Below are positions 1-64,000 of a stretch of 64,000 nucleotides of DNA, one piece after another. The notes below the pieces were generated by a model. That model worked only from the letters and a program-made list of their open reading frames with translations, did not search any database and was not told the DNA's origin. The DNA lies in contig NZ_BCYP01000006.1 of NCBI RefSeq assembly GCF_001598255.1, forward strand, positions 1 through 64,000, given 5' to 3'. The stretch comes from Mitsuaria chitosanitabida ATCC BAA-476 = NBRC 102408 (lineage in GTDB: Bacteria; Pseudomonadota; Gammaproteobacteria; Burkholderiales; Burkholderiaceae_C). Numbering within the stretch: the stretch's first letter is position 1; each line of letters begins with the position of its first letter. The position numbers and the translations under genes are program-made.

Positions 1-35
1 CCGTGGCAGGCCGGGAGCGGCAATCGGACGAGCCC

Positions 36-76
36 GAAGACCCTCACCCCAGCCCTCTCCCGCAAGCGGGAGAGGG
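36..76. repeat. REP-like palindromic repeat, copy 1
   Basis: A 17-base tail (36-52, gaagaccctcaccccag) is followed by a perfect 24-base palindrome at 53-76 with arms CCCTCTCCCGC and GCGGGAGAGGG around AA. The same 41-base unit occurs twice more, in opposite orientations, at 39904-39944 and 40138-40178. A degenerate second half (taagcgggagaggg) lies near 125-138. Dispersed intergenic palindromes of this kind are typical of REP elements. Lying just downstream of the leftward fahA gene, it could also help end that transcript, although no T run follows. Confidence 0.7.
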
Positions 77-165
77 GGAATCCAGGCTCGCTGACTTCAA
101 CGACCTTTACTCCGGCTCTCGACCGTAAGCGGGAGAGGGAGTCCGTCCGCGGAGGGGCGGGACGG

Positions 166-1500
166 TCAGGCGACCGCGGGCAGCACCGTGCCGATGCAGG
201 CGCCGAAGCCGATCGCGCGGCGGCCCGCCGTCTCGCAGCGGCCGACCAGCGCGACGCTGTCGCCGTCCTGCAGGAAGGTGCGCTGCTCTCCGTTGGGCAG
301 GGTGATCGGCTGCTTGCCGCCTTGCGTCAGCTCCAGCAGCGAGCCCCCTTGCGACGCTTCGCGGCCGGACATGGTGCCCGAGCCGAACAGGTCGCCCGGT
401 TGCAGGTTGCAGCCGTTGCTCGCGTGGTGCGTGAGCATCTGCGCCACCGTCCAGTAGGCATCGGCGAACTCCGACTCCATCAGCTTGACCGGCGCCACGC
501 CCGCATCGCGCATCGCGCGCGTCTGCAGGTGGACCTCCAATCGGATGCCGAAGGCGCCGCGCTCGCGATTGGCCGCGCCGTCCAGATAGGGCAGCGGCTG
601 CGGGTCGCCCTCGGGCCGCGTGAACGCGCGGCGGAAGGGCGCCAGCGCTTCCATCGTGACCACCCACGGCGACAGCGTCGTCGCGAAGCTCTTGGACAGG
701 AAGGGTCCCAGCGGCTGGTACTCCCAGGCCTGGATGTCGCGCGCCGACCAGTCGTTCAGCAGCACGAGTCCGAACAGGTGCCGCTCGGCCTCCGCGATCG
801 CGATCGGATGGCCCTGCTCGTTGCCGGTGCCGACCAGCGCGCCGACCTCCAGCTCGTAGTCCAGGCGCTTGATCGGGCCGACGCTCGGCACCTCGGCGTC
901 CGGCGCCTTGGTCTGGCCGACCGGGCGGCGGAAGGTCTGGCCGCTCACGCCGATCGAGGACACGCGGCCGTGATAGCCGATGGGCACCCACTTGTAGTTG
1001 GGCAGCAGCGGGTTGTCCGGGCGGAACAGCTTGCCCACCGTCGTCGCGTGATGGATGCCGGCGTAGAAGTCGGTGTAGTCGCCGATGCGGCAGGGCAGGG
1101 TGAGCTCGACGTCCGCGGCCGGCACCAGCGCGTCGGCCAGCGTCTTCGACTGCACGGGGCCGGCGTCGGCGTTCAGCGCCGCGACCAGCTCATGGCGCAG
1201 CTGCTGGCGCAGCGCCGGACCGACGGCCATCAGCGGGTTCAGCCCCAGGCCCTCGCAGGTGCGCAGCACCGCGCCCAGGCCCTCGGACAGCACGCCCAGC
1301 TCGGCGGCCGCGATCAGGTCCAGGACCTGGTCGCCGATGGCCGTGCCGGGGCGGAAGGCGCCGGTCGAGCCGGCGCGCCGGAACATGCCCAGCGGCAGGT
1401 TCTGGATCGGGAAGTCGGTCTCCGGCGTGTTGGCGGAGTCCACCCAGCTGCGCAGCGCCGGGTCGTGGGTGTGATCGAGGTCGGTCATGGTGGTGTCCAT
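166..1500 (-). CDS. fahA: Fumarylacetoacetase
   Basis: Hydrolyses fumarylacetoacetate to fumarate and acetoacetate, the last step of tyrosine/homogentisate breakdown in the cytoplasm. The 444-residue length is usual. An N-terminal beta domain (about 20-130) precedes the FAA-hydrolase domain. The family's active-site set is visible: D144 and catalytic H151 in the segment DYTDFYAGIHH, E216 and E218 in YELEVG, D250 in LLNDWSARD, and K270 in GPFLSKS. It is the last gene of the leftward homogentisate operon. A 225-base gap with no recognisable element separates it from hmgA. The maleylacetoacetate isomerase needed between hmgA and fahA is not in this window. Confidence 0.96.
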   Translation of the reverse strand: MDTTMTDLDHTHDPALRSWVDSANTPETDFPIQNLPLGMFRRAGSTGAFRPGTAIGDQVLDLIAAAELGVLSEGLGAVLRTCEGLGLNPLMAVGPALRQQLRHELVAALNADAGPVQSKTLADALVPAADVELTLPCRIGDYTDFYAGIHHATTVGKLFRPDNPLLPNYKWVPIGYHGRVSSIGVSGQTFRRPVGQTKAPDAEVPSVGPIKRLDYELEVGALVGTGNEQGHPIAIAEAERHLFGLVLLNDWSARDIQAWEYQPLGPFLSKSFATTLSPWVVTMEALAPFRRAFTRPEGDPQPLPYLDGAANRERGAFGIRLEVHLQTRAMRDAGVAPVKLMESEFADAYWTVAQMLTHHASNGCNLQPGDLFGSGTMSGREASQGGSLLELTQGGKQPITLPNGEQRTFLQDGDSVALVGRCETAGRRAIGFGACIGTVLPAVA

Positions 1501-1725
1501 CGTGGCGATGAGGACGGCGGGCGGCGATCGGCGCTCCGGGAAACGGCCCGGTGAGGGGCCGCCACGGCTGCCGGTCGAGGGAGCGTACGGTGGCGCCCGC
1601 GGTCGAGGTGGGACGAGTGTCGTGGATCGTGCGAGCGCCGTGTGAGCGCCAGAGGTGCGGCCGTGCGGCTCGCGCGTTCTGGCGTTGCTCCGTGGCGGTG
1701 GCGCCCGCGAGGTCGGGAAGGGGAA

Positions 1726-3078
1726 TCAGGCCGGCTTGAACTTGTCCTTCAGCGCCCCCCAGCAGGCGGCGTAGTTCGTGTCCAGCGCGCCACCGCGCAG
1801 CGCCCACTCGGAGGGGCGGAAGCGCCAGCGGCTCTCGAACATGAAGGCCAGCGTGTGGTCCAGCTTCTGCGGCGTCAGCGCGCGGCTGCTGGCGGCCTCG
1901 AAGGCGTCGGCGTCGGGGCCGTGCGGCACCAGGCAGTTGTGCAGGCTGGCGCCGCCGGGACGGAAGCCCTCGGGCTTGGCGTCGTACTGGCCGTAGATCA
2001 GGCCCATGAATTCGCTCATCACGTTGCGGTGGTACCAGGGCGGACGGAAGGTGTCCTCCTGCACCAGCCAGCGCGGCGGGAAGATCACGAAGTCGCAGTT
2101 GGCCGTCCCGGGCGTGTCGCTGGGCGAGGTCAGCACGGTGAAGATCGACGGATCCGGATGGTCGAAGCTGATCGAGCCGATCGTCATGAAGTGCTTGGTG
2201 TCGTACTTCAGCGGCGTCAGGTTGCCGTGCCAGGCCACGACGTTGAAGGGCGTGACCGCCTGCTCGTTGCGCCACAGCGCGCCGCCGGTCTTGCGGATGA
2301 GCTCGTAAGGGGCGCCGTCGGGTTCGTGCGCGGCGACCGGGGCGAGGAAGTCGCGCGGATTGGCCAGGCCGTTGGAGCCGATCGGGCCCAGCTCCGGCAG
2401 GCGGAAGGCGGCACCGTAGTTCTCGCAGACATAGCCGCGCGCGGCGCCGTCGTGGGCGTCGACGCGGAAGGTGACGCCGCGCGGGATCAGCGCGATCTCG
2501 CCGGGGACGACGTCGAGCTGGCCCATCTCGGTGGTGACGCGCAGGCCGCCCTGCTGCGGCACCAGCAGCATCTCGCCGTCGGCGTTCATCAGCGCGCGGC
2601 GGGTCATCGGGCGGTTGAAGGCGTAGACCAGCGAGGCCATGCCGGTCTGCGCGTCGGGATCGCCGTTGCTGACCAGCGTCTTGAGGCTGTCGACGAAGTC
2701 CAGCGGGCGCGCCTCGTCGGCCATCGGGAAGGGATGCCAGCGCAGCGGGTCGGGCGGTGCCGCGACACCGCCGGCGGCGCCGCTGGTCCAGTAGGGCTGC
2801 TCGTAGGCGTGGAAGGCGCCGGTCACCACCGAGGGCTGGCGGCGGTACAGCCAGGTACGGCGGTTCTCGACGCGCGGCGCGGTGAAGGCGCTGCCGGAGA
2901 GCAGCTCCGGGTAGAGGTCCATCGGCGCGCGCTGTGGGCTGTTGCGGCCCTGCGGCAACGCGCCGGGGACAGCCTCGGTCTCGAACTGGTTGCCGAAGCC
3001 GCTCTGGTAGCGGAGCGCCGAGGGCGAGGTGGCGCCGGCGGTCGCGTCGGGCGCGTGGTGGATGTCTGGAGCGTTCAT
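1726..3078 (-). CDS. hmgA: Homogentisate 1,2-dioxygenase
   Basis: Fe(II) ring-cleaving dioxygenase converting homogentisate to maleylacetoacetate. The 450-residue length is usual for the family. The iron ligands are present at the spacing known from the human enzyme: H350 and E356 in WYHRNVMSEFMG, and H386 in LVPHGPD. The N-terminal segment YQSGFGNQFETEA is also a family hallmark. Its start codon overlaps the stop of the upstream DUF2783 gene by four bases (ATGA), so the two are probably translationally coupled. Expression is likely set by the promoter near 6.1 kb and the divergent IclR regulator. Confidence 0.97.
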   Translation of the reverse strand: MNAPDIHHAPDATAGATSPSALRYQSGFGNQFETEAVPGALPQGRNSPQRAPMDLYPELLSGSAFTAPRVENRRTWLYRRQPSVVTGAFHAYEQPYWTSGAAGGVAAPPDPLRWHPFPMADEARPLDFVDSLKTLVSNGDPDAQTGMASLVYAFNRPMTRRALMNADGEMLLVPQQGGLRVTTEMGQLDVVPGEIALIPRGVTFRVDAHDGAARGYVCENYGAAFRLPELGPIGSNGLANPRDFLAPVAAHEPDGAPYELIRKTGGALWRNEQAVTPFNVVAWHGNLTPLKYDTKHFMTIGSISFDHPDPSIFTVLTSPSDTPGTANCDFVIFPPRWLVQEDTFRPPWYHRNVMSEFMGLIYGQYDAKPEGFRPGGASLHNCLVPHGPDADAFEAASSRALTPQKLDHTLAFMFESRWRFRPSEWALRGGALDTNYAACWGALKDKFKPA

Positions 3079-3392
3079 GCTTGTCCTCGTGGGGAAGCGG
3101 AGCCCGGGGTCGGGGCGATGGAAAGGGACAGGTCCGCGCCGGCGAGCGCCGCGGCGCCGGCGTCCGGCGCCGCGTCCGGCTGCGTGATCCGATGGGCGCC
3201 GGGACTGGCGCGCGACGCGGCGGCCAGCGCGTCCAGCAGCACGTCCTGCCGGCCGATGTGATTGGCCATCAGCAGGATGAGCCGCGCGTTGAAGGCGGCG
3301 CTGGCGTCGGCGTCCAGGCCGTGATGCGCGGCCAGCAGCGCTTCGTAGAAGTCGTCACCGGCGTCGAGATTCGGTGCGGTGATCAGGGGCAT
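3075..3392 (-). CDS. DUF2783 small protein, possible hydroxylase coupling subunit
   Basis: A 105-residue protein whose first 60 residues look like the DUF2783 domain (DDFYEALLAAHHGLD, then ARLILLMANHIGR). The last 45 residues are Ala/Pro-rich and look like a variable tail. It overlaps the flavin monooxygenase gene by 10 bases at its start and hmgA by four bases at its end, so it lies in the middle of a tightly packed operon. In Pseudomonas putida U, homogentisate is made from 3-hydroxyphenylacetate by a flavoprotein (MhaA) with a very small coupling protein (MhaB). I infer this gene could be the MhaB counterpart; sequence identity to MhaB was not checked. Confidence 0.8.
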   Translation of the reverse strand: MPLITAPNLDAGDDFYEALLAAHHGLDADASAAFNARLILLMANHIGRQDVLLDALAAASRASPGAHRITQPDAAPDAGAAALAGADLSLSIAPTPGSASPRGQA

Positions 3393-5047
3393 GCGATGGC
3401 CTCCTCATGGTTCAGGGCGCGTCGCATGGCGGCGGCGAGTTCACCCGCCGCCGGCCCGTGGGACCAGCGGGCGCAGACGTGCTGGTCGGGGCGCAGGAGG
3501 ACCACCGTGCCGGGCATCGCGTCGTAGCGCCGCCGTGCGAGTCCCTGCGGATCGCTGGCCTCGTCGATGACGAGGACCTTCAGCTCGTCGCTGGAGGCCA
3601 GGATGTCGTGCGCGATGCCGGCACCCGCGTCAGCACCGGAACCAGCACCGACAGCTGCTTCGCCATCGCCAAAGACCAGGGCCGTGAAGCGGCCCGGCCG
3701 CATCTGCCGCAGCAGCCAGTCGTCGCGTCCGTCGATGCGCAGCGGCGCGTCGCTCGCGACGGCGCCGTACTTCGTCGTCGGCACCGACAGCCGGCCGCTG
3801 TTGACCAGCCGCCGCGCGAAGTCGAAGTCCCGGGCGAGCGTCAGCGTCGCGTCGCGGAAGACGCGGCTGATCTCGCTCTTGGGCGTGATGAAGTCGGTCG
3901 AGCGCGTGGAGTTCAGGATGTTCTCGTCCGCGGCGATCTCGCGCTCGCGCGCGTAGCTGTCGAGCAGCGCGTCCGGCGCGCGGCCCTGCACGACCGCTGC
4001 GAGCTTCCACGCCAGGTTGTCCGCGTCCTGGATGCCCGAGTTGGCCCCGCGCGCACCGAACGGGGACACGCCATGCGCCGCGTCGCCCGCGAAGAGCACC
4101 CGCCCGTGGCGGAAGCTGTCCATGCGCATGCAGGCGAAGGTGTAGACGCTGGCCCAGACCAGCTCGATGTCGGGCACGGCACCGTCGCCGCCGGCGGCGA
4201 TCGAGGCCTCGCGCATCAGCGTGCGCACGCGCGGCAGGATGCGGTCGGGTTGCTTCTCGAGCTCGGGATCGGCGTCCCAGCCGAGCTGGAAGTCGATGCG
4301 CCAGACGCCGTCGGGCTGGCGATGCAGCAGCACGCTCTGGCCCGGGTGGAAGGGCGGGTCGAACCAGAACCAGCGCTCGGCGGGGAAGGGCGCGCTCATG
4401 CGCACGTCGGCGATGAGGAAGCGATCCTTGAAGGTCCGCCCGTGGCTCTCCTGCCCGACCAGCCGGCGCAGCGTCGATCGCGAACCGTCGCAGGCGACGA
4501 CGTGATCGGCGAGCAGGGTGTAGGGGCCGTCCGGCGTCTCGATCTCGAGCGCGACGTGATCGCCCCGCTGCGCGAGGCCGATCACGCGCTGATGCCAGCG
4601 CAGGTCGACGAGCGGCAGCTCGAGCGCACGTTCGACGAGGAAGCCCTCGACGTAGTACTGCTGCAGGTTGACGAAGGCCGGGCGCTGATGGCCGGTCTCG
4701 CCGAGCAGGTCGAACTGGTAGACCTGCTCGTCGCGGAAGAACACGCGGCCCACGCCCCAGGACACGCCCTTGTCGACCAGCCGCTGCCCGCAGCCCAGTC
4801 GATCGAGGATCTCCAGCGTGCGCTTGGAGAAGCACAGCGCGCGCGATCCCACCGAGAGCCGGCCGTCGTCGTTCAGCAGCACGACGGGCACGCCCTGCAG
4901 CGCGAGGTCGATGGCGGCGCACAGTCCCACCGGGCCTGCGCCGACGACGACCACCGGATGACGCGCGGTCTCGCCGCGCGCATGGGCGTCCTGATCGGTG
5001 CTGCGGCGATGGGGATAGACGACGCGCTGATAGTCGACGTCGGCCAT
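3383..5047 (-). CDS. FAD-dependent aromatic monooxygenase (MhaA/MhpA-like)
   Basis: A 554-residue class A flavoprotein monooxygenase of the p-hydroxybenzoate hydroxylase fold. The dinucleotide-binding motif GAGPVG is at residues 36-41, the DG motif region reads VACDGSRSTLRRLVG, and the second FAD motif reads LFAGDAAHGVSPFGARG. A thioredoxin-like C-terminal part, as in MhpA and phenol hydroxylases, fits the length. It probably hydroxylates a phenolic acid using NAD(P)H. Its place between the MBL-fold gene (3-base gap) and DUF2783/hmgA suggests that the product is homogentisate, for example from 3-hydroxyphenylacetate. The substrate is inferred from context only. Confidence 0.88.
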   Translation of the reverse strand: MADVDYQRVVYPHRRSTDQDAHARGETARHPVVVVGAGPVGLCAAIDLALQGVPVVLLNDDGRLSVGSRALCFSKRTLEILDRLGCGQRLVDKGVSWGVGRVFFRDEQVYQFDLLGETGHQRPAFVNLQQYYVEGFLVERALELPLVDLRWHQRVIGLAQRGDHVALEIETPDGPYTLLADHVVACDGSRSTLRRLVGQESHGRTFKDRFLIADVRMSAPFPAERWFWFDPPFHPGQSVLLHRQPDGVWRIDFQLGWDADPELEKQPDRILPRVRTLMREASIAAGGDGAVPDIELVWASVYTFACMRMDSFRHGRVLFAGDAAHGVSPFGARGANSGIQDADNLAWKLAAVVQGRAPDALLDSYAREREIAADENILNSTRSTDFITPKSEISRVFRDATLTLARDFDFARRLVNSGRLSVPTTKYGAVASDAPLRIDGRDDWLLRQMRPGRFTALVFGDGEAAVGAGSGADAGAGIAHDILASSDELKVLVIDEASDPQGLARRRYDAMPGTVVLLRPDQHVCARWSHGPAAGELAAAMRRALNHEEAIACP

Positions 5048-5050
5048 GGC

Positions 5051-6013
5051 TCAGCCCTCGAGCGTGTTCCACATCTCCTGATCGCGCTCCGCCGTCCAGA
5101 TGCGCGGGTCGCGGAATTGCGTGACCTCGTCGTAGCAGCGGGTCACGTCGAAGGGCATGCAGTGGTCGAAGATGACCCAGTGCCCGTACTTCTGCTTCAT
5201 CGTCGCGAAGGTGTCCTTGTAGACGGCGTTCAGGTCCTTGCCCGCGGCGACGCCGGCCTTCACCGAGGCGTGCAGGTCGGCGATGAACGAACGCGTGCCC
5301 GCCAGGCCCTGGGCGACGGACTCGGGCGTGGTCAGCGCGGCGCCGCGGCCGGGGACCAGCGCGGCCGGCTTCAGCGCGGCGATGTTGTCCAGCGTCTGCG
5401 GCCAGTCGGTGAAGTAGGCGTCGCCCGCATAGGGCGTGGCGTCGAACTCGACCAGGTCGCCGGAGAAGAGGATCTTCTGCTCCGGCAGCCAGACAACGGT
5501 GTCGCCCTTGGTGTGGCCGCGGCCCAGCTGGATCAGCTGCACTTCCAGCTGGCCCAGCCACAGGCTCATCGATCCCTGGAAGGTGAGGGTGGGCCAGGTC
5601 AGACCGGCGGGCACCGACTCGACGTTGCGGAACAGGCGCGGGAAGCGGCCGATCTCGCTGGCCTTGTCCTGCTCGCCGCGCTCGACGATCAGGTCGTAGG
5701 TGTCGCGGCTGGCGATGACGTGCTCGGGCTGGTAGGCCGAGGCGCCCAGCACGCGGACCGCGTGGTAGTGGCTCAGCACGACGTACTTGATGGGCTTGTC
5801 GGTGACCTCGCGGATGCGGCGGATCACGTCCTGCGCCATCACGGGCGTGGCCTGGGTGTCGATGACCATGACCGCGTCGTCGCCGATGACGATGCCGGTG
5901 TTGGGGTCGCCCTCGGCGGTGTAGGCGTAGGCGTTGTCGCTGAGCTTGACGAAGGAGACTTGCTTCTCCTCGACGTCGGCATGGCTGGCGAACTGCTTGG
6001 TCGGCTGGGTCAT
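5051..6013 (-). CDS. MBL-fold metallo-hydrolase-like protein with altered metal motif
   Basis: First gene of the homogentisate operon, 320 residues. The start at 6013 is chosen because AGGAG lies six bases upstream; the ATG ten codons earlier (6043) has no ribosome-binding site. The metallo-beta-lactamase fold is seen in VMVIDTQATPVMA and in the metal loop SHYHAVRVLGAS. In that loop the usual HxHxDH reads H82-Y-H84-A-V86-R87, so the Asp and last His ligands are replaced. Later motifs LGRGHTKGD and LFSGDLVEF are kept. This variant is seen in a subgroup related to quinoprotein-relay or SoxH-type proteins (recalled, not searched). The reaction is unknown; it may be a lactonase or esterase acting on a pathway intermediate. 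Confidence 0.85.
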   Translation of the reverse strand: MTQPTKQFASHADVEEKQVSFVKLSDNAYAYTAEGDPNTGIVIGDDAVMVIDTQATPVMAQDVIRRIREVTDKPIKYVVLSHYHAVRVLGASAYQPEHVIASRDTYDLIVERGEQDKASEIGRFPRLFRNVESVPAGLTWPTLTFQGSMSLWLGQLEVQLIQLGRGHTKGDTVVWLPEQKILFSGDLVEFDATPYAGDAYFTDWPQTLDNIAALKPAALVPGRGAALTTPESVAQGLAGTRSFIADLHASVKAGVAAGKDLNAVYKDTFATMKQKYGHWVIFDHCMPFDVTRCYDEVTQFRDPRIWTAERDQEMWNTLEG

Positions 6014-6060
6014 CGTGTCTCCTGGCGGGGTGTTGTCGTGCATTCAGCAAAGCGGAATGC

Positions 6061-6117
6061 GTTTGTTGATCGCGAATATAGCCGGGTCGACGAATCTGTT
6101 CAACAATGACGAATTCG
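6061..6117 (-). promoter_or_regulatory. Promoter and operator-like dyads of the homogentisate operon
   Basis: On the minus strand a sigma-70 type promoter is visible: -35 TTGAAC (6103-6098) and -10 TATATT (6080-6075) with a 17-base spacer. The -35 lies within the 9-base palindrome TGTTCAACA (6097-6105). The arms TTGTTGA (6063-6069) and TCAACAA (6100-6106) form a 7-base inverted repeat bracketing the promoter. The position between the operon and the divergent IclR gene makes these candidate IclR binding sites. The AT-rich stretch stands out against the surrounding GC. Confidence 0.6.
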
Positions 6118-6181
6118 TGTCGGCGGGGGTGAGGGTCTTCCGTCCCGCCGATACTGCGCCCCCCACGACACCGCAACAACC

Positions 6182-7030
6182 ATGAGCGCCGAAGACACCA
6201 CCGCCGACCGAGATGACCGCGACGACGCCGACGAGCGCCGCGGCATCCAGAGCATCGAGGTGGGCGGCCGGCTGCTCAAGGCCGCGGCCGCGCGGGGGCA
6301 GCCGATGCCCTTGAAGACGCTGTCGCAAGCCGCGGACATGACGCCCGCCAGGGCGCATCCCTACCTCGTGAGCTTCTGCAAGCTCGGCCTGATGAGCCAG
6401 GACCCCGCGACCGGCTATTACGGGCTGGGGCCCTTGGCGATGGAGATGGGTCTGATCGGCATGCGGCAGATCGATCCGATCCGGCTGGCGACGGCGCGGC
6501 TGGAGGACCTGGCGCAGGAGATCGGCCACACCGTGGCGATCGCGGTGTGGGGCTCGCAGGGCGCGACCATCGTCCGCACGGCCGCGTCGCCGGCGGCGGT
6601 CCACGTGACGATGCGGCACGGCACCGTGGTGTCGCTGTCGGACACGGCCTCCGGCCCGCTGTTCGCGGCCTATCGTCCGGTGGCCGAGATCAAGGCGATG
6701 CTGGCCGATGCGCGCCAGCACGGTCCGCTGGACCTCGCACGGGTCGGCAAGCACGACAAGCCGCAGACCGTGCCGGCGTGGACGGCGTTCTCGCGCACCC
6801 TGGCGGAGATCCGCGGGCGCGCGCTGCACCGCTCGGTCGGCGGCATCGTCGAAGGCGTCAGCGCCTTCGCCGTTCCCGTTTTCGACAGCGAAGGGCAGAT
6901 GGTGCTCGCGCTGACGGCGATCGGTCCGTCGGGCGCGTTCGACGCGTCATGGGAGGGCGAGGTGTCGCGCGCGCTGACCACCGCGGCTTCCGCGCTGATG
7001 CGGGAGATCGGCGGGGTCGTGCCGACCTGA
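6182..7030 (+). CDS. IclR-family transcriptional regulator
   Basis: A 282-residue DNA-binding regulator. An N-terminal winged helix (about 22-85; SIEVGGRLLKAAAARG, then LSQAADMTPARAHPYLVSF) is followed by the IclR effector-binding domain (about 95-275). It is read away from the homogentisate operon across a 170-base divergent spacer that holds the operon promoter. HmgR-type IclR regulators of homogentisate genes are well known, so control of the neighbouring operon, with an aromatic intermediate as effector, is the natural inference. No strong ribosome-binding site precedes the ATG, so poor initiation or a leaderless transcript is possible. Confidence 0.92.
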   Translation: MSAEDTTADRDDRDDADERRGIQSIEVGGRLLKAAAARGQPMPLKTLSQAADMTPARAHPYLVSFCKLGLMSQDPATGYYGLGPLAMEMGLIGMRQIDPIRLATARLEDLAQEIGHTVAIAVWGSQGATIVRTAASPAAVHVTMRHGTVVSLSDTASGPLFAAYRPVAEIKAMLADARQHGPLDLARVGKHDKPQTVPAWTAFSRTLAEIRGRALHRSVGGIVEGVSAFAVPVFDSEGQMVLALTAIGPSGAFDASWEGEVSRALTTAASALMREIGGVVPT

Positions 7031-7052
7031 GGGCCGCCGCGAGCGGGTCCGC

Positions 7053-8162
7053 TCAGCCCGCGTTCTCCGGCACCAGCGAGAACATGTGCGCGTCGCCCAC
7101 CTGGCCGTTGACGCGCAGACGGTTGCGCAGCACGCCTTCGTACAGCGCGCCGACGCGGCGGGCGACCGCCTGGCTGGGGTCGTTGCCGACCGACACCAGG
7201 ATCTCCACGCGCTGGATCTGCAGCGTGCCGAAGGCATAGCGGCTCAGCGCCCGCACGGCCGCCGAGGCGATGCCGCGGCCCTCGCAGGACCGCCGGACCC
7301 AGTAGCCCAGGTTGCACAGCGGGTGCACGACGTTGAAGTGGTTCAGCCCGCAGCCACCGACGAAGCGGCCGGTGTCGCGCTCGAAGATCCCAAGCTCATA
7401 GGCCGTGCCCGCGGCCAGGTTCTGCGCGGTGCGCGCGAACCACTCGGCGCCTTCCTCGAGGGAATAGGCCGGGTGCGCGAAGCCCAGCCATCGCCCGACC
7501 GTGTCGGCTGACTCTCGGGCCGCTTCGACGAACTCGGGCAGGTCCTCGGCTCGATAGGGGCGGAAGACGAAATCCCCTTCGTACAGCGGTTGGAAGCTCG
7601 GACGCGGGGGCGCGTCCAGCTCCCACACCTCGTCCGCCAGCTGCTTCGCGCAGGCCAGCATCGACCGGTTGTAGCGCGACAGCCGCGGAGCCAGCGTCGC
7701 GAGCGCCAGGCCGGCGGCTTCCCGCTCGCGGCCCTGCGCGGCATAGGTCAGCGCCAGGATCGCGCGGGCCTCGTCGTGCAAGGGGCGGTCGTTGCCCGGC
7801 TGCACGTGGTGGGCGAGCTCGCCCACCAGCAGGGCCTCGCTCTCGTCCAGCCGGTCCAGCCAGCGCAGCGTGCTGCCCAGCTGGATCACCGCCCGCGTGC
7901 GGCGGTAGGGATCGAGCCGGCCGCTCTCCAGCGCGGCGCGATAGAGCGGTTCGGCGTCGGATTCGAGACCGGCGGTGTCGCGGGCGCACGCGCGCTCGAA
8001 CAGCGCGCGCGCGTCCGTGGCGGGGCGCTCGGCGGCGAGGGCGTCGATCTCGGCGACGAGCTGCTCGCCGGCGAGGTCGGCGGCGCGGCGCCACACTTCG
8101 TCGACGCGCAAGGTCCAGGCATCGTGCAGCGGCGCGGGCAGGGGGGGCTTGGCGGTGGTCAT
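7053..8162 (-). CDS. TPR-GNAT fusion acetyltransferase
   Basis: A 369-residue two-part protein. Residues of roughly 50-160 look like TPR_5-type helical repeats (ARDTAGLESDAEPLYRAAL; GSTLRWLDRLDESEALLVGE), found in small tetratricopeptide proteins. Residues of about 190-365 are a GNAT domain of the RimJ/RimL type (VFRPYRAEDLPEFVEA; GRFVGGCGLNHF; YWVRRSCEGRGIASAAVRAL with the acetyl-CoA loop). It probably acetylates a small molecule or a protein N-terminus; the target is unknown. It converges on the iclR gene with a 22-base gap and has no operon partner. Confidence 0.87.
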   Translation of the reverse strand: MTTAKPPLPAPLHDAWTLRVDEVWRRAADLAGEQLVAEIDALAAERPATDARALFERACARDTAGLESDAEPLYRAALESGRLDPYRRTRAVIQLGSTLRWLDRLDESEALLVGELAHHVQPGNDRPLHDEARAILALTYAAQGREREAAGLALATLAPRLSRYNRSMLACAKQLADEVWELDAPPRPSFQPLYEGDFVFRPYRAEDLPEFVEAARESADTVGRWLGFAHPAYSLEEGAEWFARTAQNLAAGTAYELGIFERDTGRFVGGCGLNHFNVVHPLCNLGYWVRRSCEGRGIASAAVRALSRYAFGTLQIQRVEILVSVGNDPSQAVARRVGALYEGVLRNRLRVNGQVGDAHMFSLVPENAG

Positions 8163-8323
8163 CGGGCCAGTCTATCGAGGCGCGCCCGTCGTGCCGAAGG
8201 GGATGGGCGAGTGGATGTCCCTCGGGACGGAGGGGCGGGATGGGCGCCTCGGCGGCGGCGGGCGTGAGGGGTTCCGGCGAGGGGCGGACGCGCCCGGCGC
8301 GTCACCGGTGCGTCAACGGTGCA

Positions 8324-9688
8324 TCAACGGTGGAGGACCTGCAGCGCGAGCATCACGATCGTCGCGAACGCCATCGCGGCGGTGGCCAGCCAGCCGAGTC
8401 CGCGCCAGATCGCCGGCATGCGCAGCTCGCCGACGATCCTGGGATGCGAGGCCGCGATCATCACGGCGACCATGATCGGCACCGAGATGACGGCGTTCAC
8501 CACGGCCGACCAGTACAGCGCCTTGATCGGGTTGAAGCCCGACAGGCTGAGCGCCAACCCGATGAGCATGGCGCCGCTGAGGATCGCGTAGAAGGCCTTG
8601 GCGCCCTGCGGCGGTCGGTCGAGGCCGCGTCGCACCCCCGCCAGCGTGGCGACCGCGTAGGCGGCCGACCCCGCCAGCACCGGCAAGGCGAGCAGGCCCG
8701 TCCCGACGATGCCCGCGGCGAAGAGCGCGAACGCGAGGTCGCCCGCGATCGGCCGCAGCGCCTGGGCGGCCTGGGCAGTGGTCTCGATGTCGCGCACCCC
8801 ATGCGCGTGCAGCGCGGCGGCGGTCGCCACGATCATGAAGAACGCGATGGTGTTGGAGAAGCCCATGCCGATCAGCGTGTCGGCGCGCAGACGCCGGAAC
8901 TGCGCCGCGGCCTGCTCGGGGGCGCAGGCCAGCGGCTTGTCCGCGGCGATGCGGCGGATCTCCTCGGCCTCCTGGTTGGCCTGCCAGAAGAAGAGGTAGG
9001 GACTGATGGTCGTGCCGAGGATCGCGACCACGGTCGTCGCGTACTCGCGGTCCCAGCGCATGGACGGCAGCACCAGCGACCTGAGCGCGAGCGCCCAGTC
9101 CGCCCGCGCGGCGAAACCCACGCCGACGTAGGCGAGCAGCGTCAACGTCAGCCACTTGAGCACGCGCACGTAGCTCGCGTAGGGCAGCCAGATCTGGAGC
9201 AGCAGGGAGACGCCCGCCATCGCGACGAGGTAGAGGCCCGCGTGGCCGCCGAAGACCAGTCGCATCGCGTCACCCATGGCGCTGAGGTCGGCGCCCAGGT
9301 TGATCACGTTGGCAACGACCAGCAGCGCGACCAAGCCGATGACCAGCCAGCGCGGGCAGAGTTTGGCGAAGGTCTCGGTGAGGCCCTTGCCGGTGATGCG
9401 ACCGATGCGCGCGCTGGCGAGCTGGATGCCGACCATCAGCGGGAAGGTGACGAGGAGGGTCCAGCCGACGGCGTAGCCGTACTGCGCGCCGGCCTGCGAG
9501 TAGGTCGCGATGCCGCTGGGATCGTCGTCGGCCGCGCCGGTGATCAGTCCGGGGCCGAGCTTTGTCCACCAGCGGTCGGCGAGGCGATCCCCGTCCTCAT
9601 GGGCCGGGCGGTGACCGTCGGCATCGCGGGCGTCGCCCGGCGCATCGGTCGTGTCGAGGGTGTTCAAGCGAGGTGAGGATCCCGTCAT
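8324..9688 (-). CDS. NRAMP-family divalent metal transporter, divergent type
   Basis: A 454-residue membrane protein with about 11 hydrophobic segments and the NRAMP (SLC11) pattern. The start at 9688 (MTGSSPRL) is chosen over an upstream ATG at 9856 because the 56 extra residues are not NRAMP-like. The TM1 metal-binding motif, normally DPGN, reads DDDPSG at residues 54-59. The TM6 region, normally with MPH, reads TTISPYLFFWQ (226-236), so the usual metal-coordinating Met is missing. Classical members import Mn(II)/Fe(II) with protons; these changes make the substrate uncertain and recall the NRAMP-related transporters that differ in metal choice. No metal regulator or riboswitch is seen upstream. 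Confidence 0.88.
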   Translation of the reverse strand: MTGSSPRLNTLDTTDAPGDARDADGHRPAHEDGDRLADRWWTKLGPGLITGAADDDPSGIATYSQAGAQYGYAVGWTLLVTFPLMVGIQLASARIGRITGKGLTETFAKLCPRWLVIGLVALLVVANVINLGADLSAMGDAMRLVFGGHAGLYLVAMAGVSLLLQIWLPYASYVRVLKWLTLTLLAYVGVGFAARADWALALRSLVLPSMRWDREYATTVVAILGTTISPYLFFWQANQEAEEIRRIAADKPLACAPEQAAAQFRRLRADTLIGMGFSNTIAFFMIVATAAALHAHGVRDIETTAQAAQALRPIAGDLAFALFAAGIVGTGLLALPVLAGSAAYAVATLAGVRRGLDRPPQGAKAFYAILSGAMLIGLALSLSGFNPIKALYWSAVVNAVISVPIMVAVMIAASHPRIVGELRMPAIWRGLGWLATAAMAFATIVMLALQVLHR

Positions 9689-9750
9689 GCCCTGATCGCG
9701 TCGTTGGTGATGGGGAGGGCAAGCGCGGTGCCTGAAACTGCATCGAAGCG

Positions 9751-9776
9751 GGAACGCCCGCGTGAGCGGGCGTTCC
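9751..9776. terminator. Perfect 11-bp hairpin after the bacteriocin-like cassette
   Basis: Arms GGAACGCCCGC (9751-9761) and GCGGGCGTTCC (9766-9776) enclose the 4-base loop GTGA. It lies between the end of the small membrane protein gene (9789, leftward) and the start of the NRAMP gene, so it probably ends the bacteriocin-like transcript. No T run follows on either strand, so it may act as a 3' RNA-stabilising hairpin or with Rho. Confidence 0.55.
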
Positions 9777-9788
9777 GTCGTCGGGTGT

Positions 9789-10004
9789 TCAGTCCCGCAA
9801 CCTTCGCGCTTCCCCGCGCGAGGCACAGCGCTCAAGCACCCCGAAGACCAACCCACTGCAGCCTAGGATGAGTGCCGAGCTCCCGAGGCCCTGCAGGACA
9901 TTCAGGAACAGACACTTTTCGGGTTCTGGCCACAGCCATCGGGTTAAGGCGGCGTTCAGTCCCATGGTGAGACCAAGCATCCACGACCAGGATGAGGGCT
10001 TCAT
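9789..10004 (-). CDS. Small membrane protein, candidate immunity protein
   Basis: A 71-residue protein I do not recognise. Two hydrophobic stretches (about 7-26 and 33-57; the second contains GLGSSALILGCSGLVFGVL) are followed by a charged tail (SRGEARRLRD). It starts 15 bases after the stop of the double-glycine peptide gene and reads the same way. Small membrane proteins encoded directly after a bacteriocin are commonly its immunity protein; that role is inferred only from size, topology and position. The DNA here is clearly lower in GC than its neighbours. An overlapping frame starting at 10023 (ATGA overlap with the peptide gene) is a less convincing alternative. Confidence 0.5.
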   Translation of the reverse strand: MKPSSWSWMLGLTMGLNAALTRWLWPEPEKCLFLNVLQGLGSSALILGCSGLVFGVLERCASRGEARRLRD

Positions 10005-10019
10005 CGAATGCGGGGCAAG

Positions 10020-10322
10020 TCACTGCTGGACGTGGGTTCGGCGCGGGATGCCGCCTGCCATGGACGCGGCCGCCGTGATCGCGCCGACGTGGATGCCGCG
10101 CACGATGCCGGCGATGCCCACCATGCCCCGCGTTGCACCCATGAAGCCACCCAGGAGCCCCCCGACAAGGGTGGCACTGATGATCTGACCCGTGCTCTGA
10201 CCCGTGGCCCAGGCGCCGGCACCGGCGCTCGCTGCCCCGAGCACTCCGCCCGCGATCGCGGTGACGGGGCCGAAGCCTCCCTGGACCTGTTCAATCTCCT
10301 GCGTCGTCAGCGTTTGCATCAT
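10020..10322 (-). CDS. Double-glycine leader peptide, bacteriocin-like precursor
   Basis: A 100-residue peptide. The start at 10322 is supported by AAAGGTG seven bases upstream; a second ATG follows directly. Residues 1-16 (MMQTLTTQEIEQVQGG) match the double-glycine leader consensus (L-S/T-x-x-E-I/L-x-x-V-x-GG), which C39 peptidase-containing ABC exporters cleave. The predicted mature part (17-100) is very rich in Gly and Ala with many GxxxG-type spacings (GGLLGGFMG, GMVGIAGIVRG) and two hydrophobic segments. It ends in a polar tail (PRRTHVQQ). This is the build of pore-forming class II bacteriocins. No C39 transporter is in the window, so export would depend on a distant gene. Function is inferred, not shown. 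Confidence 0.7.
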   Translation of the reverse strand: MMQTLTTQEIEQVQGGFGPVTAIAGGVLGAASAGAGAWATGQSTGQIISATLVGGLLGGFMGATRGMVGIAGIVRGIHVGAITAAASMAGGIPRRTHVQQ

Positions 10323-10558
10323 GTGATTCACCTTTGGAATGAAGTGGATGAAGGGACCTCCGTGGTCACGAGGCATACGGGGCGTGGCCAGCTCGCTGGT
10401 GAATTCGGAGGTGCCCATCGTCTTCAAGCTCGAAGGCGGCAACCATTCCCAAAGTTTGCGCAGAGCAACGTCAAGGGTGACTGGAAACTGAGGCGCAAAT
10501 ACACGTAGCAGTCAGACGTCGACGGCCGGGTGGCCCTTGACCGCAGCGCGAGCAGCCC

Positions 10559-12190
10559 CTACTGATCGAACCTCGCCACCGGCGCCTTCAGCCGCGGGGC
10601 TTCCCAGGCATAGCGGGGATCGAGCACATTGCGCTCGTCGTGCATGCCGGTCCAGCGCAGCTGGAGCAGGTCGGCGAGCGTCCAGGCGGCCCAGTCGGCG
10701 CGGAAGGGCCGCTGGGCCGTCGTCGCGTCGAAGGCCGCGCCCGTGCGCCACATCAGTGTCGGGATGCGGTAGCCCGCGGCCGTGCCCGGGCTGTGCCCCG
10801 CGTGCGCGATGCTGTGGCCGACCTCCTGGCCGTGATCGGAAAGGAACATCCACGCGCCGCGCCCCCCGTCCGGCGCGTGCTGGCGGGTGAGCCGCAGCGT
10901 CTCGGCGACGACGCCGTCGTGATAGCGGATCGCCGCGTCGTAGTCCTGGCGGGATTCGCGCAGCCACAGCGGATGGCCGGCGCGGATCATGCCCTTGTCG
11001 ACCGCGTCGGAATCGTCGTCGAACGGGTTGTCGCCGGCCGGCATGCGCAGCCGGTAATGCGGATGCGCGCCCAGCAGGTGCACCACCACCAGCTTGCGTG
11101 GCGCGGGATCGACCAGCGCCTCCTCCAGGCAGTCCAGCAGTTCCCCGTCCAGCGAGGCCGACGAGCGACCCGGCTGCCGGTTGATCATCTCGACCTCGTC
11201 GGCCAGGCGCGCGTGCTGCTGGTCGACCGCGACGTCGTCGTGGTTGCTCATCCACCAGATCCTGTAGCCGGCACTGCGGGCGAGCGCGAGCAGGTGCTGC
11301 GCGCGGCCGGCGGGATCGTCCTCGTCGCGCTCGCCGAAGCTGAACAGACCGCTGAGCGAGGCCAGCGTGCCCGCCTCCACCGACCACGCGTGGCGCAGCG
11401 TGAGCAGCCGGCCCGACTCCTCGCGCGCGAGCGCCGCGAGCTGCGGTGTCGTCGAGCGCGTGTAGCCGTAGAGGCTCATGTTGTCGCGGTTGACGCTGTC
11501 GGTCAGCACGAGCACGACCGTCGACGGGCCCGCCGCGGTCACCGTCGGGGACGCGGCGCGGGCGTTGCGCATCAGCTGGTCGCGCTGGCCCTGCTGGTCG
11601 GACCAGGCGTGGCGCAGCTCGGCGACCTCCTGCGTCCAGGCGGGCCAGAAGACCAGCGGGTGATGACGCCGCCAGGGCTTGCTCAGGTAGCCGACGGCGC
11701 ACAGCGCGAGCAAGGCCACGATGGCGATGCGCCCCGGGCGGGACAAGGTCGCCGATCCGCGCGTGGCCGCGTGCACCGCGAGGACCGTCAGCGTCAGGCC
11801 GGCGAGCAGCAGCCCCAGTGCCAGCGCCATCGCGGGCGCCTGCGAGGAGAGGTACTCGGCGATCTCGCGCGAGGTGGTGTTGGCCGCGGCGGCGAGGACC
11901 AGCGAGCTGTCCGGCGTCGCCTGGTACTGCGAGGCGAGCCACGCCCGCACCGCGCCGTCGACCAGGAAGAGCGCGATCCCGGCCGACACCGCGACGGCGC
12001 GCACGCGCCGCCAGCGGGGGCGCTCGACGGGCCAGCACAGCCAGAGCAGCAGGGGCAGGGCGAGCATCGCGACCTGGGCCGCGCGGCGGCCGTCGTGACC
12101 GAGGATCACCGCCGTCACGCAGGCGGTGGCCAGCAGCGCGAACGCGAGCCAGGGCGGCAAGGCCCGGCGCAGGAGAAGAGAAGGGGACAT
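10559..12190 (-). CDS. Sulfatase-fold phosphoethanolamine transferase (EptA/CptA-like)
   Basis: A 543-residue inner-membrane enzyme with five hydrophobic segments (about 13-31, 37-54, 66-84, 118-138, 153-169) and a periplasmic alkaline-phosphatase-fold domain from about residue 225. Motifs parallel EptA: LVLTDSVNRDNMSLYGY (first metal site), SVEAGTLASLSGLFS with T275 as likely nucleophile, VVHLLGAHPHY, and FLSDHGQEVGHS (second metal site). It probably moves phosphoethanolamine from phosphatidylethanolamine to an envelope glycan such as LPS core or lipid A. The gene stands alone, with 235 bases of featureless GC-rich DNA upstream and no two-component system beside it, so inducibility cannot be judged. 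Confidence 0.82.
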   Translation of the reverse strand: MSPSLLLRRALPPWLAFALLATACVTAVILGHDGRRAAQVAMLALPLLLWLCWPVERPRWRRVRAVAVSAGIALFLVDGAVRAWLASQYQATPDSSLVLAAAANTTSREIAEYLSSQAPAMALALGLLLAGLTLTVLAVHAATRGSATLSRPGRIAIVALLALCAVGYLSKPWRRHHPLVFWPAWTQEVAELRHAWSDQQGQRDQLMRNARAASPTVTAAGPSTVVLVLTDSVNRDNMSLYGYTRSTTPQLAALAREESGRLLTLRHAWSVEAGTLASLSGLFSFGERDEDDPAGRAQHLLALARSAGYRIWWMSNHDDVAVDQQHARLADEVEMINRQPGRSSASLDGELLDCLEEALVDPAPRKLVVVHLLGAHPHYRLRMPAGDNPFDDDSDAVDKGMIRAGHPLWLRESRQDYDAAIRYHDGVVAETLRLTRQHAPDGGRGAWMFLSDHGQEVGHSIAHAGHSPGTAAGYRIPTLMWRTGAAFDATTAQRPFRADWAAWTLADLLQLRWTGMHDERNVLDPRYAWEAPRLKAPVARFDQ

Positions 12191-12425
12191 CGGCGGTCGC
12201 GGCGGTCGGAGCGGCGGGCGCCGGCGATGCCGCGCGCGCCCGGTTCGGGATGCGCGAGTCTAGGGAGCCGTCGCGATCGCGGGCGTCGCAAACGCCAGCG
12301 CGCCGCTTCAGGTTTTCCGATGGCAGGGCCGGCTCGATGCCGGCGCGAGGGGCCATCGGCCCGGCCGGTCGACCGTCGTGCCGGCGACGGGGCGGGTCGC
12401 CCACGGCCGCCGGCGCCGTTGCCGA

Positions 12426-13112
12426 TCACAGCATCGGCCGCAGCACCTTCCACACGTTGTCCAGCATCAGCGGGTGCGCCTTGGCCAGCGGGTGGATGCG
12501 GTCGCCCTGGAACCAGTCGGCCGCGTCCGGCCGGTCCGCCACGCCCGCGAGCAGGAAGGGCTGCAGCGGCACCTTCTCCTCCTGCGCGACCGTCTTGAAG
12601 CTGCCCTCGAAATCGCGCCCGTAGGCCGCGCCCATGTTGGGCGGGATCTGCATGCCCACCAGCATCACCTTGGCGCCGGCGTCCTTGCCCGCCTGCACCA
12701 TGGCCTTGAGGTTCTCCCGCGTCATCTTCAGCGGCAGGCCGCGCAGCGCGTCGTTGCCGCCGAGCTCGATGATCAGGTGGGTCGGGCGATGCTGCTGGAG
12801 CAGCGCGGGCAGGCGCGAGCGGCCGCCCGAGGTCGTGTCGCCGCTGATGCTGGCGTTGATCACCTCGGCGCCCAGCTTCTGCGCCTTGAGCCGCTCGTCC
12901 ATCAGCGCCACCCAGCCGCTGCCGCGGGCCAGGCCGTACTCGGCCGAGAGGCTGTCGCCCAGCACCAGGATGCGGCGCGCGCCGGCGGTCTTCGCTTCGG
13001 TGCGGCCTTGCGCCGCGACAGGTGCCGTCGTGACTCCCGCCACCCCGAGGGCCAAGGCACAGGCGCTACAGTGCAGCATCCATTCACGGCGGCGCATCTG
13101 CGGTTGATTCAT
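12426..13112 (-). CDS. tesA: SGNH-family arylesterase/acyl-CoA thioesterase I
   Basis: A 228-residue secreted GDSL hydrolase of the TesA type (esterase/lysophospholipase, periplasm). The four family blocks are visible: VLGDSLSAEYGL with Ser54, the glycine block around NASISGDT, LGGNDALRG, and GDRIHPLAKAH with the catalytic Asp/His. A signal peptide with AAQ-type cleavage near residue 34 is clear. Its ATG (13110-13112, minus strand) overlaps the ATG of the divergent ABC ATPase gene, so each upstream region lies inside the other gene. A start at the internal Met6 (13097) is also possible. The tesA/ybbA divergent pair is known from E. coli. Confidence 0.9.
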   Translation of the reverse strand: MNQPQMRRREWMLHCSACALALGVAGVTTAPVAAQGRTEAKTAGARRILVLGDSLSAEYGLARGSGWVALMDERLKAQKLGAEVINASISGDTTSGGRSRLPALLQQHRPTHLIIELGGNDALRGLPLKMTRENLKAMVQAGKDAGAKVMLVGMQIPPNMGAAYGRDFEGSFKTVAQEEKVPLQPFLLAGVADRPDAADWFQGDRIHPLAKAHPLMLDNVWKVLRPML

Positions 13113-13806
13113 GGTTCAGAACATCCTCGAAGTCGATCATGTGAGCAAGTCGGTGCAGGACGCCGACGGGCTGCTGACCATTCTGCATGACATCAATTTC
13201 CAGCTGCAGGCCAGGGAGTCCGTCGCCATCGTCGGCGCCTCGGGCTCGGGCAAGAGCACGCTGCTCTCCATCCTCGCGGGCCTGGACACGCCCTCGCAAG
13301 GCACCGTGCGGCTGCGCGGCCAGGACATGTTCGCGCTCGACGAGGACGGCCGCGCCGCGCTGCGCGGCGAGCACCTGGGCTTCGTCTTCCAGAGCTTCCA
13401 GCTGCTCGCGCACCTGACCGCGCTCGAGAACGTCATGCTGCCGCTGGAGCTGCGCGGCGAGCGCGACGCCCGCGCGCAGGCCAAGCAGATGCTGGAGCGG
13501 GTCGGACTGGGGCAGCGGCTGTCGCATTACCCGCGCGTGCTCAGCGGCGGCGAGCAGCAGCGCGTCGCGCTGGCCCGCGCCTTCGTGCAGCAGCCCGCGC
13601 TGCTGCTGGCGGACGAGCCCACCGGATCGCTCGATTACGCGACCGGGGAGCAGGTGATGGGTCTGATGTTCGAGCTCAACCGGGAGCTCGGGACCACGCT
13701 GGTCATGGTCACCCACGACAACACCATCGCGGCCCGCTGCGAGCGCCAGCTGAAGATCTCGGCCGGCCATCTGCAGGACATCACGATGGCGGATCTGCCG
13801 GCCTGA
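13111..13806 (+). CDS. ybbA: ABC transporter ATP-binding protein (YbbA/LolD-like)
   Basis: A 231-residue ATPase with Walker [10 protein letters not shown] (42-50), signature LSGGEQQR (144-151) and Walker B LLLADEP (164-170). All catalytic motifs are intact. It resembles YbbA of the LolD/MacB subfamily. In E. coli ybbA lies opposite tesA and next to the large permease gene ybbP. Here the divergent tesA is present but no permease follows, since the next gene is a DUF2062 protein on the other strand. The membrane partner must be elsewhere, or the ATPase acts alone. The role is probably in envelope lipid or lipoprotein handling. Confidence 0.9.
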
Positions 13807-13894
13807 GTCCGACCAGCGCCGGCGCCACGCTGGCTTGGCATCGAGGCGTGGCCACGGCCGTGGCCGGCGCGGGAGGCGCGTCGCCCCCGCGTCC

Positions 13895-14455
13895 TCAGAC
13901 GCGCAGCTCGCGCTCGCGCAGACGGCGTCGACGCTCGTAGCGGATCACGCCCCACCAGCCGACGTAGACGACGACGTAGAGCGTCGCGCCCAGCACCACG
14001 CCCGCGCAGGGCAGGCCCACCAGCAGCGGCGTTCCCAGCTCCGACAGCCATTGGCTGATCGCGTGCCACCAGATGCCGGGATCGGCCCAGTCCAGGGCCA
14101 GTTCCTTCGGGGCCGAGATCGGCCCGTGCACGCCCAGCACCTGACGGCCCAGGAAGATCGCCAGCCCCCAGATCGGGACCAGCGTCAGCGGATTGGTCAG
14201 CCAGGTCGCCGCGATCGCCGCGGCCACGTTGGCGCGGAACAGGATCGCCACCGCCGCGGCCATCAGCATCTGCGTGGGCAGCGGGATCACGCCCACCGCC
14301 AGGCCCAGTGCCGCGCCCAGCGCGACGCGACGGCGGTGCGCCACCCACAGCCAGGGGCGGTCGCGCAGGTACTGGCCCAGCCACTTCAGACCGCGGGTCT
14401 GTTCCAGCGTCTCGGGCGAGGGCAGCAGGCGGCGGGCGATTCGGGAAGCCGTCAT
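13895..14455 (-). CDS. DUF2062 membrane protein
   Basis: A 186-residue protein with three or four hydrophobic segments. The DUF2062 pattern is seen in HRRRVALGAALGLAVGVIPLPTQMLMAAAVAILFR-like sequence (about 60-95), ATWLTNPLTLVPIWGLAIFLG (about 100-120), and a C-terminal TM pair ending in basic residues (ERRRRLRERELRV). The function of the family is unknown. It is separated from the downstream peptidyl-prolyl isomerase gene by a strong hairpin, so it is probably transcribed alone. Confidence 0.86.
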   Translation of the reverse strand: MTASRIARRLLPSPETLEQTRGLKWLGQYLRDRPWLWVAHRRRVALGAALGLAVGVIPLPTQMLMAAAVAILFRANVAAAIAATWLTNPLTLVPIWGLAIFLGRQVLGVHGPISAPKELALDWADPGIWWHAISQWLSELGTPLLVGLPCAGVVLGATLYVVVYVGWWGVIRYERRRRLRERELRV

Positions 14456-14489
14456 GGGTCCAATCTGGGCACGGAGGCAGAAACGACAA

Positions 14490-14519
14490 GCCCGCGCGGC
14501 TGTTTCCAGCGGCGCGGGC
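14490..14519 (-). terminator. Hairpin terminator after the peptidyl-prolyl isomerase gene
   Basis: Arms GCCCGCGC-g-GCTG (from 14490) and CAGC-g-GCGCGGGC (to 14519) pair almost perfectly around TTTC. On the minus strand the stem is followed by TTGTCGTTT, a modest T-rich tail. It lies about 48 bases past the stop of the leftward isomerase gene and ahead of the DUF2062 gene, as expected for the end of the selO-to-isomerase gene run. Confidence 0.6.
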
Positions 14520-14566
14520 CTGGGAGATCCTGAAAAACCGAAGAGCTGTTCAGGACGTTCAGACGA

Positions 14567-15364
14567 TCAGTTCGCGGAGAACTTGTAGTCGGTCTTGGCC
14601 TTGGTGCGCAGTTCCTCCTGGAACTCGCCGACCTTCTGCTGGCCCAGGCGCTGCATGATCTGCGCCTTCACGTCGTCGAAGGCCGGGAACTGCGCCTGAC
14701 GCGTCTCTTCCAGCTTGATGATGTGATAGCCGAACTGCGACTTCACCGGCTCCTGCGTCATCTCGCCGGCCTTGAGCTTGGCCATCGCGGCGCTGAACTC
14801 GGGCACGTAGGCGTCCGGACCGGACCAGCCCAGGTCGCCGCCGTTCTGGGCGGAACCGGTGTCCTTGGAGTTCTTCGTCGCGACGTCCTCGAACTTCGCG
14901 CCGCCGTTCAGCTGCTTGATCAGCGCCTTGGCGTCGTCTTCCTTCTCGACCAGGATGTGACGCGCGTGGTACTCGGTGCCGCTGGCTTGCGCCTTGAACT
15001 TGTCGTACTCGGCCTTGGCTTCGGCTTCGGTGACCGGGTTCTTCTTGACGTAGTCGGCGAAGAGCTCGCGGATCAGCAGGGACTGGCGGGCCAGTTCCAT
15101 CTGGTTCTTGTAGTCGTCGGTCTTGTTCAGGCCGCGCTTCTCGGCTTCCTGCAGGAAGATCTCGCGCAGGACGACTTCATCCTTGACCTTGGCTTCCATC
15201 TCGGGGCTGCGAGGCTGGCCTTGCTTGGTGATCTGGGCGATCAGCACGTCGGCGCGCGCCTTCGGAACCGGCTTGCCGTTCACGATGGCGATGTTCTGGG
15301 CCATGGCCGGCAGCGACAGGGCGCCGATGGCCGCCACGGTGGCGGCGAGCACAAACTTCTTCAT
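14567..15364 (-). CDS. Parvulin-type peptidyl-prolyl cis-trans isomerase
   Basis: A 265-residue periplasmic foldase. The start at 15364 gives a clean signal peptide (MKKFVLAATVAAIGALSLPAMA, cleaved near residue 22). A SurA_N-like helical part (about 30-130) is followed by a PpiC rotamase domain (about 133-225) with ARHILVEKEDDAKALI, GGDLGWSGPDAYVPEF and FGYHIIKLEE. It helps outer-membrane and secreted proteins fold by isomerising Xaa-Pro bonds. It lies 79 bases after bolA in the same direction, and a terminator-like hairpin follows. Confidence 0.93.
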   Translation of the reverse strand: MKKFVLAATVAAIGALSLPAMAQNIAIVNGKPVPKARADVLIAQITKQGQPRSPEMEAKVKDEVVLREIFLQEAEKRGLNKTDDYKNQMELARQSLLIRELFADYVKKNPVTEAEAKAEYDKFKAQASGTEYHARHILVEKEDDAKALIKQLNGGAKFEDVATKNSKDTGSAQNGGDLGWSGPDAYVPEFSAAMAKLKAGEMTQEPVKSQFGYHIIKLEETRQAQFPAFDDVKAQIMQRLGQQKVGEFQEELRTKAKTDYKFSAN

Positions 15365-15443
15365 GGATAAAGGGCCTTTCAGACTCCCGGGCGAGCGTCG
15401 TACGCTCCAAAACAAAGCGCCGATGGACGGCGCTGCTTGAACC

Positions 15444-15767
15444 TTATTTCTGCTGTTCGTCGGGCGCGCGAGCATCGATGGCCAGCGCGTGAATGCCCTT
15501 CTGCATCAGATCGGCGAGGGCATCATATACGAGCCGATGCCGCGAAACCCTGGGTAAACCGGCAAAGCGCGAGCTCACGATTTCGAGGTAATAGTGCCCC
15601 CCCTCGCGGGCGCCGGAATGGCCCGCATGGTGCGCGCTGTCGTCACGCAGGCTTAACGACACCGGGGCAAGCGCGGCCCGCAGACGGGCCTCGATCTCGA
15701 CCGACGGCGTCGCCGCGGGATTCAGTTTCGCGGCCGGCTTGGGCGTGGCGTTCGGGGTGTCGCTCAT
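15444..15767 (-). CDS. BolA-family protein
   Basis: A 107-residue protein. The BolA fold spans about residues 25-105 (IEARLRAALAPVSLSLRDDSA; HYYLEIVSSRFAGLPRVSRHRLVYDAL; GIHALAIDARAP), with the HRLVY segment and the helical C-terminus typical of the family. BolA proteins bind monothiol glutaredoxins and take part in Fe-S cluster handling, or act as regulators of envelope and morphology genes. The start ATG overlaps the yciB stop by four bases, so translation is likely coupled. The N-terminus (TPNATPKPAAKLNPAATPS) is a low-complexity extension. Confidence 0.92.
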   Translation of the reverse strand: MSDTPNATPKPAAKLNPAATPSVEIEARLRAALAPVSLSLRDDSAHHAGHSGAREGGHYYLEIVSSRFAGLPRVSRHRLVYDALADLMQKGIHALAIDARAPDEQQK

Positions 15768-16405
15768 GGCTTGCGTTCCTCGGCGGGGGCCTCCTCCTGA
15801 GGGAGGTGGCGGCTCATGTAAACCCCTTGGCCGAGCGTGAACAGGACCATCAGGCCGGTCGACCCGAAGACCTTGAAGTTGGCCCAGGCCTCGGTGCTGT
15901 ACGAGTAAGCGACGTAAAGATTGGCAAACCCCATCGCCGCGAAGAACAGGGTCCAGGCCCAGTTCAGCCGCGCCCAGACCGGATCGGGCAGGTCCACCTC
16001 GTTCTTCAGCACCTGGCGCAGCAGGTTGCGGCGCAGGAGGTGGCTGACGAGGAAGGCCGCCGAGAACGCCCAGTAGAGCATCGTCGGCTTCCACTTGATG
16101 AAGGTCTCGCTGTGGAAGTAGACGGTCGCGCCGCCCAGCACCACGATCAGCGCCAGGCTGACCCACAGCATCAGGTCGACCTTGCGGCCGCGCAGCTTCA
16201 GGAACAGCACCTGGGCGATGGTGACCAGCATCACCGTGACCGTGGCCAGGAGCACGGGCGCCTCGGTCGGGCCGACCTTGCCGCCGGAGACCAGGAAGCC
16301 CAGATGCTCGGTGGCGAAGACCGCCGCCGCCTCGGGTTGTCCGTCCGCGTACTTGAACGTGACGAAGAACAGGAGGAGCGGGAGAAAGTCGAGCAACAGC
16401 TTCAT
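15764..16405 (-). CDS. yciB: Septation protein A (inner-membrane YciB)
   Basis: A 213-residue inner-membrane protein with about five transmembrane segments. The family's start (MKLLLDFLPLLLFFVTFKYADG) is present, as is WKPTMLYWAFSAAFL followed by LNWAWTLFFAAMGFANLYVAY. YciB/IspZ proteins are needed for normal septation and envelope integrity in enterics and Shigella; the molecular role is unsettled. It lies between msrB (34 bases upstream) and bolA (4-base overlap) on the same strand, an order often seen in Burkholderiales. Confidence 0.95.
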   Translation of the reverse strand: MKLLLDFLPLLLFFVTFKYADGQPEAAAVFATEHLGFLVSGGKVGPTEAPVLLATVTVMLVTIAQVLFLKLRGRKVDLMLWVSLALIVVLGGATVYFHSETFIKWKPTMLYWAFSAAFLVSHLLRRNLLRQVLKNEVDLPDPVWARLNWAWTLFFAAMGFANLYVAYSYSTEAWANFKVFGSTGLMVLFTLGQGVYMSRHLPQEEAPAEERKP

Positions 16406-16439
16406 GCGGGGGGACGAGCGCCCGAGGCGCTCGTGGCGC

Positions 16440-16913
16440 TCAGGGCTTCTGGGACTTTGAGGAGGAGGGCTCGAAGTCTATCGCGGCCGAATTGATGCAG
16501 AAGCGCTCGCCCGTCGGGTCCGGGCCGTCGGGAAAGACGTGGCCCAGGTGGGTGCCGCAGTTGTTGCAGCGCACCTCGACCCGCACCATGCCGTGGGTCG
16601 AGTCGACGACGCGCTCCACCACCTCGGCGTTGATCGGCTCGTAGTAGCTGGGCCAGCCGCAGCCGGCGTCGAACTTGGTGTCGGCCTGGAACAGCGGCGT
16701 GCCGCAGCCGACGCAGTTGTAGCGCCCGGCTTCCCAGTGGTCCCAGTACTTGCCGGTGAAGGCGCGCTCGGTGGCGGCGTGGCGGGCGACCTGGTACTGC
16801 ATCGGATCCAGCTGCTCACGCCACTGGGCGTCGGTCTTCTTGACCGGGTACTCGGTGTCGCGATCGCGGTCCTGGTCGGTGGCGTCTTGGATGAACTTGT
16901 CGTAGCGGCTCAT
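16440..16913 (-). CDS. msrB: Peptide methionine (R)-S-oxide reductase
   Basis: A 157-residue MsrB that reduces the R form of methionine sulfoxide in proteins using thioredoxin. Four zinc cysteines are visible (C67, C70 in NCVGCG; C116, C119 in CNNCG). The catalytic Cys139 lies in [11 protein letters not shown] and the likely resolving Cys85 in GCGWPS. No signal peptide is present, so it acts in the cytoplasm. Its start overlaps the stop of selO by four bases, which ties two oxidative-stress proteins into one translational unit. Confidence 0.97.
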
Positions 16914-18499
16914 GATGAACAGGAAACCTCCAGGTCGTTGGCCCAGTCGGGCGGGAAGCCGGCGTCGGACGCCTGCGCGGGCGCGTCGTAGGGACGGCGC
17001 AGCACCTCCAGCAGCCGGCGCACTTCGCTGAAGTCGCCGGCCTCGGCCTGGCGGATGGCGGTCTCGGCGAGGTGGTTGCGCAGCACCACCGCCGGATTGA
17101 CCGCGTTCATCCGCTCGGCGCGGGTCGACGGTGTCGAAGGGCTCGCAGATGCGGCCGCCGGCTCCAGCTTCAAGCGCGCGGCGTAGCGCAGCGCCCAGGC
17201 GTCGAAGGCGGCCCGGTCCAGGAACAGGTCCCGCAGCGCGGCGTTGCCGGGCGCGTCCGCGGCGTCGGGCGCGCGCGACTCGTCGAAGGCCGCCAGGCGG
17301 CGGTGCGCGATCGTGTAGTCGGTGTGGTGCGCGGCGAGCAGCCGCAGCCAGTCGTCGATCAGCGGACCGTCCTCGCCGCGCTCGTCGACCTCGGCGCTCA
17401 GGCCCAGCTTGGCGCGCATGGCGCCCAGCAGCGCGTTGCCGAAGCGCTCGCGGTAGATGTCCAGCGCGGCGATCAGTTCATCGCCGGCGGCGTCCTGGTC
17501 GTCCTCGACGCCGGGCATCAGCGGCAGCAGCGCCTGCGCCAGCGCGTGCAGGTTCCAGAACGCCACCTGCGGCTGGCGGGCGAAGGCGTAGCGGCCCTGA
17601 TGGTCCGAGTGGTTGCAGACATGGCCCGGGTCGAAGCCGTCCATGAAGCCGAAGGGGCCGTAGTCGATGGTCAGGCCCAGCATCGACATGTTGTCGGTGT
17701 TCATCACGCCATGCATGAAGCCGACGGCCTGCCACTGCGCGACCATGTCGGCGGTCTGCGCCGCGACCTTGGCCAGCACCGCCGTCACCGGGTTCGGCGC
17801 GTCGGCGCATTCGGGCGCGTGGTGGCGGACGAAGTGGTCGAACAGCTCCCGCGTCTGCGCTTCCATGCCGTGATGGGTGAAGTGCTCGAAGTGGCCGAAG
17901 CGCAGGAAGCTGGGCGCCACGCGCGTGACGATGGCGCCGGTCTCCACGGTCTCGCGCTGGACCTTGAGCCGGGCCGAGCCGGTGAGCGCGAGCGCGCGCG
18001 TGGTCGGGATGCCCAGCGCCGCCATGGCCTCGGAGCAGAGGAACTCGCGGATCGAGGAGCGCAGCACCGCGCGGCCGTCCCCGCGACGGGAGTAGGGCGT
18101 CAGGCCGGCGCCCTTGAGCTGCAGCTCGAAGTGGCCGTCCGGCGTGTCGATGCCGCCGAGCATCAGCGCGCGGCCGTCGCCGAGCTGACCGGCCCAGACG
18201 CCGAACTGGTGGCCGCTGTAGACGGTGGCCAGCGGGCGCATGCCGGGCAGATGGGCGTTGCCGCTGAAGACCTCGAGCGCGCCGGGCCGGGTCCACCAGT
18301 CGGCGGGCCAGCCGAGGGTGGCGGCGCAGTCGGGGCTGGTGGCGATCCAGTGCGGCTCGGGCAGGCCGGTGCCGGGCAGCTCGGTGAAGAACTGGGGACC
18401 GAGCGTCGCGAAGCGGTTGGTCCAGCGGGCCGGCTCGGCGCCCTCGAAGCCCTCGGCCAGCACGGGCGAGGGCAGGGCGGTCGTCTCGGGGAAAGTCAT
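16910..18499 (-). CDS. selO: Protein adenylyltransferase SelO (YdiU)
   Basis: A 529-residue pseudokinase-fold enzyme that transfers AMP from ATP to Ser/Thr/Tyr of target proteins, linked in E. coli to redox control. Family motifs are present: [37 protein letters not shown] (nucleotide-binding region), the [13 protein letters not shown] helix, and [19 protein letters not shown] (catalytic Asp and metal-binding DYG). The C-terminus ends in CSS; the family is named for a C-terminal selenocysteine in eukaryotic members. It is the first gene of selO-msrB-yciB-bolA-isomerase. Confidence 0.95.
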
Positions 18500-18662
18500 G
18501 GCGGGCAGTGTAGCCAGCGCCCCTTTTCCCTGGAGGGAGCCGAGGCTCTCGGCGGCGCGGCGCGCCCACGGCTGCGCCGGTCCTTGGCGAGTGCGCCGGG
18601 CGCCCGCCGCGGCCGTCGCGCGGCCGCGCCGACGCCACTCGCCGATCCGCGCCGGAAGCGGT

Positions 18663-20204
18663 CTACAGCCGGAACACCGCCACCGCCTGGTTCAGCTGCG
18701 CGGCCTGGTGCTTGAGGCTCTCGGCGGCGGCGGCCGATTCCTCGACCAGCGCGGCGTTCTGCTGCGTGACCTGGTCGAGCTGGCTGATCGCGTCGCCGAT
18801 CTGGTCGATGCCTTGGCTCTGCTCGGCGCTGGCGGCGCTGATCTCGGAGATCAGATCCGACACGCGCCGCACCTGCTCGACGATCTGCCCCATGGTCTCG
18901 CCGGCGCTGCCGGCCAGGCGCGAGCCGGTCTCGACCTTGGCGCCGCTGTCCCCGATCAGCGACTTGATCTCCTTGGCCGCCGCGGCGCTGCGCTGGGCCA
19001 GCGCCCGCACCTCGCTCGCGACGACCGCGAAGCCGCGCCCCTGTTCGCCGGCGCGGGCGGCCTCGACCGCCGCGTTCAGCGCCAGGATGTTGGTCTGGAA
19101 GGCGATGCCGTCGATGGTGCCGATGATGTCGTTGATGCGGCGCGAGCTCTCGTCGATCTGGCGCATCACCGCCACGACCTCCTGCACCGCCTGACCGCCG
19201 CTGACCGCGACCTCCGAGGCCGACTGCGCCAGCTGCGTCGCCGTGCGCGCGATGTCGGCGTTCTGCTTGACGGTGGCGGTCAGCTCCTCCATCGAGGCGG
19301 CCGTCTGCTGCAAGTTGGCGGCCTGCTGCTCGGTGCGCTGCGACAGGTCGGCGTTGCCGCTGGCGATCTCGCCCGTGCCGGTGGCGATGGAGTCGCTGCT
19401 CTGGCGGACCTGGCCGACGATGCGCATGAGGCTCTCGTTCATGCGCTTGAGCGCGGTCAGCAGCTGCCCGGTCTCATCGCGCGCGTCCTGGTCGATGTCG
19501 GAGCGCAGGTCGCCCGCGGCGACCGCCTCCGCCACCTGCACCGCCTGCGCCATCGGCAGCGCGATCGCGCGGCTGAGCAGCCAGGCGGTGGCGATGCCCA
19601 GCCCGGCGATCACCAGCGCGGCGAAGCCCGCCTGCCAGCGCAGCGCGGCGCGCGCGTCCAGCGAGGCCTGGCGGGCCGCGTCGGCGCGCTGCTCCTGCAT
19701 CACGACGAACTGGCCGATCGCGTCCAGGTAGGCCTTGACCGAGGGCACGTACTCGCTCTTGACGATGCGGCTGGTGGCGGTCCAGTCGCCCGCCTCGCCG
19801 GCGTCGCGCGCCTTCTTGCTGGCGGCCAGCAGGGTCTGGCCCAGGCCGACGATCTCCTTGAGCTTGGCCTTGTCCTCGGGCCGCTCGGCCTGCTTGGCGA
19901 TGCCCTCGCGCAGCTTGGCCACCTCGGGCGCGTCGTTGGCGATGTTCTCCTTGAACAGCTCACCCACCGCCGGGTCCGAGCTGATCGCGCTGGCCATGCT
20001 GCGCGCCACCGCGGTCTGCGTCATGCCCTGCCACTGGACGGACTTGCGGATGATGTCCTGCGCGTCGTTGATGGAGGCCGTGGCCTGGCTGATGATCTGT
20101 TCGTTGCGGACCAGCGTGCCGCCGCCGATCACCAGCATCGCGAGGATCAACAGGCCCATGGCCCCGTAGAGCTTGCTCGCGAGCGGGAGGTCCTTCAAAC
20201 GCAT
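18663..20204 (-). CDS. Methyl-accepting chemotaxis protein
   Basis: A 513-residue chemoreceptor. The start at 20204 ([12 protein letters not shown]) has AAAGGAG upstream; an ATG 50 codons earlier lacks support. Layout: TM1 (about 13-33), a four-helix periplasmic ligand domain (about 34-190), TM2 (about 191-211), HAMP, then the signalling domain with the conserved hairpin ([20 protein letters not shown], then [19 protein letters not shown]). The protein ends in AVAVFRL and lacks the NWETF-type tether for CheR/CheB. The ligand cannot be predicted from sequence. It is a single gene with no chemotaxis genes beside it. Confidence 0.95.
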
Positions 20205-20578
20205 TCGATGTCTCCTTTGCCGCCCTGGCGCGGCGTTGTTGTCGTGGGTTCGGGTTTTCCGATCCGGGGTCGCATGGAATCTCGCATCCCGCGCGCGGCT
20301 TGCCAATCCGGGGTTGATCCCCGGAAGGGCCGATGGCCACGCGATCCCGGCCATTCCGTGACTTCGGCCGCGCGTGCACCAGGCTGGAGCCTGGGGTTGT
20401 ACCGCCCGTGTAATCCCCTATGCCAGAAGCGCGGCCGCGTCACTAGGGTGACGCCAGGCGCGGGGGCCGGTCGATAGACTGCCCCGAAAGACCGAGACAC
20501 GGCGCCCGCGAGCTTCCGGATCCGCCATCTGTCGGCACCGGACGCGGCGAGGCACCGGACCCAATCCAGGAGACACGA
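20205..20578. other. Intergenic region with two hairpin-forming dyads
   Basis: A 374-base divergent gap between the chemoreceptor and the acyl-CoA ligase with no credible gene. It holds a dyad at 20307-20325 (TCCGGGG/TCCCCGGA around TTGA) and a 16-base palindrome at 20379-20394 (CCAGGCT-GG-AGCCTGG). Either could be an operator for the acyl-CoA ligase/Liv genes; I found no convincing -35/-10 pair. A good ribosome-binding site (AGGAG, 20568-20572) precedes the ligase. Confidence 0.5.
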
Positions 20579-22249
<1,671 letters not shown>

Positions 22250-22491
22250 GCCCGGCGACGGGCCCGGCCGCGCCGGGCGCGTCGCTGCCGCGGCCGGCCG
22301 CCGCCGACCGCTTCCGTCAGAGATCCGGGTGCACCGCGCGGCGATGAGGCCGCCGCGCCGGGCACCCCCACAGGAGACCCGCCCCCGATTTCCCTTGATC
22401 GCGCATCGCCGCAGTCCGTCGCCGCAGTCCATCGCAGTACGTCGCTTTGAATCGCCTTGCATCGCACACACAACCACATCAGGAGACAAGC

Positions 22492-23751
22492 ATGAGCAAG
22501 CACAGCACGCGTTCGATTCCCTCCCTGGCCCGGCCGCTGGCCGTCGCCGCGTTCGCCGTGATGGCGGCCACCGGCGCGTATGCGCAGAAGGGCGAGACGG
22601 TCAAGATCGCCTGGATCGATCCGCTGTCCGGCCTGATGGCCCCGGTGGGGCAGAACCAGGTGAAGTCCTTCCAGTTCTTCGCCGAGAAGTTCAACGCCAA
22701 CAACCCGGCCGGCGTGAAGTTCGAGGTCATCGCGATCGACAACAAGCTCAGCCCGGCCGAGTCGCTCAACGCGCTGAAGTCGGCCATCGACCAGGGCGTG
22801 CGCTACGTGACGCAGGGCAACGGCTCGGGCGCGGCGCTGGCCATCATCGACGCGGTGAACAAGCACAACGAGCGCAACCCCGGCAAGGAAGTGATCTACC
22901 TGAACCACTCGGCCGTGGACCCGGACCTGACCAACAGCAAGTGCAGCTACTGGCACTTCCGCTTCGACGCGGACACGTCCATGAAGATGGAGGCGATCAC
23001 CACCTTCCTGAAGGACCAGCCGGACGTCAAGAAGGTCTACCTGCTCAACCAGAACTACGCGCACGGCCATCAGGTCGCCAAGTACGCCAAGGAAGGCCTG
23101 GCCAAGAAGCGGCCCGACGTGCAGATCGTCGGCGAGGACCTGCACCCGCTGGCGCAGGTGCGCGATTTCGCGCCCTACGTGGCCAAGATCAAGGCCAGCG
23201 GCGCCGACACGGTGATCACGGGGAACTGGGGCTCGGACCTGGCGCTGCTGGTGAAGGCGGCCTCCGAGGCCGGCTACAACGGCAAGTTCTACACCTACTA
23301 CGCCGGCGTCACCGGCACGCCGACGGCCATGGGCGCGGCGGGCGCCGGCCGCGTCTACCAGGCGGCCTACAACTACAACAACATGGGCGGTCAGATGGAC
23401 CAGTGGGCCAACGAGTTCAAGGCCAAGTTCAACGACGACTTCTACACCGGCTCGGTGATCCACATCTACAACGCGCTGTCCACCGCGATGGCCAAGGCCA
23501 AGAGCACCGATCCGGTGAAGGTCGCGGCGGTGCTGGAAGGGCTGAAGTTCAAGTCCTTCAACGGCGACGTCGAGATGCGCAAGACCGACCACCAGCTGCA
23601 GCAGCCGATCTACATCTCGCGCTGGGAGAAGGTTGACGCCAAGCACCCCTACAACGTCGAGAACACGGGCTATAACTTCGCCCCCGTGAAGACCTATGAC
23701 GCCTACGTCTCGAGCACGCCCACGAGCTGCCAGATGAAGCGTCCGGGTTGA
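22492..23751 (+). CDS. Liv-type ABC transporter substrate-binding protein
   Basis: A 419-residue periplasmic binding protein of the Peripla_BP_6 (LivJ/AmiC) family. The start at 22492 follows AGGAGACAAGC; an in-frame ATG 15 codons earlier lacks a ribosome-binding site. The signal peptide ends near AYAQ (residue 29). The two-lobe fold begins KIAWIDPLSGLMAPVGQNQ and continues with VIAIDNKLSPAESLNAL. Members bind branched-chain amino acids, amides, urea or aromatic/aliphatic acids; the ligand here is unknown. The adjacent acyl-CoA ligase favours a carboxylic acid over leucine (inference). Confidence 0.92.
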   Translation: MSKHSTRSIPSLARPLAVAAFAVMAATGAYAQKGETVKIAWIDPLSGLMAPVGQNQVKSFQFFAEKFNANNPAGVKFEVIAIDNKLSPAESLNALKSAIDQGVRYVTQGNGSGAALAIIDAVNKHNERNPGKEVIYLNHSAVDPDLTNSKCSYWHFRFDADTSMKMEAITTFLKDQPDVKKVYLLNQNYAHGHQVAKYAKEGLAKKRPDVQIVGEDLHPLAQVRDFAPYVAKIKASGADTVITGNWGSDLALLVKAASEAGYNGKFYTYYAGVTGTPTAMGAAGAGRVYQAAYNYNNMGGQMDQWANEFKAKFNDDFYTGSVIHIYNALSTAMAKAKSTDPVKVAAVLEGLKFKSFNGDVEMRKTDHQLQQPIYISRWEKVDAKHPYNVENTGYNFAPVKTYDAYVSSTPTSCQMKRPG

Positions 23752-23796
23752 CGCGTCTCCCTGCTGCGCAGACCGATCTCGGGCCTGCAGTGCTCG

Positions 23797-23812
23797 CCGT
23801 ACGGGAGTACGG
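23797..23812 (+). promoter_or_regulatory. Intercistronic hairpin after the binding-protein gene
   Basis: Perfect dyad CCGTAC-GGGA-GTACGG in the 140-base gap between the binding-protein and first permease genes. Hairpins at this place commonly protect the binding-protein mRNA or reduce read-through, so that more binding protein than permease is made. No T run follows, so it is not a full intrinsic terminator. Confidence 0.45.
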
Positions 23813-23891
23813 CTCCGCGCTTCGGCCCGACCTCGGCCCGCTCGCGACGGGATCCACGCCAACCCGGCTCGTGTAGAGAGAGGATGATGTT

Positions 23892-24893
23892 TTGGAACAG
23901 ATACTGATCAACCTGCTGAACGGCCTGTCGTCCGGCCTGCTGCTGTTCATGCTCAGCTCCGGGCTGACGCTGATCTTCAGCATGATGGGCGTGCTGAACT
24001 TCGCGCATGCGAGCTTCTACATGCTGGGCGCGTACTTCGCGTACACGCTGGCGGGGTGGGTCGGGTTCTGGCCCGCGCTGATCCTCGCGCCGCTGCTGGT
24101 GGGCGGCTGCGGGGCGCTGTTCGAGCGGGGCGCGCTGCGGCGCGTCCACAAGTTCGGCCACGTCCCGGAGCTGCTCATCACCTTCGGCCTGTCCTACGTC
24201 GTGCTCGAGCTGGTCCAGCTGGTCTGGGGCCGCACCGCGGTCCCGTTCCCGCCGCCGGCCTCGCTGCAGGGCGCGGCCTTCACCCTGGTGCATGCGCCGG
24301 GCCAGGCGCTGCAGCTGGTGTGGGGCGACGCCTCCACCGCGGTCTGCGCGGTGGCCAGCTGCTCCAAGTTCCCGCTGACGCGCGCCTTCATGATGCTGGT
24401 CGCGCTGGGCATGCTGCTGGCGCTGTGGCTGCTGCTCACCCGCACGCGCATCGGCCTGGTCATCCAGGCGGCGCTGACGCATCCGGAGATGGTCGAGGCC
24501 CTGGGCCACAACGTCCCGCGCGTGCTGATGCTGGTCTTCGGCAGCGGCTGCGCGCTGGCGGCGCTCGCAGGCGTCATCGGCGGCATCACCTTCGTCACCG
24601 AGCCCGCGATGGCGGTGATCGTCGGCTCCATCATCTTCGTGGTGGTCGTGGTCGGCGGCATCGGCTCGCTGGCCGGGGCCTTCGTCGCGTCCATCGTCAT
24701 CGGCCTGCTGCAGACCCTGCCGCTGACCGTCGACGTGTCGCTGGCGCAGGCCTTCAAGCTCGGTCCCGACACCTTCGGCTACCCGCTGCTCAAGCTCACG
24801 CTCGCGCAGGTCGCGCCCATCCTTCCGTATCTGCTGATGGTCCTGATCCTGATCTTCCGGCCCAAGGGCCTGCTCGGCACGCGGGAGGGCTGA
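23892..24893 (+). CDS. livH: Liv-type ABC transporter permease (LivH family)
   Basis: A 333-residue inner-membrane permease with about eight hydrophobic segments. It begins at TTG (MEQILINLLNGLSSGLLLFM), preceded by AGAGAGGA; no in-frame ATG is better. The LivH pattern is clear in LSSGLTLIFSMMGVLNFAHASFYMLGAY and VVVVGGIGSLAGAFVASIVIGLL (family coupling region). It pairs with LivM to form the channel for the ligand delivered by the upstream binding protein. The stop is followed three bases later by the livM ATG. Confidence 0.93.
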   Translation: MEQILINLLNGLSSGLLLFMLSSGLTLIFSMMGVLNFAHASFYMLGAYFAYTLAGWVGFWPALILAPLLVGGCGALFERGALRRVHKFGHVPELLITFGLSYVVLELVQLVWGRTAVPFPPPASLQGAAFTLVHAPGQALQLVWGDASTAVCAVASCSKFPLTRAFMMLVALGMLLALWLLLTRTRIGLVIQAALTHPEMVEALGHNVPRVLMLVFGSGCALAALAGVIGGITFVTEPAMAVIVGSIIFVVVVVGGIGSLAGAFVASIVIGLLQTLPLTVDVSLAQAFKLGPDTFGYPLLKLTLAQVAPILPYLLMVLILIFRPKGLLGTREG

Positions 24894-24896
24894 ACG

Positions 24897-26339
24897 ATGT
24901 CCGCCGTCCCCACCTCCTCGACCGCCACGGCGGCCACCGCCGCGGTCACCGCGACGACCGCCGCGGTCAACGCGGCCATCGCCGCCAAAGGCGCGAATGG
25001 CGCGAATGGCGCGAATGGCGCGAATGCCGCCCGCCCGTCGCGCGCCAGGCGCGCCGAGACCTATCACTTCAAGCCCCACAACGTCGGCCGCTGGCTGATC
25101 TGGAGCCTGTACGCCGTCGCGCTCATCGTGGCCCCGCTGATGTGGACCAGCAGCCTGGCGCAGACCATGCTGTCGCAGATGGGCATCGCGATCATCGCCT
25201 GCCTGTCCTACAACCTGCTGCTGGGGCAGGGCGGCATGCTGAGCTTCGGCCACGCGGTCTACAGCGGGCTGGGCGCCTACCTGGCGATCCACACGCTGAA
25301 CATGGTCGGGGGCGGCCAGCTGGCGCTCCCCGTGAGCCTGGTGCCGGTGGTCGGCGGCTTCGCCGGCCTGTTCTTCGCGGCGCTGTTCGGCTACGTCTCG
25401 ACCAAGAAGTCGGGCACGCCCTTCGCGATGATCACGCTGGGCCTGGGCGAGCTGATCTGGTCGATGTCGCTGATGCTGCCGGAGTTCTTCGGCGGCGAGG
25501 GCGGCATCTCGTCCAACCGCGTGGTGGGCAAGGGCCTGATGGGCATCACCTTCGGCCCGCAGATCCAGGTCTACTACCTGATCGCCGTCTATTGCTTCGT
25601 CTGCACGGCGCTGCTCTACGCGTTCACGCGCACGCCCCTGGGCCGCATGCTCAACGCGGTGCGCGACAACCCGGAGCGGGTCGAGTTCATCGGCTACGAC
25701 ACGCAGTGGGTGCGCTTCCTGGCCTTCCTGATCGCGGGCTTCTTCGCCGGGGTGTCGGGCGGGCTGTCGGCGCTGAACTTCGAGATCGTCACCGCCGAGG
25801 TGGTCGGCGCGGCGCGCTCGGGCGCGTACCTGCTGTTCACCTTCCTGGGCGGCGCGACCTTCTTCTTCGGGCCCATCATCGGCGCCGTGCTGATGGTGGT
25901 CGCGCTGGTGCTGCTGTCGGAGCTGACCAAGGCCTGGTTGCTCTACCTCGGCCTGGTCTTCCTGTTCATGGTCATGTACGCGCCGGGCGGCATCGCCTCG
26001 CTGATCATGATGAATCTGCGTCTGGCCGCCTTCGGCAAGCTGCGCGCGTTGTGGCCCTCCTATCTCGGGCTGGCCGGCGCGGCGCTGACCGTGCTGGTGG
26101 GCGGCTCCACCATGGTGGAAATGCTCTATCACCTGCAGCTCAACGAGGCGCTCGGACCCAAGATGCACTACCTGGGCGTGGCGCTGGACGCCAGGAGCGT
26201 GGACTCCTGGTTCGGGGCGGGCTTCGTGCTGCTGACCGGGATCGGCCTGTTCGAGGTCGTGCGCCGCCAGTTCCGCCGCGAGTGGGACCAGGCGCAGGAA
26301 GAGATCGAGAAAGAGATCAAGCGGAGGGAAAGCCTGTGA
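24897..26339 (+). CDS. livM: Liv-type ABC transporter permease (LivM family)
   Basis: A 480-residue permease, longer than usual for LivM. The first 60 residues are an Ala/Thr-rich low-complexity tail that includes four tandem GAN repeats, coded by an exact 9-base repeat. The membrane domain follows (about ten segments), with LSYNLLLGQGGMLSFGHAVY and LSALNFEIVTAEVVGAARSG, typical of LivM. The last 80 residues add another TM pair and a charged C-terminus (EEIEKEIKRRES). The stop overlaps the GTG start of livG by four bases. Confidence 0.92.
   Translation: MSAVPTSSTATAATAAVTATTAAVNAAIAAKGANGANGANGANAARPSRARRAETYHFKPHNVGRWLIWSLYAVALIVAPLMWTSSLAQTMLSQMGIAIIACLSYNLLLGQGGMLSFGHAVYSGLGAYLAIHTLNMVGGGQLALPVSLVPVVGGFAGLFFAALFGYVSTKKSGTPFAMITLGLGELIWSMSLMLPEFFGGEGGISSNRVVGKGLMGITFGPQIQVYYLIAVYCFVCTALLYAFTRTPLGRMLNAVRDNPERVEFIGYDTQWVRFLAFLIAGFFAGVSGGLSALNFEIVTAEVVGAARSGAYLLFTFLGGATFFFGPIIGAVLMVVALVLLSELTKAWLLYLGLVFLFMVMYAPGGIASLIMMNLRLAAFGKLRALWPSYLGLAGAALTVLVGGSTMVEMLYHLQLNEALGPKMHYLGVALDARSVDSWFGAGFVLLTGIGLFEVVRRQFRREWDQAQEEIEKEIKRRESL
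24990..25025 (+). repeat. In-frame 9-bp tandem repeat in livM
   Basis: Four consecutive copies of ggcgcgaat, coding Gly-Ala-Asn four times near residues 32-43 of LivM. Because the unit is nine bases, slippage would change the cytoplasmic tail length without breaking the frame. Confidence 0.8.
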
Positions 26340-27118
26340 GCGCGCCGTACGCACTGGAACTGAAGTCCGTCCGCAAGAGCTTCGGCAAGAGCGAGATCAT
26401 CCGCGGCGCGGAGCTCGCGGTGAAGCCGGGCGAGCGCGTGGCCATCATCGGCCCCAACGGCGCGGGCAAGTCCACGCTGTTCAACCTGATCAGCGGCCGC
26501 TTCGCGCCCACCAGCGGGGAGATCAAGCTCTTCGGCGAGCGCATCGACCAGCTGCCTCCGTACCAGATCAACCGCCGGGGGCTGTCGCGCAGCTTCCAGG
26601 TGTCCAACCTGTTCACGCGGCTGTCGGTCTTCGAGAACATCCGCTGCGCGCTGCTCTGGTCCATGGGCCACAAGTACGCGTTCTGGAAGTTCCTCGCGGG
26701 CATGGAGGACGTGAACGAACGGGTCGAGGAGCTGCTGGAGATGATCCACCTCGACAAGAAGCGCGACGTCCCCGCGATCAACCTGACCTATGCCGAGGCG
26801 CGCGCGCTGGAGATCGGCATCACCATCGCCGGCGGCTCGCAGGTCATCCTGCTGGACGAGCCGACCGCCGGCATGAGCAAGAGCGAGACCAAGCGCTTCA
26901 TCCAGCTGATCCGGGAGGTCACCGAGGGTCGCACCCTGCTGACGGTGGAGCACGACATGGGCGTGGTCTTCGGCCTGGCGGACAAGATCGCGGTGCTGGT
27001 CTATGGGGAGGTGATCGCCTTCGACACGCCCGACGCGGTGCGCGCCAACGCGCGCGTCCAGGAGGCCTATCTGGGATCGGTGCTGGCCGAGTCGCAGGCC
27101 GCGGGAGCGCATGCATGA
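26336..27118 (+). CDS. livG: Liv-type ABC transporter ATP-binding protein (LivG family), degenerate signature
   Basis: A 260-residue ATPase starting at GTG (26336), overlapping the livM stop. Walker A GPNGAGKST (39-47), Walker B ILLDEP (D174, E175) and the switch His206 (VEHDMG) are intact. The ABC signature, usually LAYGQQR or LSGGQ in this family, reads LTYAEAR at 150-156 and so lacks the key glycine. It energises the LivHM channel with LivF, whose gene overlaps the end of this one by four bases. The division of defects between LivG and LivF is described in the findings. Confidence 0.92.
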   Translation: MSAPYALELKSVRKSFGKSEIIRGAELAVKPGERVAIIGPNGAGKSTLFNLISGRFAPTSGEIKLFGERIDQLPPYQINRRGLSRSFQVSNLFTRLSVFENIRCALLWSMGHKYAFWKFLAGMEDVNERVEELLEMIHLDKKRDVPAINLTYAEARALEIGITIAGGSQVILLDEPTAGMSKSETKRFIQLIREVTEGRTLLTVEHDMGVVFGLADKIAVLVYGEVIAFDTPDAVRANARVQEAYLGSVLAESQAAGAHA

Positions 27119-27894
27119 GCGTGGAGATGAAGGATTCGAATGTCGGCGCGATGCGCGCCGCCGCGGCCGGCGCGTCGGCGGCGCACGCGCGGGCACTGAA
27201 GCTGGACAACGTCCACGCCTTCTACGGCAAGAGCCACGTGCTGCACGGCGTGACCATGGAGGTCCGCCCCGGCGAGATCGTCAGCCTGCTGGGCCGCAAC
27301 GGCTCGGGGCGATCGACGACGGTCAAGACCATCATGGGGCAGGTCGAGGGGACGGGCAGCATCGACTGGGGCGGCCAGGCGCTGCTGGGCGAGAAGGCCT
27401 ACGAGATCGCGCATCGCGGCATCGGCTACGTGCCGGAGAACCGGGACATCTTCCCCAAGCTGACGGTGCACCAGAACCTGATGCTGGGCGAGAAGTCCGG
27501 GCGGCGCGGCAAGACACCGCGCTGGGGCTTCGACGACATGTACGCGATGTTCCCGCGCCTGAAGGAACGCCAGCACACCGAGGCCGGCGTGCTCTCCGGC
27601 GGGGAGCAGCAGATGCTCACGCTGTGCCGCACGCTGATGGGTGATCCGGACCTGATCATGATCGACGAGCCCACCGAGGGCCTGGCGCCCAAGATCGTCG
27701 AGCTGGTCGCGGAGTACCTCAAGGAGCTCAAGCGGCGCGGCGTGTCCGTGCTGCTGGTGGAGCAGAAGCTGGCCATCGCGCTGGAGATCTCCGAGCGCTG
27801 CTACGTGATGGGCCACGGCCGCATCGTCTTCGAGGGCACGCCCGCCGACCTGCGCGCCAACGCCTACGTGCGCAAGGAGTGGCTGGAGGTCTGA
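27115..27894 (+). CDS. livF: Liv-type ABC transporter ATP-binding protein (LivF family), Walker A K-to-R
   Basis: A 259-residue ATPase and the second nucleotide-binding subunit of the importer. The N-terminus carries about 25 extra Ala-rich residues. Walker A reads GRNGSGRST (60-68): the invariant lysine is Arg66 (codon CGA at 27310-27312). Walker B IMIDEP (D184, E185) and signature LSGGEQQ (160-166) are intact. The switch position is Gln217 (VEQKLA), which is usual for LivF. It is the last gene of the importer cluster. The Arg is expected to weaken ATP hydrolysis at the site built from this Walker A. Confidence 0.92.
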   Translation: MSVEMKDSNVGAMRAAAAGASAAHARALKLDNVHAFYGKSHVLHGVTMEVRPGEIVSLLGRNGSGRSTTVKTIMGQVEGTGSIDWGGQALLGEKAYEIAHRGIGYVPENRDIFPKLTVHQNLMLGEKSGRRGKTPRWGFDDMYAMFPRLKERQHTEAGVLSGGEQQMLTLCRTLMGDPDLIMIDEPTEGLAPKIVELVAEYLKELKRRGVSVLLVEQKLAIALEISERCYVMGHGRIVFEGTPADLRANAYVRKEWLEV

Positions 27895-28057
27895 GCGCCG
27901 CCGGACGGCCCCCGCGCGCGTGATCTCCCTCACGCCCGACATCGCCGTCCCCCGCGTTCAAGCAGTCCCGCGTCCCCTGATCCCGGGAAGCGCGCGCCTC
28001 CCCGGCGTGCGAGCGCCGCACTACATTGAGTCCGGGACAGAAGAACAAGGACTCCTC

Positions 28058-28495
28058 ATGAACTCGGTGCAGCCCTGGATGGTGGTCGCGGGCGTGGTGG
28101 CCGGGATGGCCGCCGGCGGAATCGGCGCGAGCGCCTGGTGGTGGCCGCGCCTGAAACGCGCGCGGCGTCTGATCGACCGCATCGAGGCCTCGCGCCAGCT
28201 GATGAACCAGCAGAGCACCCAGGCGCGGCGGCAGATCGAGCATCTGCAGCTGGAGCTGGGCGAACTGCGGCTGATCGCGGAACGCTTCCGCCGCAAGGCG
28301 ATGACCACCGGCAGCCCGGCCGAGACCCTCGACGGCCCCGAGTCCATCCTGCCCGCGGAACCGCCGCCCGCGTCGCGCCGTCCCGCGCCGTCAGGCGGCG
28401 AATCCGATGCCGGCTTCGCCCAGACCCAGTACGAGGATCCCGACGACGCCGCCCGCCACGGTTTCGCGCCGACGCAGATCGAGAAGCGCTTCTGA
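28058..28495 (+). CDS. Membrane-anchored hypothetical protein with paired GFAxTQ motifs
   Basis: A 145-residue protein I do not recognise. The start at 28058 has AAGGA eight bases upstream. One N-terminal hydrophobic segment (about 8-27, Gly/Ala-rich) is followed by a basic helix ([20 protein letters not shown]) and a coiled-coil-like stretch (about 33-80). A Pro-rich linker follows. The acidic C-terminus contains GFAQTQ (119-124) and GFAPTQ (135-140), ending IEKRF. It probably sits in the inner membrane with a cytoplasmic tail. It lies alone between the importer and the beta-oxidation genes. Confidence 0.7.
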
Positions 28496-28615
28496 GCGCT
28501 CCGGCGCGCCGCCGGACCGCCTTCCTCCGCGCCCGCCCGCCCCGCCATTCCCCTCCGGACTTCCCCCGGTGACGCCTTGTCACGGCAGAGACAAGCGTCG
28601 CGGCTCGCCGCTGCC

Positions 28616-28634
28616 TAGAATCGAACGATCGTTC
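28616..28634 (+). promoter_or_regulatory. Candidate TetR-type operator at the fadB-like promoter
   Basis: The 12-base perfect palindrome GAACGATCGTTC (28623-28634) directly follows a -10-like TAGAAT (28616-28621). No good -35 is seen at the right spacing. A second dyad, CTTGTC/GACAAG, lies upstream at 28576-28595. Beta-oxidation genes of betaproteobacteria are often controlled by TetR-family acyl-CoA sensors, whose operators are short palindromes of this kind. No TetR gene is in the window. Confidence 0.5.
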
Positions 28635-28707
28635 TTTTCGCTGACGCGCGACCGGGGAGACACGGCGACGGCGGCGAGGTTTCTCACCTGCACTGGAAGG
28701 AACAAGC

Positions 28708-30804
28708 ATGGGTGCCAGTTACGAAGTCCGCGGCCAGGTCGCGGTGATCACGCTCAACAACCCCCCGGTCAACGGCCTGGGTCACGCCACGCGGCTCGCC
28801 ATCTCCGAGGGCATCGAGCGCGCCGAGAACGACCCGGCCGTGAAGGCCGTGGTCCTGACGGGGGCCGGCAAGGCCTTCTCCGGCGGCGCCGACATCCGCG
28901 AGTTCGGCTCGCCCAAGGCGCTGGCCGAGCCCAACCTGGGCTCGCTGATCAACCGTGTCGAGGCCTGCACCAAGCCGGTCGTCGCCGCGATCCACAGCGT
29001 CGCCATGGGCGGCGGCCTGGAGCTGGCGCTGGGCTGCCACTACCGCGTCACCGCGCCGGGGGCCAAGATCGCGCTGCCGGAAGTGAAGCTGGGCCTGCTG
29101 CCCGGCGCCGGCGGCACGCAGCGCCTGCCGCGCGCCCTGGGCGTGGAGCCCGCGCTGAACATGATCGTCAGCGGCGAGCCGGTGAACTCCGAGATGCTGG
29201 CGATGGTGCCAGGCCAGGTGCTGTTCCAGAAGGTGATCGAGGGCGACCTCATCGACGGCGCGGTCCAGTACGCGCTGGAGATCGCCGACAAGCGCCCGCT
29301 GCCGCGCGTGCGCGACCTCAAGGCCCAGCACCCCGAGGCGCAGGCCTTCTTCCAGTTCGCCCGCAACACGGTGGGCGCGATGAGCAAGAACTTCCCCGCG
29401 CCGCTGCAGTGCGTGGAGACCGTGGCCAACGCGGTCAGCATGAAGTTCGAGGACGGCATGCGCGCCGAGCGCGAGGCCTTCGGCGCGCTGATGCTGACGC
29501 CCGAGTCCAAGGCGCTGCGCCACGCGTTCTTCGCCGAGCGCGCCGCGTCCAAGATCCCCGACGTCCCCGAGGACACGCCGCTGCGCAAGATCGAGAAGGT
29601 CGCCGTGATCGGCGCCGGCACCATGGGTGGCGGCATCGCGATGAACTTCCTCAACGCCGGCATCCCCGTCGTGATGCTGGAGATGAAGCAGGAGGCGCTG
29701 GACCGCGGCGTCGCCACCATCCGCAAGAACTACGAGGCGCAGGTCAAGAAGGGCAAGCTCAAGGAGGACAAGTACACGCAGCGCATGAGCCTGCTGCACA
29801 CCACCCTGAGCTACGCCGAGATCGGCGATGCCGACATCGTCATCGAGGCCGTCTTCGAGGACCTGGGCGTCAAGGAGCAGGTGTTCAAGCAGCTGGACGC
29901 GGTGATGAAGCCCGGCGCGATCCTGGCCTCCAACACCTCGACGCTGGACGTCAACAAGATCGCCCACTTCACCAAGCGTCCGCAGGACGTCATCGGCACC
30001 CACTTCTTCAGCCCGGCCAACGTGATGAAGCTGCTGGAGGTCGTGCGCGGCGAGGCCACCGCCAAGGACGTGCTGGCCACGGTCATGGCGCTGGGCAAGA
30101 AGATCCGCAAGACCTGCGTGGTCTCGGGCGTGTGCGACGGCTTCATCGGCAACCGCATGATCGAGCAGTACAGCCGCCAGGCCGGCTTCCTGCTGGAGGA
30201 GGGCTGCACGCCGCAGCAGGTCGACAAGGCCGTGGAGCGCTTCGGCTTCGCGATGGGCCCGTTCCGCATGGGCGACCTGGCCGGCAACGACGTGGGCTGG
30301 TACATCCGCAAGCGCCGCTACCAGGAGAAGCCGGACCTGCGCTACTCCAAGACCGCCGACCTGCTCTGCGAGATGGGCCGCTTCGGCCAGAAGACCGGCG
30401 CGGGCTGGTACGACTACCTGCCCGGCAAGCGCGACGCCATCCCGTCCAGGACGGTGCTGGAGATGATCGACATGCACCGCTCGGCGCTGGGCATCACGCC
30501 GCGCAAGATCAGCGACGAGGAGATCGTCCACCGCCTGGTGTTCGCGCTGGTCAACGAGGCCGCGCGCATCCTGGAGGAGGGCATCGCGCTGCGCGCCTCC
30601 GACATCGACATGGTCTACCTGACCGGCTACGGCTTCCCGCTGTGGCGCGGTGGCCCGATGTGCTACGCCGACACGGTGGGCCTCTACAACGTCGTGCAGG
30701 CGATGAAGCGTTTCGCCAAGAACCCGCTGGACGACGCGAAGTTCTGGGAGCCCGCGCCGCTGCTGGCCCGCCTCGCCCACGAGGGCAAGGGCTTCAACGA
30801 ATAA
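28708..30804 (+). CDS. Bifunctional enoyl-CoA hydratase / 3-hydroxyacyl-CoA dehydrogenase
   Basis: A 698-residue FadB/FadJ-type enzyme for two consecutive steps of beta-oxidation. The N-terminal crotonase domain (about 1-190) carries the oxyanion loop [11 protein letters not shown] and both catalytic glutamates, E105 ([10 protein letters not shown]) and E125 (ALPEVKLG). The NAD-binding domain starts near residue 297 ([12 protein letters not shown]), the dehydrogenase His432 lies in [13 protein letters not shown], and two C-terminal 3HCDH domains follow. The domain order and length match the short fused type. AAGGAA precedes the ATG. A thiolase gene follows after 17 bases, completing the cycle. 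Confidence 0.95.
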
Positions 30805-30821
30805 GCACGAAGGAGCAAGAC

Positions 30822-31997
30822 ATGAGCAAGGCACTGATCGTTTCCACGGCCCGCACCCCGCTGGCCAAGAGCTGGAAGGGCTCCTTCAACATGACCCACG
30901 GCGCGACGCTGGGCGGCCACGTGGTCCGCGCGGCGGTCGAGCGCGCCGGCATCGACGGCGCGGACGTCGAGGACGTGCTGATGGGCTGCGCGACGCCGGA
31001 AGGCGCCACCGGCAGCAACATCGCGCGCCAGATCGCGCTGCGCGCGGGTCTGCCCGTGACCGTGGGCGGGCAGACCGTCAACCGGTTCTGCTCCAGCGGC
31101 CTGCAGACCATCGCGACGGCCTCGCAGCGCATCATCGCGGGCGAGGGCGACGTGTACATCGCCGGCGGCGTGGAGAGCATCTCCTGCGTCCAGAACGAGG
31201 CCAACCGCCACATGATCCAGGAGAGCTGGCTGATGGCGCACAAGCCGGAGATCTACTGGTCGATGCTGCAGACGGCGGAGAACGTGGCCCAGCGCTACAA
31301 GGTCTCCAAGGAGCGCATGGACCACTACGGCGCGGGCAGCCAGCAGAAGGCCTGCGCGGCGCAGGCCGAGGGCCTGTTCAACGACGAGATCGTCCCCATC
31401 ACCGTGATGGCCGGCGTGGCCGACAAGGTGCGCGGCATGATGACCAGGGAAGTGACCGTGAGCGTGGACGAAGGTCTGCGCGTGGGCACGACCTACGAGA
31501 GCATCAAGGACATCCGCACCGCCATCCCTGGCGGCGTGGTGACGGCCGGCAACGCCAGCCAGTTCAGCGACGGCGCGGGCGCCTGCGCCATCGTCAGCGA
31601 GTCCTACGCGGAGAAGAAGGGCCTGAAACCGCTGGGCCGCTTCCTGGGCTTCGCCGTCGCGGGCTGCGAGCCCGACGAGATGGGCATCGGCCCGGTCTTC
31701 GCCGTGCCCAAGGTGCTCAAGCGCCTGGGCCTGAAGGTCTCGGACATCGACCTGTGGGAACTCAACGAGGCCTTCGCGGTGCAGGTGCTGTATTGCGCGG
31801 ACACGCTGGGCATCCCGATGGATCGCCTGAACGTCAACGGCGGCGCGATCGCGATCGGCCACCCGTACGGCGTGTCGGGCCAGCGCCTGACCGGCCACGC
31901 GCTGATCGAAGGCAAGCGTCGCGGGGCGAAGCGGGTTTGTGTCACGATGTGCATTGGCGGCGGCATGGGTGCCGCCGGTGTCTTCGAGGTCCTGTGA
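30822..31997 (+). CDS. Acetyl-CoA C-acyltransferase (thiolase)
   Basis: A 391-residue thiolase that cleaves 3-ketoacyl-CoA, or condenses acyl-CoAs. Nucleophile Cys90 is in [10 protein letters not shown]; the catalytic His is in [14 protein letters not shown] and the second Cys in [14 protein letters not shown]. The start follows AAGGAGCAAGAC. It forms a unit with the upstream FadB-like gene. The stop overlaps the GTG start of the next gene by four bases. Confidence 0.96.
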
Positions 31998-32887
31998 ACC
32001 CCACTCAACTGTCTGAACTGACCGCAGGGGCGCCGAAAGGCGCCCTTTCCGCTCTCGGGTGCGCCGCGCGCGTGCTGACCGTCGGCGCGACGCTGCCCCT
32101 GGGCGCGACCCAGGCCGGCGCCGCCGACAACCGCAAGGAGCCTCCCACCAAACCCGAGTCGCAGGCCATCGCCGCCATCCACGACGCGATGCGGGCGCAG
32201 GACTGCACGCTGGCGGCGAGCCGGCTCAACGAGGCGCTCAAGCGCAAGTACCCGTCGGCCTATCTGCTGGCGGGCACGATGTACGAGCAGGGCGTCTGCC
32301 TCAAGCCGGACTGGGATCGCGCGGCGACCCTGTACCAGCAGGCCACCGCGGCGGGCGAGCCGCAAGGCCGGCTGCGGCTGGTCGCGGGCCTGGCGGCGGG
32401 CAACCGTGACCGGGCCGCGGCGATGTACTGGGCGCTGGAGGACGCGGGCCTGCGGCTGCCCGCCGAGTGCGAGGCCGGCCGCGAGCTGCGCGCCGACCCC
32501 GATGCCTACGTGGCCCAGCTGCGCAAGTGGCCGGCCGGACGGCTCGACGCCTGCGTCTACGTCGCGGGCGTGGTGTCGGCCATCGCTGGGGAGATCGAGT
32601 ACCCCAGCATGGGCATGGCCTACTCGATCTACGGCAACTACCGCATGAGCTTCAATCCCTCGGCCGCCACCGTCGAGTGGACCGAGCAGGAACTGCGGCT
32701 CGGGGACATGGTGGGCGTCTCCAGCGGCGACAACGTGCGCGACCGCGACAGCGGTCTGGTGCGGCAGACGCTGCGACGCGAGCTCGAGGAAACCAGCCAG
32801 CGGACGCTGCGCCGCTTCACCAGGCCGGCCGACGTGCCGACGGGGTGGCGATTCCAGCAGGACTTCGCCTTCCACATCGTCGGGTAG
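31994..32887 (+). CDS. Secreted hypothetical protein with Sel1/TPR-like repeats
   Basis: A 297-residue protein. The proposed GTG start at 31994 overlaps the thiolase stop (GTGA). The first 45 residues look like a signal peptide ([25 protein letters not shown]). Residues of about 60-150 resemble Sel1-type repeats ([41 protein letters not shown]), with Cys residues that may pair in the periplasm. The C-terminal half ([38 protein letters not shown]) could hold a TonB-C-like or unknown domain. The function is unknown, and the link to beta-oxidation is positional only. Confidence 0.65.
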
Positions 32888-32991
32888 GACCGGCGTCGGG
32901 GCGGGGGCGCCGCTATCGCGCAGTTGACAGCCAGCGCCCCCGGGCTGCGCGACGATGGCGGCTTCTTCGATCCGCCGTTCCGGTCCGCCTC

Positions 32992-34809
32992 ATGCGCAAT
33001 ACCCTCGATTTCCTGCTCTACGACTGGCTGAAGGTGCAGGACCTCGGCAGCCGCGAGCGCTTCGCGGACCACTCGCGCGAGACCTTCGATGCGGTGCTCG
33101 ACACCTGCGAGAAGATCGCCCGCGAGAAGTTCGCGCCCTTCAACCGCCTCGCCGACACCGAGGAACCCCGCTTCGACGGCGAGCGCGTCCATCTGCCGCA
33201 AGCCACGCATGACGCGCTCGCCGCCTACGTCGGCTCCGGCATGCTCGCGGCGGCGCAGGACCACGAGCACGGCGGCATGCAGCTGCCCTGCGTGGTCGAG
33301 ATGGCCGCCAACTGCTTCTTCAGCAAGGCCAGCGTCGCCATGGGCGGCTACGCCATGCTGACCAACGGCAACGCCAATCTGCTGATGGCGCACGGCACGG
33401 ACGCGCAGCGCGAGGTCTTCGCGATGAACGAGTTCAGCGGCCGCTGGTTCGGCACCATGTGCCTGTCCGAGCCGCAGGCGGGCTCCTCGCTGTCCGACGT
33501 CGCGACGCGCGCCGAGCCCGATGGCCAGGACTTCGAGGCCGATCCCCTGGGCCCGCGCTATCGCCTGACTGGCAACAAGATGTGGATCTCCGGCGGCGAG
33601 CACGAGATCACCGAGAACATCGTCCACCTGGTGCTGGCCAAGATCCCCGGTCCCGACGGCAAGCCGCTGCCGGGCACCAAGGGCATCTCGCTGTTCATCG
33701 TGCCCAAGCACCTGGTGGACACGAAGGGCCGGCTCACCGGCGAGCGCAACGACGTGGCCCTGGCGGGCCTGAACCACAAGCTCGGCTATCGCGGCACGAC
33801 CAACTGCCTGCTCAACTTCGGCGAGGGCCGCCACACGCCGGGCGGCAAGCGCGGCGCCATCGGCTATCTCGTGAGCAAGCCCGGCGACGGCCTGCGCTGC
33901 ATGTTCCACATGATGAACGAGGCCCGCATCGGCGTCGGCCTGGGCGCGGTGATGCTGGGCTATGCGGGCTACGAGGCCAGCCTCGAGTACGCGCGCCAGC
34001 GCCCGCAGGGCCGTCCGATCACGGCGGCGGGCAAGGACGCCGCGCAGCCGCAGCGGCCCATCATCGAGCACGCCGATGTGAAGCGCATGCTGCTGGCGCA
34101 GAAGAGCTTCGTCGAGGGCGGGCTGGCGCTGGAACTGTTCTGCGCGCGCCTGGTCGACGAGCAGCAGACCGGATCGGCCGAGGACGCCGACGCGGCCAAG
34201 CTGCTGCTGGAAGTGCTGACCCCCATCGCCAAGAGCTGGCCCAGCGAGTGGTGCCTGGAGGCCAACTCGCTGGCCATCCAGGTGCTGGGCGGCTACGGCT
34301 ACACGCGCGATTTCCCGGTCGAGCAGTACTGGCGCGACAACCGGCTCAACATGATCCACGAGGGCACGCACGGCATCCAGGGCCTGGACCTGCTGGGCCG
34401 CAAGGTGGTGATGGACGGCGGCAAGGCGCTGATGGCGCTGGCGGCCCGGGTCAGCGACACCGCGCAGCGCGCCGGCCAGGTGCCAGGTCTTGCCGAGGCC
34501 GCCAACGAGCTGGGCGCGGCGCTGGCCGCGGTCGGCGGCGCGACCAAGAAGGCCTGGTCCACCGGTCAGCCCGAGGAGGCGCTGGCCAACGCGACGCCCT
34601 ACCTGCAGGCCTTCGGCCACACGGTGCTGGCCTGGATCTGGCTGGACGTCGCGCTGTCGCTGGCCGATCGCGACGACGATTTCGCGCGTGGCAAGCGCGC
34701 GGCGCAGCGCTACTTCTTCGCTTACGAGCTGCCCAGGATCCACGCCTGGCTCGGCGTGGTCGCACGGCGCGAGCCCCTCACCCGCGAGATGCAGGACGCC
34801 TGGTTCTGA
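32992..34809 (+). CDS. Acyl-CoA dehydrogenase, long form (about 600 residues)
   Basis: A 605-residue FAD enzyme that makes trans-2-enoyl-CoA, the first beta-oxidation step. The N-terminal helical and beta domains carry the FAD-binding segments GTMCLSEPQAGSSLSDV and NKMWISGGEHE. The catalytic base is E457 in NMIHEGTHGIQ. The extra C-terminal helices (from about 470) are typical of the DmdC/FadE12-type 600-residue group, which includes 3-methylthiopropanoyl-CoA and long-chain dehydrogenases. The start was placed at 32992 (MRNTLDFLLYDWL), a conserved beginning for this group. It is followed by SDR and thioesterase genes. Confidence 0.93.
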   Translation: MRNTLDFLLYDWLKVQDLGSRERFADHSRETFDAVLDTCEKIAREKFAPFNRLADTEEPRFDGERVHLPQATHDALAAYVGSGMLAAAQDHEHGGMQLPCVVEMAANCFFSKASVAMGGYAMLTNGNANLLMAHGTDAQREVFAMNEFSGRWFGTMCLSEPQAGSSLSDVATRAEPDGQDFEADPLGPRYRLTGNKMWISGGEHEITENIVHLVLAKIPGPDGKPLPGTKGISLFIVPKHLVDTKGRLTGERNDVALAGLNHKLGYRGTTNCLLNFGEGRHTPGGKRGAIGYLVSKPGDGLRCMFHMMNEARIGVGLGAVMLGYAGYEASLEYARQRPQGRPITAAGKDAAQPQRPIIEHADVKRMLLAQKSFVEGGLALELFCARLVDEQQTGSAEDADAAKLLLEVLTPIAKSWPSEWCLEANSLAIQVLGGYGYTRDFPVEQYWRDNRLNMIHEGTHGIQGLDLLGRKVVMDGGKALMALAARVSDTAQRAGQVPGLAEAANELGAALAAVGGATKKAWSTGQPEEALANATPYLQAFGHTVLAWIWLDVALSLADRDDDFARGKRAAQRYFFAYELPRIHAWLGVVARREPLTREMQDAWF

Positions 34810-34909
34810 GTCCCGGGCGGCCGCCACCCTTCCGGCGCCGCGGCCGCCTTCCTTCCCATTCATCGACATCAACGCGATCGATCCGATCGACGACTTCAAG
34901 GAGACGACC

Positions 34910-35701
34910 ATGAGCAGCAAGGTGCAAGACCTCTTCGACCTGACCGGCCAGGTGGCCCTGGTGACCGGGGGTTCCCGCGGGCTGGGCCTGCAGATCGCCG
35001 AGGCGCTGGGCGAGGCCGGCGCCACCATCATGCTGAGCTCGCGCAAGGCGGCCGACCTGGAGGAGGCCGTCGCCCATCTGAAGACGCGCGGCGTGCAGGC
35101 CCAGTGGATCGCCGCCGACGCCTCCGACGAGGCGCAGGCGCGCGGCATCGTCGAGCAGACGCTGGCCAAGCTGGGCCAGATCGACATCCTGGTCAACAAC
35201 GCCGGCGCCACCTGGGGCGCGCCCGCCGAGGACCACCCGGTCGAGGCTTGGGACAAGGTGATGGACCTGAACATCCGCAGCCTGTTCGTGATGAGCCAGG
35301 AAGTCGCGCGCCGCAGCATGATCCCGCGCCGGTCGGGCCGCATCATCAACGTCGCCTCGATCGCCGGCCTGGGCGGCAACACCGGCGTGATGAAGACCAT
35401 CGCCTACAACACCAGCAAGGGCGCGGCGGTGAACTTCACCCGCGCGCTGGCCGGGGAGTGGGGCGTGCACGGCATCACCGTCAACGCGCTGGCGCCGGGC
35501 TTCTTCCCCAGCAAGATGACCAAGGGCCTGATGGCCGCCATCGGCGAGGAGAAGCTGGCGGAGCACGCGCCACTCAAGCGCATCGGCGATGATGAGGACC
35601 TCAAGGGCGCCGCGCTGCTCTTCGCGAGCCGCGCCGGCAAGCACATCACCGGGCAGATCCTCGCGGTCGACGGCGGCGTGTCCGCCGTGCACGGCGCCTG
35701 A
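34910..35701 (+). CDS. Short-chain dehydrogenase/reductase (FabG-like)
   Basis: A 263-residue classical SDR. The cofactor loop is TGGSRGLG (19-26), NNAG starts near residue 96, and the catalytic set is S150 (NVASIAG), Y166 and K170 (YNTSK). The C-terminal TGQILAVDGGVSAVHG is usual. It probably interconverts 3-oxoacyl and 3-hydroxyacyl thioesters or a related alcohol, with NAD(P)H. AAGGAGACGACC precedes the ATG. It lies in the beta-oxidation gene run, 100 bases after the acyl-CoA dehydrogenase. Confidence 0.92.
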   Translation: MSSKVQDLFDLTGQVALVTGGSRGLGLQIAEALGEAGATIMLSSRKAADLEEAVAHLKTRGVQAQWIAADASDEAQARGIVEQTLAKLGQIDILVNNAGATWGAPAEDHPVEAWDKVMDLNIRSLFVMSQEVARRSMIPRRSGRIINVASIAGLGGNTGVMKTIAYNTSKGAAVNFTRALAGEWGVHGITVNALAPGFFPSKMTKGLMAAIGEEKLAEHAPLKRIGDDEDLKGAALLFASRAGKHITGQILAVDGGVSAVHGA

Positions 35702-35733
35702 TCCCCCTCTCACCGCCCAGTCCGCCCCGCGCC

Positions 35734-36180
35734 ATGTCCGAGTCCATGAAGTTCCCCGTCCACATCCCCTTCGTCCAGCAGCTGGGCTTCGAGCTGGTGC
35801 GCGTCGACGAGGGCGAGGCCGAGCTGCGCGTGGACATCCGCGAGCTGCATCTGAACTCGTGGGAAGTGGCGCACGGCGGCGTGCTGATGACGCTGCTGGA
35901 CGTGGCCATGGCGCACGCGGCCCGCAGCGTGCACCGCGACCTGCCGGACTTCGGTCCCGGCGTGGTCACGGTGGAGATGAAGACCAGCTTCATGCGCCCC
36001 GGCGAGGGCGCGCTGCGCGCGGTGGGCCGGCTGCTGCACCGCTCCACGACCATGGCCTTCTGCGACGGCTCGGTCTACGGCGAGGACGGCAAGCTCTGCG
36101 CGCACGCGACCGGCACCTTCAAGTACCTCAAGGCCTTGCCCGGCCGCGGCCGCAGCCTCAAGTCGCTGCAGCGCACCTAA
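35734..36180 (+). CDS. PaaI-family hotdog-fold thioesterase
   Basis: A 148-residue acyl-CoA thioesterase. The hotdog signature is seen in LNSWEVAHGGVLMTLLDVAMAHAA (about 45-68), where the HGG loop binds the thioester, and in VTVEMKTSFMRPGEG (about 83-97). It would free CoA from blocked or overflow acyl-CoA esters made by the neighbouring pathway. It lies 32 bases after the SDR gene and has no strong ribosome-binding site. Confidence 0.9.
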   Translation: MSESMKFPVHIPFVQQLGFELVRVDEGEAELRVDIRELHLNSWEVAHGGVLMTLLDVAMAHAARSVHRDLPDFGPGVVTVEMKTSFMRPGEGALRAVGRLLHRSTTMAFCDGSVYGEDGKLCAHATGTFKYLKALPGRGRSLKSLQRT

Positions 36181-36192
36181 GGCTGAGATCGG

Positions 36193-36217
36193 CAAAAAGC
36201 ACGCTCGTTCTTTTTTG
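36193..36217 (+). promoter_or_regulatory. T-rich element resembling the fadB-like operator; possible terminator
   Basis: GCACGCTCGTTC at 36199-36210 followed by six T matches 14 of 16 bases of the operator-plus-TTTT sequence at 28623-28638. The same bases can fold weakly (CAAAAAG/CTTTTTTG outer arms), so this may instead be the end of the thioesterase transcript. Which of the two is right cannot be decided from the sequence. Confidence 0.4.
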
Positions 36218-36363
36218 TCACCCGAGGGACGTCGGGGTCGGGGCGGGCATGGTTGAATCGCCGGCATTCCGTCACGGATCGCCCGCGCCACGCGCGGGCG
36301 GCCGACCTGTCCGGCCAGGCGTCGCCATGGCCGCTTTCACCGAGTCCCACCGAGGAGCCCCCG

Positions 36364-37386
36364 ATGAGCCAAGTCAACCGTCAGATCCTGCTGGCCTCCC
36401 GCCCCACCGGCGAGCCCGGCGCTGACAACTTCAAGCTGGTCGAGACCGCGGTCCCGAGCGCGCTGGCCGACGGCCAGGTGCTGGTCCGCAACCACTACCT
36501 GAGCCTGGATCCCTACATGCGCGGCCGCATGAACGACGGCAAGAGCTACGCCACGCCGCAGCCGCTGAACGAGGTCATGATCGGCGGCACCGTCGGCGAG
36601 GTGGTGGCCTCGAAGAACGCGCACTTCGCGGTCGGCGACAAGGTCGTGGGCATGGGGGGCTGGCAGGAGTACCAGCTCGTCGACGCCAACCAGCGCGGCG
36701 TGCTGCAGAAGGTGGACACCACGCACGTGCCGCTGTCGGCCTACCTGGGCGCGGTCGGCATGCCGGGCGTGACCGGCTGGTACGGGCTGGTGAAGATCAT
36801 CGATCCGAAGCCGGGCGAGACCGTGGTCGTCAGCGCGGCCAGCGGCGCGGTGGGCGGCGCGGTCGGCCAGCTGGCCAAGGCCCGCGGCGCGCGCGCCGTG
36901 GGCATCGCCGGCGGCGCCGACAAGTGCCGCTACGTGGTCGAGGAACTGGGCTTCGACGCCTGCATCGACTACAAGCAGCACAAGGACGCGAAGTCCCTGT
37001 CCGCGGCCCTCAAGGCCGACTGCCCCAAGGGCATCGACGGCTACTTCGAGAACGTCGGCGGCATGATCCTGGACGCGGTCATGTCGCGCGCCAACGCCTT
37101 CAGCCGCATCGCCATGTGCGGGATGATCGCCGGCTACAACGGCGAGCCCATCCCGCTGAGCGCGCCCCAGCTGATCCTGGTCAACCGCATGAAGGTCGAG
37201 GGCTTCATCGTCTCCGAGCACATGGAGGTCTGGCCCGAGGCGCTGAAGGAGCTGGGCACGCTGGTGGCCACCGGCAAGCTCAAGTACCGCGAGACCGTGG
37301 CGCAAGGCCTGGAGCAGGCGCCCGAGGCCTTCCTGGGGCTGCTCAAGGGCCGCAACTTCGGCAAGCAGCTGGTGAAGCTGGTCTGA
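36364..37386 (+). CDS. Zinc-free NADP-dependent alcohol dehydrogenase-like oxidoreductase (MDR, CurA type)
   Basis: A 340-residue medium-chain reductase of the leukotriene B4 12-hydroxydehydrogenase/CurA group, which reduces double bonds of enones and enals with NADPH. The start at 36364 has GAGGAG upstream. Hallmarks: NHYLSLDPYMRGRMN (about 44-58), the glycine-rich cofactor loop ASGAVGGAVGQLAK, and YFENVGGMILDAV. Zinc-binding cysteines are absent, as expected for this group. The stop overlaps the next start by one base (TGATG). Confidence 0.92.
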   Translation: MSQVNRQILLASRPTGEPGADNFKLVETAVPSALADGQVLVRNHYLSLDPYMRGRMNDGKSYATPQPLNEVMIGGTVGEVVASKNAHFAVGDKVVGMGGWQEYQLVDANQRGVLQKVDTTHVPLSAYLGAVGMPGVTGWYGLVKIIDPKPGETVVVSAASGAVGGAVGQLAKARGARAVGIAGGADKCRYVVEELGFDACIDYKQHKDAKSLSAALKADCPKGIDGYFENVGGMILDAVMSRANAFSRIAMCGMIAGYNGEPIPLSAPQLILVNRMKVEGFIVSEHMEVWPEALKELGTLVATGKLKYRETVAQGLEQAPEAFLGLLKGRNFGKQLVKLV

Positions 37387-37859
37387 TGGCCGGCCCGCGC
37401 TGGACCTGCCAGCGCTTCGACGACCTGAGCGTCCGAGGCCTGTACCGCGCGATGCGGCTGCGGGCCGAGGTCTTCGTCATCGAGCAGCGCTGCATCTATC
37501 TGGATCCCGACGGGCTGGACGAGCACGCCTGGCATCTGCAGGGGCTGGGGCAGGGCGTGGATGGCGGCGAGACGCTGCTGGCCTACGCCCGGCTGTTGCC
37601 GCCCGAGATCGGCGACGGCGCCGCGCGCATCGGCCGGGTGATCACCGCGCCCACCGCGCGCGGCGGCGGCCTGGGCCGCGCGCTGATGAGCCAGGCGCTG
37701 CGCGAATGCCAGCGCCTGTGGCCCGGCATGCCGATCGAGCTCGGCGCGCAGGCGCACCTGCGCGAGTTCTACGGCAGCTTCGGCTTCACGCCGATCTCGG
37801 ACGTCTACGACGAGGACGGCATCCCCCACATCGACATGCGCAAGGAGCCCACGCCATGA
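37386..37859 (+). CDS. ElaA-like GNAT acetyltransferase
   Basis: A 157-residue GNAT protein similar to ElaA. Typical segments are LYRAMRLRAEVFVIEQRCIYLDPDG-like sequence (about 18-42), RIGRVITAPTARGGGLGRALM (acetyl-CoA loop) and HLREFYGSFGFTPISDVYDEDGIPH at the end. The acceptor is unknown. It overlaps the MDR gene by one base and the GST gene by four bases, so the three are likely co-translated. Confidence 0.9.
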   Translation: MAGPRWTCQRFDDLSVRGLYRAMRLRAEVFVIEQRCIYLDPDGLDEHAWHLQGLGQGVDGGETLLAYARLLPPEIGDGAARIGRVITAPTARGGGLGRALMSQALRECQRLWPGMPIELGAQAHLREFYGSFGFTPISDVYDEDGIPHIDMRKEPTP

Positions 37860-38866
37860 GCGCCTCGACTTCCGCTTCGACCTCGACCCCGGCCGCGTCC
37901 TCGTCCGCGAGTCCGTCGGCGGGCGCCTCCCCGGTGACCGCCGACGACCTCGTCCTGCACCACTACGCCGGCTCGCCCTTCGCCGAGAAGGCGCGGCTGA
38001 TGCTGGGCTTCAAGGGCCTGGCCTGGCACTCGGTGACGGTGCCGATGGTGATGCCCAAGCCCGACGTGGCCGCGCTGACCGGCGGCTACCGCCGCACGCC
38101 CTTCCTGCAGATCGGCGCCGACATCTACTGCGACACCGCGCTGATCGCGCGGGTGCTGGAAGGCCGGCGTCCCACGCCCAGCCTGTTCCCGGCCGCGGTG
38201 GCGGGTCAGGCGCGTCTGATCGCGCAGTGGGCCGGCACCGACCTCTTCTGGACGGCGCTGCCGCATGCGATGCAACCCGCGGGCGCGGCGGCGATGTTCG
38301 CCGGCGCGCCGCAGGAAGTGCTGCAGGCCTTCGTCGCCGACCGCAAGGCGATGACCGAGGGCATGCCGCAACCGCGCGGCGGCGACGCGACCGCGGCGCT
38401 GACGCAGTACCTCGAATGGCTGTCCGCGATGCTGGCCGACGGCCGACCCTGGCTGCTGGGCGCGGAGGCGAGCATCGCCGACCTGAGCGTCTATCACCCG
38501 CTGTGGTTCGTGGCCAAGGCCGGGCCGATGGCCGCCATCCTGACGCCGCACGAGGCGTTGCGCGCCTGGATGGCGCGTGTCGCCGCGATCGGCCACGGCG
38601 AGCGCGCGGGGAAGCTCGACAGCGCGGCCGCGATCGCGCTGGCGAAGGCGTCGACGCCCAAGCCGGCGCTGGTCGAGGAGGGCCTGGGCTTCGCGCACGG
38701 CGACCCGGTCACCGTGGCGCCCAGCGACTACGCCCGCGACGCGGTCGCCGGCGCGCTGGTCGGCCTGAGCGCCGACACCGTGACCCTGGCCCGCGACGAC
38801 GAGCGCGCCGGCCGGGTGCACGTCCACTTCCCCCGCATCCGCTACGTGCTGCGGAAGGCGGGCTGA
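37856..38866 (+). CDS. Glutathione S-transferase family protein
   Basis: A 336-residue protein. A Ser/Ala-rich low-complexity N-terminus (about 1-30) precedes a thioredoxin-like GST_N domain (LVLHHYAGSPFAEKARLML; YRRTPFLQIGADIYCDTALIA) and a helical GST_C domain (about 120-230). The last 80 residues form an extra domain (VTVAPSDYARDAVAGALVGL) found in some bacterial GST-like proteins. The active-site residue is Ser or Tyr near the YAGSPF segment. The substrate is unknown. It ends a three-gene overlapping unit with the MDR and GNAT genes, suggesting detoxification of reactive carbonyls (inference). Confidence 0.88.
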   Translation: MSASTSASTSTPAASSSASPSAGASPVTADDLVLHHYAGSPFAEKARLMLGFKGLAWHSVTVPMVMPKPDVAALTGGYRRTPFLQIGADIYCDTALIARVLEGRRPTPSLFPAAVAGQARLIAQWAGTDLFWTALPHAMQPAGAAAMFAGAPQEVLQAFVADRKAMTEGMPQPRGGDATAALTQYLEWLSAMLADGRPWLLGAEASIADLSVYHPLWFVAKAGPMAAILTPHEALRAWMARVAAIGHGERAGKLDSAAAIALAKASTPKPALVEEGLGFAHGDPVTVAPSDYARDAVAGALVGLSADTVTLARDDERAGRVHVHFPRIRYVLRKAG

Positions 38867-38986
38867 GCGCGCGCCGGGCAGGACCCGGCCGCACGGCCCG
38901 CCGCCGGACAGCGGCGGCCCGACCGATCTGCGGCGGCCGCGCGAGACGGCCCCGCCCGCAACCCCGAACGACAAGGAGACAAGCGC

Positions 38987-39883
38987 ATGAAGGACTATCA
39001 AGGCAAGACCGCGGTGATCACCGGCGCGGGCTCGGGCTTCGGCCTGGAAGTGGCGCGCATCGCGGCCTCGCGCGGCATGAACCTCGTCCTGTGCGACGTG
39101 CAGCAGGACGCGCTGGACAAGGCCGCGGCCGAGTTCGCCGGCCATCAGGTGCTGGCACGCCGCGTCGACGTGGCCAAGGCCGATCAGATGGAGGCCTTGG
39201 CCGCTGCGGTGCAGGAGCGCTTCGGCGCTCCGAACTTCGTGTTCAACAACGCGGGCGTGGGCTCGGGCGGGTTGATCTGGGAGAACTCGCTTGCGGACTG
39301 GGAATGGGTGCTGGGCGCCAACCTGATGGGCGTGGTCCACGGGGTGCGGCTGTTCACGCCCCTGATGCTGGCCGCCGCCAAGGCCGATCCCGCCTGGCAG
39401 GGCCACATCGTCAACACCGCCTCCATGGCCGGCATGCTGAATCCGCCCAACATGGGCGTCTACAACGTGTCCAAGCACGCGGTGGTGTCGCTCAGCGAGA
39501 CGCTCCATCAAGACCTGGCCCTGGTCACCGACCAGGTGCGCGCGTCGGTGTTGTGCCCGTACTTCGTGCCGACCGGCATCACGCACAGCGAGCGCAACCG
39601 CCCCGGGGAACTCGGGGCCGCCAAGCCGACGAAGAGCCAGCTGATCTCGCAGGCGATGACGGACAAGGCGGTGAGCTCCGGCAAGCTGACCGCGGCGGAT
39701 GTGGCCCGGATGGTGTTCGAGGCGCTGGACGAGGAGCGCTTCTACATCTTCAGCCACCCGCAGGCGCTGAAGGGCGTGCAGACCAGGCTGGAGGACGTGA
39801 TGCAGGTGCGGAATCCGACGGATCCCTTCGCGGACAAGCCGGAGATCGGGGCGCGGTTGCGGGAGGCGCTGCGGAGCGCTTGA
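38987..39883 (+). CDS. Short-chain dehydrogenase/reductase
   Basis: A 298-residue SDR preceded by AAGGAGACAAGCGC. Cofactor loop TGAGSGFGLEVA (about 13-24), NNAGVGSGG, and catalytic Ser/Tyr/Lys in NTASMAGMLN and YNVSKHAVVSL. The longer C-terminus, compared with FabG-type SDRs, is usual for the subgroup acting on steroid- or alcohol-like substrates. The substrate is unknown. The gene ends just before the REP-flanked repeat region. Confidence 0.92.
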   Translation: MKDYQGKTAVITGAGSGFGLEVARIAASRGMNLVLCDVQQDALDKAAAEFAGHQVLARRVDVAKADQMEALAAAVQERFGAPNFVFNNAGVGSGGLIWENSLADWEWVLGANLMGVVHGVRLFTPLMLAAAKADPAWQGHIVNTASMAGMLNPPNMGVYNVSKHAVVSLSETLHQDLALVTDQVRASVLCPYFVPTGITHSERNRPGELGAAKPTKSQLISQAMTDKAVSSGKLTAADVARMVFEALDEERFYIFSHPQALKGVQTRLEDVMQVRNPTDPFADKPEIGARLREALRSA

Positions 39884-39903
39884 GGGGACGAGAGGGAGAG
39901 CCC

Positions 39904-40178
39904 GAAGACCCTCACCCCAGCCCTCTCCCGCAAGCGGGCGAGGGGGCAAGAAGGCTCTGGCGTGCGCGCACTGGCCGCATTCCCTCGCTGGTGTGCGCGC
40001 AAGGCCGCATTCCCCCGCTGGGGCGAGCGCACTGGCCGCATTCCCTCGCTGGTGTGCGCGCAAGGCCGCATTCCCCCGCTGGGGCGCGCGCACTGGCCGC
40101 ATTTCCCCGCTGGTGTACGCGCACTGGCCGCATGACTCCCTCTCCCGCTTGCGGGAGAGGGCAGGGGTGAGGGTCTTC
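39904..40178. repeat. REP doublet enclosing a 30-61 bp tandem repeat
   Basis: Two 41-base REP-like units lie in inverted orientation (39904-39944 with one mismatch, and 40138-40178). Between them are about six roughly 30-base units of two alternating types, one containing CACTGGCCGCATTCCCTCGC and the other CAAGGCCGCATTCCCCCGC. Two full 61-base higher-order repeats are visible. The region is 275 bases, sits in a 416-base gap between an SDR and a sensor kinase gene, and has no coding potential that I can support. It looks like a REPIN-type element whose spacer has expanded. Confidence 0.75.
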
Positions 40179-40299
40179 GTGACTTTTTCCGACCCCGGGC
40201 TCCCCCGGATGCGGGTTCCCCGGACATCCCGGACGGGGGAGGCGGGATCACAATCCGCCCGTGGTCAACGCCGTCCTCCCCGTCGCGCGGATCCTGCGC

Positions 40300-41991
40300 A
40301 TGTTCAGCCGCCTGTTCCCGATCGCCCTGATCGCGGCGGCGGCCTGGCTGTCCCTGGCGGGCCAGGGCCACGCCGATCCGCGGGACTGGCTGACCCCGGA
40401 GGAGCGGGCCTGGGTCGCCCAGCACCCGGTGCTGCGCGTCGGCGCCTCGGCCACCTACGGTCCCTTCACCTTCACCGACCAGGAAGGCCGCACCGCCGGC
40501 CTCTCGGTCGACTACGCTCAGCGTCTGTCCGAGCTCACCGGCCTGCGCTTCGAGTTCCAGCCGGCCAAGACCTTCGCGGAGAACCTCACCGCGCTCTCCG
40601 ACGACCAGCTCGACCTGCTGATGTCGTTGCGCGAGACGCCCGAGCGCACCGCGACCATCGGCTTCACCCGTCCCTACATCAGCGTCCCCGCCGTCCTGCT
40701 GCGCCGGGTCGGCGACCCGGCCGGGCCGCTGCAGCCGGGCGAGGCGGTGGCGGTGGCCCGCGGCTACGCGGTGGGCAGCTTCCTGAAGGACCGCTACGCC
40801 ACCAATCCGGTGCGGGTGGAGGCCGACGACCGCACGGTGCTGCGGCGCCTGGCCGGCGGCGAGGTCGGCGCGGCGGTGATGGACCTGGCCGGCGCGACCT
40901 ACCTGATGCGGCACGAGGGCATCGGCAACCTGCGGGTGGTGGACGACATCGGCTTCGCCTATTCGCTGGGCATCGGCTATCGGCGCGACTGGCCGATGCT
41001 GGGCCGCATCCTGGACAAGGCGCTGACCCGCATCGGCGAGAGCGAGCGCCAGGCCATCGCCGATCGCTGGATCACGCAGGACAGCTCGCTGATGCGCTGG
41101 CAGCGCCGCGCGCTGTGGGGCTTCGGCATCGCGCTCGTGCTGGTGCTGGCGGGCCTGGGCCTGGTCCTGCTCTGGAACCGCGCGCTCCAGCGCCAGGTGC
41201 GGCTGCGCGGCGAGCAGCTGCAGCGGGAGCTGGCCGAGCGCACCCGCTTGCAGGACGTGGACCGGGCGCGGGAGATGGCCGAGGTCACGAGCAAGACCAA
41301 GAGCGAGTTCCTGTCGCAGGCCAGCCATGAGCTGCGCACGCCGCTGAACGCGGTGCTCGGGTTCAGCCAGCTGCTGGCGCAGGATCCGAAGCGGCCGCTG
41401 GACGAGGTGCAGCAGACCCGGGTCCGGCACATCGACGAGGCGGCCAAGCATCTGCTGGTGCTGATCGAGGACATGATGACGCTCTCCCGCGTGGAGGCGA
41501 ACACGCTGACGGTGCAGGCGCTGCCGCTGCAGGCCGGGCCGCTGCTGCGGCGCTGCGTGGAGCTGGCGCAGCCGGCGGCCGAGGCGGCCGGCGTGCAGCT
41601 GGAGCTGGGCATCACGCCGGAGGAGGACCAGACGCTGCCGCTGGTGCAGGCCGACCCGATCCGGCTGGAGCAGGTGCTGCACAACCTCATCTCCAATGCC
41701 ATCAAGTACAACCGCCGTGGCGGCTGGGTGCAGGTCCGGGCGAGGGCGGAGCCGCGCGGTTTCCGCATCGAGGTGGCGGACAACGGCATCGGGCTGAGCG
41801 CCGAGCAGCGCGCGCAGCTCTTCCAGCCCTTCAACCGGCTGGGCCGGGTGGAGCAGCCCGGGCACGGCATCGGACTGGTCATCTGCAAGCAGCTGATGGA
41901 GCGCATGGGCGGTCGCATCCTGGTCGATTCCGAGAGCGGGCAGGGATCGCGCTTCACCCTGGAACTGCCGGCCGTGCCGGCGATGGGCTGA
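40300..41991 (+). CDS. Sensor histidine kinase with periplasmic substrate-binding domain
   Basis: A 563-residue membrane kinase. A signal peptide (cleaved near residue 25, GHA-DPRDW) is followed by an SBP_bac_3 domain (about 40-260; LRVGASATYGPFTFTDQEG; LLMSLRETPERT). A TM segment (about 272-292), a short coiled coil, a HisKA domain with phosphorylated H343 (SQASHELRTPLNAVL), and an HATPase domain (NLISNAIKYN, ADNGIGL, GHGIGLVICKQ) complete it. It probably senses an amino acid or similar small solute. No receiver domain and no intact response-regulator gene is nearby. A GTG start at 40261 is also possible, adding 13 residues. Confidence 0.93.
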   Translation: MFSRLFPIALIAAAAWLSLAGQGHADPRDWLTPEERAWVAQHPVLRVGASATYGPFTFTDQEGRTAGLSVDYAQRLSELTGLRFEFQPAKTFAENLTALSDDQLDLLMSLRETPERTATIGFTRPYISVPAVLLRRVGDPAGPLQPGEAVAVARGYAVGSFLKDRYATNPVRVEADDRTVLRRLAGGEVGAAVMDLAGATYLMRHEGIGNLRVVDDIGFAYSLGIGYRRDWPMLGRILDKALTRIGESERQAIADRWITQDSSLMRWQRRALWGFGIALVLVLAGLGLVLLWNRALQRQVRLRGEQLQRELAERTRLQDVDRAREMAEVTSKTKSEFLSQASHELRTPLNAVLGFSQLLAQDPKRPLDEVQQTRVRHIDEAAKHLLVLIEDMMTLSRVEANTLTVQALPLQAGPLLRRCVELAQPAAEAAGVQLELGITPEEDQTLPLVQADPIRLEQVLHNLISNAIKYNRRGGWVQVRARAEPRGFRIEVADNGIGLSAEQRAQLFQPFNRLGRVEQPGHGIGLVICKQLMERMGGRILVDSESGQGSRFTLELPAVPAMG

Positions 41992-42168
41992 GGCAGACCG
42001 GCGGCCGACCACGCGCCGGCAGCGGGCCGCCCCGCCGGCGTGCCGAGGCCGCCGGATGGCGGGCCCTGCCGCGGGCCGCGTCGCAAGGTCTGGCACACTG
42101 CGCGCCCTTCGGCGCACACTCGGCCGTTCGCGCCACCCCCGGCGCCACTCCAGCAGTCACACTCCGCC

Positions 42169-43431
42169 ATGTCCTCTGAATCCTCCCGCCGCGCCGTCGT
42201 CATCGGCGGCGGCCCAGCCGGCCTGATGGCCGCCGAACGACTCGCGCTCGCCGGTGTCGGCGTCGACCTGTACGACGCGATGGCCACCGTCGGCCGCAAG
42301 TTCCTGCTCGCGGGCAAGGGCGGCCTGAACCTGACCCACTCCGAATCCCGTCCCGATTTCGACAGCCGCTACTTCGAGCGCGCCGCCGACGTCGGCGCCT
42401 GGCTGGACCGCTTCGACGGCGAGGCGCTGCGGACCTGGGCCCAGGGCCTGGGCGTCGAGACCTTCGTCGGCACCTCGGGCCGCGTCTTCCCCAAGGACCT
42501 GAAGGCCGCGCCGATGCTGCGCGCCTGGCTGTCGCGGCTCAAGGGCCAGGGCGTGCGCTTCCACATGAAGCACCGCTGGCTCGGCTGGGCCGAGGACGGC
42601 GCGCTGCGCTTCCAGTCCCCCGAGGGCGAACTGAGCGTCGCCGCCGGGACCGTCGTGCTCGCGCTGGGCGGCGCCTCGTGGCCGCAACTCGGCTCGGACG
42701 GCGCATGGACCCCGTTGTTGGCGCAGGCCGGCGCCGAGGTCTCGCCGCTGCGCCCGGCCAATTGCGGCTTCGACCTGGGCCCCACGCGCGAAGGCGCGGC
42801 GCCGGGCTGGTCGCCGTTCTTCGCCGAGAAATTCGCCGGTCAGCCGGTCAAGCCCGTGGCGCTGTCCGCCGAGGGCGTCGACGGCCGCCGCTTCTCCCGC
42901 CAGGGCGAGTTCGTCGTCACCGCGACCGGCATCGAAGGCTCGCTGGTCTACGCGGCCTCGGCGCTGCTGCGCGAGAAGATCGAGCGCGACGGCGAGGCCG
43001 TGGTCCACCTGGACCTGCTCCCGAGCCGCGACGCGTCGTGGGTGGACGAGCAGGTCGCCTACCCGCGAGGGTCGCGCTCGATGTCCTCGCACCTGAAGAG
43101 TCGGCTGAACCTCGAAGGCCTGAAGGCCGGCCTGCTGCACGAGGCGCTGACCAAGGAACAGTACGGCGACGTCGCGCTGCTCGCGCGCACGATCAAGGCG
43201 CTGCCGCTGCGCCTGCGGGCCGCGCGACCGGTGGCGGAGGTGATCAGCACGGCGGGCGGCGTGACGCTGGCCTCGCTGGACGCGCAGCTGATGCTCAAGG
43301 CCCGCCCCGGGGTGTTCGTCGCCGGCGAGATGCTGGACTGGGAAGCGCCGACGGGCGGCTATCTGCTCACCGCGTCCCTGGCCAGCGGCCTGATCGCGGG
43401 CGACGGCGCGGTCGAATGGCTCCAGCAGTGA
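42169..43431 (+). CDS. BaiN/HI0933-like flavoprotein (TIGR03862 type)
   Basis: A 420-residue FAD protein. The dinucleotide fold VVIGGGPAGLMAAERLA (about 11-27) and the family block VGRKFLLAGKGGLNLTHSE (about 45-63) are clear. Further segments are LALGGASWPQLGSDGAW and the C-terminal GEMLDWEAPTGGYLLTASLASG. Relatives reduce double bonds of bile-acid-like or other substrates, but most members have no known reaction. The start at 42169 is set by homology to the fold, since upstream in-frame residues are Pro/Arg-rich. Confidence 0.9.
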   Translation: MSSESSRRAVVIGGGPAGLMAAERLALAGVGVDLYDAMATVGRKFLLAGKGGLNLTHSESRPDFDSRYFERAADVGAWLDRFDGEALRTWAQGLGVETFVGTSGRVFPKDLKAAPMLRAWLSRLKGQGVRFHMKHRWLGWAEDGALRFQSPEGELSVAAGTVVLALGGASWPQLGSDGAWTPLLAQAGAEVSPLRPANCGFDLGPTREGAAPGWSPFFAEKFAGQPVKPVALSAEGVDGRRFSRQGEFVVTATGIEGSLVYAASALLREKIERDGEAVVHLDLLPSRDASWVDEQVAYPRGSRSMSSHLKSRLNLEGLKAGLLHEALTKEQYGDVALLARTIKALPLRLRAARPVAEVISTAGGVTLASLDAQLMLKARPGVFVAGEMLDWEAPTGGYLLTASLASGLIAGDGAVEWLQQ

Positions 43432-43574
43432 CCTGAAGACGGCGCGATGGCCGCGGCGCCGCGCACCGCCGCCCTCGCCGAATCAGTCTTCTTTCCCCCG
43501 CGTCTCAGCCCTTTGCCGATGGCGCGCACGCCGCCGCGCGCGGCAGCATGGACGGTCCCCGAGGAGTCCCGTCC

Positions 43575-44033
43575 ATGCGCGATCCCCAGTCCTGTCGACC
43601 GCCACCGTCCGCGGCCGCTTCGCCGGTCGAGGCCGATCCCTTCCTGCCCTCCGAGTACACCGCCGCCTTGCTGCGGCAGGTGCGGCTGCGGGCGCCGCTC
43701 ACCGGACGCGTGCTGGACATGGGCACCGGCAGCGGCGTGCTGCTCGCGGCGCTGGCCGAGTGCGGCGCGCAGGACCTTGTCGGCGTCGACATCGAGCCCA
43801 GCGCCGTGCATCGCGCCGGCGCGCTCGTCGAGACGCTCGGCCTCCCGCGCGCCTGCGTGCGGCAGGGCGATCTCTGGGACGCCGTCCGGGGCCAGTCCTT
43901 CGACCTCGTCGTCTTCAACCCGCCGCAGTTGCCGGTGCGCGCGGGCGCCGAACCCGGCATGCGCTTGCGCCCTGGAGCGAGGGTGGGGTGCCCGGGCGCG
44001 AGGTGATCGACCGGTTTCTGGACGGAGGCGCTG
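43575..44033 (+). pseudogene. Truncated, frameshifted SAM-dependent methyltransferase
   Basis: The frame opens at 43575 after GAGGAG and codes the first part of a class I methyltransferase: RVLDMGTGSGVLLAALAE (motif I), VGVDIEPSAVHRA (motif II) and FDLVVFNPPQLPVRAG (NPPQ catalytic motif). Near 43970 the reading moves by one base: the expected continuation WSEGGVPGREVIDRFLDGG is found in another frame, while the original frame ends at 44006. After about 44030 the methyltransferase sequence stops and a LuxR-type HTH begins, so at least the last third of the enzyme is missing. It looks like a decayed N5-glutamine or ribosomal-type methyltransferase. Confidence 0.65.
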
Positions 44034-44036
44034 CAG

Positions 44037-44246
44037 GTGAGCGCCTTCGAGCGGCTCACGCCGAAGGAGCGGGAGATCGTCCAGCTGCTGGCCGAGGGCC
44101 TGACGACCAAGCAGATCGCCGCGCAGCTGGACGTGAGCCACAAGACCGTGGCCTCGCACCGCGAGCACGCCGTCGCGAAGCTGGGCCTGCGCGGCGTGGC
44201 TGACCTGACCCGCTATGCGATCCGGGAAGGACTGGCGCGGGCTTGA
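44037..44246 (+). CDS. Orphan LuxR/NarL-type HTH domain protein
   Basis: A 69-residue frame from GTG (44037) with GGAGG eight bases upstream. It consists only of a GerE-type HTH (LTPKEREIVQLLAEGLTTKQ, then VSHKTVASHREHAVAKLGL). This is the output end of a NarL-family response regulator; the receiver domain is missing. It may be a remnant joined to the decayed methyltransferase by a deletion, or a functional stand-alone HTH. The DNA-contact helix looks intact. A palindrome GTGATC-CTGA-GATCAC follows at 44269-44284. Confidence 0.6.
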   Translation: MSAFERLTPKEREIVQLLAEGLTTKQIAAQLDVSHKTVASHREHAVAKLGLRGVADLTRYAIREGLARA

Positions 44247-44336
44247 ACTCAAGGGAACGGCTGATCAAGTGATCCTGAGATCACGTGATGGCGAACGGTG
44301 GAGGTCGTCCAGAAGGCGTGATGGGACGGCCCCCAT

Positions 44337-44825
44337 TCACTTTCCCTGATAGGTGAACTGGACGATGGCGGACGCGCCGCCCGTCGGAAGATGGCAGCCG
44401 TTGTCGATGGTCACGATGACTTCATGAGCGCACCTTTGAAGCGCCGTCGACAGGATCTCGAAATCGGTGGTGCTCGAGATCGAATAGAGCCGCACCCTGG
44501 TGAAGCGGTGCCGCAGGAGCGGCTCATGCCGCTCATCCCGGATCTCCATCGTTCCCCGAAGGTCGAGTCCTTCCTTCTTCCCGATCGAATCCGCCTCGAT
44601 CGCGGCCCGGATGCGCGCGGCCTGGCGACGGCCGTCGATCTCTTGAGGCAACGCCACCAGCACGCTGTAGGACTTGCCCGGCAGAGGTGGCTTCTCCAGT
44701 TGCGTCTGCAGGACCTTCGCGGGGCAGGTCGGGTCGCTGGCGGCGGCGTCCGCAGCGCGCGCGTCGGTCAGCGAGAGAGCGGCCATGAGCGCGATCCCGG
44801 CGATATCCCGTCTTCTTCCCCGCAT
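44337..44825 (-). CDS. Secreted hypothetical protein
   Basis: A 162-residue protein I do not recognise. A signal peptide is clear (basic start, then IAGIALMAALSLTDARA, cleaved near residue 25). The mature part has a likely disulfide pair (Cys near 34 in DPTCPAK, and CAHEVIVTIDNGCHLP) and beta-strand-like segments (YSVLVALPQEIDG; ASAIVQFTYQGK). It may be a small periplasmic beta-domain protein. It lies downstream of the two peptidase genes on the same strand, and its DNA is lower in GC than theirs. Confidence 0.65.
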   Translation of the reverse strand: MRGRRRDIAGIALMAALSLTDARAADAAASDPTCPAKVLQTQLEKPPLPGKSYSVLVALPQEIDGRRQAARIRAAIEADSIGKKEGLDLRGTMEIRDERHEPLLRHRFTRVRLYSISSTTDFEILSTALQRCAHEVIVTIDNGCHLPTGGASAIVQFTYQGK

Positions 44826-44895
44826 GTGTCGTCCCCGTGCTGTCGGGCTCTCACGGTATGGACTTCACATGACTGGAAGAAGACGGGTCTCACCG

Positions 44896-46494
44896 TCACT
44901 GCGGCTTGTACGTCACCTTCAGCTGATAGTTGCCCGCGGCATAGCCGTTGAGCAGCACGTACACGTCGCCGGCGGTCGTCGTCGTCACCGAGCAGCCCTC
45001 GGTCGCGGTGGACCCGTCCGACTTGCAGGTGTAGGTCGACGTGGTCGGCACCGCGCCCTTGCGGACGTAGAGGTCGATGTCCCCCGTGCCCGTCGTGCTC
45101 GCCGCCAGGCTGGCGTTGGCCGCCACCTTGAACGGGCCGAAGCTCCTGGTCTGGTTGCGCGTCAGGCTGCCGCTGAAGGTCTCCGTCTTGTCGGCGGGCG
45201 GCTGCGTCCCCGGACCGTCCGCGCCCAGTTCCACCGCGTAGGCCGCCGCCAGGCGCGCGAACTTCAGCGAGTGGTCGGCCTGGCTGCCCATGCTCGCGTA
45301 GGTGTCGTTGGCGCTGTGGATGTTGGGGTTGTCGGCGGCGAAGCTGGACTCGAAGGGCATGCTCGCCGCATAGCCCTGCGCGTTCCAGGACGCATGGTCC
45401 GAGCAGGCGTAGCCGCAGCGGTCCGTCCCCACCTTCAGCGTCGGCAGATAGGTCGAGATCAGGTTGGACAGGAAGGTGTTCTGCGCGCTGTCCGTGTAGT
45501 CGCTGAACAGGTAGATGTCGGCCGCGGCGCCCTTGTAGTTGGTCATGTCCAGCTGCAGCACGCCCACCACGTTGGTCCCCGCCGCGGCGAAGGCGTTCGC
45601 GATGTCCTGCGAGCCGCGCAGGCCCACTTCCTCGGCGGCGTAGGCCATCAGCTTGATGGTGCGGCGCGGCTTGAAGTTGGCCGACACCAGCGCGCGCAGC
45701 ACCTCGGTCAGGCTGGCCACGCCCGACGCGTCGTCGTCCGCGCCCGGCGCCCGCATGGTCTCGGCCGAACCGCCCGACTGGTTGATCGAATCCAGGTGCG
45801 CGCCCATCACCACCACCTCGGTGCCGTTGTCGCTGCCCTGGATCGTCGCGATCACCGACTTCTGCGCCCAGCCCGAATGGGTGAACTGCTCGACCGTGAT
45901 GTCGCCGCGGCCCGCGGCCACCGTGGTCCAGCGCTGCTTGAGCCAGTTCGACGCGTTCACGCCGCTGCTGCTGGTGTAGTAGCGGTTGGTGTAGCCCGAC
46001 AGGTCGACGATGGTCTGGCCGATGTTGCTGGCCTGCATCTGCGCCAGCAGCGGCGTCACCACGCTCTGCTGGTCGATGACGTAGCTGGGCCGCGTCGCCA
46101 CGGCCGCGGCGGCCAGGCGCTGCGCGGCCACCGGCGTGCTGTGCCGCTGCAGCGAGGCCAGGCCGGCGGCCTTGCTCGCGTGGAACATGTAGCCGCCGCA
46201 GCGGCGCAGCTCCTCATGGATCGACTGGCTGAGCGAGGCCAGCGCGTCGGCGTCGACCTCGACCAGGTGGATCTTCTCCGGCGCCTTGGAGCGCGCGGCG
46301 CTCAAGGCCTGCGACGCGTCCTGCGCCGGATCGGCCAGCACGCTGGACACGGCGCGCGCCGAGGGTTGGCTCTTCTGCAGCTGGATCAGCGCGGCGTCGC
46401 CGAGGCTGATCCAGACCTTCTCACCGGCCTGAGCGGCCGGTGTGAGCGCGGCCAGCCCGAGGCACAGCACGCTGAGGGCGAAAAACTGACGCAT
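44896..46494 (-). CDS. Secreted M28-family aminopeptidase with PPC domain
   Basis: A 532-residue zinc aminopeptidase of the Vibrio/Aeromonas AAP type. Signal peptide about 1-23, N-terminal propeptide to about 150, catalytic domain about 160-430, and a C-terminal PPC (pre-peptidase) domain about 440-532 (SLTRNQTRSFGPF; GDIDLYVRKGAVP). Zinc and catalytic residues are visible: H233 (MGAHLDS), D254 region (GADDDASG), E288/E289 (AYAAEEVGLRGS) and LQLDMTNYKG. It removes N-terminal hydrophobic residues from peptides outside the cell. It follows the M4 peptidase on the same strand after 193 bases. Confidence 0.95.
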   Translation of the reverse strand: MRQFFALSVLCLGLAALTPAAQAGEKVWISLGDAALIQLQKSQPSARAVSSVLADPAQDASQALSAARSKAPEKIHLVEVDADALASLSQSIHEELRRCGGYMFHASKAAGLASLQRHSTPVAAQRLAAAAVATRPSYVIDQQSVVTPLLAQMQASNIGQTIVDLSGYTNRYYTSSSGVNASNWLKQRWTTVAAGRGDITVEQFTHSGWAQKSVIATIQGSDNGTEVVVMGAHLDSINQSGGSAETMRAPGADDDASGVASLTEVLRALVSANFKPRRTIKLMAYAAEEVGLRGSQDIANAFAAAGTNVVGVLQLDMTNYKGAAADIYLFSDYTDSAQNTFLSNLISTYLPTLKVGTDRCGYACSDHASWNAQGYAASMPFESSFAADNPNIHSANDTYASMGSQADHSLKFARLAAAYAVELGADGPGTQPPADKTETFSGSLTRNQTRSFGPFKVAANASLAASTTGTGDIDLYVRKGAVPTTSTYTCKSDGSTATEGCSVTTTTAGDVYVLLNGYAAGNYQLKVTYKPQ

Positions 46495-46687
46495 GGTGGT
46501 TCTCCCTGGAGCCCCGCGGTGGCGGGGCGTCGCTTGAATCGTTGGTGGCGCCCCGGCCCTTCGTGCCGCCGGACGCGCGGCGGGATGCGCGAGGGCGGCC
46601 GCGATCGCTCGAGCACGGGGCGGGCACGGAAACGGCGAAGCCGGCGCGCCGCTCGTGGCGGCGCGCCGGGATCCGGTCAGGCGTGGA

Positions 46688-48941
<2,254 letters not shown>

Positions 48942-50648
48942 ATGACACAGACGGAGACAAAGCGGACCGGCGCTGTGGCGCCGGAGACGACAAGCTCGGT
49001 GGGCTGGCGCACGCACGAGGTCGCGAACCAGGTGGACGAGCTGAGCGGCCATTCGCCGCTGGCCACCGATCCCGCGCTGCTGGAGGCCTTGGCGCGCGCC
49101 GGGGCGGAGCCCTTCGTGCCGGGCCTCATGGCCTACGCGGACGCGCTGGGCCGGCCCGAGACCCTCGCGATCGCCGAGCGCATCAACCGCGTGACGCCGA
49201 CGCTCGAGAGCTTCGACAAGCGCGGCCGCCGCATCGACCGGGTCGAGTTCGACGCCGGCTGGCATGCGCTGCTGGCGATGTATCGGCGGAGCGATCTCGT
49301 GGCGATGCCGTTCCGCGACGAGCGCCCCGGCCGCTGGGCCGCGTGGGCGGCGGGCTTCTACCTCCACGGGCAGGTGGAGGCCGGCACCCTGTGCCCCGCG
49401 ACGATGACGCAGGCCAGCATCCCCGTGCTGCGGCGCGAGCCGGCGCTGTGGGATCGCTTGCGGGATCAGCTCTTCAGCACCGACTACGACGGGCGCGATG
49501 TGCCGCTCGAGCAGAAGCGCTCGATCTGGTTGGGCATGGGGATGACGGAGAAGCAGGGCGGCTCCGACGTGCGCGCCAACACGACCCGCGCCGAGCCGGT
49601 CGGCCCCGGCGGGCGTGGCGGCGAGTACCGCCTCACCGGGCACAAGTGGTTCTTCTCGGCGCCGATGTGCGACGCGCATCTGGTGGTGGCCAAGACGCCG
49701 GACGGCGCGCCGGGCTGCTTCTTCGTGCCGCGCTGGCGGCCGGACGGCACGAAGAACGCCGTGAACATCCAGCGGCTCAAGGACAAGGTCGGCAACCGCA
49801 GCAACAGCAGCTCGGAGGTCGAGTTCCAGGACGCCTACGGCGTGCTGATGGGCGAGGAGGGCCGCGGCATCCCGACCATCATCGAGATGGCGACCTACAC
49901 CCGGCTCAACTGCGTGGTGGGCAGCGCGGCGATGCTGCGCCAGGCGCTGACGCAGGCGCTGCACTACGCGCGGCATCGCCAGGTCTTCGGCAAGCGGCTG
50001 GTGGAACAGCCGCTGATGCGCGCGGTGCTGACGGACCTGGCGCTGGAGAGCGAGGCGGCGATGCAGCTGAGCCTGCGGCTGGCCCAGGCCTTCGAGCGTC
50101 AGGACGACCCGCGCGAACGGACCTGGATGCGGCTGGTCACGCCGGCCGCGAAGTTCTGGGTCTGCAAGCGCGCGGTCGAGCTCACCGGCGAGGCGATGGA
50201 GGTGCTGGGCGGCAACGGCTACATCGACGACGGCGTCATGGGGCGGCTCTACCGCGAGGCGCCGGTCAACTCGATCTGGGAGGGCTCGGGCAACGTGATG
50301 TGCCTGGACGTGATGCGCGCGGTGGCCCGCGATCCGCAGGCCTTCCTGGCGCTGCTCGACGAGATCGCGGCCGACGTCGGCGAGGACCGCGCCCTGCGCG
50401 CCGAGCTCGACGGCCTGCGCGCGCTGCTGGCCACGCCTCCCGATCAACTGGAGGCGCTCGGCCGCCGATTCGCGTCCCGGCTGGTGCTGCTCGCTCAGGC
50501 CGCGCTGCTGCGGCGGCACGCGCCGGCCGTCGTCGCCGATGCGTTCATCGCGTCGCGGCTCGACCCGCGATGGGGGACCGTGGTGGGCGCCGTCGACACC
50601 CGCGGGATGGACGTCGACGCGTTGTTGCAGAGGGCGTTTCCCTTGTGA
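48942..50648 (+). CDS. aidB: AidB-like acyl-CoA dehydrogenase family protein
   Basis: A 568-residue AidB-type flavoprotein. The typical N-terminus (THEVANQVDELSGHSPLATDPAL) and the FAD segment WLGMGMTEKQGGSDVRANTT are present, as are HKWFFSAPMCDAH and LTGEAMEVLGGNGYIDD. AidB is induced by alkylating agents in E. coli, binds DNA and is thought to limit alkylation damage; residual isovaleryl-CoA dehydrogenase activity has been reported. The C-terminus extends about 20 residues beyond the acyl-CoA dehydrogenase core. No Ada box can be identified with confidence upstream. Confidence 0.93.
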   Translation: MTQTETKRTGAVAPETTSSVGWRTHEVANQVDELSGHSPLATDPALLEALARAGAEPFVPGLMAYADALGRPETLAIAERINRVTPTLESFDKRGRRIDRVEFDAGWHALLAMYRRSDLVAMPFRDERPGRWAAWAAGFYLHGQVEAGTLCPATMTQASIPVLRREPALWDRLRDQLFSTDYDGRDVPLEQKRSIWLGMGMTEKQGGSDVRANTTRAEPVGPGGRGGEYRLTGHKWFFSAPMCDAHLVVAKTPDGAPGCFFVPRWRPDGTKNAVNIQRLKDKVGNRSNSSSEVEFQDAYGVLMGEEGRGIPTIIEMATYTRLNCVVGSAAMLRQALTQALHYARHRQVFGKRLVEQPLMRAVLTDLALESEAAMQLSLRLAQAFERQDDPRERTWMRLVTPAAKFWVCKRAVELTGEAMEVLGGNGYIDDGVMGRLYREAPVNSIWEGSGNVMCLDVMRAVARDPQAFLALLDEIAADVGEDRALRAELDGLRALLATPPDQLEALGRRFASRLVLLAQAALLRRHAPAVVADAFIASRLDPRWGTVVGAVDTRGMDVDALLQRAFPL

Positions 50649-50702
50649 CCTAAACTCGCGCGCTTTCGTTGCTCTCTCGGGCCCATCGGCCCCGTCGCTG
50701 TT

Positions 50703-53039
<2,337 letters not shown>

Positions 53040-53263
53040 CCCTCGCGCACCGGCGATCGGCGCTTGCGCGCTGATCGCCCACCCGAGCCGACATCCTCCT
53101 CGGCCCGGGAACATGCGGGCCTCATGGGCATGCCCGCTCGGGCCCTGCACGGGCCGCTCCGCGCATTCGCGCTTCGCCCCTCGAATTTCGCATCTGGTCG
53201 CAGTCGTCGTGACGATGTCCTGCGACGGCCGCTACGCTGCGCGCCGTTCACATCCAGATAAAC

Positions 53264-53290
53264 GTCGACACCTGCCTTCATGGTGTCGAC
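53264..53290 (+). promoter_or_regulatory. 9-bp inverted repeat upstream of the TonB receptor gene
   Basis: Perfect arms GTCGACACC (53264-53272) and GGTGTCGAC (53282-53290) are separated by nine bases. The dyad ends 21 bases before the TTG start. It could be an operator, or an RNA hairpin next to the ribosome-binding site. It does not match a Fur box. Confidence 0.55.
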
Positions 53291-53311
53291 ACGAAGATTC
53301 GGGAGTCCCCT

Positions 53312-55489
53312 TTGAAGACCCACGCCATTGCCCGGGCTTGCCTGCTGGCCTGCCTGCCCGTCGCATCGATCGCCTTCGCGCAGGAAGGGCCGCCCGGGGA
53401 GGGCGGCTCGCGTCGCCTGGACCGCGTCGAGATCACCGGCGGCCGTCCGTCCGACAACGACCTGCGCCGCAAGGCCTCGGTCTCCAAGCAGGTCTACGGC
53501 CGCGAGGAACTGGACCGCTACGGCGACACCAACGTGGCCGACGTGCTCAAGCGCCTGCCCGGCATCAGCGTGGTCGACGGCGCGGTGCGCATGCGCGGCC
53601 TGGGCAACGGCTACACGATGGTGATGATCAACGGCGATCCCGCGCCGCCCGGATTCAAGCTGGACCAGCTGGACCCGTCGCAGATCGAGCGCATCGAGGT
53701 CTCCAAGGGCGCGACCGCCGACCAGAGCGCCCAGTCCGTCGCCGGCGCGATCAACGTGATCCTCAAGGAACCGCCGCGCTCGTCGCAGCGCGACCTGCGC
53801 CTGGGCGCCAGCTACAACGTGGAGAGCCCGCGGCCCTCCGGCACCTTCACCCTCAGCGAGCGCATGGGGCCGGTGTCCTTCACGCTGCCGCTGTCGGCCT
53901 TCATGTGGCTGAACCGGCAGGACCTGGACATCCGCCGCCCCGGTCTGGACCAGAACGGCCAGGCCGTCGAGGCCCGGCAGGAGGCCGTCACGCGCAACCA
54001 CGGCCACGGCTTCAACAGCGCGCCGCGCCTGAACTGGAAGATCAGCGACGACGAGACCGTGTCGCTGCAGGGCTTCGCGCAGAAGGGCTGGTGGAACAAC
54101 GAGACCACGGTGCGCAACGACGCGGTCTACCTCGCGCCCAAGCTCGACGACAGCTCCGACAACGAGGGCACCTGGCAGCTGCTGCGCGCCAACGCGCAGT
54201 GGAGCAAGCGCCTGAACGAGAACCAGAAGATCGAGCTCAAGGCCGGCGTCCAGGACGCCAAGGCGACCTGGAACAACCTGACCATCGACACACCGCGCCC
54301 GGTGCACAACGTCGGCGGCAACACCGACCGCGGCCTGACGCAGGCGGGCAAGTTCAGCCAGCTGGTCGGCGATGACCACACCGTCAGCGTCGGCTGGGAC
54401 CTGGAATGGCGCCGCCGCAACGAGACCCGCACGACCACTGTCGGCGGCGTCGACCAGCTGCCGGCCGTCAACGGCGAGGCCTTCCGCGCCAACATCGACC
54501 GCCGCGCCTTCTTCCTCCAGGACGAGTGGGAGATCAACCCGCTGTGGTCGGCCTCGCTGGGCCTGCGCAGCGAGCGCATCGCCACCACCAGCTCGGGCAT
54601 CGGCGTCGACGCCCGCAACAGCTTCAGCGTGCTGAGCCCGCTGGTGCACCTGAACTGGAAACTCGATCCCAAGGGCCGCGAGATGGTGCGCGCCAGCGTG
54701 ACCCGCAGCTACAAGCCGCCCGAGATCACCCAGCTGATGGGGCGCTACGCGCTCAACGTCAACTACCCGGACGAGAAGCAGACCAACGACGAGCTCAACG
54801 CCGACCGCGTGGGCAACCCGATGCTCAAGCCCGAGCTGGCCACCGGCATCGACATCGCCTACGAGCGCTACATGAGCGGCGGCGGCATGTTCAGCCTGGG
54901 CTTCTTCCATCGCAGCATCAACGACCTGATCCGCAACGTCACCACGCTGGACGCGCCGACCGCGATCGTGCCGGTGCCGCGCTACGTGATGCGACCGACC
55001 AACATCTCGCGCGCCACCACCAGCGGCATCGAGATGGAGCTCAAGGGCCGCGCGGGCGAGCTGCTGCCTTCGCTGTTCGACGCGAAGACCGCGCTGAACC
55101 TGCGCACCGCGCTCAGCGTCTACCGCTCCCGCGTGAAGGCGCTGTCCGGACCGGACGCGCGCCTGGACCAGCAGCCGCCCTGGACGGGCAGCGTGGGCTT
55201 CGACTACCGCTTCAGCGGCCTGCCGCTGACGGTGGGCTCGACGCTGGTCTACACGCCGGGCTACGCCACCCAGCAGACGGAGCGCCAGACGCTGGACCAG
55301 TGGCGCTCGCGTCAGCTCGACCTCTTCGCACAATGGACCTTCAGCCCGAAGACGTCGCTGCGCTTCTCGGCCAATAATCTGGCCCCGCTGGACAACACCC
55401 GACTGACCTCGGTGACCAGCGGCGACTACACCTACGTGGCGCGCGGCTCCCGCACGCAACTGGGTCTGGCCCTCGACATGAAGCTCTGA
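53312..55489 (+). CDS. TonB-dependent outer-membrane receptor
   Basis: A 725-residue receptor starting at TTG. A signal peptide ends at about residue 23 (AFAQEG). The plug domain covers about 45-150 (ADVLKRLPGISVVDGAVRMRG-like sequence; IERIEVSKGATADQ), followed by a 22-strand barrel with alternating strands and DE-rich loops. The last residue is Leu (ALDMKL) rather than the usual Phe or Trp, which might weaken recognition by BamA. The ligand could be a siderophore, vitamin B12 or an oligosaccharide; no neighbouring gene indicates which. Confidence 0.93.
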   Translation: MKTHAIARACLLACLPVASIAFAQEGPPGEGGSRRLDRVEITGGRPSDNDLRRKASVSKQVYGREELDRYGDTNVADVLKRLPGISVVDGAVRMRGLGNGYTMVMINGDPAPPGFKLDQLDPSQIERIEVSKGATADQSAQSVAGAINVILKEPPRSSQRDLRLGASYNVESPRPSGTFTLSERMGPVSFTLPLSAFMWLNRQDLDIRRPGLDQNGQAVEARQEAVTRNHGHGFNSAPRLNWKISDDETVSLQGFAQKGWWNNETTVRNDAVYLAPKLDDSSDNEGTWQLLRANAQWSKRLNENQKIELKAGVQDAKATWNNLTIDTPRPVHNVGGNTDRGLTQAGKFSQLVGDDHTVSVGWDLEWRRRNETRTTTVGGVDQLPAVNGEAFRANIDRRAFFLQDEWEINPLWSASLGLRSERIATTSSGIGVDARNSFSVLSPLVHLNWKLDPKGREMVRASVTRSYKPPEITQLMGRYALNVNYPDEKQTNDELNADRVGNPMLKPELATGIDIAYERYMSGGGMFSLGFFHRSINDLIRNVTTLDAPTAIVPVPRYVMRPTNISRATTSGIEMELKGRAGELLPSLFDAKTALNLRTALSVYRSRVKALSGPDARLDQQPPWTGSVGFDYRFSGLPLTVGSTLVYTPGYATQQTERQTLDQWRSRQLDLFAQWTFSPKTSLRFSANNLAPLDNTRLTSVTSGDYTYVARGSRTQLGLALDMKL

Positions 55490-55491
55490 CC

Positions 55492-55517
55492 GCGTCCGCG
55501 CCTAGCTCGGCGGACGC
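55492..55517. terminator. Hairpin after the TonB receptor gene
   Basis: Arms GCGTCCGC (55492-55499) and GCGGACGC (55510-55517) with a 10-base loop, starting three bases past the receptor stop. No T run follows. It may reduce read-through into the patatin-like gene, which has its own AAAGGA site. Confidence 0.4.
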
Positions 55518-55538
55518 CCACGAAAGGACGTTCCGCCG

Positions 55539-56624
55539 ATGCAGGCCCTGCAGATCCTCGCCGGACCCAAGGCGCGCCAGCGGCTGCGCGACCACGGCCT
55601 GCGCGCCGCCGACGTGCGCGTCGTGCCCGGCGCGGCCGGCGGCCCCAAGGGGCTGATCCTCAGCGCGCTGGACGCGCACCTGTTCGGCGAGTTCCTCCCG
55701 TCCGGCGGGCACGAGGTCCACCTGCTGGGCGCCTCCATCGGCGCCTGGCGCATGGCCACCGCCTGCCTGACGCGCGACGCGGCCCAGGCCGACGCCGAGT
55801 TCCAGCGCCTGGCCCACGACTACGCCTGGCAGGACTACGAGTCCGAGCAGCCCGGCAAGCGTCCCAGCGCGGCGGTCGTGTCGCGCGCCTTCTCCGGCAA
55901 GCTGGGCGAGATCTTCGGCGGCCGAGAGGCCGAGGTGCTGTCGCATCCGCGGTTCCGGCTGCATGTGTTCACCTCGCGCGGCCGGCATGTGCTGGGCAGG
56001 GAAGGGCGGCTGCGCACGCCGCTGGGCTATCTCGGCGCCTTCGCCGCCAACGCGGTGTCGCGCCGGGCCATGGGCGCGTGGCTGGAACGGGTGGTGTTCT
56101 CCGACCAGCGTTCCCCGCTGCCCATGCCGCTGGGGGACTATCGCAGCCGGCAGGTCTCGCTGGACGCCGCCAACCTCAAGCCCAGCATCCTGGCGAGCTG
56201 CTCCATCCCGTTCTGGCTGCAGGCCGTGCACGACATCGAGGGCGCGCCCGCCGGCGCCTACTGGGACGGCGGCATCACCGACTACCACCTGCACCTGAAC
56301 TACGCGGCCATGGTGGGCGAGGGGATCGCGCTCTATCCGCACTTCCAGGCCAGCGTCGTGCCGGGCTGGCTGGACAAGGCGCTCAAGCATCGCCATCGCG
56401 CCAGCGCCTTCCTGGACAACGTCGTGCTGCTGACACCCAACCCCGAGTGGGTGAAGACGCTGCCCAACGGCAAGCTGCCCGACCGCAACGACTTCCAGCG
56501 CTACGTCGACGACGTGCCCGGCCGCGCCCGCGACTGGCTGCGCGCGGTCAAGGAGGGCGAGCGGCTGCGCGACGAGTTCCGCGAGGCCTGCGCCCGGCCG
56601 TCACTGGACGTTCAAACGCTGTGA
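55539..56624 (+). CDS. Patatin-like phospholipase
   Basis: A 361-residue patatin-fold hydrolase. The oxyanion loop is GAAGGPKG (31-38), the nucleophile elbow GASIG carries Ser66, and the catalytic Asp is D243 in YWDGGITDYHL. The Ser-Asp dyad is therefore complete. No signal peptide is present, so it may act on cytoplasmic lipids or be exported by another route. The stop lies about 50 bases before the thrS leader peptide. Confidence 0.88.
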   Translation: MQALQILAGPKARQRLRDHGLRAADVRVVPGAAGGPKGLILSALDAHLFGEFLPSGGHEVHLLGASIGAWRMATACLTRDAAQADAEFQRLAHDYAWQDYESEQPGKRPSAAVVSRAFSGKLGEIFGGREAEVLSHPRFRLHVFTSRGRHVLGREGRLRTPLGYLGAFAANAVSRRAMGAWLERVVFSDQRSPLPMPLGDYRSRQVSLDAANLKPSILASCSIPFWLQAVHDIEGAPAGAYWDGGITDYHLHLNYAAMVGEGIALYPHFQASVVPGWLDKALKHRHRASAFLDNVVLLTPNPEWVKTLPNGKLPDRNDFQRYVDDVPGRARDWLRAVKEGERLRDEFREACARPSLDVQTL

Positions 56625-56677
56625 GCTACACTCGACGCCTCATTTTTTCTTTTTCCAACAAGGACCGGGAAAGGCGA

Positions 56678-56722
56678 ATGGTTATGACACCGCGGACTAC
56701 GACCTCCCTCTGCAAGGTTTGA
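56678..56722 (+). CDS. thrS leader peptide (threonine attenuator)
   Basis: A 14-residue frame, MVMTPRTTTSLCKV, with GGGAAAGG upstream. Codons 4, 7, 8 and 9 are ACA, ACT, ACG and ACC, so all four threonine codons occur once. It ends 105 bases before thrS, and the intrinsic terminator lies between them. A possible promoter upstream is TGGACG (56605-56610) and TACACT (56627-56632) with a 16-base spacer. The frame is too short for statistical support. The case rests on threonine content, all four codons, the ribosome-binding site and the RNA structures that follow. Confidence 0.75.
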   Translation: MVMTPRTTTSLCKV

Positions 56723-56774
56723 GCGGCCGCGGCTCGTCACGTCTTTTCATCGCTGTCCGGAAAAAGTCAGCACC

Positions 56775-56816
56775 CCAGAAGAAGCGCGGCTAGTGGCCGC
56801 GCTTTTTGGTTTCTGG
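56775..56816 (+). terminator. Attenuator terminator before thrS
   Basis: Arms AAGCGCGGC (56782-56790) and GCCGCGCTT (56796-56804) with a 5-base loop and following T residues form an intrinsic terminator only 20 bases before the thrS ATG. An outer helix, CCAGAA (56775-56780) with TTCTGG (56811-56816), overlaps the first bases of the thrS ribosome-binding site GGAG (56815-56818). Upstream segment GCCGCG (56726-56731) can pair with CGCGGC (56785-56790) and so prevent the terminator. The same upstream segment can instead pair with CCGCGG (56690-56695) inside the leader codons. Confidence 0.8.
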
Positions 56817-56827
56817 AGCACACGCAC

Positions 56828-58753
56828 ATGTCCAACATCTCTATTCAACTGCCCGACGGTTCCAAGCGCGAGTTCCCGCAAGCGGTGACGGTCGCCGAGG
56901 TGGCCGCCTCCATCGGCACGGGCCTGGCCAAGGCCGCGCTGGCCGGCCGCGTCGGCTCGGGCGACAACGCCAAGCTGGTCGACACGAGCTTCCTGATCGA
57001 CCAGGACACGCAACTGGCCATCATCACGGACAAGGATCCCGACGGCCTGGAGGTGATCCGCCACTCGACGGCCCACTTGCTGGCCTACGCGGTCAAGGAG
57101 CTCTTCCCCGACGCCCAGGTCACGATCGGCCCGGTCATCGAGAACGGCTTCTACTACGACTTCTCCTACAAGCGCCCCTTCACGCCCGAGGACCTGGCCG
57201 CCATCGAGGCCAAGATGGCGGAGCTGGTGAAGAAGGACGAGAAGGTGACGCGCTCGGTGCTGCCGCGCGACGAGGCGGTCCAGTACTTCAAGGGCATCGG
57301 CGAGGCCTACAAGGCCGAGATCATCGAGAGCATCCCGGCGGATCAGGCGGTGTCGCTGTACGCCGAGGGCGGCTTCACGGACCTGTGCCGCGGCCCGCAC
57401 GTGCCATCGACGGGCAAGCTGAAGTTCTTCAAGCTGATGAAGGTGGCCGGCGCCTACTGGCGCGGCGATCACCGCAACGAGCAGCTGCAGCGCATTTACG
57501 GCACGGCCTGGGCGACGAAGGACGACCTGGCCAACTACCTGCGCATGCTGGAAGAGGCCGAGAAGCGCGACCACCGCAAGCTGGGCAAGGACCTGGAGCT
57601 GTTCCACATCGACGAGCACGCGCCCGGTGTGGTGTTCTGGCACCCCAAGGGCTGGACGGTGTGGCAGGAGGTCGAGCAGTACATGCGCCGCGTGTACCGC
57701 GACAACGGCTATCAGGAGGTCAAGGGTCCGCAGCTGCTCGACAAGACGCTGTGGGAAGCCACGGGCCACTGGGACAAGTACCGCGACAACATGTTCACGA
57801 CGGAGTCGGAGAAGCGTGATTACGCGCTCAAGCCGATGAACTGTCCCGGTCACATCCTGATCTTCAAGCATGGCATCAAGAGCTACCGCGACCTGCCGCT
57901 GCGCTTCGGCGAGTTCGGCCAGTGCCATCGCAACGAGCCCACGGGCGGCCTGCACGGCATCATGCGCGTGCGCGGCTTCACGCAGGACGACGGCCACATC
58001 TTCTGCACGGAAGACCAGATCCTGGCCGAGTGCGTCGCCTACACGGCGCTGCTGCAGAAGGTCTACAAGGACTTCGGCTTCGACAACATCATCTACAAGG
58101 TCGCGACGCGTCCCGATGCCCGCATCGGTTCCGACGAGGTCTGGGACAAGGCCGAGTTCGCGCTGATGGAGTCGCTGCGCGCCTCGGGCGTGGACTTCAT
58201 CATCGCCCCGGGCGACGGTGCCTTCTACGGCCCGAAGATCGAGTACACGCTCAAGGACGCCATCGGCCGCCAGTGGCAGTGCGGCACGATGCAGGTCGAT
58301 TTCTCGATGCCGGGCCGGCTCGGTGCCGAGTACGTCGGCGAGGATGGCGAGCGCAAGACGCCCGTCATGCTGCACCGCGCGATCGTGGGTTCGCTCGAGC
58401 GTTTCATCGGCATCCTGATCGAGCAGCACGCCGGCGCGCTGCCCGTTTGGCTGGCGCCGACGCAGGTCGTTGTCGCGAATATCACGGACGCCCAGGCGGA
58501 CTACGTTTCCGACATTGTGAAATCGCTGCAAAAACAAGGGCTTAGGGTCCAGGCAGATTTGCGCAATGAGAAGATCACGTATAAAATCCGCGAGCATTCG
58601 CTGCAGAAAGTGCCGTTCATCCTTGTCGTCGGCGACAAGGAAAAGGCGAACGGCGCGGTTGCAGTGCGCGCCCGAGGCAACCAGGATCTGGGCGTGATGT
58701 CGCTGGAGGACTTCGTTTCGAAGCTGTCTTCAGCCATCGCGGACAAGGCCTGA
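56828..58753 (+). CDS. thrS: Threonine--tRNA ligase
   Basis: A 641-residue class II synthetase. TGS domain (about 1-65), second additional domain with editing site (about 66-225, [17 protein letters not shown]), catalytic core (about 245-535) and anticodon-binding domain (about 540-641). Zinc ligands are C339 (MNCPGH), H390 (DDGHIFC) and H516 (MLHRAIVG), each five residues later than in E. coli. It heads the operon thrS-infC-rpmI-rplT. The upstream leader suggests control by threonyl-tRNA charging rather than, or in addition to, the translational autoregulation known in E. coli. Confidence 0.98.
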
Positions 58754-58821
58754 GTCGGGCGCTTTTTGCGTTGTATTGATCACTTCGGACCCCTGCCAAG
58801 GCCCGTCGAGAGGTAACCACC

Positions 58822-59370
58822 ATCGCTACTTTTGCTGACCGTCGTGCGATTCCGGAGCGCAAGCACCGCCTGAATCGCGAAATCATGGCTCCCGAAGTCC
58901 GTCTGAATGGCCCCGAGAACGAGCCCATCGGCATCGTATCGATCCAGGAAGCGCTCCGGATGGCCGGTGAGTTGGACGTCGATCTGGTTGAAATTGCCGC
59001 CACCGCAGTGCCGCCCGTGTGCCGCCTGATGGACTACGGCAAGTTCAAGTACCAGGAGCAGAAGCGCGCGGCGGAAGCCAAGTCCAAGCAGAAAGTCATC
59101 GAGGTCAAGGAAGTCAAGTTCCGTCCGGGTACGGACGAGGGCGACTACCAGATCAAGATGCGCAATCTGCGCCGCTTCATCGCGGAGGACGGCGACAAGG
59201 GCAAGGTCACGCTTCGCTATCGCGGCCGCGAGATCACCCACCAGGACATCGGCATGCGCATGCTGGAACGCATCCGCGACGAGCTGTCCGACGTGGCCGT
59301 GGTCGAGCACATGCCCAAGCTCGAGGGTCGCCAGATGATCATGGTGCTGGCACCGAAGAAGCGCACCTGA
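58822..59370 (+). CDS. infC: Translation initiation factor IF-3 with ATC start
   Basis: A 182-residue IF-3. The conserved N-terminus ([21 protein letters not shown]) is reached only by starting at ATC (58822), preceded by AGAGGTAA; the first in-frame ATG (58885) would remove the start of the N-domain. IF-3 rejects non-standard start codons, and a rare start on its own gene is the known autoregulatory device (AUU in E. coli). N-domain about 1-80 ([18 protein letters not shown]), linker, C-domain about 95-182. Lies 68 bases after thrS. Confidence 0.95.
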
Positions 59371-59414
59371 CCCTCCGGGGTCCCGGCGCTCCGCGAGGAG
59401 GGCCGACAAGTTCA

Positions 59415-59445
59415 GCCCGCCGATCTGGTCGTCGGCGGGCTTATT
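59415..59445 (+). promoter_or_regulatory. Hairpin between infC and rpmI
   Basis: Arms GCCCGCCGA (59415-59423) and TCGGCGGGC (59432-59440) with an 8-base loop, followed by TTATT, form a terminator-like structure in the 146-base gap before rpmI. The rest of the gap can also fold. In E. coli and Bacillus, L20 controls rpmI/rplT through leader structures, so this is a candidate L20 control site or partial terminator. Confidence 0.5.
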
Positions 59446-59516
59446 AGTCTCCTGCAGGCCATCAAGTACCGCGGTTCCCGTGGTCGCCTGGAGGGACGCA
59501 CATAGAAGGAGCAGTC

Positions 59517-59720
59517 ATGCCCAAGATGAAGACCAAGAGCAGCGCGAAAAAGCGTTTTCGCGTTCGTCCGGGTGGCACCGTCAAGCGCGGTCAGGCGTTC
59601 AAGCGCCACATCCTGACCAAGAAGACCACGAAGAACAAGCGCCACCTGCGTGGCGCCACGACCGTGCATGAGACCAACATGGGCCACATCGCCGCGATGC
59701 TGCCCTCCGCTGGTCTGTAA
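59517..59720 (+). CDS. rpmI: 50S ribosomal protein L35
   Basis: A 67-residue, very basic L35. Hallmarks: [20 protein letters not shown] at the start, [16 protein letters not shown] in the middle, and a hydrophobic end. AAGGAGCAGTC precedes the ATG. It is followed after 26 bases by rplT. Confidence 0.97.
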
Positions 59721-59746
59721 TCCAGCTGTAGACAAGGAGATACAAC

Positions 59747-60103
59747 ATGCCTCGCGTCAAACGTGGTGTAACCGCACGTGCTCGTCACAAGAAGGTCCTG
59801 GCTCTGGCCAAGGGCTTCCGTGGTCGTCGCAAGAACGTCTTCCGCATCGCCAAGCAGGCGGTGATGAAGGCGGGCCAGTACGCCTACCGTGACCGCCGTG
59901 CCAAGAAGCGCGTGTTCCGCCAGCTGTGGATTGCCCGTATCAACGCGGCAAGCCGTGGCCTGGGTCTGAGCTACAGCAAGTTCGTGGCCGGCCTGAAGAA
60001 GGCCCAGATCGACATCGACCGCAAGGTCCTGGCCGATCTCGCCGTCAACGATCCTGCTGGCTTTGCCAGCATCTTCGCCAAGGTGAAGGCCGCTCTGGCT
60101 TGA
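59747..60103 (+). CDS. rplT: 50S ribosomal protein L20
   Basis: A 118-residue L20 with the basic N-terminal tail ([20 protein letters not shown]) and the globular C-domain ([20 protein letters not shown]). L20 is needed for early 50S assembly and represses its own operon in several bacteria. AAGGAGATACAAC precedes the ATG. Last gene of the thrS transcript before a strong terminator. Confidence 0.98.
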
Positions 60104-60177
60104 TAGCCAAGGTCCACGTGCGGGTGCTCTCCCGCGCGCGGGCCGGCTGCTCCGCTTCGTCGGAGCGGCCGCTTTTC

Positions 60178-60210
60178 AAAGGCCGACACCTTGGTGTTCG
60201 GCCTTTTTTC
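60178..60210 (+). terminator. Intrinsic terminator after rplT
   Basis: Arms AAAGGCCGA and TTCGGCCTTT with an inner CACC/GGTG pair form a strong stem (60178-60207) followed by a T run to 60210. It lies 75 bases after rplT and 79 before pheS, so pheS-pheT-ihfA needs its own promoter or read-through. Confidence 0.85.
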
Positions 60211-60288
60211 ATTCCGGTGCGCTGGTGCGATGTTCGCCATCGGCCAGCCCGCCTTCGATTTCCGCCAACGACTTCCAGTCGCCCCGCG

Positions 60289-61326
60289 ATGAACGACCTC
60301 GATCAATTGCTGCAACAGGCCACCGGCGATTTCGCCGCCGCCACGACTCCCGCTGACCTGGAGAACGCCAAGGCCCGATTTCTGGGCAAGACCGGCCAGG
60401 TCACCGAGCTGATGAAGGGCATGGCCGCGCTGTCTGTCGAGGAAAAGAAGACCCGCGGCGCGCAGATCAACCAGCTCAAGCAAGGCATCGAAGCCGCGCT
60501 GACCGCGCGCCGTCAGGCGCTGGCGGACGCCGAGCTCGAGAAGCAGCTCAAGGCCGAGGCGCTGGACGTCACGCTGCCCGGCCGCCAGCGTGGCACCGGC
60601 GGTCTGCACCCGATCACGCGCGCGATGGAGCGCATCGAGGCGATCTTTGGCTCGATGGGTTTCGACGTGGCCGACGGCCCCGAGATCGAGAACGACTGGT
60701 TCAATTTCACCGCGCTGAACACCCCCGAGGATCATCCGGCGCGCTCGATGCACGACACCTTCTACATCGAAGGGGGTCATGTCTTGCGCACCCACACCAG
60801 CCCGATGCAGATCCGCTACGCGGTGCAGCACGTCAAGAAGCACCGCGCGCTGATCGACGCCGGCCAGCCGATGCCGGAGATCCGCGTCATCGCGCCCGGC
60901 CGCACTTACCGCGTCGACAGCGACGCCACGCACTCGCCCATGTTCCACCAGGTCGAAGGCCTGTGGGTCGGCGAGAACATCAGCTTCAAGGACCTCAAGT
61001 CCGTCTACGTGAACTTCATGCAGCAGTTCTTCGAGACGACGGACATGGAGATCCGCTTCCGCCCGAGCTACTTCCCCTTCACCGAGCCCAGCGCCGAGAT
61101 CGACATGATGTTCGGCTCCGGTCCGCTCAAGGGCCGCTGGCTGGAGGTGTCGGGCTCGGGTCAGGTGCATCCGCAGGTGATCCGCAACATGGGCCTCGAT
61201 CCCGAGCGCTACATCGGCTTCGCCTTCGGCTCGGGCATCGACCGCCTGGCCATGCTGCGCTACGGCGTCAACGACCTGCGCCTGTTCTTCGACGGCGACC
61301 TGCGCTTCCTGTCGCAGTTCAAGTAA
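60289..61326 (+). CDS. pheS: Phenylalanine--tRNA ligase alpha subunit
   Basis: A 345-residue alpha subunit. An N-terminal coiled coil (about 1-95) is followed by the class II catalytic core ([52 protein letters not shown], motif 2; [17 protein letters not shown], motif 3). It forms the alpha2-beta2 enzyme with PheT. The start at 60289 matches the conserved N-terminus ([11 protein letters not shown]). A 20-codon upstream frame with three Phe codons overlaps the ATG by four bases. Confidence 0.98.
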
Positions 61327-61365
61327 GCCCGTACGGTCGTCGCCTAGAGAGCAAGAGAGAACCAC

Positions 61366-63780
61366 ATGCAATTCCCTGAGAGCTGGCTGCGGGCCTTCTG
61401 CAATCCCGCGCTGAACACGCAAGAACTGGCCGAACTGCTGACCATGTCCGGCCTGGAAGTGGAAGAGCTGCGCCCGGTCGCGCCGCCGTTCCACGGCATC
61501 GTCGTGGCCGAGATCGTCGAGGCCGTGCAGCATCCCGACGCGGACCGCCTGCGCGTGTGCAAGGTCAACGCCGGCGGCCCCGAGCTGCTGCAGATCGTCT
61601 GCGGCGCGCCGAATGCGCGCGTCGGCATCCGCGTCCCGCTGGCGACCATCGGCGCCGAGCTGCCCCCCGGCGAGGACGGCAAGCCCTTCAAGATCGGCAA
61701 GGGCAAGCTGCGCGGCGTCGAGAGCTTCGGCATGCTGTGCTCGGCCCGCGAGCTGAAGCTGGCCGAGGACCACGGCGGTCTGCTGGAGCTGGCCGCGGAC
61801 GCGCCCATCGGCCAGAACATCCGCGAGCATCTGAATCTGGACGACACGCTGTTCACGCTGAAGCTCACGCCGAATCTGGCGCACGCGCTGAGCGTCTACG
61901 GCATCGCGCGCGAAGTCTCCGCGCTGACCGGCGCACCGCTGATCGCGCCGGAGATCGCCGCCGCCGCCGTCGCCAACGATGCCAAGCTGCCGGTGCGCAT
62001 TGAAGCCGCCGATCTGTGCGGCCGCTTCTCGGGCCGCGTGATCCGCAACGTCGACACCAAGGCCAAGACCCCGCAGTGGATGGTCGACCGTCTGGCCCGC
62101 TGCGGTCAGCGTTCGGTCTCGCCGCTGGTGGACATCTCCAACTACGTGATGTTCGAGCTGGGCCGCCCGTCCCACATCTTCGACCTGGACAAGATCCACG
62201 GCGAGCTGATCGTGCGCTGGGGCAAGCCCGGCGAGCAGCTCAAGCTGCTGAACGGCAACACCATCGAGATCGACGAGCAGGTCGGCGTGATCGCCGATCG
62301 CGAGCAGGTCGAATCGCTGGCCGGCATCATGGGCGGCGACGCCACGGCCGTGTCCGACGACACCCGGAACATCTATGTCGAGGCCGCGTTCTGGTGGCCG
62401 AAGGCAGTGATGGGGCGTTCGCGCCGCTTCAACTTCTCGACCGACGCGGGTCACCGCTTCGAGCGCGGCGTCGATCCTGCCGGCACCGTCGAACACATCG
62501 AGCGCATCACCGCGCTGATCCAGCAGATCTGTGGCGGCGAAGCCGGCCCGATGGACGACCAGACCACGCAGCTGCCCGAGCGCAAGCCGGTCGCGCTGCG
62601 CGTCGACCGCGCCGCCAAGATCATCGGCATGCCGGTGACGCAGGCCGATTGCGAGAGCGTGTTCCAGCGCCTGGGTCTGTCGTTCACGTCCGCGCCGGGC
62701 GTGATCACGGTGACGCCCCCGTCCTTCCGCTTCGACCTCCAGATCGAGGAAGACCTGATCGAGGAAGTCATCCGCGTGCTGGGCTATCCCAAGCTGCCGG
62801 GCACGCCCCCGCTGGCGCCGGTGGTCGGCAAGGTGCGCACCGAGTCGCGCCGCGCGACGCACGCGCTGCGCCACGCGATGGCCGCTCAGGGCTACTTCGA
62901 GACCATCAACTTCAGCTTCGTCGAGGCGCGCTGGGAGCAGGAACTCGCCGGCAACGCGAATCCGATCCAGCTGCTGAACCCGATCGCCGCACCGCTGGCG
63001 GTGATGCGGACCTCGCTGATGGGCTCGCTGGTCCAGGTCTTGCGCAACAACCTGTCGCGCAAGGCGCCGCGGGTGCGTGTCTTCGAGATCGGCCGCGTCT
63101 TCCTGCGCGACGCGTCGGTGCAGGAAAGCGACACCACCATCGCCGGCATTGCCCAGCCGATGCGGCTGGCCGGTCTGGCCTGGGGCCCGGCCGAGCAGCA
63201 GCAATGGGCGCTGAAGGACCGCGCCGTCGACTTCTACGACGTGAAGGGCGACCTGGAAGCGCTGTTCGCGCCTTTGCCGCTGAGCTTCGAGGCCGCGCAA
63301 CACCCGGCCCTGCATCCGGGTCGCAGCGCCCGCGTGCTGCTGGATGGTGTCGAGATCGGCGTGGTCGGCGAGCTGCACCCGAAGTGGCGCCAAGGCTACG
63401 ACCTGCCGTCGGCCCCCGTGCTGTTCGAAGTCGCGCTGGACGCGGCGCTGGCGCGCACGCTGCCGCAGGGCAAGGGCGTGGCGCGACTGCAGGCGGTGCA
63501 GCGCGACCTGGCCCTGATCGTGGGCGAGCAGGTCACGCACGCCTCCCTCATGCAGGCGATCGAATCGAGTGGGGAAGCCCTGGTACGCTCCGCCCGTCTG
63601 TTCGACGTCTTCAAGCCGGCCCAGCCCACCGCCGAGCTGAAGGCGGGCGAGCGCAGCCTGGCCGTGCGCCTGGAGCTGCTGGACGACGAGAACACCCTGA
63701 CCGACGAACGCATCGAGCAGGCGGTGGCGAAGGTGGTGGCGCAGCTGGGCGAACGCCTGGGCGCGCGACTGCGCGGCTGA
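61366..63780 (+). CDS. pheT: Phenylalanine--tRNA ligase beta subunit
   Basis: An 804-residue beta subunit. Order: N-terminal part and tRNA-binding OB domain (about 40-150; GIVVAEIVEAVQHPDADRL), B3/B4 editing domain (about 210-380; SPLVDISNYVMFELGRPSH), B5 domain, catalytic-like core, and FDX-ACB anticodon domain at the end (about 700-804). It corrects mischarged Tyr-tRNA(Phe) and binds tRNA. AGAGAGAACCACATG sets the start, 39 bases after pheS. Confidence 0.98.
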   Translation: MQFPESWLRAFCNPALNTQELAELLTMSGLEVEELRPVAPPFHGIVVAEIVEAVQHPDADRLRVCKVNAGGPELLQIVCGAPNARVGIRVPLATIGAELPPGEDGKPFKIGKGKLRGVESFGMLCSARELKLAEDHGGLLELAADAPIGQNIREHLNLDDTLFTLKLTPNLAHALSVYGIAREVSALTGAPLIAPEIAAAAVANDAKLPVRIEAADLCGRFSGRVIRNVDTKAKTPQWMVDRLARCGQRSVSPLVDISNYVMFELGRPSHIFDLDKIHGELIVRWGKPGEQLKLLNGNTIEIDEQVGVIADREQVESLAGIMGGDATAVSDDTRNIYVEAAFWWPKAVMGRSRRFNFSTDAGHRFERGVDPAGTVEHIERITALIQQICGGEAGPMDDQTTQLPERKPVALRVDRAAKIIGMPVTQADCESVFQRLGLSFTSAPGVITVTPPSFRFDLQIEEDLIEEVIRVLGYPKLPGTPPLAPVVGKVRTESRRATHALRHAMAAQGYFETINFSFVEARWEQELAGNANPIQLLNPIAAPLAVMRTSLMGSLVQVLRNNLSRKAPRVRVFEIGRVFLRDASVQESDTTIAGIAQPMRLAGLAWGPAEQQQWALKDRAVDFYDVKGDLEALFAPLPLSFEAAQHPALHPGRSARVLLDGVEIGVVGELHPKWRQGYDLPSAPVLFEVALDAALARTLPQGKGVARLQAVQRDLALIVGEQVTHASLMQAIESSGEALVRSARLFDVFKPAQPTAELKAGERSLAVRLELLDDENTLTDERIEQAVAKVVAQLGERLGARLRG

Positions 63781-63795
63781 GGAGGGAGAGCACGA

Positions 63796-64000
63796 ATGAG
63801 CGATGACGATCTGAAGGAGCAGGCCCGAGTGCTGCTCGGCAGCCTGGAGACCCCGACGCTGACCAAGGCCGAGCTGGCCGAACTGCTGTTCGACAAGCTC
63901 GGCCTGAACAAGCGCGAGTCCAAGGACATGGTCGAGGCCTTCTTCGACATCATTCACGACAGCCTCTCCAGCGGTCGCGAGGTGAAGCTGTCGGGCTTCG
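63796..64000 (+). CDS. ihfA: Integration host factor alpha subunit, partial
   Basis: The first 68 residues of an HU/IHF-family protein, cut by the window end. The sequence [20 protein letters not shown], then [19 protein letters not shown] and VKLSGF, matches IHF alpha. GGAGGGAGAG precedes the ATG, 15 bases after pheT. The pheT-ihfA order is conserved with E. coli. The DNA-binding beta arm lies beyond the window. Confidence 0.93.

Follow-up and report, generated by a model that had tools for sequence, protein, structure and literature searches.

A candidate threonine leader-peptide attenuator upstream of thrS in Mitsuaria chitosanitabida and its relatives

Described systems and the thrS locus

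In Escherichia coli, thrS is controlled by an operator at which ThrRS binds a tRNA-like RNA and represses translation, and in Firmicutes by T-boxes, in which transcription antitermination responds to uncharged tRNA-Thr and no ribosome takes part. Leader-peptide attenuation is known from the thr operon (thrABC) of enterobacteria, where hairpins that exclude each other and an intrinsic terminator come after a leader peptide with Thr codons, and from E. coli pheST, a synthetase operon controlled by the Phe-sensing pheM leader and located in the gene order thrS-infC-rpmI-rplT-pheM-pheST.

The locus analyzed here lies in a 64,000-nt stretch of the M. chitosanitabida genome (the window). It resembles the thr operon attenuator (Rfam RF00506, Thr_leader) in having a Thr-codon leader followed by exclusive hairpins and a terminator, but a synthetase gene takes the place of the biosynthesis genes (thrABC), and leaders here contain 2–9 Thr codons compared to the long Thr/Ile run of RF00506. 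Like pheST, it would be an aminoacyl-tRNA synthetase operon attenuated through a leader peptide, in the same gene neighborhood, whereas the pheST attenuator senses Phe and acts on pheST; visual inspection of the interval from rplT to pheS showed no Phe leader. The E. coli operator concerns the same gene and responds to ThrRS/tRNA-Thr status, but by translational repression and not by leader-peptide attenuation. The T-box of Firmicutes thrS likewise provides antitermination answering uncharged tRNA-Thr, but its mechanism involves no ribosome, and the window gave no match to it.

Searches with Rfam models showed no match at gathering score in the window, T-boxes included, and a permissive search of 56600-56850 gave four weak matches, none of them a T-box. 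With a limit of E ≤ 0.001, RF00506 gave no hit in the M. chitosanitabida genome; the same search did hit 5 of 14 control genomes, including E. coli. Identity with RF00506 or a T-box was rejected for lack of a match to either. No description of a proteobacterial Thr leader on thrS was found in the literature searched, though subscription papers may hold one; the preliminary description of this locus knew of none in Burkholderiales. A Thr leader before thrS has, however, been predicted in Streptomyces lividans (thrL, two Thr; PMC8079986). Like the element here, thrL is a Thr-containing leader peptide upstream of thrS, but it belongs to Actinobacteria, its ORF is transcribed leaderless, the peptide is MKRVRPFLETTPGFVPAR, and the authors saw no clear intrinsic terminator (PMC8079986).

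Organization of the leader region

The features of the locus are listed in Table 1. In the window the leader ORF is followed by a post-stop segment, a GC-rich hairpin with a U-tract and the thrS start at 56828; a predicted intrinsic terminator thus separates the leader from thrS, the first gene.

Table 1. Features of the thrS leader region and downstream genes (window coordinates)
Feature	Position	Strand	Evidence
TACACT, a weak candidate -10 element; transcription would begin near 56639	56627..56632	+	Best -10-like match of the window
Outer helix, 5' strand; includes leader SD GGGAAAGG (56667-56674)	56649..56676	+	Folds, partner test in relatives
Near-invariant block [G/C]GTTATGACACCGCGAACT, here GGTTATGACACCGCGGACT, around leader start	56680..56698	+	Conservation, 118 leaders
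Predicted Thr leader peptide ORF MTPRTTTSLCKV* (stop); alternative in-frame start ATG 56678	56684..56722	+	Thr conservation
Segment 1, CCGCGGAC, within leader; partner segment 2	56690..56697	+	Duplex tests, folds
Segment 2, GCGGCCGCGGCTC, directly 3' of leader stop; partner segment 1 or 3	56723..56735	+	Duplex tests, folds
Outer helix, 3' strand	56740..56766	+	Folds, partner test
Segment 3, terminator 5' arm AGAAGCGCGGCT	56780..56791	+	Hairpin scoring
Segment 4, terminator 3' arm and U-tract GGCCGCGCTTTTTGGTTT	56795..56812	+	Hairpin scoring
thrS Shine-Dalgarno region CTGGAG	56813..56818	+	Fold; coverable by CCAGA/TCTGG extension of terminator stem
thrS, threonyl-tRNA synthetase, 641 aa	56828..58753	+	96-97% identity to records labelled Roseateles, Rubrivivax
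infC (IF-3), probable ATC start	58822..59370	+	Sequence; tblastn in relatives
rpmI	59517-59720	+	Translation
rplT	59747-60103	+	Translation

The downstream genes are named thrS and infC after their protein families, and rpmI and rplT after the L35 and L20 sequences. By tblastn, infC comes directly after thrS in the same orientation in 77 of 80 relatives, and the other three loci end too soon. Because of this gene order, the attenuator may also control infC, rpmI, and rplT.

Read directly, 56678-56722 holds the codons ATG GTT ATG ACA CCG CGG ACT ACG ACC TCC CTC TGC AAG GTT TGA. The preliminary description had taken this as a 14-codon Thr leader; its codons and coordinates stand, but its start is probably another. 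The codon at -6 is ATG in just 28 of 119 leaders, and ATG 56684 is common to the leaders, although the search patterns demanded that ATG. Because ATG 56678 is not conserved and ATG 56684 is shared, the leader most likely has 12 codons from 56684, with GGGAAAGG as predicted SD. The element TACACT lies 57 nt 5' of the leader ATG, and the best -10-like match falls at -48 to -50 in 34 of 118 leaders. A consensus scan of the window listed no promoter, and no terminator on the + strand.

Direct reading placed CCGCGG at 56690-56695 and GCCGCG at 56726-56731, followed by a GC-rich hairpin whose arms span 56780-56791 and 56795-56806; the U-tract TTTTTGGTTT begins at 56803. The segments by which GCCGCG had been proposed to pair either with CCGCGG in the leader or with the terminator 5' arm are thus present where they were described. 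Window folds also contained the outer helix pairs CTTTTTCC/GGAAAAAG, GGAC/GTCC, and GGGAAAGGCG/CGTCTTTTC between 56649-56676 and 56740-56766. With everything to 56708 masked, the window folded into 2:3, and when segment 4 was added, into the terminator. The fold had a z of -1.7 and the duplexes were modest compared to 100 shuffles (1:2, p = 0.10; 2:3, p = 0.04), while the no-ribosome fold (z +0.8) and the stalled fold (z +1.7) were no better than shuffles. The opening cost of the terminator 5' arm was lower in the stall state than in the stop state (5.9 vs 8.4), against the model. These single-sequence values are marginal; the significance of the element comes from comparison. A helix over the thrS ribosome-binding site, which had been put forward as a possible second control, could form in the window but is local and not general: a stem also covering the thrS SD passed a simple screen in 10 of 119 leaders, and the CCAGA/TCTGG form was found in five, the window and its near relatives L004, L005, L006, and L011.

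Conservation and pairing tests in relatives

The leader core was found in 62 of the 81 nearest thrS loci, window included. The strict core was absent from the other 19, being changed or decayed in three of these (L030, L063, L083), and 16 of the 19 retained a CGCG-type hairpin. A terminator without a leader was observed in several relatives. A covariance model, R1, was built from 53 of the 62 leaders (alignment A1); the nine left out (L009, L014, L021, L024, L029, L038, L049, L050, L074) had odd geometry or a cut 5' end. At E ≤ 1e-6, R1 found a match in 155 of 200 family genomes. In the order it did so in 123 of 399 genomes at E ≤ 0.01, with chance matches surely among these. Every one of the 52 best order places, that of the window among them, lies upstream of thrS, and thrS was present at 64 of the best 70 (absent: L138, L144, L145, L148, L150, and L153, the last a 520-base contig end). 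In the class sample, 4 of 369 genomes matched R1 at E ≤ 1e-4, namely that of the window, two family members and a single outsider; the outsider locus (L156) has no thrS, and therefore nothing in favor of the element was found outside the order. Exact-pattern matches in the class sample (20 of 369, counting the window's genome and two family members) appeared mostly chance-like and were set aside. The same switch is present in many close and some distant relatives. In some genomes without a strong R1 match, other Thr leaders were observed before thrS (MQRTSTKTITYLG, MFKRTTTTRISR, and MQLNRTTTTS).

For comparison of leaders, 119 of 144 upstream regions were kept: 121 had a core match of at least 16 of 21 with ATG, of which L074 and L093 were dropped because they lacked a terminator hairpin. 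All 119 leaders are distinct, with near relatives among them. Thr was found at codon 5 in 119 of 119 and at codon 2 in 112 of 119. Past codon 5, Thr codons made up 211 of 1015 codons in frame (21%), while the two shifted frames had 15 and 32 of 896. The predicted short ORF is thus enriched in codons for threonine, the amino acid that the regulated synthetase charges. Conservation is stronger for MTPRT than for the Thr codons that come after it. Just two Thr codons were present in 28 of 119 leaders and all four kinds in just 30; therefore the proposal that the leader reads every Thr isoacceptor does not hold as a general design.

A terminator score of at least 25 was reached by 118 of the 121 core-bearing leaders compared to 11 of 238 shuffles; two leaders had no hairpin. 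RNAalifold on A1 (MAFFT) recovered the terminator and a small hairpin of nearly invariant columns, and not 1:2. Covariation was thin because segments 1 and 3 are nearly invariant and segment 2 is misaligned in A1, and duplex energies with permuted partners were used instead of standard covariation. The layout tested had segment 1 among the control codons and segment 2 near the stop. Among 93 representatives, cognate partners were better than permuted partners for 1:2 (z -3.6), 2:3 (z -4.0), 3:4 (z -17), and the outer helix (z -2.3; 26 of 2000 permutations did equally well), in permutations that ignore relatedness, while the control pairings failed (upstream strand with segment 3, z +3.2; upstream strand with segment 4, z +0.4; 1:3, z +1.7). 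For the leader/post-stop helix in 19 hand-picked sequences from 14 families, one of them (L165) with a misplaced terminator limit, 32 and 48 of 20000 permutations were as good for two 5'-side variants; the cognate partner ranked near the bottom for L104, L126, and, in one variant, L178.

Single sequences were less distinct. Among 60 of the 62 leaders (without L050 and L074), duplexes reached p ≤ 0.05 in only 19 (1:2) and 20 (2:3), and the two segment 2 footprints overlapped by at least 4 nt in 56 of 60, where the shuffles' mean overlap was 4.4 nt. In 117 of the 119 leaders, the mean cost of opening the terminator 5' arm was 6.3 kcal/mol in the stalled state vs 2.4 without a ribosome (shuffled, 4.9 and 4.1), and 4.6 in the stop state, the same as in shuffles (4.6). 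Stall exceeded stop by at least 3 in only 35 of 117, and 28 and 21 of 117 were significant singly. The mean unpaired probability of segment 3 in 119 sequences changed in the direction that the model predicts (0.14 for stall, 0.31 for stop, 0.35 without a ribosome); a drop of more than 0.3 from stop to stall occurred in 28 of 119 and the reverse in none, while the strict pattern (stall < 0.4, stop > 0.6) was seen in only 17, a signal blurred because GCGC self-pairs. Mutually exclusive 1:2, 2:3, and 3:4 pairings are thus found at population level, but many sequences taken singly, that of the window among them, show them weakly. The Thr codons and the stems, whose absence from relatives would have spoken against the preliminary description, were both kept in relatives, and together with the matched pairing partners they support its proposal of a Thr leader-peptide attenuator on thrS.

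Proposed mechanism, alternatives, and significance

Judged from sequence comparison, the element is very probably a transcription attenuator of the ribosome-mediated kind, with threonyl-tRNA charging as its signal, and the switch probably raises thrS expression as threonine-charged tRNA falls. In the model we infer, with ample Thr-tRNA the ribosome would reach the leader stop and cover segment 2, so that terminator 3:4 would form before thrS. With Thr-tRNA short, the ribosome would stall at Thr codons 2, 5, 6, or 7; because it would then cover segment 1 and free segment 2, pairing of segment 2 with the terminator 5' arm (2:3) would be allowed and polymerase would enter thrS. In an untranslated leader, the long hairpin (1:2 and outer helix) would hold segment 2, leading to default termination, and the outer helix would bury the leader SD.

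The start of the leader may carry a further role. The 19-nt block from -4 to +15 showed 1.3–2.0 bits per position with a sharp fall outside in 118 of the 119 leaders, a conservation that is partly due to selection, since the leaders kept required a core match with ATG. It includes synonymous positions and exceeds the needs of 1:2 pairing. Positions -4 to -2 are GGU or CGU in 117 of 118 leaders (exception, L149); these are the same letters as two Thr anticodons. An initiating ribosome has a footprint that ends about where the 3' edge of the block falls. It is conceivable, though we think it unlikely, that the element is a start-codon-gated attenuator reading both initiation and Thr-tRNA supply. 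Thr codon 2, the first elongation step, would then be the main sensor and Thr5 the second, segment 1 would already be covered by a ribosome that waits at the start codon, and initiation would be gated by the outer helix, which spans the leader SD; in the boldest version, ThrRS would contact GGU/CGU just before the start codon. If true, this would tie IF-3, L35, and L20 output to initiation and Thr-tRNA supply.

The same frozen nucleotides, with GGU/CGU in 117 of 118, could instead form a site at which the leader RNA binds ThrRS, the ORF being secondary or modulating, and ThrRS self-regulation in E. coli, mentioned in PMC2965389, offers a precedent. Such autoregulation needs neither in-frame Thr enrichment past codon 5 nor an intrinsic terminator, the block is missing in some other lineages that have Thr-rich ORFs, and no anticodon-arm-like stem with a 7-nt loop was seen around GGU in folds inspected by eye; we regard it as improbable, and anticodon-arm mimicry as the main mechanism was rejected for want of a supporting stem in those folds. 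Slightly less credit still is given to a terminator that is constitutive or otherwise controlled, with a conserved uORF of another function (for example, MTPRT as an arrest peptide, or gating by growth rate) and no Thr sensing. The stronger conservation of MTPRT and the relatives that keep a terminator without a leader would fit this, but the Thr enrichment past the fifth codon is frame-specific, the 52 best order places are all linked to thrS, and other Thr-rich peptides replace MTPRT in other lineages. Known arrest peptides have their critical residues toward the C-terminal end, which is variable here. Least credible is that the terminated leader is released and acts as a small RNA in its own right on targets in trans: the nearest sub-threshold Rfam match, at 56726-56811, is the Burkholderia sRNA ncS025 (RF02869), but it scored 19 bits against a gathering score of 46 (E = 0.27) and was rejected because NcS25 lies between BCAL3007 and BCAL3008 and not at thrS (PMC10117139), whereas the element keeps its place at thrS.

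With ribosome-mediated attenuation as the preferred reading, a large neighboring lineage appears to control thrS by a leader peptide, which would be a further solution beside the textbook cases of operator mimicry (E. coli) and T-boxes (Firmicutes). The element can be found with one covariance model and marks a short, easily overlooked gene. The frozen start-codon block is a concrete puzzle on further roles of the leader RNA. If threonine charging sets the levels of IF-3, L35, and L20, translation capacity would be tied to it in a testable way.

Organization and conservation of the thrS leader

The region upstream of thrS contains, in 5′ to 3′ order, a weak −10-like hexamer, a Shine-Dalgarno (SD) sequence (GGGAAAGG), a threonine leader ORF, a GC-rich segment directly after its stop and, further downstream, a strong hairpin with a U-tract. 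Direct reading of the window showed the coordinates of the preliminary description to be right, with one change, the start codon: at the position of the proposed start, ATG 56678, only 28 of 119 leaders have an ATG. ATG 56684 was common to the leaders, with the caveat that the search patterns demanded an ATG there. The start codon was therefore reassigned to 56684, most likely giving the product MTPRTTTSLCKV.

Features of the thrS region in the window
Feature	Position	Remark
Outer helix	56649–56676, 56740–56766	5′ strand contains leader SD
Near-frozen block	56680–56698	−4 to +15 relative to leader ATG
Leader ORF	56684–56722	most likely extent
Segment 1	56690–56697	within leader
Segment 2	56723–56735	after leader stop
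Segments 3, 4	56780–56791, 56795–56812	terminator 5′ arm; terminator 3′ arm and U-tract
thrS	56828–58753	upstream region is the leader element
infC	58822–59370	apparent ATC start
Hairpin	60178–60209	between rplT and pheS

The window by itself placed the element barely above chance (fold z −1.7; duplex p = 0.04 for segments 2:3 and p = 0.10 for 1:2), and sequence comparison with relatives does place it above chance. The leader core was found in 62 of 81 loci (the window and its 80 nearest thrS relatives), and a covariance model built from 53 of these 62 leaders matched 155/200 family genomes (E ≤ 1e-6) and 123/399 order genomes (E ≤ 0.01), certainly with chance matches among the weaker ones. 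At the 70 order places examined for thrS (30 loci returned and 40 fetched additionally), the gene was downstream in 64; the 52 best places, which include that of the window itself, all had it. In the class sample, the sole match beyond the order lacked thrS at its locus. A CGCG-type hairpin is kept in 16 of 19 near relatives without the core; four core-less loci labelled Limnohabitans (L051, L060, L072, and L078) carry a GCGCGG hairpin with a T-run shortly upstream of thrS.

Threonine codons and the leader start

Threonine occupied codon 5 in 119/119 leaders, and the counts for codons 2, 6 and 7 were 112, 75 and 43; past codon 5, in-frame Thr made up 21% (211/1015) compared to 1.7 and 3.6% in shifted frames. 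The set of four different Thr codons is real in the window but not general, all four kinds occurring in 30/119 leaders and just two Thr codons in 28/119. Among 30 genomes from 29 families with weak or no covariance match, judged by eye, a Thr-containing leader and terminator preceded thrS in six (L157, L165, L171, L172, L178, and L183), a Thr leader was doubtful in L167 and L181, and none was seen among the listed best ORFs of the remaining 22. L157 has a core variant (MTPLTY), and the other five are unlike the core, e.g., MFKRTTTTRISR and MQLNRTTTTS. Wherever a Thr leader is present, the sequence changes and the amino acid predicted to be sensed stays. A tRNA-Val (GAC) gene lies upstream of thrS, on its strand, at 7/7 loci, namely L158, L160, and L174–L176, chosen for tRNA-like sequence there, and L165 and L172, taken for comparison, where gene and Thr leader are both present.

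The 19-nt block at the leader start is near-frozen in the window and relatives, third codon positions included, with abrupt edges, a conservation inflated by the selection rule (core at least 16 of 21, ATG required). Admitted deviants (MTPLTT, MRPPTT, MVPPTT) retain most of GTTATG...CCGC..ACT. Positions −4 to −2 are GGU or CGU in 117/118 leaders, letters matching two Thr anticodons. Segment 1 pairing covers roughly +7 to +14 and would leave the constancy of the pre-ATG GTT and ATGACA not explained.

Predicted alternative folds

A terminator (score at least 25) was detected in 118/121 core-bearing leaders compared to 11/238 shuffles; by this measure, the predicted fold is real. In permutations that ignore relatedness, own partners beat partners swapped among 93 representatives in the 1:2 and 2:3 pairings and in the outer helix, whereas they were not better in three control pairing combinations. 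With 19 hand-picked sequences from 14 families, relatedness again ignored, only 32 or 48/20000 permutations were equally good; partner fit was poor in L104, L126, and L178. Some lineages carry different yet complementary sequences, e.g., AGAGGAACAAGAAT/AGTTCTTGTTTCTT in the relative L142.

With ribosome positions modelled, opening the terminator 5′ arm cost on average (117 sequences) 6.3 kcal/mol when the ribosome stood at Thr5, 4.6 when it stood at the stop and 2.4 when there was none, compared to 4.9, 4.6, and 4.1 kcal/mol in shuffles; the stalled and ribosome-free states depart from shuffles in the model-predicted direction, and the stop state equals them. The window's own costs (5.9, 8.4, and 4.2) follow an order unlike the average, and many sequences taken singly were not significant. 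As for the suggested helix over the thrS SD, a CCAGA/TCTGG terminator extension could cover it, but the window shares this form with just four near relatives.

Proposed mechanism and downstream genes

Classical attenuation is the most likely mechanism, for which we infer translation, stalling, termination and response direction. A ribosome stalled at the Thr codons would mask segment 1, so that 2:3 can form; one reaching the stop would mask segment 2, allowing 3:4; an untranslated leader would form a long leader hairpin together with 3:4. The textbook proteobacterial control of thrS differs from leader-peptide attenuation. No Rfam family matched the element at gathering score, the best weak match being another RNA. 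A Thr leader preceding thrS has been reported in Streptomyces lividans (PMC8079986), and a literature search, with most subscription papers outside its reach, found no proteobacterial one described; we therefore class the element as a leader-peptide attenuator, an addition to a known class.

The apparent infC start lies behind GAGGTAACCACC and is non-standard, as in E. coli IF-3 (AUU); the ORF list has infC begin at ATG 58885. The strong hairpin before pheS has a T-run (AAAGGCCGACACCTTGGTGTTCGGCCTTTTTT, by eye) and may be the end of the thrS-rplT transcript; by eye, no obvious Phe leader peptide was seen in that region. Because infC follows thrS (77/80 relatives; the remaining three loci are too short to show it), read-through into the downstream genes could also raise IF-3, L35, and L20.
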